From Branchiostoma lanceolatum (taxonomy: Eukaryota > Chordata > Leptocardii > Amphioxiformes > Branchiostomatidae): DNA of 64,000 nucleotides. Numbering within the stretch: position 1 is the stretch's first letter; each line of letters starts with the position of its first letter. Positions 1-64,000 of the stretch are shown here, one piece after another. The notes beneath the pieces are model-generated. The model was not told the DNA's origin. It ran no database searches and saw nothing but the letters and a program-made list of their open reading frames with translations. A program made the translations under genes and the position numbers. The stretch is from positions 11,372,734 through 11,436,733 of the forward strand of contig NC_089738.1 in assembly GCF_035083965.1 (NCBI RefSeq), in the 5' to 3' direction.

Positions 1-223
1 TTTGGGGCAAAATTGCTCAAAGACGTTCTTACGAAAGCTTTTTAAAAATGCACAATGTCGTGTACTTCCGGTTGTCGGACATGATACGAGGAAGGGAGTG
101 GAAGAGTTGGCGTTGTCCATACTGGGTCATAGGTTTTGTCAAATTGCCCAAGAGATAAAAACCAAACCCAAGCCAAAACGTCTGCACAGACGTCACAGCT
201 TTCAACCAAACATACCGCCTTAA
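1..223 (+). CDS. Possible terminal exon of a gene cut by the window edge
   Basis: The frame is open from the first bases to a TAA at 221-223 (about 73 codons). The translation reads like ordinary protein: a charged stretch containing VGHDTRKGVEELAL, followed by a lysine/arginine-rich tail (KTKPKPKRLHRRH). I do not recognise the family. The 5' part would lie left of the window. It could be a last exon or a chance open frame; nothing upstream is visible to settle this. Confidence 0.25.
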   Translation, partial: LGQNCSKTFLRKLFKNAQCRVLPVVGHDTRKGVEELALSILGHRFCQIAQEIKTKPKPKRLHRRHSFQPNIPP

Positions 224-3200
224 TGTTATGTTAACCCACAGTCACCCAGCTACCATACGTTTTGTAAATCATTTCGACAAGTCACTAGATCCAAGACAAA
301 AGTGCCGGCCAGCACATATTACAAGTGTACAAAATGTAGGCAAGCTTAACGCTGGCGACTTCTAAATTTGTGCTTGCCCAGTAAGATCATAGAACTGTCA
401 AACTACATTTGCATTTCACCATGATGACATGGCCTGTCAATGCACTTCATGCCACTGTAATGTGACCCGCATACGCCACCTTACCCCAAGGACAGGGCGA
501 TCCACAAGTCAACTGATCGCGGTGTTGTTTTCCGCGAAGTGTTGGTGCGCTGTAACTGTGCCAGTACAACATTGTACATGTGCCTTCACCATACATTATG
601 CTGCACGTGCAATGTTGTAGTTGTTACACCGGTTGGTGTACGTGTTGTTGAGCAAGTACCACATGAAAAGTTATCGCCGAGTATGTAACATTCACACATG
701 TACGCACAGCACAATTCTCTCAGTAAGACAACATATACGCAGACAGTTCGACAACTGCAAGTAGCTCACCTCAGTTCAAGAAGAACACCAAGACACCAGA
801 GTCCTGTCCCCAAGACGAAGACGCCCTATCCCGGTGTCTTAGACAGCTAAGGCGTAGACTTCCGTCTTTCTCACCTGGCCGACTGATGAACCCGATTGTC
901 TGTGACTTCTTACTTCTTACAGTAAAGGTCAGTTTGTTGACCCGTACATGTGACACGACGCTGTATCAGTGATTACAAATAGACCTGTTGTACAAGTGGC
1001 TGTCCTATACAAGATGTTGGACGAGACGATTTCTCGTTTGGAGGGGTGGTTGGCACGCCGATGGACGTAAATATACATAAGTATATAAAATATAAAATCA
1101 AAATTATAAACAGTGCCAGAGACTTTCTTGTTTTGGGATATGCAAACTTTCAGCCACCCCCCCCCCTCTCTCAACTACAAAAATGGACGAGCCGTTGTTG
1201 ACATGGCGGCTTTTAGATATATTTGTACCATATAAATCTTCATTTGAATCATTTACTGTCGTGCGACTTCTTATTTGTTAAGTTTGTCGTATATAGCGGC
1301 ACATATTCAGTTAAATGTACGTGTGTATTTCCCACAAGGAGTCTGTGATGATATCCGTATCAATTAAGGTCAATGTCAAGGAGATACAGAGGAAACGACC
1401 AGCTAAAAATATCACCCAACGTAAAACGGCTGAAGTATAATAAGACCTAGCGTTATAGCACTAGTAAACAGATTGTATAAAACTCGCGCGTTGGTAAGGT
1501 TGAAAAAACTGTTGTGCTCGCAATGTTGTCTTGTAAACATAGAGCGATGATGCGCGAAAAAAACTTCGACATGGAAAAACAAACAAAAATTCCGCACTCC
1601 CCAACGCCGATCTGTCTTGGATAGTCCAAATTCCTAATTTCACAATGCCAACGTTACAGACTTGCAAATTATCTATAACCATAAACGCTACTTATAAAGT
1701 TGTAAATCTCAAGTTGAACTCGACACGTTAACAATGCTTCACAATTACAGTTTACCATTTACTTTAATATTGTAAGGGGGCAGTGCGGGTCATACTTAGT
1801 ACAAACCGATGAAAAGACCGAACTTACAGATGAATTTAACTGTAACGTTGATACTGGTAAAATATTTACTTTGTCTTTGTGATGATGATGACAGGATATA
1901 AAACGTGTTTACCCCTATATCTATATTGGTCCGATCCAGGATGATCTCCTGACGCAGGCGTATTATATGGTTCTATATGAGATATTTATATCCTGGAGCT
2001 GTAGGTTGCGTCACGTGGGCCGACAGGCGCGGCTCTTACTGTCCTGATTTCACAATGCAGCTATCATAATTCCCCGAAAGGTCGATGCCATCTAGGTCAA
2101 TGAACCCGCATTGTCGGCCATCTTGAATTCTACTTCGAACCATGTTAAACTTCAAAGTGACTCTAAAAACGGATAAAAATGCAGCCAAACATGCAAAAAA
2201 ACTAACATGACTTTGGCTTTTGAAATCCATCCAAAAAGATACAATCTTGGCAATAATTGCTTCATCGTTGTACTAGACCAAGGAGGTTAAAATGTCCTTG
2301 ACTAGACGCAACTAACTTTGTGCTGGCAACTCCAGGTGTGAAAGGCAAGGTGAGATGTCCCATAAAGTCAGTGGACGACCGTACGGACGTTCACCCATCC
2401 TTGGCACACATACAAACACCTGCGGTGACACAACAGTTTCGTTTTTCGAACTCCGACTTGACATTGGGCCCATCGTCGGACGAAATTTCGGTTTGTGCTA
2501 GTAGCAGTTTGAAGTCTATATCTGTAACGTTATATATAACAACGCAGAGCTATAGCAAGCTCAATCAAAACAAAACAGACCCATACGATAATGACTGTAA
2601 CCTGAACTACACGTCTTGTGTATTTAACATACATATACGGCAGTTGAAAAACATGTTATCTAGTTTAGAACTACCCACGGTCACCGTGTTGTTTAGTCTA
2701 GTTCTCCATTCGTATGTTATTTCAGATGTTGGACACGAAACGTCTTCGTCATTGTGCTAAAAGTAGTTGTGACTTTTGTAGGGGAAACGGCTGACGTAAC
2801 ACGGTAGCCGATGTTTTCGACATCCTCTCCTGCGCCGAACTTCTGGCCCAATTTCGTGCTGTTTTGAAATCTGAAAATTTGTTGCTGAGTGGATTCAGCT
2901 AAAAGCCTATCGGAGATCCGTTCTGGCTATAGGCTAAAGGCTAGATAGTATCCCGGTGGTGAGACTTGGCTGCAAAACAAAGATTGAGCTATTTGGATTC
3001 AATTCAATTCAGTTTATCAAATTCAACCTTGCAGCATGAAATACAAGCTGAATTGCGCTGAGTTTTACACAATAGTGCTGTACACGAGCAGTCAAGTATC
3101 TCCAGAAATATGTATGATCTGAAGAAAATAACAACAAAAACTAGCTGTCACCGAAATAACTTTGGACACACACCAACCTAAACAAACTCACACACCGGAA

Positions 3201-3417
3201 ACAGACTTGATTAACGCACAAAATCGCAATAAGATGTTAGAGCTCTTAAAATTGTACAATAAAATTGGACCAAATTTGAAGTGGCCATTGTGAAGGGGAG
3301 GGGAGCATTAAATTGTATCGAACTGATTAACAATGTAACATTGATACGTCTGAATGACCAATGACAACACAGTTTACATAGCCTATATGTAAACTGTAGG
3401 CATGAGGTGATGTTACC
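224..3417. other. Intergenic, no recognised gene
   Basis: No exon chain with homology or convincing splice sites was found on either strand. The region is AT-rich with short simple repeats, for example an ATTCA-rich run near 3000. One 146-codon open frame at 2320-2760 is listed separately. Confidence 0.5.
2320..2760 (+). CDS. Unrecognised 146-codon open frame
   Basis: An uninterrupted ATG-to-TAA frame of 146 codons in otherwise stop-rich DNA. The product is rich in Ser/Thr and ends in a short hydrophobic stretch (VTVLFSLVLHSYV) that could be one membrane segment. No domain is recognised, and I found no upstream exon or poly(A) signal tied to it. It may be chance or a species-specific gene. 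Confidence 0.15.
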   Translation: MLATPGVKGKVRCPIKSVDDRTDVHPSLAHIQTPAVTQQFRFSNSDLTLGPSSDEISVCASSSLKSISVTLYITTQSYSKLNQNKTDPYDNDCNLNYTSCVFNIHIRQLKNMLSSLELPTVTVLFSLVLHSYVISDVGHETSSSLC

Positions 3418-4295
3418 TCAAGCCTAGGTTACACATAGCCGAACATGGCTCCCGAACGCTAGCCGACTCAGGTCGGCGGTAGTTCGGGAGCATTCTGACC
3501 AGTTTTTGGGCCACGCCTATCTTTGGCGCCGAACATGCGCCGAAGATGCGCCGATCATCTCCTAACCAGTACATGAATTACTCCCGAATGGGCCCCGAAT
3601 GCTTTCTAGCTTACTCCCAACCATTCCGACCTCTAGCCGCAGACTGCCGAATCTCTCCAGACTAAACCCCGACCGATTGCAGACCCTCTCACGAATTTAA
3701 ATGGACATATTCAGCGACTTTCAAAAGAGGGGTCATTTTCGGTTTTAATTAAAATAATCCATTCTATTATGTTGTTAACATCACCGAGAGATAGAATTCG
3801 GATCATGGCTAGCTTTAATACTGCTTTTAGTGTTCTTCTTTGTTTTTGATCGTGTGAAGGTCGGGGGTGATTCGCCCACGTTCCGATTGTAGTCACTTGG
3901 TTGAGAATTAGTTAGCAGAGTTTTGTCTACGGCCTTGGGGTGAGTTATGGGTAGGTTGGAAACTAGTTGGGAGTAAGTCAGTAGTGTTTCTGGCGTGGTT
4001 AAGGTTCTAAGTTTACTACTGACTCAATCCCGAATACCAGCCGAGCACTAGCCGACCGCGCCGAACACCAGCCGAACACCAGCCGACCCATTTCAGACCC
4101 TCCGTCCAGAGCCGAATGTTTTGAAATTTTCAAAACATTCGGCTGGCGCAGCCGAACACCATCCGACTCAGCCGAACGCCAGCCGACTCGGCCGAACGCC
4201 AACCGAGCTAGCTCCCGAATCACTCCCGAATTACTCCAACCATGGTCGGGGGAGAGTCGGGAGGCCATGTTCGGCTATGTGTAACCTAGGCTTGA
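3418..4295. mobile_element. Non-autonomous DNA element with about 32-bp terminal inverted repeats
   Basis: The left end begins TCAAGCCTAGGTTACACATA. The right end is its reverse complement, and the match runs for about 32 bases to GCCGAACATGGC. The interior is GC-rich and repeats the words GCCGAACACC / AGCCGACTC on both strands, so it can fold on itself. It has no transposase frame. I saw no clear target-site duplication, so the class is open. Two short frames inside it are products of the repeats. Confidence 0.75.
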
Positions 4296-4527
4296 CCTGT
4301 CGTAAGTGGACCATTAATTCCGTCCTGTGTTGTACAGCATGTCGACATGGAATGTAAACGAAAACGCACCACACTTCACAGCTTCAGTAAACATAGCACG
4401 CCATTTGATACATTACTGACCTAATACCTGTTTTTCGTCGCAATGTATGTCAGCTGTTCACAGGATGGTTGAATTTGAAATATTCTGAATATCATGTGAC
4501 ACGTATGTACAGTTTATATATGTATTT

Positions 4528-4897
4528 CTTAAAAGTACGCATTGTAGGAACTGCAAGTTTTTTTTATTTCAAAAATATCTCCATTCAAATTGACATTTGC
4601 AACTTATTTTCCACATATTCGTGTTATTTTTTTAAGAATTTCCAGCGTTTGTAATCAACGCGAAAGCAAACTGTCTTATATATATACATAGTTTTTGATA
4701 GCCTGCCGGAAACTCCCCAACCGCAGAACCTATAGCATATTTGAAGACGTTCTCAAGACGCAACAAAGTCACATTCACACGCTGTGGATATCGGTGTGCA
4801 GTGTAATAACCTAAAGGTAGATTCAACTTCTGATGTAGAAAAAGCACAAAAAAGGTTACTGTTCTGGTGGGTCAGATTCTACAATACGTACCTTTAA
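4528..4897. mobile_element. MITE-like element with CTTAAA(A/G)GTACG ends
   Basis: The left end reads CTTAAAAGTACGCATTGTAG. The right end is its inverted copy (CTTAAAGGTACGTATTGTAG on the minus strand). The interior shares the stretch ATTGACATTTGCAAC with the element at 22308-22525, so the two belong to one family. No coding capacity. Confidence 0.65.
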
Positions 4898-5137
4898 GTC
4901 TTGTCTTCACTTGTAAGTGTGAGTAAAGAGTTCGTACTTTCTTCAAGTGAAAGTCTAAACGCTTCTCACAGAAACTGATTTTTAAGTGAATATGAGGATA
5001 TTCAAAGTAAATACCTATCATGATTTAATCAATGTAACTTCATGCATGTTACTGTTTTTGTACCACATTGTAACAATAGGGAGGGGGTGGAAAGGAGAGA
5101 AGAGCTGTGTCATGGGGTCAGTGTTCGAGCGAACATC

Positions 5138-5545
5138 GTGTAACTAGATATTCGGGTAAGTCATGCTGACTCGACATTTAACATATGCCAATCTCATGGG
5201 TGACCGTAAGAACATTGTTTACAAGCCGGATGATAAGTGAGAATTCAATAGTTGACCGAGAGAACATTGTGATGTGACAAGATATTCAGGTAAGTCATGC
5301 TGACGTCAAGTTTAACATATGCCAATTCCATGGGTGATCGTAAGAACATCGTTTACTAGCCAGATGATAATCTGAATTGAGAATGCGATACTTGACCTAG
5401 AGAACATTGTAATGTGACAAGATATTCGAGTAAGTCAACCTGACTTGACATTTAACATATACCAATCCGATCAGATGACCGAAAGAACATCGTTTGCTAC
5501 GTGAGAGTTCAATAGAAGGCCGTGAAACATTGTGATAACGATTTA
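5138..5545. repeat. Tandem array, three diverged copies, about 135-140 bp each
   Basis: The words AGATATTC, AAGTCA(T)GCTGAC, TTTAACATATGCCAAT and AGAACATTGT recur in order. AGATATTC starts at 5145, 5280 and 5420, giving periods of 135 and 140. Copies differ by scattered substitutions and small indels. No coding capacity. Confidence 0.8.
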
Positions 5546-6538
5546 AAGTAGTCATTTTAAGAATACAAGTAGTCCCAGAATAAGATTTGGTTGAAGTGAA
5601 CATGTGGGGATGAAACAGACCATCTGGGAAAGTTGGTGTTGGACTTCTGACGCAGTTTGGGAATGTAAAAAACAGATACAACTCCTTTGTTGAGTGGATT
5701 TACGTTTTAACATGTTTTCTTCAAAGCTTTCAAGTCTTTACCGGGGTCTTTTGAGCAGATGTACTTTAGTTTCGCTCGTGGATTGACAGGACATAAACTG
5801 GCACTTGGCAGGAGTGTACGCGTGTTCCATCTCTGAGTTCATGTCTGGTATTCCTGGTAATTTTTCGTCACTTCTTTTAGGTCTATTTCAGAGCTTCAGG
5901 TTTTAAGACATGTAGCATTGTAGGAAACAGAAGGATCCTTGCGAACATCAGATATGAGCAAAATAGGCAGAACCACGACAGGCACGTCTTCCGGTAATGG
6001 GCCTTTCAGTATCAAATTCGCCTCCCTTCTTATCTGCTGCGCCCCCTACCGACCGAACAGGTATGGACACTTATTGGTAGAGCCCTGTAGAAAATTGACT
6101 GTAAATCCAAACACGAACGGTACATTCATAAAAGGCTTTTCTGATATGGTTACAGCATCAACACACTGCCCATCCACAACCTGACAAAAGCAGATAGAGA
6201 GGCCAGAGAACACAATTCGTCACCTGCAACTACAACCATGGAGTGAAACTACAACCTATCAAATGTATGTGTTCTTCCGTCTAGCATCGCAAGGGAGCAG
6301 TGTTGGCATGTCAGTTTATTTTCACGCTGTCACTCAGCGGTGTGTTGTTTTCTCTTTTGTGATATTAATATGTCAAATATCCTGCTTTCATACCCAGCAA
6401 TCCATATTCAGTGTAACTACACTTCTTTCTTAATTCATCAAAAATGTTAAGTCAAAATGCCAATTTAGCTAGTCTCTACCAGACTAACCGCGCCGGCTGT
6501 AGGGAGAACATTTGCCGGGGGGCTTTGGCCATGGAGGG

Positions 6539-6883
6539 TATAGGCACATTAACAAAATCTATGTCCGACCAGGAATTTTTAAATTTTACTTTCAGTTGAT
6601 AGGGCACTTGATATGTATTTGAAAACTGAAGACCGCAAAATTATATCGTTTATGGTGACGGAGCCTTAGGTGTTCGAAGTTCCGCCCGGCATTGCCTAGG
6701 CATTGTAGCCTATAGGCACATTAACAAAATCTATGTCCGACCAAGAATTTTTAAACTTTACTTTCAGATGATAGGGCACTTGATATGTATTTGAAAACGG
6801 AAGACCGCAAAATTATATCGTTCATGGTAACGGAGCCTTAGGTGTTCAAAATTCCGCCCGGCATTGCCTAGGCATTGCTTGGG
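6539..6883. repeat. 172-bp tandem duplication
   Basis: The segment starting TATAGGCACATTAACAAAAT at 6539 recurs at 6711 with a few substitutions. Both copies end in GCCCGGCATTGCCTAGGCAT. The few differences suggest a fairly recent duplication. A hairpin element follows directly. Confidence 0.85.
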
Positions 6884-6889
6884 CATTGT

Positions 6890-6968
6890 TAGCCTGGAAT
6901 CCAAACCTATTATAGCTCCGCAAATAGAGAGAGACTAGGGAGCTATAATAGGTTCGGATTCCAGGCTA
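6890..6968. mobile_element. 79-bp hairpin element with TAGCCTGG ends
   Basis: The left arm TAGCCTGGAATCC...TATTATAGCTCC (6890-6919) is inverted at 6938-6968 with about one mismatch, leaving a short loop. The ends TAGCCT/AGGCTA match the other hairpin elements in this window. No target duplication is visible here. Confidence 0.7.
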
Positions 6969-8307
6969 ATTCCCAAGGCGGTTGCGTTCAGTTTGTCTGT
7001 GTCTTGATCAATCACTCAAATGTGACACATTTCCGTCAGCCTACAGGTGTCACAAGCTACAGGAAGATAAGGGCTTCTAAGAACCCTTATTAGTCACGTG
7101 ACGTGTTTCTTCAAACGTTGTAGCCTACAGGTACATACTATAGACTATGACAACGGTCAGCACAAAAAAGGCTACAATTGTCAATTCATTTTTTTTTTGC
7201 ACTTTGGCAAGTAAAACTCGTCAATACCGTTGTATTTTGCATACCTACAAACAGACGATGACATTTAAGTTAAAAGCACGACATGTTTACAAAACTTTGC
7301 CTTAAGCTTTAGGGGCAGGTCACTGTGGGTCATCTGGAAGTGGTCGGACAGGTTTCTACGTGTCTGTTTTTCGAGGACACGTTTAAATGCCCAGGGAAAG
7401 CTTAAAAGCTTGGTTGGGTGCACACACAGTTTCTGTAGTTCTCTCAATTGTACACCTAGAAGATTGGAAGAGAAGAGTTTTGTCAGTACATCGACGATTT
7501 GAAGACGTTCTTGGCGATTTACTTTGGACCTGAGATCGCATATTGTACGTTGTTGAAGGTAAGGTTACGTTCTGTGTCTTTTAGCTGCACGTAAACATGT
7601 AATTGGCTTGATCATGACATGGCCATGGGGGTGGGGTATTTTGGACAAACCTAACGTGGTGTATGGTATTGATTGATACTAAAGGTGGACAAGGAAGGAA
7701 ACATATGCAGTGATGAAAATGTTGGTGCTATTTTCCCATTCAGATTAACAGAACATGACTATTTTCTATTTCTGCTTATTTTCTCAGACATTTAGGAAAC
7801 GTCTGTGGAAATGTGCTTTAACGTCACGTGTAGATAAGTATATAGATATACAGCGATCTTGTGCATTCCACGGCACGAGAGAATTCAGACCAATTCTTGT
7901 TGACGCCGGATCGTTTACGATCTTGTTTAGACAGATCTGAACCGATGATTTATGGCAACCTTGAGCAATCATTGGCATCTTATTCCAGATATGAACACCT
8001 TTTTTTCAGTCCAGCTGTAAGTTGCCGGTGAAGCTTTTGCCAAACACGGAAGGGGAGAGGGTCATATGATAGAGCAACGTTATTCTAAGACGTTTGTCTT
8101 TGAGCAAAGTATAAGTGAGAGACAGAAGAGAATTTAAATGTCCCATGTGTCCAACATAAGTCAAGGTTAGGGTACAGCCCATGGCCACATTATACGTTTA
8201 ATTCAGGGCCAAACTTAACAAAACTTATACATGTAGCTAGGCCGTTCCTCAAACTGCTGATTTGACTTCAGAAGTGAACAGCAGACATAGAACAGTATAG
8301 ACATGGG

Positions 8308-8562
8308 TTAAACGTGTTTAACATTATAAGAAAAAGACAATACAGGTCTTAACTCTTTGCTGTGGGCAAAAGTAAGGCGAGTGTGTGTAGCGGGGAGAAA
8401 TGCAAGGGTCTTGCAGGTCAACACGTGTCCCCTGAGGGCCCAGGTCAGTCCGAACTTGCTTACGAGCTGCTCTTGTTCTTCTTTAGTCCGGTCCTCAATT
8501 GAGGCGAAGCATGATGCTTTTTCGAGTAGCTCGTAGTGCAATGCGGCTTCACATTTTGCCAT
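8308..8562 (-). CDS. Unrecognised 84-codon open frame
   Basis: The frame runs from ATG at 8562 to a stop at 8308. The N-terminal half is a plausible charged helix (ASIEDRTKEEQEQLVSKFG). No domain is recognised, and no splice partner was found. It sits upstream of and divergent from the PP1-motif gene, with a hairpin element between them. It may be a small gene, a single exon or chance. Confidence 0.22.
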   Translation of the reverse strand: MAKCEAALHYELLEKASCFASIEDRTKEEQEQLVSKFGLTWALRGHVLTCKTLAFLPATHTRLTFAHSKELRPVLSFSYNVKHV

Positions 8563-8641
8563 AAAGCCGCGTGGTAGTTATGTCAACCGGCTACTAGTGG
8601 AAAGCCCACATCTAACACGAAATGGGACCATTTCACTCATT

Positions 8642-8762
8642 CAGCCCGAGTACCATCCTCCGAAGTGACCGCTGGCTCAATGCTTGTCGTTTGCAAGTGC
8701 ACGTGGTTAGCAAGCGACAAGCATTGAGCCGACGGTCACTACGGAGGATGGTACTCAGGCTA
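8642..8762. mobile_element. Hairpin element, TAGCCTGAGTACC family
   Basis: The left arm (8642-8694) and right arm (8711-8762) are inverted copies with few mismatches; the outer word on the right is GGTACTCAGGCTA. It is clearly related to the element at 11003-11112. The flanks TCACTCATT / CCACCCATA agree at 6 of 9 bases, compatible with a decayed 9-bp target duplication. Confidence 0.8.
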
Positions 8763-8898
8763 CCACCCATACAGACTTTTGGCTAAGATCTAGACTTATG
8801 ACATAATAGTGATGTGCTCGCTTAAACCATTGGAACATATAAATAACTGTTCGTTGTTGATTTTCTATTCACTCAGGGGTAACCAAGCTTCACGCAGT

Positions 8899-10419
8899 AT
8901 GAATATCAAGGACAAGACGATGTACGGGCACACAGTCACATATATAGTGACATCGTCGAAAACCTGCACAATTGAGAATACAAGAAACAACCCTAACAAT
9001 ATGACACAGTCTTTGCAAGTTGAATCGCTTTCATCTTCAGAAGAGGTGTACGACTTTCTGTCTGATGAAACTGCGGAAACTGATAAAGCTGATGCATCTA
9101 CATGTACAGGTTCTGAGAGGCGGAATTATGTCCAAGGCAAAGATGAAGCCAGCTTAACAGAGAAAAGTGTGAATGGCGTTTCCGTAAGTACATTTCAAAC
9201 AAGAGTATCAGAAGTCTCTAAGAATGGGCATGATTTTACCAGTAGAACGACGGAGATATCTCCCGAAACGGTTTATACGTACACAGAGACGATCTTGTAC
9301 GATGAAGAAGAGGCATTCTTTATCCTGTGCGAAGACACTGGAGACATTCCGTGTAGAAAGTTGGATGCTGAGACCAGTGATCTCAGTACAGAAACCAGTT
9401 TCAGGGACAAACCACCATGTGCAGATGCGCGTAGCAATGTCGAAAAGCCAGCAATTTCGTCACAAATTCAACCAACTACTGATACAGAGTCTGATAGTTG
9501 CACCATCACAACAAACGAAAGCCTAACAATATCAGAACAAGAGGCGGACTACTTTTTGGACAATGTTCAGGGACGTTTCTCTCAAGCTACATGGCAACCT
9601 AGCGGACTGATCCACAAAGATGACGTCACTCATGGCCAGACCAAGGACACAACTCAAGAACGTCCTCAACCAGCTGGTGAAGTCTGCCAAGTAACTGGTG
9701 ACACCACAGAACCTTCGGATCACACGTCCTTGATCCCAGAACTTGAGAAGCATCTCAACATGACAGAGGAAAAGCTACTGCAGTCTCAACAACACTTTCT
9801 TCACATCTTAGCTGGCCATGGAAATGATCATTCGTTGCTGACACCACTTCCATCGTCATCTCATACAACTGGCAACAAATACGACAACACCTTGTCAGAA
9901 TCCTCTGAACAAAGAGATAGCAATGACAACGTTGTCATGGCAAGCAGTCAAGAAGAAAACAGGACTGTTACAGGGGCACTTGTAGACAAGAATAAAGACG
10001 TTTGCATCAAAGAAACTGGCAAAGGAAGTGAAGAAAACATGTCTACAAGAAGATCTTCTTTAAGGTGTGCAGAAAACCCCCAGTCATACCCTTTGAAACG
10101 GGTCCGTTTCTCAGAAAAGCTTATCATAGAACTGGACAAATTTGGCGACTTTCTAAACAGCAAGGTAATCGACATATCCAAAGGAACCCCCATCGAAAAG
10201 CTTTCTGGTACTTTTGATGACATTCGTTATAAAAGTAGAACTTTCTTCAAAACTGCTCTTTTTAAAACAGTTTTCGACGACCACAATGATCACTTCAAAC
10301 CACCAGCAATACAGAAAAGAAGCAGGAAAAATAGAAGACGACGAAAAGGTTCTTCTCTTTCGACTTCCAAAAAACAGCTTGTATATTCAGTACAGTCCGT
10401 TGGGACACTTTGGCTGTGA
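8899..10419 (+). CDS. Acidic, disordered protein with a PP1-docking motif; possible PPP1R15-like
   Basis: One long coding exon of 506 codons ends at TGA 10417-10419. The frame is open from ATG 8809, but its first 30 codons include what looks like an intron end (pyrimidine-rich, then CAG at 8874-8876). I therefore prefer the ATG at 8899, just after that acceptor. The product is rich in Ser, Thr, Glu and Asp and is probably disordered. Three acidic-aromatic stretches are spaced about 80-90 residues apart (around residues 49-56, 135-146 and 214-222). Near residue 400 lies KRVRFSEK, a canonical RVxF docking site for protein phosphatase 1. It is followed by a helical, basic C-terminus. An acidic disordered N-part with a C-terminal KVRFSEK-type motif resembles PPP1R15 (GADD34/CReP), but the GPWE-RF region of that family is not clear. 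It converges on TAF6. It is surely coding; its identity is uncertain. Confidence 0.75.
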   Translation: MNIKDKTMYGHTVTYIVTSSKTCTIENTRNNPNNMTQSLQVESLSSSEEVYDFLSDETAETDKADASTCTGSERRNYVQGKDEASLTEKSVNGVSVSTFQTRVSEVSKNGHDFTSRTTEISPETVYTYTETILYDEEEAFFILCEDTGDIPCRKLDAETSDLSTETSFRDKPPCADARSNVEKPAISSQIQPTTDTESDSCTITTNESLTISEQEADYFLDNVQGRFSQATWQPSGLIHKDDVTHGQTKDTTQERPQPAGEVCQVTGDTTEPSDHTSLIPELEKHLNMTEEKLLQSQQHFLHILAGHGNDHSLLTPLPSSSHTTGNKYDNTLSESSEQRDSNDNVVMASSQEENRTVTGALVDKNKDVCIKETGKGSEENMSTRRSSLRCAENPQSYPLKRVRFSEKLIIELDKFGDFLNSKVIDISKGTPIEKLSGTFDDIRYKSRTFFKTALFKTVFDDHNDHFKPPAIQKRSRKNRRRRKGSSLSTSKKQLVYSVQSVGTLWL

Positions 10420-11464
10420 AAAGTTACCAATTAACATAATTCAGAATTATTGGCAAATTTTTGCAAACTAGGTTCCAAATCTTAGATATACAATTGTGTA
10501 CGTAGCATTTCTACTGTACTGATACAAAAATGAAAAGAGTAGCTTTGGTGAAAATAGCTTTATCTATATACTAGTAGCTTGGCTGAATGAAAAAAAAAAA
10601 AAACATGATAAAGCTCTAATGACTGTACAAGTTTTCATATGTTTCATGTATATTCCCAATGTTTACAACACAGCAAGTTACTCTTTTATAGAGCCAACAC
10701 ATGGATACTAAAATATTCCCTTCCTCCTGGAATATGCAACATTTGTACATTTCCATTAGTACCAAATATCTAAACTATTCCATTAATTAGGGAAAAGAAA
10801 TAACTGTAAATCAAATTGAAGTAGGAAGAGCCTGATTACCATACCTTATATACACATTTTATAGGTAATGGATTCATTTTCTTTTGATATTCAGGAAAAT
10901 ACTGTTAATCTTCTGTGAACAAAATAGGATTCGCTAGTACACTACAATACCTCTAAAGACTATCAAAGTATCGTCCAGACTTCCGTTGAGGAAAAGCATG
11001 TGTAGCCTGAGTACCAGCCTCTGTAGTGGCCGCTGGCTCATAAAAAATCGCTTGTTGTTAGCAAGCAATGTTTTTTAGCCAGCGGTCACTAGGGAGGCTG
11101 GTACTCAGGCTAAAGCATATGTTGTTTCTTCAAGTCAACCCTTTTTATACCTCATACAAGTACATAAGTTTTATGAAAGAAAAAGCTGTAAGTACCTTTA
11201 TATCCAGCACAGAAAGTAAACAAGTTCATACTTGACTATTCCGTCTACAGTAGTGGTCTTTTTTCTATGAATACCGTCAAGAAATATCCGTGGTGGTTTT
11301 AGCTTCACTAATTGAACCACAAACTCCTTACACTGCAAACATATGCTCTGTCCTGCATTGTGTTACTACAGTTGTTGCAAACTCATGATTCTAACTACAA
11401 TGTATGTTGTAAAATCTAAGTGCCACAAACTTTTACAGTATAACTTATAGGCTGATAAGAAGAC
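10420..11464. other. Convergent 3' spacer between the PP1-motif gene and TAF6
   Basis: Probably the 3' UTRs of the two converging genes. It is AT-rich, with an A-run near 10590 and one hairpin element. No AATAAA was seen on the plus strand after the upstream stop, and no clear signal on the minus strand after the TAF6 stop. Confidence 0.5.
11003..11112. mobile_element. Hairpin element with near-perfect 9-bp target duplication
   Basis: It starts TAGCCTGAGTACC and ends GGTACTCAGGCTA; the inverted arms are about 45 bp with a short loop. It is flanked by AAGCATGTG (10994-11002) and AAGCATATG (11113-11121), a 9-bp direct repeat with one mismatch. A 9-bp duplication is typical of Mutator-like (MULE) transposition. 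Same family as 8642-8762. Confidence 0.85.
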
Positions 11465-20203
<8,739 letters not shown>

Positions 20204-20639
20204 CCTGACTATCAAACAGATTCAACGTCCAGTAGAAGATCAAGTACACCGTTAGCGAAAAACAGAAAACAGTGTGGGAGGGGGGCAGAGTTGGCGCGAA
20301 GTTTACGACGAATTTTTCATATCGTGCCCTTATGCAATCTCTGCGTTACTTCGCTCAGACCTTACAAAATCTATTCGACATCTAAATCCGGGTGCTATAT
20401 TTAAGAATCTACGCGAATATTGGAGTTCTGCGTCAAAAAGTTGCTCCGATTTTTTTCCCGGGTAACAGGGTCACTTCGGCCACCATTGCAGTCCCAGCAT
20501 TCATCAGGTGTACATAGTCTCGCGAGATGAGCTAATTGGCGAGAAGTTGCGAGAGCGAAGAGCGTTGCCTAGCAACAAATCACGCCAGGTGAGACCAGGT
20601 GCTAGACGACGGGGGACAGGGGAAGATCCTAAAACAAAG
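20204..20639. promoter_or_regulatory. Bidirectional promoter region TAF6 / CAP-Gly gene
   Basis: TAF6 translation starts at 20203 on the minus strand. On the plus strand, a leader exon of the CAP-Gly gene probably ends at 20588 (CCAG|GTGAGA) or 20639 (AAAG|GTACGT), both good donors. Only about 300-400 bp separates the two, so the control region is likely shared. No TATA box is evident. Confidence 0.55.
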
Positions 20640-21262
20640 GTACGTCTGTACGGTATGATTCAATGTGATTGTTTGTTTTCCAAGGTAGATATCTATAAGA
20701 GTAGAATTTTCATCATGAAATCAGAATGCATGTGGGTATATTCTCTGTAAAATACTCAACCGTTACAAGCTTGAAAGAAATACATTGCAGCTACTGCACT
20801 GGCAATTTGATATGTTTTGGGTACATTTGATTGAACTGGTTGTGTTTGTTTATATAGGTGCGTGTACTTGTTGCTGTGTTTTGAATGTTGTAAGAGTTCA
20901 TCTATCAAGTAGTTAACATTGACAGCATATAGCATTCACTTCTAAACTTCTAAAAGTATTTCAGTGGGGTGTTGACGTTATATAAAAAGACAAACACTTG
21001 TGTCTTGTTGTGTAGTGTTCTGCCCTGATTACTCCCCTAATTGCAGTAATTATAATGATCATGCGGCATCTGGTTAATTGTTGTTTGTGCTGATTGCATT
21101 CTCCCAAAATCAGACCACCTGTTAGCTATGTCATGTAAACAATTTGTTAAAAATAAATCAGAACAACCTCCAAACTTGATTTATAAATATGCTTTTCAAT
21201 TAATCACTCACAATTTTTGCCTTCAACTCTTTTTACAGAGATCAAGCTAGAAACTAGCTGCA

Positions 21263-23303
21263 ATGGTTTTGTTCATCAATGTTCACGTGGGTCAGCGCGT
21301 TGAGGTGCTGTACCACGGGCGGGTCGAGCACGGGACTGTACGCTACACGGGACATCTCAACGGGATGAGGGGCAACTGGGTGGGCGTGGAATTTGATTTT
21401 CAAGGTATGCATTTTAATGGGATTCTAAAGCTCTTTAGTATTGAGCAGAAATCTCAAGTCACAATATCATGGTTATATAGCATCCTCACGTAAAGGTTCT
21501 TAGTTTTTCCTTAGTTGCATGAATAGAAAACAATAAGATACAGGAATTCTTATGGCTTCTATTTTCATTTTCCTCTTCAGTTTTAACGTTAACGTTATAG
21601 ATTTTTTTTCAATTCTTGAATAAATGAAAGTCTCCATTTGTCTGTATTTCTAGAAAAACGAACATTCCACAAGTGTCATACAACAAAACAAAAGGGATGT
21701 TTTTCAAATAGTTTATGATAGAACACTTTATCTCATGTTTATCTTGATGTAATAACTGTTATGATTTTATGATGATCCAGTTGGGAAGCACAATGGCACG
21801 TTCCTGGGCCGACACTACTTCTCGTGTAAGGACGGACACGGCGTGTTTCTCCACGCCTCCAGACTCAGGTTCGAAAGCACCATGGGAAGGTGGACACACG
21901 ACCCCTACAGAACCGTCAGTCCCGTGTCCGAATACGACCCTCTGCTGTTCGGGGAGAGGGAAAGTGAGTTGGTCAAGATTTCATAAACTTTACTTTCATT
22001 CAGTTGTTCATTTGTTCATTCACTTGTCATTTACTTTTGTTTGAGATAATCCAATGGGCCAAGAGTGACATTTTTATATAATAGAGTAGCATTTTTGTAC
22101 TTGTACACAAAATTATCATGAAATGGAAAGATTGTAAACTGTTGTTGTTTTTGTTGTTGTTGTCTTCACAGGGCCAGAAGTGAGACGTCCAGCCAGTGTA
22201 ACAAGGTCATATAAGGACCAGGCTGTGGAAGCTTTCCCTGGTAAACACATGTCATTGTCTCTGTGGTGTTCTCAGGAGATCATGATTTTGATACAAAGAT
22301 GTTTAGTTTAAAGGTACATATTGCAGAATTTCGGCCTGAAACTGCAAATTTTCAGAATCTAACAAATCTCCCTTCAGATTGACATTTGCAACATATTTCT
22401 AACATTTTTCACAATTGAAGCATTGGTAAACAAGTTAAAGCAAGCCATGCAAAGTCCCCTAGCTTTTGTTAGCCAACCCAAAACTCCCCAATAACTTTAA
22501 CATTTCTATAAATTTGTACCTTTAATGGCATTAGATTCTTTACATTACATATGACAATATGTTAGCATAAAATATGTTGCAGCAAGAATGACGTGGTAAG
22601 GTTCATTTTATCCATTTATCTATCTATCTAGGCATTTATGGATCATACCTTCAGTAGACAAATCGATTTTCAAGGGAGAGGACAATACAACAGCTGCACA
22701 ATGCAAAACATACACGCAGTACCGTAAATCAAAGATATAGAACAGAACGGACAAAGACATGCAGACAAATCATCATTAATCATTGTCAAACACAAGGCAA
22801 GTCTGTTGCTCTAGAGCAAGTACAAAATTGGTCTGTTGAACTAAACGCAATTGTTGGACAATGTTTATTTGTATCCTTATGGGAAAAAAGGCCGGTATCT
22901 ATTGTTTACTTTTAGTTGTTTTTTGCTGGGAGTCTCATGCGACCATTGGAGCTGGCTCAGGCTAATTTGGAAAAGTTAACTTGTGGCAGCAACCAAATAT
23001 GACATCTGTTTTCTTCTTCCAGGTGTTCGCTCCATTTTCTCATCACCGAGAAACTACCACCTGTCTCACTCCGTGGGGAACCACATTCCCGCGGCGACCA
23101 TGCGACCGCAGTCCGCCATGTCCGCCTTCAGCTACACCTCGTCCCCGGTACACGAGGAATATGACCCGTACGAGAGACAGTTCATCTCGAGTCCGACGAT
23201 TCCGAAGACACACATGCCACACTCGGCACAGATTGCCATGGCTAGGAGGGGTGGTTGGGACAGGTATGGGCTGAGTCTGCCCAGGGAACTCACCTATTAT
23301 TGA
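21263..23303 (+). CDS. Small CAP-Gly domain protein
   Basis: Four coding exons: 21263-21404, 21781-21963, 22172-22240, 23023-23303 (675 nt, 224 aa), all GT-AG and in phase. A 5' UTR segment starts at the acceptor 21239 and joins an upstream leader exon. Residues about 5-75 form a CAP-Gly domain, a microtubule-plus-end and EEY/F-tail binding module: GTVRYTGHLNGMRGNWVGVE, then GKHNG at the place of the usual GKNDG signature, then HGVFLHASRL. The rest is a low-complexity linker with Tyr/Pro/Ser and a C-terminal block (SPTIPKTHMPHSAQIAMARR) ending ELTYY. I do not recognise a named orthologue. The single CAP-Gly and short length suggest a microtubule or cilium adaptor rather than a CLIP or dynactin p150. 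Probable poly(A) signals are AATAAA at 23515 or 24494. Confidence 0.9.
22308..22525. mobile_element. MITE-like element with TTTAAAGGTAC ends
   Basis: It starts TTTAAAGGTACATATTGCAG and ends GTACCTTTAA. It shares interior words (ATTGACATTTGCAAC) with 4528-4897. It lies in the last intron of the CAP-Gly gene. Confidence 0.55.
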
Positions 23304-24880
23304 ACCAACGATCAGCAACACTAACACAACTTGCAGTACTTCTGAGAACTGACAGAGGTCTCTGCTGCACTGTCCTTGCATCACAAGGGGAGGGACCTCT
23401 TAATAGACATGCGCAGAAAGCCCAGTTTGAATTTTTTCCTGGTGAAATCTTTGGTCAATTTTGGCCAGTTTTCAGGCAGGGGGACCAGACATGTGTTTAA
23501 TTTTCAAATCTAGAAATAAATTGTGACCTTTGACCTTTGTTGTGGTATAGAATTGCATCATTTGGGAGGGGATTTTCCCCTACTAGACCAGTGATTCCCA
23601 GCTGCAGGGGGTAAGATCAGGGTTTGTTTACGTTCAAACACGTCTAGTGCGTTAGAATGCAGGAGTCGAACCCCGGCTTTTTCCAAAAACGGCAACTAGA
23701 CATGTTTAGCTGTCCAGTGGATGGAAGTTTTTGGACATTGAAATACTGTTAAGTGTACTTTGAAGCCTGTTTTTGTTCCTTGTTTTGTATATAATCTGAT
23801 GGAAGTCTGTTCAACTGCTCCCTCCCCACAAGGTGGCTTCCTTACAAAGACAGCAAAGAGATGTTTTTCTCTTTCACCTTTTTGTTAAGAAACAAACCTG
23901 AACAAATATCTGTAAATTCTTTGGTGGAAAAGGGGATACACACAGATCTAGAGAGTATATACTGTGGTGTACAAAAATGTCAGTTTTTGTACCTTAAGAC
24001 ACCAAAAGAATGTCCACCAAGAGTCATGTGCAATACAGAGAGGGAAAAGGGTTGAATGGTGGGTAGAATTTAGATAAGGTTTTGTAAGATAAACTGGTGG
24101 AAAATAGCTAGCCTAAGGGTTAATTTCAATATAACACATTCACAAAGGGGTAAAACAGTAGATGTTGTATGTATTTTGTTACCTTCAAATAGAGTTGTTC
24201 TGCAACAGCTTTTCATGTATATTTTTGAGACAATAGCTATGATGATATGGTTAAGACTCAGCTGATGCTGCTACCTAGTTAGTCCTACTGTTAGATGATA
24301 CTTCTCAAACAATGGAGAAATCAAGAGCAAAGTTGTAAGATTCATATCTGATCTGGCAGCTGATAATGATAGTTGACAAACTGGGTGTCGATATTTTGTG
24401 GAAAATATCCTTTTGTAGTCATAGGTAGGAACATACGGTTTGAATGTAAAAGAAATATTTTCATGCTATTTTTATCTGATCTACATACAAGCAAATAAAG
24501 AGCATGCTGAAAAGTGAATAATTGTGTTGTTTTCTCACAAACCAAGAAAGAAACAACAATTCATGCTACAACTTTAGGAGCAATATATAGCTATCCACAT
24601 ACTATGGCCTTCGTCAGAAATGGCCGTGGAAAATTCTAGTTCAGTGTTGCCTATGAACGTACAGTCCAATCCATGAATGACAGTCTATATCATAAGACCA
24701 AGGAGTCAGCAAGAAGTGTTGACTACTTGTTTCTCTTGGAAAACCCAAAGGGGTTTCCGTTTCTTGTTGGCAGGTCCTTTTTGCCATACATCCACTTAGA
24801 TGTCCTTCAATGATTAGGTATCACGAAAAGTTTAAAAATAATGGAGTAATCCACCCGAGTCTCTTTTCATTGTTCATCTA
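23304..24880. other. Probable 3' UTR of the CAP-Gly gene and spacer
   Basis: No coding exon recognised. AATAAA at 23515-23520 would give a roughly 220-nt 3' UTR; AATAAA at 24494-24499 would give a longer one. The remainder is AT-rich, with no recognised element. Confidence 0.5.
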
Positions 24881-24889
24881 CTCCTGTAT

Positions 24890-25105
24890 GAGGGCCTGCA
24901 TGGGGGGGGGGGAGTCCCAACAACGCTCTACGCTAAATTCGGAGGGCCGGCTACGTAATACGCTAAATTTAGAAAGCCTCCCTACGCTCTACACCAAATT
25001 CAGAAAGCCCCTCCTACGCTCTACGCTAAATCATGGAGTGGTCGGCAACGCTCTACGTAAAATTAAAACGGCCGATTACGCTCTACATGAAAGGGCATGC
25101 AGGCC
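24890..25105. mobile_element. TIR element with 9-bp target duplication and internal CGCTCTACG repeats
   Basis: It begins GAGGGCCTGCATG and ends CATGCAGGCC (inverted). It is flanked on both sides by the perfect 9-bp direct repeat CTCCTGTAT (24881-24889 and 25106-25114). Inside, the word ACGCTCTACG(C)TAAAT recurs about five times with variation, separated by AGAAAGCC-type spacers. No coding capacity. The 9-bp duplication suggests a MULE-mobilised non-autonomous element. Confidence 0.8.
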
Positions 25106-25237
25106 CTCCTGTATCAATTAAACTACATTCTATTAAACTACACTGAATCATCAACAGACAGCTTCTTTCAGGGCAAACCATGCCTTGAACAAATGCTCAT
25201 GATCAGTGTTCTAGCAACCTTAGCAGGCTGTAAGCAG

Positions 25238-25345
25238 TAGCCTGGGTGACATCCGATTAATACCGGGGCTCCAACACTCGCTACCCTGAAAAATCATCAA
25301 GGTAGCGAGTGTAGGAGCCCCAGTACTAATCAGCTCTATAGGCTA
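25238..25345. mobile_element. Hairpin element, TAGCCT...AGGCTA ends
   Basis: The arms ending GGCTCCAACACTCGCTACC and GGTAGCGAGTGTAGGAGCC are inverted copies around a short loop. The ends are TAGCCT and GGCTA as in the other hairpins here. No target duplication visible. Confidence 0.75.
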
Positions 25346-25629
25346 GGCCTCTTTGGGCTTATAATGTGCTTTTTTCTGGGTGTATATCATTACTGATCGT
25401 ACACCGTTCCTTGTAAGTCGCCTCCATAGAGCCTGCTGCACGTACATTTTATAGGGGCAGCTTACAAGAAACCTTGTACAATCAGTACTTAACAAGCCAA
25501 AAAAAGCCCAACCACCATAGTCTGCTAAGGAGGCTAACTGTCTTCACCCTTCACTCTCAACAATACAGAATGTAGCCAGGTGCAAACATGACTCAAGCAA
25601 CACAGAGGTTCTCTCTCCTTGTCACCATT

Positions 25630-25635
25630 TTTATT
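25630..25635 (-). promoter_or_regulatory. Candidate angiomotin poly(A) signal
   Basis: TTTATT on the plus strand reads AATAAA on the minus strand. It is the first such hexamer I found downstream of the angiomotin stop at 27354. It would give a 3' UTR of about 1.7 kb that contains the large hairpin at 26125-26309. Confidence 0.35.
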
Positions 25636-26124
25636 CTGACTTGAATATGTACAACCGACAAATAAAAATAGACCACTCTTTTACATCTCATCTTCTCTTT
25701 TCAACAACCTCTCAACTTTACCCTAAAATTGTCCTCTAGATACATCTCTTCAAAACATTTTCTCCTCTCAACCTTACTTGCCCATTCTTCAAAACATTCA
25801 TGTCTCCATTTAAACTATTCAACTGGCTTCCATTTTAACATACTACTCAAATATGGACAGATATTTGTACAAAATGAAGTACAAAAGGTAAAAAATACCT
25901 CCAATATGGTGTGGACAAGAGATACATGTTTCGACTGTAACATTTTTATGTGTCTCAGTGATATGTAAAAAGGTATAAATTTAGTAATCATAAGCAACAT
26001 GTTTACAAGAAGTATTGCCCGGCAAAATATTACAATTGCAGAATTCCCTACATACACATTTAAGTTAATAACCAGATATTAAATATGCCTGATATTATCA
26101 CATAGTGAAGGTATAGGAAAAGGT

Positions 26125-26309
26125 TAGCCTCCTGTGCAGGCTTCCTATAACGGCGGCATATATATTGGGAGGGGGGGTTGTAGCCGAGGGAGTTGTGCGG
26201 CCGAGGGGCGCGCCGTAACGGCGCGCCCCTCGGCCGCACAACTCCCTCGGCTACAACCCCCCCTCCCAATATATATGCCGCCGTTATTGGAAGCCTGCAC
26301 AGGAGGCTA
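26125..26309. mobile_element. 185-bp near-perfect palindrome with perfect 9-bp target duplication
   Basis: Arms of about 90 bp are inverted with almost no loop: TAGCCTCCTGTGCAGGCTTC at the left, its complement at the right, and a GC-rich centre around 26218 (GGCGCGCCGTAACGGCGCGC). The flanks GGAAAAGGT (26116-26124) and GGAAAAGGT (26310-26318) are identical 9-mers. It is the freshest of the TAGCCT/AGGCTA hairpins in the window. It lies in the probable 3' UTR of angiomotin. Confidence 0.92.
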
Positions 26310-27353
26310 GGAAAAGGTGTGCTGAAGAATTTTTGATACAAATGAAAAAGTTTGTGTTATTCATTAGTGCCTTATTTTGCCCAAAATAGACATTGGCCTG
26401 CCAATCTGAAAAATACAAAGGGCTAAAACAAGAAAGCTACTATTAGCTGACAAAGAAAAAACTGTTGGTTGTACAATATCATATCATTTCTAAGAACAAT
26501 AATATATCATTCACACTGCAAAGGTGCAGCACTACTAGTAAATGGGCAATAATTATGGTGTATACAGGCTTAAATTACATTCCATTACATAGTACAGGGA
26601 TTTCCAGTAATGCCACCTTTCCCGAATCTGTTAGACAAAGATACCAACATTTCCCCATAATTTTACACAATGACGAATTCAAAAATATTAGCTTTACAAT
26701 CCAGCTGCGATACATAAGCTAGTACATCATCCTTTACGTTAAATCAAAGAAATTAAATATAGAAAGAAAAGAGAGAAACAGCTGATTTGTGTCTTGCACA
26801 AAAAGGAGAACTTCACAGTTATTTACATGATAATATTACACTTTGATTACGAAGTATACTTGCAGCTATTTTGATGTATCATTTACTGCACAAGAGTGGA
26901 ATTTCCTTGGATCTACAAGGGAATGATTCTAAATTACAATGGAAATAATCACTTTTCTCATGTGCCACTTCACAAAAGAAGCGTCCAAATTTCACTGACA
27001 CCCTACCAATTCAGACTTCTTCAAAAGATGTAAGGGCTATTCCATTTCAAAAGGAGGGGTTGTCACCATCATTCTCCCCCTGTATAAAAATTCTCTTAAA
27101 AACCTGACCCTTTCAATTACAAAAAAAATCTCCTTATCACACCCCTGTCAACTTTTTAGATGGAATGGACCAAAATGAAGTTCTGGAAAATTGTTTCCAC
27201 CTTTCTCCATGTCAACTAGGCCTTCAAACATTTTTATGGGCAGAAACACAGTCTCCTCACAAAATGTCCTGCTGTATTGCCTCTACCTTGCAAACACCTT
27301 TCCCTGCCTTGGCCCAGTGATATTTCTAGCCTCTTCAAAGCCAGATAGCCAGG

Positions 27354-43427
<16,074 letters not shown>

Positions 43428-43656
43428 TTCAGGAAGGGTGTCACAAGACACAGTTTGATCTGTGTAAAGAACAGCATGAAAACATTCAGGTATTGTGTTA
43501 AATACAAACACCATGAAACAACGACCATGCATTTAAATTTGTGTGCATGAAAGAAAGGATCAGGAAAAGTGAACCATGTGTGCAGCAAGAGTCGAGTTGT
43601 TTTGACGTACTCTTTTAGGCGTTTTGAAGGGCTTTCTGTTTTCTATCAAACCTTAC

Positions 43657-43830
43657 AAAAACGACTAAAAAGACGTCGAGAACACGCCGGAGCCTAACTT
43701 CTCATTGGCGGAGTATCGAGCTGGGTATATAGCTAGCTGACTCGACTCGAGTGCGACCGAGTTTTCTTTTCTTTCTTACATCGTTCAAAAGATCGGACTA
43801 TTAATTTGTTAAGTCTGCTCGCCCCGCCCC
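43657..43830 (-). promoter_or_regulatory. Possible upstream angiomotin promoter
   Basis: On the minus strand it holds GGGGCGGGGC (43821-43830), TATATA (43726-43731) and a weak donor TTTT|GTAAGG at 43657 that could end a leader exon spliced to the acceptor at 43460. This would feed the exon with the MDEDIL start. Confidence 0.3.
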
Positions 43831-43839
43831 AGAGCTAAT

Positions 43840-46390
43840 ATATTGACAGTATTTTGAAGACTAGTACTAGCTTCGAATCAAGCTCGCGGTGTATCACAAT
43901 CTATTCCTGTCAGTTACTTGGGCGAGTAGAAGAAGTGAAGTGTGTTAAGTGAGGCTACCTTCGGGGTCCATTATTAAACCAGTCAACATCGTAACTACCC
44001 CCTCTCAGCATAACCTTGATCTTTGCACAGCTTATCTACCCGTTTTTATCCTTCAGCATACCTTGAGCGACCTGCCGCATCAGTCCTGGCCTTCCCGCTA
44101 AATACCGTCACCCTGCTTGACGACCAGTAGCCGTAAAATCCGCCGAGGTTTTCTCTTCTCTCTTTCGGCGAGAGGAAATGAAACAACCGATCCCACACGA
44201 GCCCAGGCGTGCTCTTCAGCTTTGTAGAAACAGCAAACAAGTCACAGCATCGGTTGACAAGTCCATGAAAAGAAAAAAAAACTTAAAGAGAAGCACGCGA
44301 ACGCTCCGGATCCAAGTTTAAGCTAAACGTTCAGACTGAAAGAAGTTGTGTGCTTCTCCGAGGTTTGAAGATAAAGGAATGAGGGAAACGAGTTAATTGG
44401 AAGAGCGCCAGTATTCCTTCTAACCCCTGTTCGTCTTCCGATAAACCGGCTGCGACATTTAATACCGCCGGCCACCTTGTAGACACAGAGCTGGAATGTC
44501 AGGTCAATATTTAAGGAGACGGGCCGCGCATTCCTTGTCTTGATCCCACGCGGTTTTAACACCAAGGTCGGACACAAAGGTCAAATGAAATTGGTCTTAT
44601 TACGTCGAGGATGGGAGGGGGGTATGAAATTAAGAGATAACAGTTGTCCCAATTTGAAAGACCGTTATTTTCAAATGTCATACAGATAAAGGTAACAATG
44701 TTGACAGGAGACGCTGACGTTAATCATTTGATGATACAAACACAAAGTAGTAACGTTATAACGCAAGGACATTTTACTGTACAATATGTTTTTGCTCCTT
44801 CGCACATCTAAATCTTACGATTGATTAAAGTTAAGAACAGATGTCTTGCTTGGCAGGGGTACACAGCCGACTTGGAATGCGCTTCTCGCTTGATTGAGAC
44901 CAGACTGTTGCAGCACGTAGCAAACATTCCTCGCGTGGTCTTGTTAACCTAAGACATCGCGGCGACAGGACAGGTGTCCCCTTCAAATCACTTCAAGGTC
45001 AAGGAACGACCTTCCAGTAGCTTCAAGGTCACGTAAGGTATGAGGAACGCAATTAGTTGATATGAGAGGTAAGATTTTGATATGGAGACCAGTCGAACTT
45101 TTAGAGTTGAAATATATATTTAAAAAGGTAAGTTTTGTAACGTGTCATAATTGAAAAAAATAGGGTTTCTGTGCGTCGCCTACAAATTCCAACGCGACGA
45201 CGAGAAATACAACGTACCAGACAAGGAGTCTAATACAGCACTGAACACGTTTTAAGTCATATGCTTTTCATGCAAGCATATGATCATGGTGGTTTTGAAG
45301 GAGCAGTGATCTTCCTTAACTTTGCTCGTGACTGTTTGAGTTTGAGCACAAACTTTGACGTTTTGTTGCTTTCTAAAGTTATAACAATGTTACAAAATTG
45401 GCATACTAGGTAATGTCGATCTCATTTTATTGGGTTATGAGTACTACACCATGCTTACATCATATGTATTCCTGCAAGCTATTGTACCATTTGAAACAAT
45501 TTTGAATATCCTGAATAGGATATTACAGTATCATAAGTCGAAAGTCAGTAAGTAAGTGGCAAAACTTGCTTGATCTGACACCCATGTTCCCTCATCTAGA
45601 AAAGATCGTTATATCGGACTAGATAAAGATGAAGAAGTAGGGTTTTTTTTCATTATCGATTCTGAGTGGTAATTTGGTGTTTTCATATTTTGTCGGAGAA
45701 GAAGAATATGAAACGAAGAAAAACGATATGCTTGAAGGAAAACATAATATCAACATTTCACTTCAAAGGCGAGCCAACGGCGACCTTTAACCCGTGTCCC
45801 CGTTCCCAGTCCTGCACCTGCAGTGCGCTGTCCTAACAAATACACGCGATGTTTGCCGATGTTTACCGATGTTTGCCGATGTCTGCCCTGAGACAGGACA
45901 TGACGCAGGCTTCGCACTGACCTGTCAGAACGTCAAACATTCTTCGGGACACATCACGAATAAGAGAGGGAGGTTTACCATTGAGGGGATCAACCATTAC
46001 TGTAAGGTAAGTGGATATGACAAATAACCTGGCTTTGATACTTTTAAGATTTCATGAAAACACCGAAACAGATACAAGTGAGGTGAAGTACATTGTAGAA
46101 AAACGAGTTTATTTTGTACATCTATGTTCCATTGCCTACTATGAGTTGTGAATATGATTTCGCTTCTGAGTTTAGTGGTAAACTACCTAACGTTAGATAA
46201 GTAGAACATTACATCCGTCCGGCAAATATACAACACGATGAAGGTCATTAGGAAAGTTTTGGTTACATGTACACAACGTAAAAGTTCTCAAGATGACAAA
46301 TAAACCTGTCGTGAACTATCATAGATTTCTTTTCTCCGGGAACTGATGAGAAGAAACGTTGTGCCCTTAGCTCTGTGCTCCACCTGTTGT
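43840..46390. other. Intergenic between angiomotin and the MyTH4-FERM gene
   Basis: No gene is recognised. It contains two TCAAGGTCA words exactly 30 bp apart (44993 and 45023) and a small 12-bp repeat (GATGTTTGCC / GATGTTTACC) at about 45849-45888. A plus-strand open frame at 45794-46027 has a good donor near 46008 but no homology. Confidence 0.5.
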
Positions 46391-46396
46391 CTTCTG

Positions 46397-46402
46397 TTTA
46401 TT
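46397..46402 (-). promoter_or_regulatory. Candidate poly(A) signal of the MyTH4-FERM gene
   Basis: Reads AATAAA on the minus strand, 16 nt beyond the stop. This would give a very short 3' UTR; a second AATAAA lies at 46108-46113. Confidence 0.4.
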
Positions 46403-46417
46403 ACATGTATTAATACT

Positions 46418-49400
46418 TTATACCAGGACACTTTTGTTGGTAAGAGAAGATTCTTTCTCACGAAAATCTTGATAAGCTTTCACTAAGTCGTCGATCTGAG
46501 ATGCCTGTGAAAGAAGAAAGAACGGAAATGAAATATCAAAATCATCATAGATGTGAACCATGTGATACAGTATTGTAAAAATGTTATAAAGAGAGTGGAA
46601 GGGGGAGATATAATTTGGTCAGTGGACGAATCACAAGCGCCTCCTACCGCCGACGTCGTGAGCTGCCATGTGTTCTCCAGGCCGTTCCCCGTCACCCACA
46701 GGTGCCTGGTGTCGCCGCTCGTCTCAACCTCGTCAAATGCCAGACTGACGATCGTGTTCTACGTGTCAACACAAAAACTTACAGCGCTGTTTCAAATACT
46801 ATCATCGTAGATTCAGAAACTATCCAGGCAAGAAGATTCCAACCCACCATATAGTAGACCATTCCCTCCGGCAAAACGTAGGAAAGCAAAATAAAGACAT
46901 AACAAATATTTGACGGACATGAATCCACTCTCTCATTGGTCTAGCCATGATATCATTGGTTGAACTGCTGATTGTGATGTACAGTTAGGATCAGGATTTA
47001 GGTTGACACCTGTCTATTTCACTGCCGTCTTGTGACAGAAGTTTTACACGTTACCTTACTGTTCTGGTCCATGAACATTAGTCCTCGTCTGTTGACGGCG
47101 GCCATGAGTTTTTCCGGGTACTTGCGGTAGTCGTGTCTCTGTACGAAAAACAAAGAACACATGGTATAGAGGACACTAGAACAAAAATGTACCTAGAACG
47201 GCCATACATGGGTCTATTGACTATTCAGTTTTCTCAGCCGGGGAAGTAGATTACTTCGTCGTGTGATGATGTAGCTTGTCTGTTCAGAGACGTCTAGTGA
47301 AAATAAAATGTATCACTGTACGGCACGAGGTGTGAAAGGATCAACCAACAAAGCCATACATCTGCTTGGAGATTCCTGACATGTAACGTTACCTCTATGT
47401 GAAAGAATGCTGAGCCGAAGGTGGGCCATGTGCTGACGTGTCTTAGGAACGCTAGCTTGGCGTCATCCCTGTTCAGCCCGGCGTGGCGGTTAAACGTTGC
47501 GACGATGTCCTGCAATGTAGCGCAACAAAGTAGCCATATCAAACTTGGAGAAAGTGTTTCATATTGAAAAAAGAATACACTTTGGCAACAATTTTGGCTC
47601 CTGATTTGTAATTGCATGCGCTCACAATGGATCGGAGTAAGACAAAACAGTGACTCTCAAACAGTATCACAACGTCTCTTTGTATTTTCAATGTACTTAC
47701 CACATCCGCGCAATTGTACTGACCATTTCCAGTTTCAACGCCCTGATGATGCTTTGGAAGCCTTTAATAGAATTGAAATAGCCCTTGCCTAGTCTCTACT
47801 AGACACCTCTTGGAACCAAGTCGATGATTTAAGAATTGAGCAAAATTGGCTATCATATGCATTTGCCAAATGAGTCAGTAGGCCACAGAGATGCAGGGTG
47901 CCAATTTCTACCATTTACGGCGTCTAAAAAGAGTCCTACAGAGAGAAGCTGTAGCCCTAACCTGTTTCCAGTGCTCTGGTGGCTCGATCTGTAGTAGGTC
48001 TCTTGGAATGAGATCTTTCAGAACCTCTCTGAAAAATGATAACAATTACCAGCATAGTTTCGTTAATAACACTGTATAAGCGACAGAAACTGTAGTTCCT
48101 TTCATTGATGATTATAACATTCAATCTAGTTAGTTCTATGAGGTACTAGGTGAAAAGAAGTCGTTTGAAACATACATTTGTCCAAAGACATATTGATATC
48201 TATATGCATGGTATCCAGGACTTACGCAGTTTTCTTGTCGTCGTGAAGTTCAAAGCCAGCCTGTCCGAACCTGACCCTGTACAAGTACGCCGCCAGCTGG
48301 ACAGCCTCGCTCTTACTGCACTTGTGGTGGCCGCTCAGAAACGACTCCAACTCCTGTTTTACGGCAAATTGGGATAACTCCATGCGACATTTTACGGAAC
48401 TTCACAAAACATTCTTGCAGTTGTGATCTTGAAAAGAGCCGAATAAATTCCCATATTGTCGGTGATATTGGTGAGATGGCTCAAAATCGGTCATCGCACT
48501 GGATGTACTACAAAAATAAACAAACGATCAATCTGTCAAGTAATTGTTTTGGTGATAGCATTCACATTTTGTATTTCACAGCGCTTCAAGTGCGCGTAGT
48601 GAAAACTGCGGACAAACCTGAAAGAAGTGCATGCGCATGTCTGCCACAGAGTCTTCTCCCACCATGACGTCAGTCCACACTTTCCTTCGGAACAGCAGGT
48701 CGTACTCGGCGTGTTCTCTCCAATTAGATGATACTGTTTAAAGGGGCGACAAATTTTTGTCGTTGTGGGCCTTCGTAGCTATGGGCTACGGCAGCCCGTT
48801 CAGATGGCAAGTTCAGCACCAAGGACAGGTCCATGTAAGGAAGTAGCGTTCCTTCGTACCGCACAAGTACACGTCATATATGACGTTGTGTTGAACGAAT
48901 CCAGCATGTTAGGCCTTCTAATGGTCTTACTAACATATCGTAAGACATATGCACAAACAACAACCATCACCGAGATACGGTAATAAAAAAAGAGGAAGAA
49001 ATGCACCTTCCGAGCTGAGCCATTCTGCGAGCGGTCTGATACTGCAGAGGAAGTCAAAGTAGTAGTCGCCATGCGGGATGCTGACCACTGCAAATATGTT
49101 TGAAACAGATTTACACTTAGATACAGTGGATACTAATGTATTCTAGGATAATATTCTGATATAACCATTTGTTATGACTAGTACTTAACCATTAACGCAT
49201 CACATCATAATATATTGTAGCATATCTATATTCAGCGACGCTACTGTATTTGAAAGATATATCGTCCGATAATACTCACCTTTGTCTGCTACCCTGCAGT
49301 ACAGACTTATTCCGCCAGTCGTCTTGAGTCCAAGTTTATTGGCGACGTCAAGGCACAGGTCACCTCCACGGCTGGAGGATTCTACAGCTATCGCCTGCAG

Positions 49401-51516
49401 TACACATGAAATCTGTGAGATGGCAGCCATGGACATGCAACCAATCAACAAAGTTACGAAAGTTAGAAAACATCCAGGATTGCTTTTTGCTATTTCCTCC
49501 ATCTTTATCAGCACCCTACATCACTAACGGATGAATATTTCATCACAACACCATTTAGACGAACTAATCAAAGAAACGCAGTACCACTGTAGACTTGTCC
49601 GGCAAGATCACTATTTGTCCCCATGAACCACTTTTCTTCTGCACTGTGTGTAGTTCAAGAGGGTGGGGAGGGGAGCGTCGGTTGCCTAGTCTAGGATTGA
49701 GAAAACAGTAATTACTTAAATTTGCAAATCTGTTTACATAAACGGGATGCTAACATACAATAAAGACACAACAAAAGACTTAATTGTAAGCAAGGACAAT
49801 ATATACATAATACCTTAGACACAAAGGGAAACAGTTTTAACACAACTATTTAACGTGACATTTTTACAAAATGATGGTTATCTGCATATTAGAAGCCTGG
49901 ATTGAAAACTCGTATGACTGTGGCGTTTTACAGAAAAGTTAAAGCCACTTCGATTTCGATATACTTACTGTACGGTCCTTTCCAGTCTGAGTAGACAGTC
50001 ACGTGCCAAAGGAGAGCGTCGTTTGTGAAGTAGGAATGACGTCACATGGAACCTCAGAGGCTGGCTGTGGAATCATTAGAAGATCAGAAAGTCAAAACAT
50101 CAGTCTTGAACTGACTTGACAAATGAAAATGTAGACAATGACACTATGATGTTACTAACAGTAATGTTAGTTATAGTGATGTCAGAGACGAAACAAAGTA
50201 CCAACCACGCGACGGATCGCCTCATATAGGTTCATCACATCTTATGTTATGGAATATACGTGTTAATATGTAATATGCACTACAAACCTGCAAGGAAAGC
50301 ATCCAGCACACAACCACAGGAGCTCCCAGCAGCGGTCTTCATTGGAACTGCAGGTAGGAATAGATGTAGACTGTCCAACAAAGCTATTTTCTGCATATGA
50401 TGATGATCTGAGTTGCGTATCGTTGAATATAGCATTTACATCATCATTACTATCGCATACTATTGCTATGTATACTCACCGCTTTTTATTGTTGGTCAGC
50501 TGCTTGACGAGTTGGCAGTACAGTTCATCTTGGAGACTTTCCTGTGATCAAGAAATGTACATTTTACTGCCCGTGGAGAAGACCAACGTCATGTTAGGAG
50601 AAGATGCTCCTGACTGGAAGGAATAAAAGTCTCGCTAGGGAATATGCATGAAAGCACCTGTCACACATTCAGAACCTTCACACGAACCTTTGTTCCCGAC
50701 TAATCCCCAACCAAGGTCGACGCGGGTTGGAAGTAGCTTGAAATTCATGTTGTTGTTTTTTAGCTCAAGTTCGCGTCTAAGCAGAATGTGACTTTTCCGG
50801 CTTGATTTGTCAATTTATAGTGTGCTGGGAACCTTCCCGATCAACTCCCTACAACAGATGGTCTTGCGCACGGCTTACTCCAAAGCATTGTCTGCAGGAG
50901 GTCGGGAGGCCAGGGTCAGGTCATGGTGTGACAGGGGCTTAAAACATGCGTCTATCCATACCCGTTTTATAACCTGTCTGAAGATATGTTCCACCAGTCG
51001 GGTGTCTTCGGCCACGTCCTTCAGAGACTTCCTGGCCGAGTAGAGGAGAATGTCCGTGAACATGGTGACGGCATCCTGACACAACTGTCTGTCGGCAGCC
51101 ACGGTCCGCAGCAGGGCTTTGCCGAGAGGTTTACTGGAGAAACTCCAAATCTCCTGTTCCTTTTCCGTCCTTCCCCTTGCACAGCAACCAGTACGCCCCT
51201 CGTCAGGAGTGGTAGGGTCTGGATCCCTGTTTGAATGACAGGCATCACAAACGACATCTCATAACCATGATAGCACTTTATCTCACCTTTTGATTCCGCT
51301 CATTTTACAACAGTACAGAGTAGTACAACGTTGTATAGTACTAGTACCATATCGTTACAGTTGTAGTGCAAAATTAAGCAAAACAAGAAAGATACGCTGT
51401 TTTCAGACTTTTTCTTTTTGCAGAAACACAGACCGAACCCACTGTGTACCGTACCTGAAGTGGTCGTAGCTAAACTCCTCCCATGTTGTGACATCACAAA
51501 ACGGCGACATGGACAT
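46418..51516 (-). CDS. Motorless myosin VII-type MyTH4-FERM protein
   Basis: Fifteen coding exons (minus order): 51455-51516, 50974-51226, 50480-50541, 50288-50347, 49969-50064, 49585-49690, 49280-49394, 49007-49087, 48618-48733, 48226-48353, 47962-48028, 47393-47509, 47055-47138, 46648-46758, 46418-46504; GT-AG and in phase, 1545 nt, 514 aa. Residues about 1-177 are a MyTH4 domain with its lead-in: EEFSYDHFR, IWSFSSKPLGKALL, DELYCQLVKQLTNN, CWELLWLCAGCFP. Residues about 185-514 are a FERM domain: IPHGDYYFDFL, SGHHKCSKSEAVQLAAYLYR, LKDLIPRDLLQ, WPTFGSAFFHIE, and SQIDDLVKAY near the end. The match is to the last MyTH4-FERM unit of MYO7A (EEFSYDYFR, WPTFGSAFFEV). The family binds microtubules and cargo. 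No SH3, IQ or motor exon is visible upstream: an in-frame TGA precedes the ATG, and ATG16L1 starts 2.3 kb away. An upstream exon using the AG just before the ATG cannot be excluded. Confidence 0.9.
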
Positions 51517-53029
51517 CCTAAACTCTCCTCAGAAACCCAGACTTCCTTTGAGACGTAAAATCACCCTTAGCAGTTCTTCCTTCACCACTTATTTACCTAA
51601 AAATCTCTCAGAGTTTCCTCTCTGTGTTTTTTCTACAGGCGGCCCTGTTTTGTGAGCGGGTATGAAGTCCCGTGGAGTTGGGGTTGCCTAGGTGACCCTA
51701 TAGCAGTCTGAAATATGCGATTCCAGCAGGCACGTGGGGCGTAGGACAAATACAATTTGACCGGAGACTTGGTTTCATTTGCTGAAGACAACAAAGGACA
51801 GCAGATGTTGTCATGATATCGACTTGAGTTGACGAGCCTATGCCGAAATTCCGATGTTACGCGTTGTTTGAAGTTTATCAAAAGTACAATTTATCCACCG
51901 ACCACAAATATCAAATCAAAACTGATTTTTTTTTAATGGCATGAATACTTCCTCTCAAATATCAGGCACCCTTGAAAACAATGGTTGTTATATCATTTGT
52001 ATCAATGCCTTTCGCTCTCGAATCTTGATGTAAATCCACTTAGGAAACAATTGATACACACAACGTACTATTATGTTCATAGCATTCCTATTTACACACA
52101 AAACCACTGTAAATGATATTCTTCTGTTTCCCGCGGAATAGTTTTCGTGGTGACAAATGTTCCTGCCAAGACGATCTTTTCTGCTTTTTAGTGAGCACTG
52201 CGGGAACACCGGCTCCCCTTTCACCCAGCAACACAAGTCAGGTCTACTACACGCTAAGTACGGAGTGGGAAAATTCCGTGAACGTGTGTGCTTGTGTGTA
52301 GCCGGTATTCTTCATATCGCTTTGTTGTAGCAAACGTGCTTAGAGCACCAAGGAATAAATTGCACATGTAAGTGATTGATAATATAAGGCTGTTATATTG
52401 AAAAGTGAGATATATTTGAACGAAATAACGCCGAGAAAACGGGCATATCTAATACGATAACGACCGCGCTCTGGAGCTCTTAAGACAAGGTGATCTGCAT
52501 CACAACAAACGTGGGCTAGAGGGCGCAGCCGCAACCAATGAAGAGGTATGGCATGGACCACGGACACGCGACATAAAAGATGAAACGATTTGAGCCACCT
52601 CGATTACTCAGGGGGATACTAAAAAAACTAGCTAATTCAAAAATGAATATGAGAATGCGATCCACCTTCAACGTTTCTTATGCGTCATGGATACGTCACA
52701 TATATAATTAAGACATATTATCTTATCGATATCATTCCTGTATATCACATATGCAAACCATGACAACACATATCTTCATGTAGAAACTGTGAGCGCATTA
52801 TATCATATTCTGTACATTTCTTTGTGTTTTTCTTTTCTTTTTCTTTCTTTCACATAGACAGCTATGCGGTAACGGCATCAGTGCATACATACATGAAAGA
52901 GTGACATGATAAAAAAACATACCAAAAATCAGAACCATCACATTTATAAGCTCCAAAAACAACCAAATCACAAAGCACCAATAACAAACTAACCATCTAA
53001 ATCGTTAGACATGAAGGATGAGCAAGTCG
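51517..53029. other. 5' region of the MyTH4-FERM gene
   Basis: No SH3, IQ or motor-like exon was found on the minus strand, and no other gene on either strand. Minus-strand frames at 51633-51881, 51988-52236 and 52340-52567 have no homology that I recognise. The sequence is AT-rich with pyrimidine runs near 52830. Confidence 0.5.
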
Positions 53030-53101
53030 GCGTTGGTGGTGTAATGGTCAGCATTGTTGCCTTCCAAGCAGTAGATCCGGGTTCGATTCCCGGCCAACGC
53101 A
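53030..53101 (+). tRNA. tRNA-Gly (anticodon TCC)
   Basis: 72 nt. The acceptor arms GCGTTGG and CCAACGC pair perfectly. The anticodon loop is CTTCCAA between paired TTGC and GCAG, giving anticodon TCC. The B-box GGTTCGATTCC is intact with its CCGG stem. A TTTT terminator follows at 53107-53110. It lacks an encoded CCA, as expected for a nuclear gene. The gene is intronless and looks functional. Confidence 0.95.
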
Positions 53102-53110
53102 ACTTCTTTT

Positions 53111-53789
53111 ATCCAACAAGACTGGGCAGTCCGATCCGCGCGCAGTAAGTTTTCCCTCTGGTCTTTTCCTCCGTTTATCCCTTGTTTTTCCTGACAATGT
53201 TTCGACGCCTGTTAGATACAATGGTGATGAGTTCTTCTGGTAACGCTATTGCTATCTATTCAAACTTTCAGAGGTTTTTAAACAACTTTTCATTTAATAC
53301 CCACCTTAGGCCTGGGAATGACAGGAAGGAGATCAGATACTAGTATACACTTTGCTCACGCAACATAATTACTTCACTCACTCATCTATAAGACACACAA
53401 ACCAACTTATTGCACAACTTTATTGTTTTAAAGACATTTAAGGTCGAAGACAACAAGTGAAGCATGTTGCAAACTGATGCACCTGTTCATGAGTCATGAA
53501 GTTGGGAAGCTTGTGACCTTTAACCCTTGCCTAGGCACGAGAGCGGAAATTAGCTCATTCTATTCCGGTACGGGGGTTGAAAATATGATCAATATTTTCG
53601 CAATTTCCGTACTTCTTATTGATCAAGAATAATACATGCTATATAAAATAATTACACAGGTATTTGTATTGTCATATAAAGCTATTTTGCAACACAATGA
53701 TGTTAATTGTTGTTGTCAAAATTAGTAATTTCTCTCCTATATTGTAATGGACTGTTCTGAGCCTCATCCCGGAAAAGACGACAGACAGT
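53111..53789. promoter_or_regulatory. ATG16L1 upstream region
   Basis: No gene between the tRNA and the ATG16L1 start. The 5' UTR and core promoter of ATG16L1 must lie here. No TATA box is evident within 100 bp of the start codon. Confidence 0.4.
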
Positions 53790-62451
<8,662 letters not shown>

Positions 62452-64000
62452 GTCCGCAGCCACACGGTCGATCACACCACGGACAGAAACATCAGCAACA
62501 CAAGGAACTGTTCTACAGTATAAAGGCTCCCTCCATGAGGTGTGGCCAAAAAATGACAAGATGTACAATCAATGTTACAGTATAGTTAGGTGTACCCTTT
62601 CTGCACCATTCCTATATGGCAAAACTTTTTTTCATATACAAATATAGTTATGTTGTAATTGGCAAATGTTAAACCAAAAACAGTGCCTGTTACTATCACC
62701 GTCTTGCTTGAACAAGGGTATAAAGACATAAGTTGTTCAAATTTTAATATCTCTTACAGATTTCAATCTGTTCACAAAACAATGAAATACTCAAGTACTT
62801 CCCATTGGTTGATGTCTTGAGGCAACCCTGGATTTCTTGTCTCTCATTGGTCAGTTCAAAGATCACAGTTGGAACAAGAGGGCATCAGTTGCAGTCATGA
62901 CAAATTTTAGGGACAAAGGGTTTGCATGAGCTGGCATTGTATGCTAGTACATTTTATGAAAGATTAAAAGTCGAGAATTCTAGGGTCATAAATGCACAAG
63001 AAACAAGCTAAGAATTGCAACTACAGATGACTTTGTGGTCAAAGACAATGAAAGGACTAGTATCTACTTTTATCTAAGAGAATTCTTGTAACTGAAAAAG
63101 CACTACTTGAAATGCTTAGTAACTTTCCCACAAGCTAGGTAACATCAAGATGATATATAGGTACACATGTAGTTAAATTCTTCTTTCAAAATCTTTGCTT
63201 TACATATTGTTCTGCAAGCTGTTTATCAATTCTTCAAAATACATTGCACCAAAGATGTAAAGAAGAAATTGCACAGAGTATACCTGCTATTTTCACATTA
63301 TCTAGCAGCATTAATTTAGAGATGCCATTTATAGCATTCCGTTTATGGCTTTGAAGAATAACAGGATCACAAACATTCTTAAAGGTTAAAGACTGGTTGG
63401 TGATTGAAGGTTCATCCCTTTTAGACAGTTGATAGTGCAACAAATCACAATAAAATAAATGAAATCAACTAGTATTTTGTTGCAAGCACATTTGATACAT
63501 CCCTATGCCTTCACTGTACTTGCGATCTTTAGAATGCAAAAATAAATCCTTGGAACGAAATTTCTAACATGACAGCTTACCTTTTAATTCAATAGAGACA
63601 ACTAGGAAGACAAGGACTTTCTTCAAATATTGGTACCGTGAGCATTTTTGGGGTCGATATGTGGCCAGAAGTGTACATGTGGCCAGAATTGTGCATGTGG
63701 CACAAATCAGGAGAATCAGGAAATTGAATTGGTTTGGCTTTAAGTACAAAAGTGAATTTTGCTCTGGTCTGTAGATAGATAGACAGCCACATACACATGT
63801 AGTAGTGCATTGCTACTGTGGCTGAGTTGAAGTCAAGGAAGCCAAAGCTATGCTGACGAACATATTTGTTGTATTTCTTCTTTTTGTACATATATGGTTG
63901 TAAGCAAAAGCATTGTTGCAATATCTTGTAAATCTGCTACAAAAGTAAATATACATATTAAGTATGCTGTAACAGTAAGTGTAGCAATAGCCTCATCTAG
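62452..64000. other. ATG16L1 3' UTR and right flank
   Basis: No coding exon recognised. AATAAA at 63449-63454 is the clearest poly(A) signal and would give a roughly 1-kb 3' UTR. Near 63660 the word GTGGCCAGAA(G)TGT occurs twice. The rest is AT-rich with no recognised element. Confidence 0.5.

Follow-up and report, generated by a model that had tools for sequence, protein, structure and literature searches.

A predicted motorless gene encoding the second MyTH4-FERM module of a class VII myosin in the lancelet Branchiostoma lanceolatum

Within the window, meaning the whole 64,000-nucleotide stretch of lancelet DNA that was analysed, fifteen minus-strand exons running from 51516 down to 46418 were assembled into one joined reading frame of 1545 nt, comprising 514 codons and a stop, with no internal stop codon and with GT-AG borders in 14 of 14 introns. 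A preliminary description of this DNA had likewise reported fifteen in-phase exons. The G+C content is 0.53 in the exons, 0.63 at third codon positions, and 0.39 in the introns. In Pfam scans, the 514-residue protein exceeds the cut-offs for MyTH4 and FERM_M and matches two weaker FERM-lobe-like models besides, and PH, motor, IQ, MF1, and SH3 domains were not found in it. A tblastn search of the 64,000 nt with this protein detected no second MyTH4-FERM (MF) copy; the only three matches beyond the gene itself had E values of 2.6 or worse, so that tandemly arrayed MF fragments are ruled out for the window.

Exon 1 (51455..51516) encodes the start ATG, which has A at -3, and the linker MSMSPFCDVTTWEEFSYDHFR. 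The preliminary description had placed the start at the linker EEFSYDHFR; the linker is indeed there, but the very start is not, as exon 1 encodes MSMSPFCDVTTW ahead of it. The exon assembly and Pfam place the MyTH4 domain in exons 2 (50974..51226, the first part), 3 (50480..50541, ESLQDELYCQLVKQLTNNKKR), 4 (50288..50347), and 5 (49969..50064), and exon 6 (49585..49690) holds the end of MyTH4 together with the start of the FERM F1 lobe. F1 continues through exons 7 (49280..49394) and 8 (49007..49087), exon 9 (48618..48733) spans F1 and F2, and F2 occupies exons 10 (48226..48353), 11 (47962..48028), and 12 (47393..47509), the last of which encodes its end (WPTFGSAFFHIE). The F3 lobe follows in exons 13 (47055..47138) and 14 (46648..46758), and exon 15 (46418..46504) supplies the last F3 helix and a C-terminal tail with a final SVLV before a TAA stop. 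A polyadenylation-like AATAAA signal lies 16 bases past the stop on the same strand (46397..46402), with another at 46113-46108.

The region upstream of the gene was searched for the remainder of a myosin, in scans for which the positive control was MyTH4 and FERM only. No Pfam match of any kind (E<=1), and hence none to motor, IQ, SH3, MF1, or PH domains, was found in 53 minus-strand ORFs of at least 30 amino acids between approximately 51.5 and 56.3 kb, nor was there any at the same threshold in 15 further minus-strand ORFs of at least 60 amino acids up to 64 kb, so that the absence of a motor noted earlier held for motor, SH3, and MF1 in the upstream ORFs covered. At 2.27 kb from this gene, a divergently oriented ATG16L gene begins on the opposite strand, at 53790. 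Directly upstream of the ATG, translation encounters an in-frame TGA at 51529..51531, 15 bases away on the minus strand (tga gga gag ttt agg ATG). A putative acceptor at 51517 scores 1.1 bits, and because the 14 real acceptors of the gene range from -0.1 to 9.9 bits, splicing from a further exon upstream may occur. The CpG observed/expected ratio upstream of the gene is 0.72-1.1, with no distinct signal.

Among the matches listed in a search of PDB, the protein scored highest against the second MyTH4-FERM module (MF2) of MYO7A (359 bits, E 3e-106), followed by three MYO7B MF2 chains (298-300 bits), two MF1 chains (129 and 118 bits), Dictyostelium chains (at most 54 bits), and myosin X (at most 31 bits); the MyTH4-FERM proteins among the 60 matches listed belonged only to myosin VII, myosin X, and Dictyostelium. 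The chains that carry the label Myosin-I heavy chain (5ejq, 5ejy, 5ejr, and 5ejs) correspond to Dictyostelium Myo7. These scores rule out a myosin X or Dictyostelium-type origin and, together with the MyTH4 and FERM_M matches above the Pfam cut-offs, the 359 bits and E of 3e-106 exclude chance resemblance. Identity is 39% to MYO7A over 476 residues and 33% to MYO7B (5mv8), and the SH3-MF2 linker, with EEFSYD as in MYO7A and MYO7B, keeps eight of nine shared sites. In a tree sampled without myosin X, the Dictyostelium chains, myosin XV, metazoan XXII, and PLEKHH, the protein branches outside the vertebrate 7A and 7B MF2 pair with support of 97.3/93, and grouping with MYO7A MF1 is ruled out both by the tree (AU 5e-95) and by bit scores. 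Taken literally, this tree dates the duplication before the 7A/7B split, but an AU value of 0.052 makes a placement as sister of 7A alone only borderline, and the same tree would result from a fast branch drawn to the MF1 outgroup. Pattern searches of bacterial and archaeal genomes for relatives returned eight matches, none of which was confirmed. By these sequence comparisons the gene is one that encodes the MF2 of a class VII myosin, as the preliminary description had recognized.

The positions of the introns bear on how this module came to stand alone. Exon boundaries of human MYO7A are documented at c.5168 (PMC5788640), c.5742 and c.5856 (PMC3581446), c.6051 (PMC3611938), and c.6558 (PMC13140121), with that at c.5742 following from A1915_K1952del, the product of skipping exon 42 (PMC3581446). 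Four of these five recur at the same codon and phase in the lancelet gene, at the ends of exon 1 (codon 21, phase 2; c.5168), exon 6 (codon 213, phase 0; c.5742), exon 9 (codon 317, phase 0; c.6051), and exon 14 (codon 486, phase 0; c.6558), and the end of exon 7 is 1 base off the fifth, c.5856. The chance of such a coincidence at four of five boundaries is about 3e-8. Of seven further human boundaries (c.5326, 5480, 5636, 5944, 6237, 6354, and 6438), five match exactly, another lies in a gapped part of the alignment and misses by 9 bases, and 5326 is unmatched; introns 2, 4, and 10 of the lancelet gene are unmatched among the human boundaries compared. Common intron positions indicate that the copy derives from myosin VII genomic DNA rather than from mRNA, and with 14 introns present and four of the five documented parental positions exact, a retrocopy is ruled out, in agreement with the earlier view. 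A search between 45 and 54 kb for traces of a young repeat-mediated duplication found only a single pair of 30-base repeats of 70% identity.

Two functional surfaces of myosin VII MF2 are altered in the predicted protein. The RGxK motif serves head-tail inhibition by docking the tail on the motor head, as described in PMC12402077; it reads RGSK in MYO7A and RGSR in MYO7B, and the alignment places ENTW (residues 477-480, exon 14) opposite the former. At the motif, the 7A and 7B alignments are offset by one residue (ENTW or LENT) and F3 is poorly aligned, but residues 468-494 contain no arginine or lysine, leaving no basic residue near the motif in any register. The MF2 residues that contact harmonin PDZ3c were taken from PMC5493754, where R1921E-F1923V and L2083W are each reported to abolish harmonin binding. 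Only three of these eight residues are identical in the alignment, the groove W, Q, K, R, F/Y, S, L, K having become W, Q, S, S, H, S, A, Q. Kept are W298 and Q317, both in exon 9, and S485, and the changes in MYO7B numbering are K1918 to S, R1921 to S, F1923 to H, L2083 to A, and K2086 to Q, the first three falling at positions 321, 324, and 326 in exon 10. This loss does not exceed the background, with three of seven groove sites kept when compared with other sites at which 7A and 7B agree (P 0.49), ruling out special erosion of the harmonin groove. The loss may thus reflect no more than ordinary divergence, and the groove could still accept a related peptide. With RGSK absent and K1918 and R1921 both serine, the protein would be expected neither to inhibit a motor in trans nor to bind harmonin in the mode already described, and its partner is probably not harmonin bound in that mode.

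These observations are probably best explained by a duplicated MF2 segment that carried its introns, acquired its own start, and was retained as a separate motorless adaptor gene with a different ligand. An alternative, in line with the earlier suggestion that the freed module and full myosin VII compete for cargo or partners, is that the product titrates the partners of myosin VII MF2 by binding them itself, a role comparable to that proposed for headless Myo10, which is described as a cargo competitor (PMC6345916). It is the same module, MyTH4 and F2 keep approximately 58% of the sites common to 7A and 7B (53/91 and 38/66, respectively), and the groove retains W298, Q317, and S485 and as a whole is kept no worse than background; yet five named contacts are replaced, two of the substituted positions, R1921 and F1923, together and a third, L2083, alone being those whose mutation is reported to abolish harmonin binding (PMC5493754), and RGxK is missing. 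Competition is weakened accordingly to an unlikely account, and the absence of the motif and of most named contacts makes another ligand most likely, rather than harmonin titration or inhibition in trans. Slightly less likely again is that these exons are just the 3′ part of a myosin VII gene of full length, with upstream exons farther off or misjoined in the assembly and the ATG an internal methionine. The possible acceptor directly before the ATG would suit such a fragment, but the in-frame TGA, the lack of Pfam matches in the minus-strand ORFs up to 64 kb, and the start of ATG16L on the opposite strand argue against it, and the sole myosin VII tail of a chordate would be expected to share more than 39% identity with MYO7A.

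An untranslated pseudogene or dying duplicate is improbable. The F3 lobe is strongly diverged, keeping 15 of 52 shared sites, but the frame is open over 514 codons with 14 GT-AG introns and high third-position G+C, and the chance of a stop-free frame with all diverged codons free is about 1e-8 to 2e-6. Sites of disease-linked MYO7A variants are also preferentially kept, at 16 of 22 versus 185 of 476 overall (P 0.001), or 15 of 20 versus 137 of 271 where 7A and 7B agree (P 0.019), which points to selection acting on the fold. Least probable is that the module belongs to a MyTH4-FERM class other than VII (XXII, XV, or PLEKHH), given the linker, the identity over 476 residues, and intron positions equal to those of MYO7A.

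The best reading of the product is therefore a retained, presumably foldable, motor-independent MyTH4-FERM adaptor, its independence being probable because the motor-off motif and most of the contacts for the usual cargo are missing. A class VII myosin gene segment reaching from the SH3-MF2 linker to the stop would have been duplicated as genomic DNA, would have gained its start at the ATG just upstream of EEFSYDHFR, and would have been kept as a separate and presumably expressed gene. The resulting 514-residue protein, lacking motor, light-chain sites, MF1, and SH3, would most likely fold as an MF2 supramodule and use its FERM groove to serve as an adaptor of the cortical or membrane-cytoskeleton kind, most likely with a ligand other than harmonin. 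More tentatively, and with somewhat less than even confidence, it may represent a family of free-standing MyTH4-FERM adaptors that arose by partial duplication of myosin VII, in which the fold is selected, the docking motif and cargo contacts are shed, and the groove holds a new ligand. If true, the gene would offer a natural experiment in which a myosin VII tail module works without its motor, would separate MF2 residues needed for the fold, which are kept, from those for head docking and harmonin, which are lost, and would document a cargo adaptor arising with introns from partial duplication of a motor gene.

Several known systems offer comparisons. From the linker through to the final helix, the protein shares its entire module with MYO7A MF2 (5mv9) and MYO7B MF2 (5mv8, 5mv7, 5xbf), but the motor, IQ, MF1, and SH3 of those myosins were not found with this gene, and ENTW opposite RGSK and changes at five of eight harmonin-contact positions also set it apart. 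PLEKHH1-3 and Max-1 are motorless MyTH4-FERM proteins of animals in which PH domains precede the MyTH4-FERM; in the lancelet protein no PH domain was found, and its MF belongs to the myosin VII type. The source class of the module is that of the full-length class VII myosins, and duplicates of class-7 myosins have been reported, including in insects, in the available text of PMC5583752, which does not mention a tail-only class-7 gene; no report of one appeared among the literature matches listed, a coverage that leaves out most subscription papers. Headless myosin X (Hdl-Myo10) is also a MyTH4-FERM tail protein without a motor (PMC6345916). It keeps PH domains that place it at the membrane, none of which was found here, and the full Myo10 gene produces it as an isoform, whereas the lancelet protein has a separate gene model.

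The exon coordinates in the preliminary description of the gene for a second MyTH4-FERM module (MF2) of the class VII myosin tail (46418..51516) proved exact on re-assembly, and its 15 exons, on the minus strand at 51516-46418, join into an intact frame of 1545 bases and 514 codons with a single terminal stop. All 14 introns are GT-AG, with lengths of 132-452 bases, and 13 contain in-frame stops; intron 14 contains none and is 143 bases long, not a multiple of three. G+C content is 0.53 in the exons and 0.63 at third positions compared with 0.39 in the introns, and an AATAAA lies 16 bases 3′ of the stop. The proposed start at EEFSYDHFR was not upheld: the N-terminus is MSMSPFCDVTTW, followed by EEFSYDHFR, and the start ATG has an A at -3 and an in-frame TGA upstream (51531-51529).

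Myosin VII MF2 identity, as originally proposed, is borne out by a phmmer search of PDB sequences, where, among the best 60 of 68 matches, MF2 of MYO7A (5mv9) scores highest with 359 bits and MYO7B MF2 chains 5mv8, 5xbf, and 5mv7 score 298-300 bits, compared with 129 bits (MYO7B, 5f3y) and 118 bits (MYO7A, 3pvl) for the first module (MF1), at most 54 bits for Dictyostelium chains, and at most 31 bits for myosin X. Identity is 185/476 to MYO7A MF2 and 158/478 to MYO7B MF2. The Pfam domains MyTH4 (94.9 bits) and FERM_M (73.8 bits) are above cut-off, and RA_2 and KRIT1_FRMD8_FERM_C are below it. In a tree of five sequences, comprising this protein and MF2 and MF1 of MYO7A and MYO7B, without myosin XV, XXII, or PLEKHH modules, the protein branches outside the vertebrate MF2 pair (SH-aLRT 97.3, ultrafast bootstrap 93). 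Within that set, grouping with MYO7A MF1 was rejected (AU 5e-95), as was grouping with MYO7B MF2 alone (AU 0.0105), and grouping with MYO7A MF2 alone was borderline (AU 0.052).

Human MYO7A exon boundaries are documented in splice-variant papers after c.5168 (PMC5788640), c.5742 and c.5856 (PMC3581446), c.6051 (PMC3611938), and c.6558 (PMC13140121). Transferred through the protein alignment, four of these five boundaries are identical to introns of the MF2 gene in codon and phase, with c.5856 one base off; if the 14 introns were positioned randomly, at least four exact matches would occur with a binomial probability of ~3e-8, and two was the most reached in any of 200,000 randomized sets. Seven further MYO7A boundaries, taken as background, give five exact matches, one displaced by 9 bases, and one lacking a counterpart; three introns of the MF2 gene lack one among all human boundaries considered, documented or background. 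Because intron positions coincide with MYO7A boundaries, the gene was copied from a myosin VII tail segment at the DNA level, and a retrocopy is excluded by the positions kept, giving the non-retrocopy origin firmer support than the preliminary description could. Another human boundary, recorded after c.5043, means that the counterpart of exon 1 begins at codon 1682. Since the ATG lies ~21 codons before the end of exon 1, behind the in-frame stop, the new start seems to fall inside the old SH3-MF2 linker exon.

The absence of a motor, also claimed initially, agrees with the upstream region: SH3, IQ, and motor domains were not found, with no Pfam match at E ≤ 1 in 53 minus-strand ORFs (≥30 aa) at ~51.5-56.3 kb, in a scan whose control covered MyTH4 and FERM and not SH3, IQ, or motor, nor in another 15 on that strand (≥60 aa) to 64 kb, a size at which short exons beyond 56.3 kb would escape. 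In that control, 10 chosen exon-bearing ORFs of the gene, FERM_M was above cut-off (48.6 vs 23.8 bits) and MyTH4 below it (21.4 vs 27 bits). Immediately 5′ of the ATG lies a weak acceptor (1.1 bits, against leave-one-out scores of -0.1 to 9.9 for the gene's own 14), and a stronger candidate at 51545 (5.0 bits) would, if used, make a 5′ UTR exon containing the TGA; a noncoding upstream exon is thus possible, with some room left for a coding one joined to the gene.

The human letter is found at 16 of 22 disease-linked variant positions of MYO7A MF2 versus 185/476 overall (P 0.001), the variant list being incomplete and causality not proven for all; where MYO7A and MYO7B agree, 15/20 positions from this incomplete list are kept versus 137/271 (P 0.019). 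The six changed positions in the list are L1851, G1982, K2021 (groove), R2061 (to K), K2118, and G2187. Sites shared by MYO7A and MYO7B are kept at 8/9 in the linker, 53/91 in MyTH4, 23/53 in F1, 38/66 in F2, and 15/52 in F3. By these alignments the fold seems protected, in contrast to the harmonin groove. According to PMC5493754, harmonin is bound by MYO7B residues W1895, Q1914, K1918, R1921, F1923, S2082, L2083, and K2086, and binding is abolished by R1921E-F1923V and also by L2083W. With the numbering confirmed on the PDB chain sequence, W1895, Q1914, and S2082 align with the same residues, K1918 and R1921 with S, F1923 with H, L2083 with A, and K2086 with Q. Groove positions identical in MYO7A and MYO7B are kept at 3/7 versus a background of 137/271 (P 0.49); since this is the background expectation, the groove is unprotected, without special erosion. 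Three surface positions are tied to harmonin binding in the same paper, of which G1982 and K2118 are changed and G2163 is kept; G1982 differs in MYO7B too, though MYO7B binds harmonin.

Head-tail inhibition requires the R and K of an RGSK motif in myosin VII MF2 (PMC12402077), and paired basic residues of DdMyo7 are linked to it (PMC8352590). ENTW aligns to RGSK of MYO7A and LENT to RGSR of MYO7B, and as residues 468-494 contain no R or K, motif loss holds whatever the exact register. The protein was earlier suggested to compete with full myosin VII; the missing motif and the change of five of eight harmonin-contact residues argue against this, and it is the less likely role. The protein would instead be a foldable MyTH4-FERM adaptor, free of the motor and probably released from harmonin in the known binding mode, whose FERM groove may take another ligand. 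Its C-terminal SVLV could, as a guess, be a class II PDZ ligand. Headless Myo10 is likewise motorless and already known, as is PLEKHH, and the free-standing MF2 gene is a variant of such proteins; no other was found among the papers and passages listed in the literature searches.

An ATG16L-type gene (53790-62448, plus strand; ATG16 122.6 bits in Pfam, coiled coil and WD40 repeats) lies head-to-head with the MF2 gene, with 2.27 kb between coding starts and a tRNA-Gly (anticodon TCC; 53030-53101, plus strand) in the gap. This neighborhood may be an old linkage, because human MYO7A and ATG16L2 presumably share chromosome 11, and MYO7B and ATG16L1 chromosome 2. Elsewhere in the window are pieces of an Angiomotin-family gene (27357-34573, minus strand; Angiomotin_C 56.8 bits), pieces of a TAF6-type gene (14701-18930, minus strand; TAF6_C 45.4 bits, TAF 31.5 bits), and CAP-Gly domain pieces in two ORFs (21251-21983, plus strand; CAP_GLY 64.3 bits, two stretches), which, with the ATG16-type gene, fit animal DNA. 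A 48-base tandem repeat in the Angiomotin region (4.8 copies, 27493-27720) overlaps one of the ORFs (27357-27932) and could specify some five repeats of 16 residues each. Tandem duplications have periods of 263 bases (35652-36178), 172 bases (6539-6877), and 134 bases (5139-5499).
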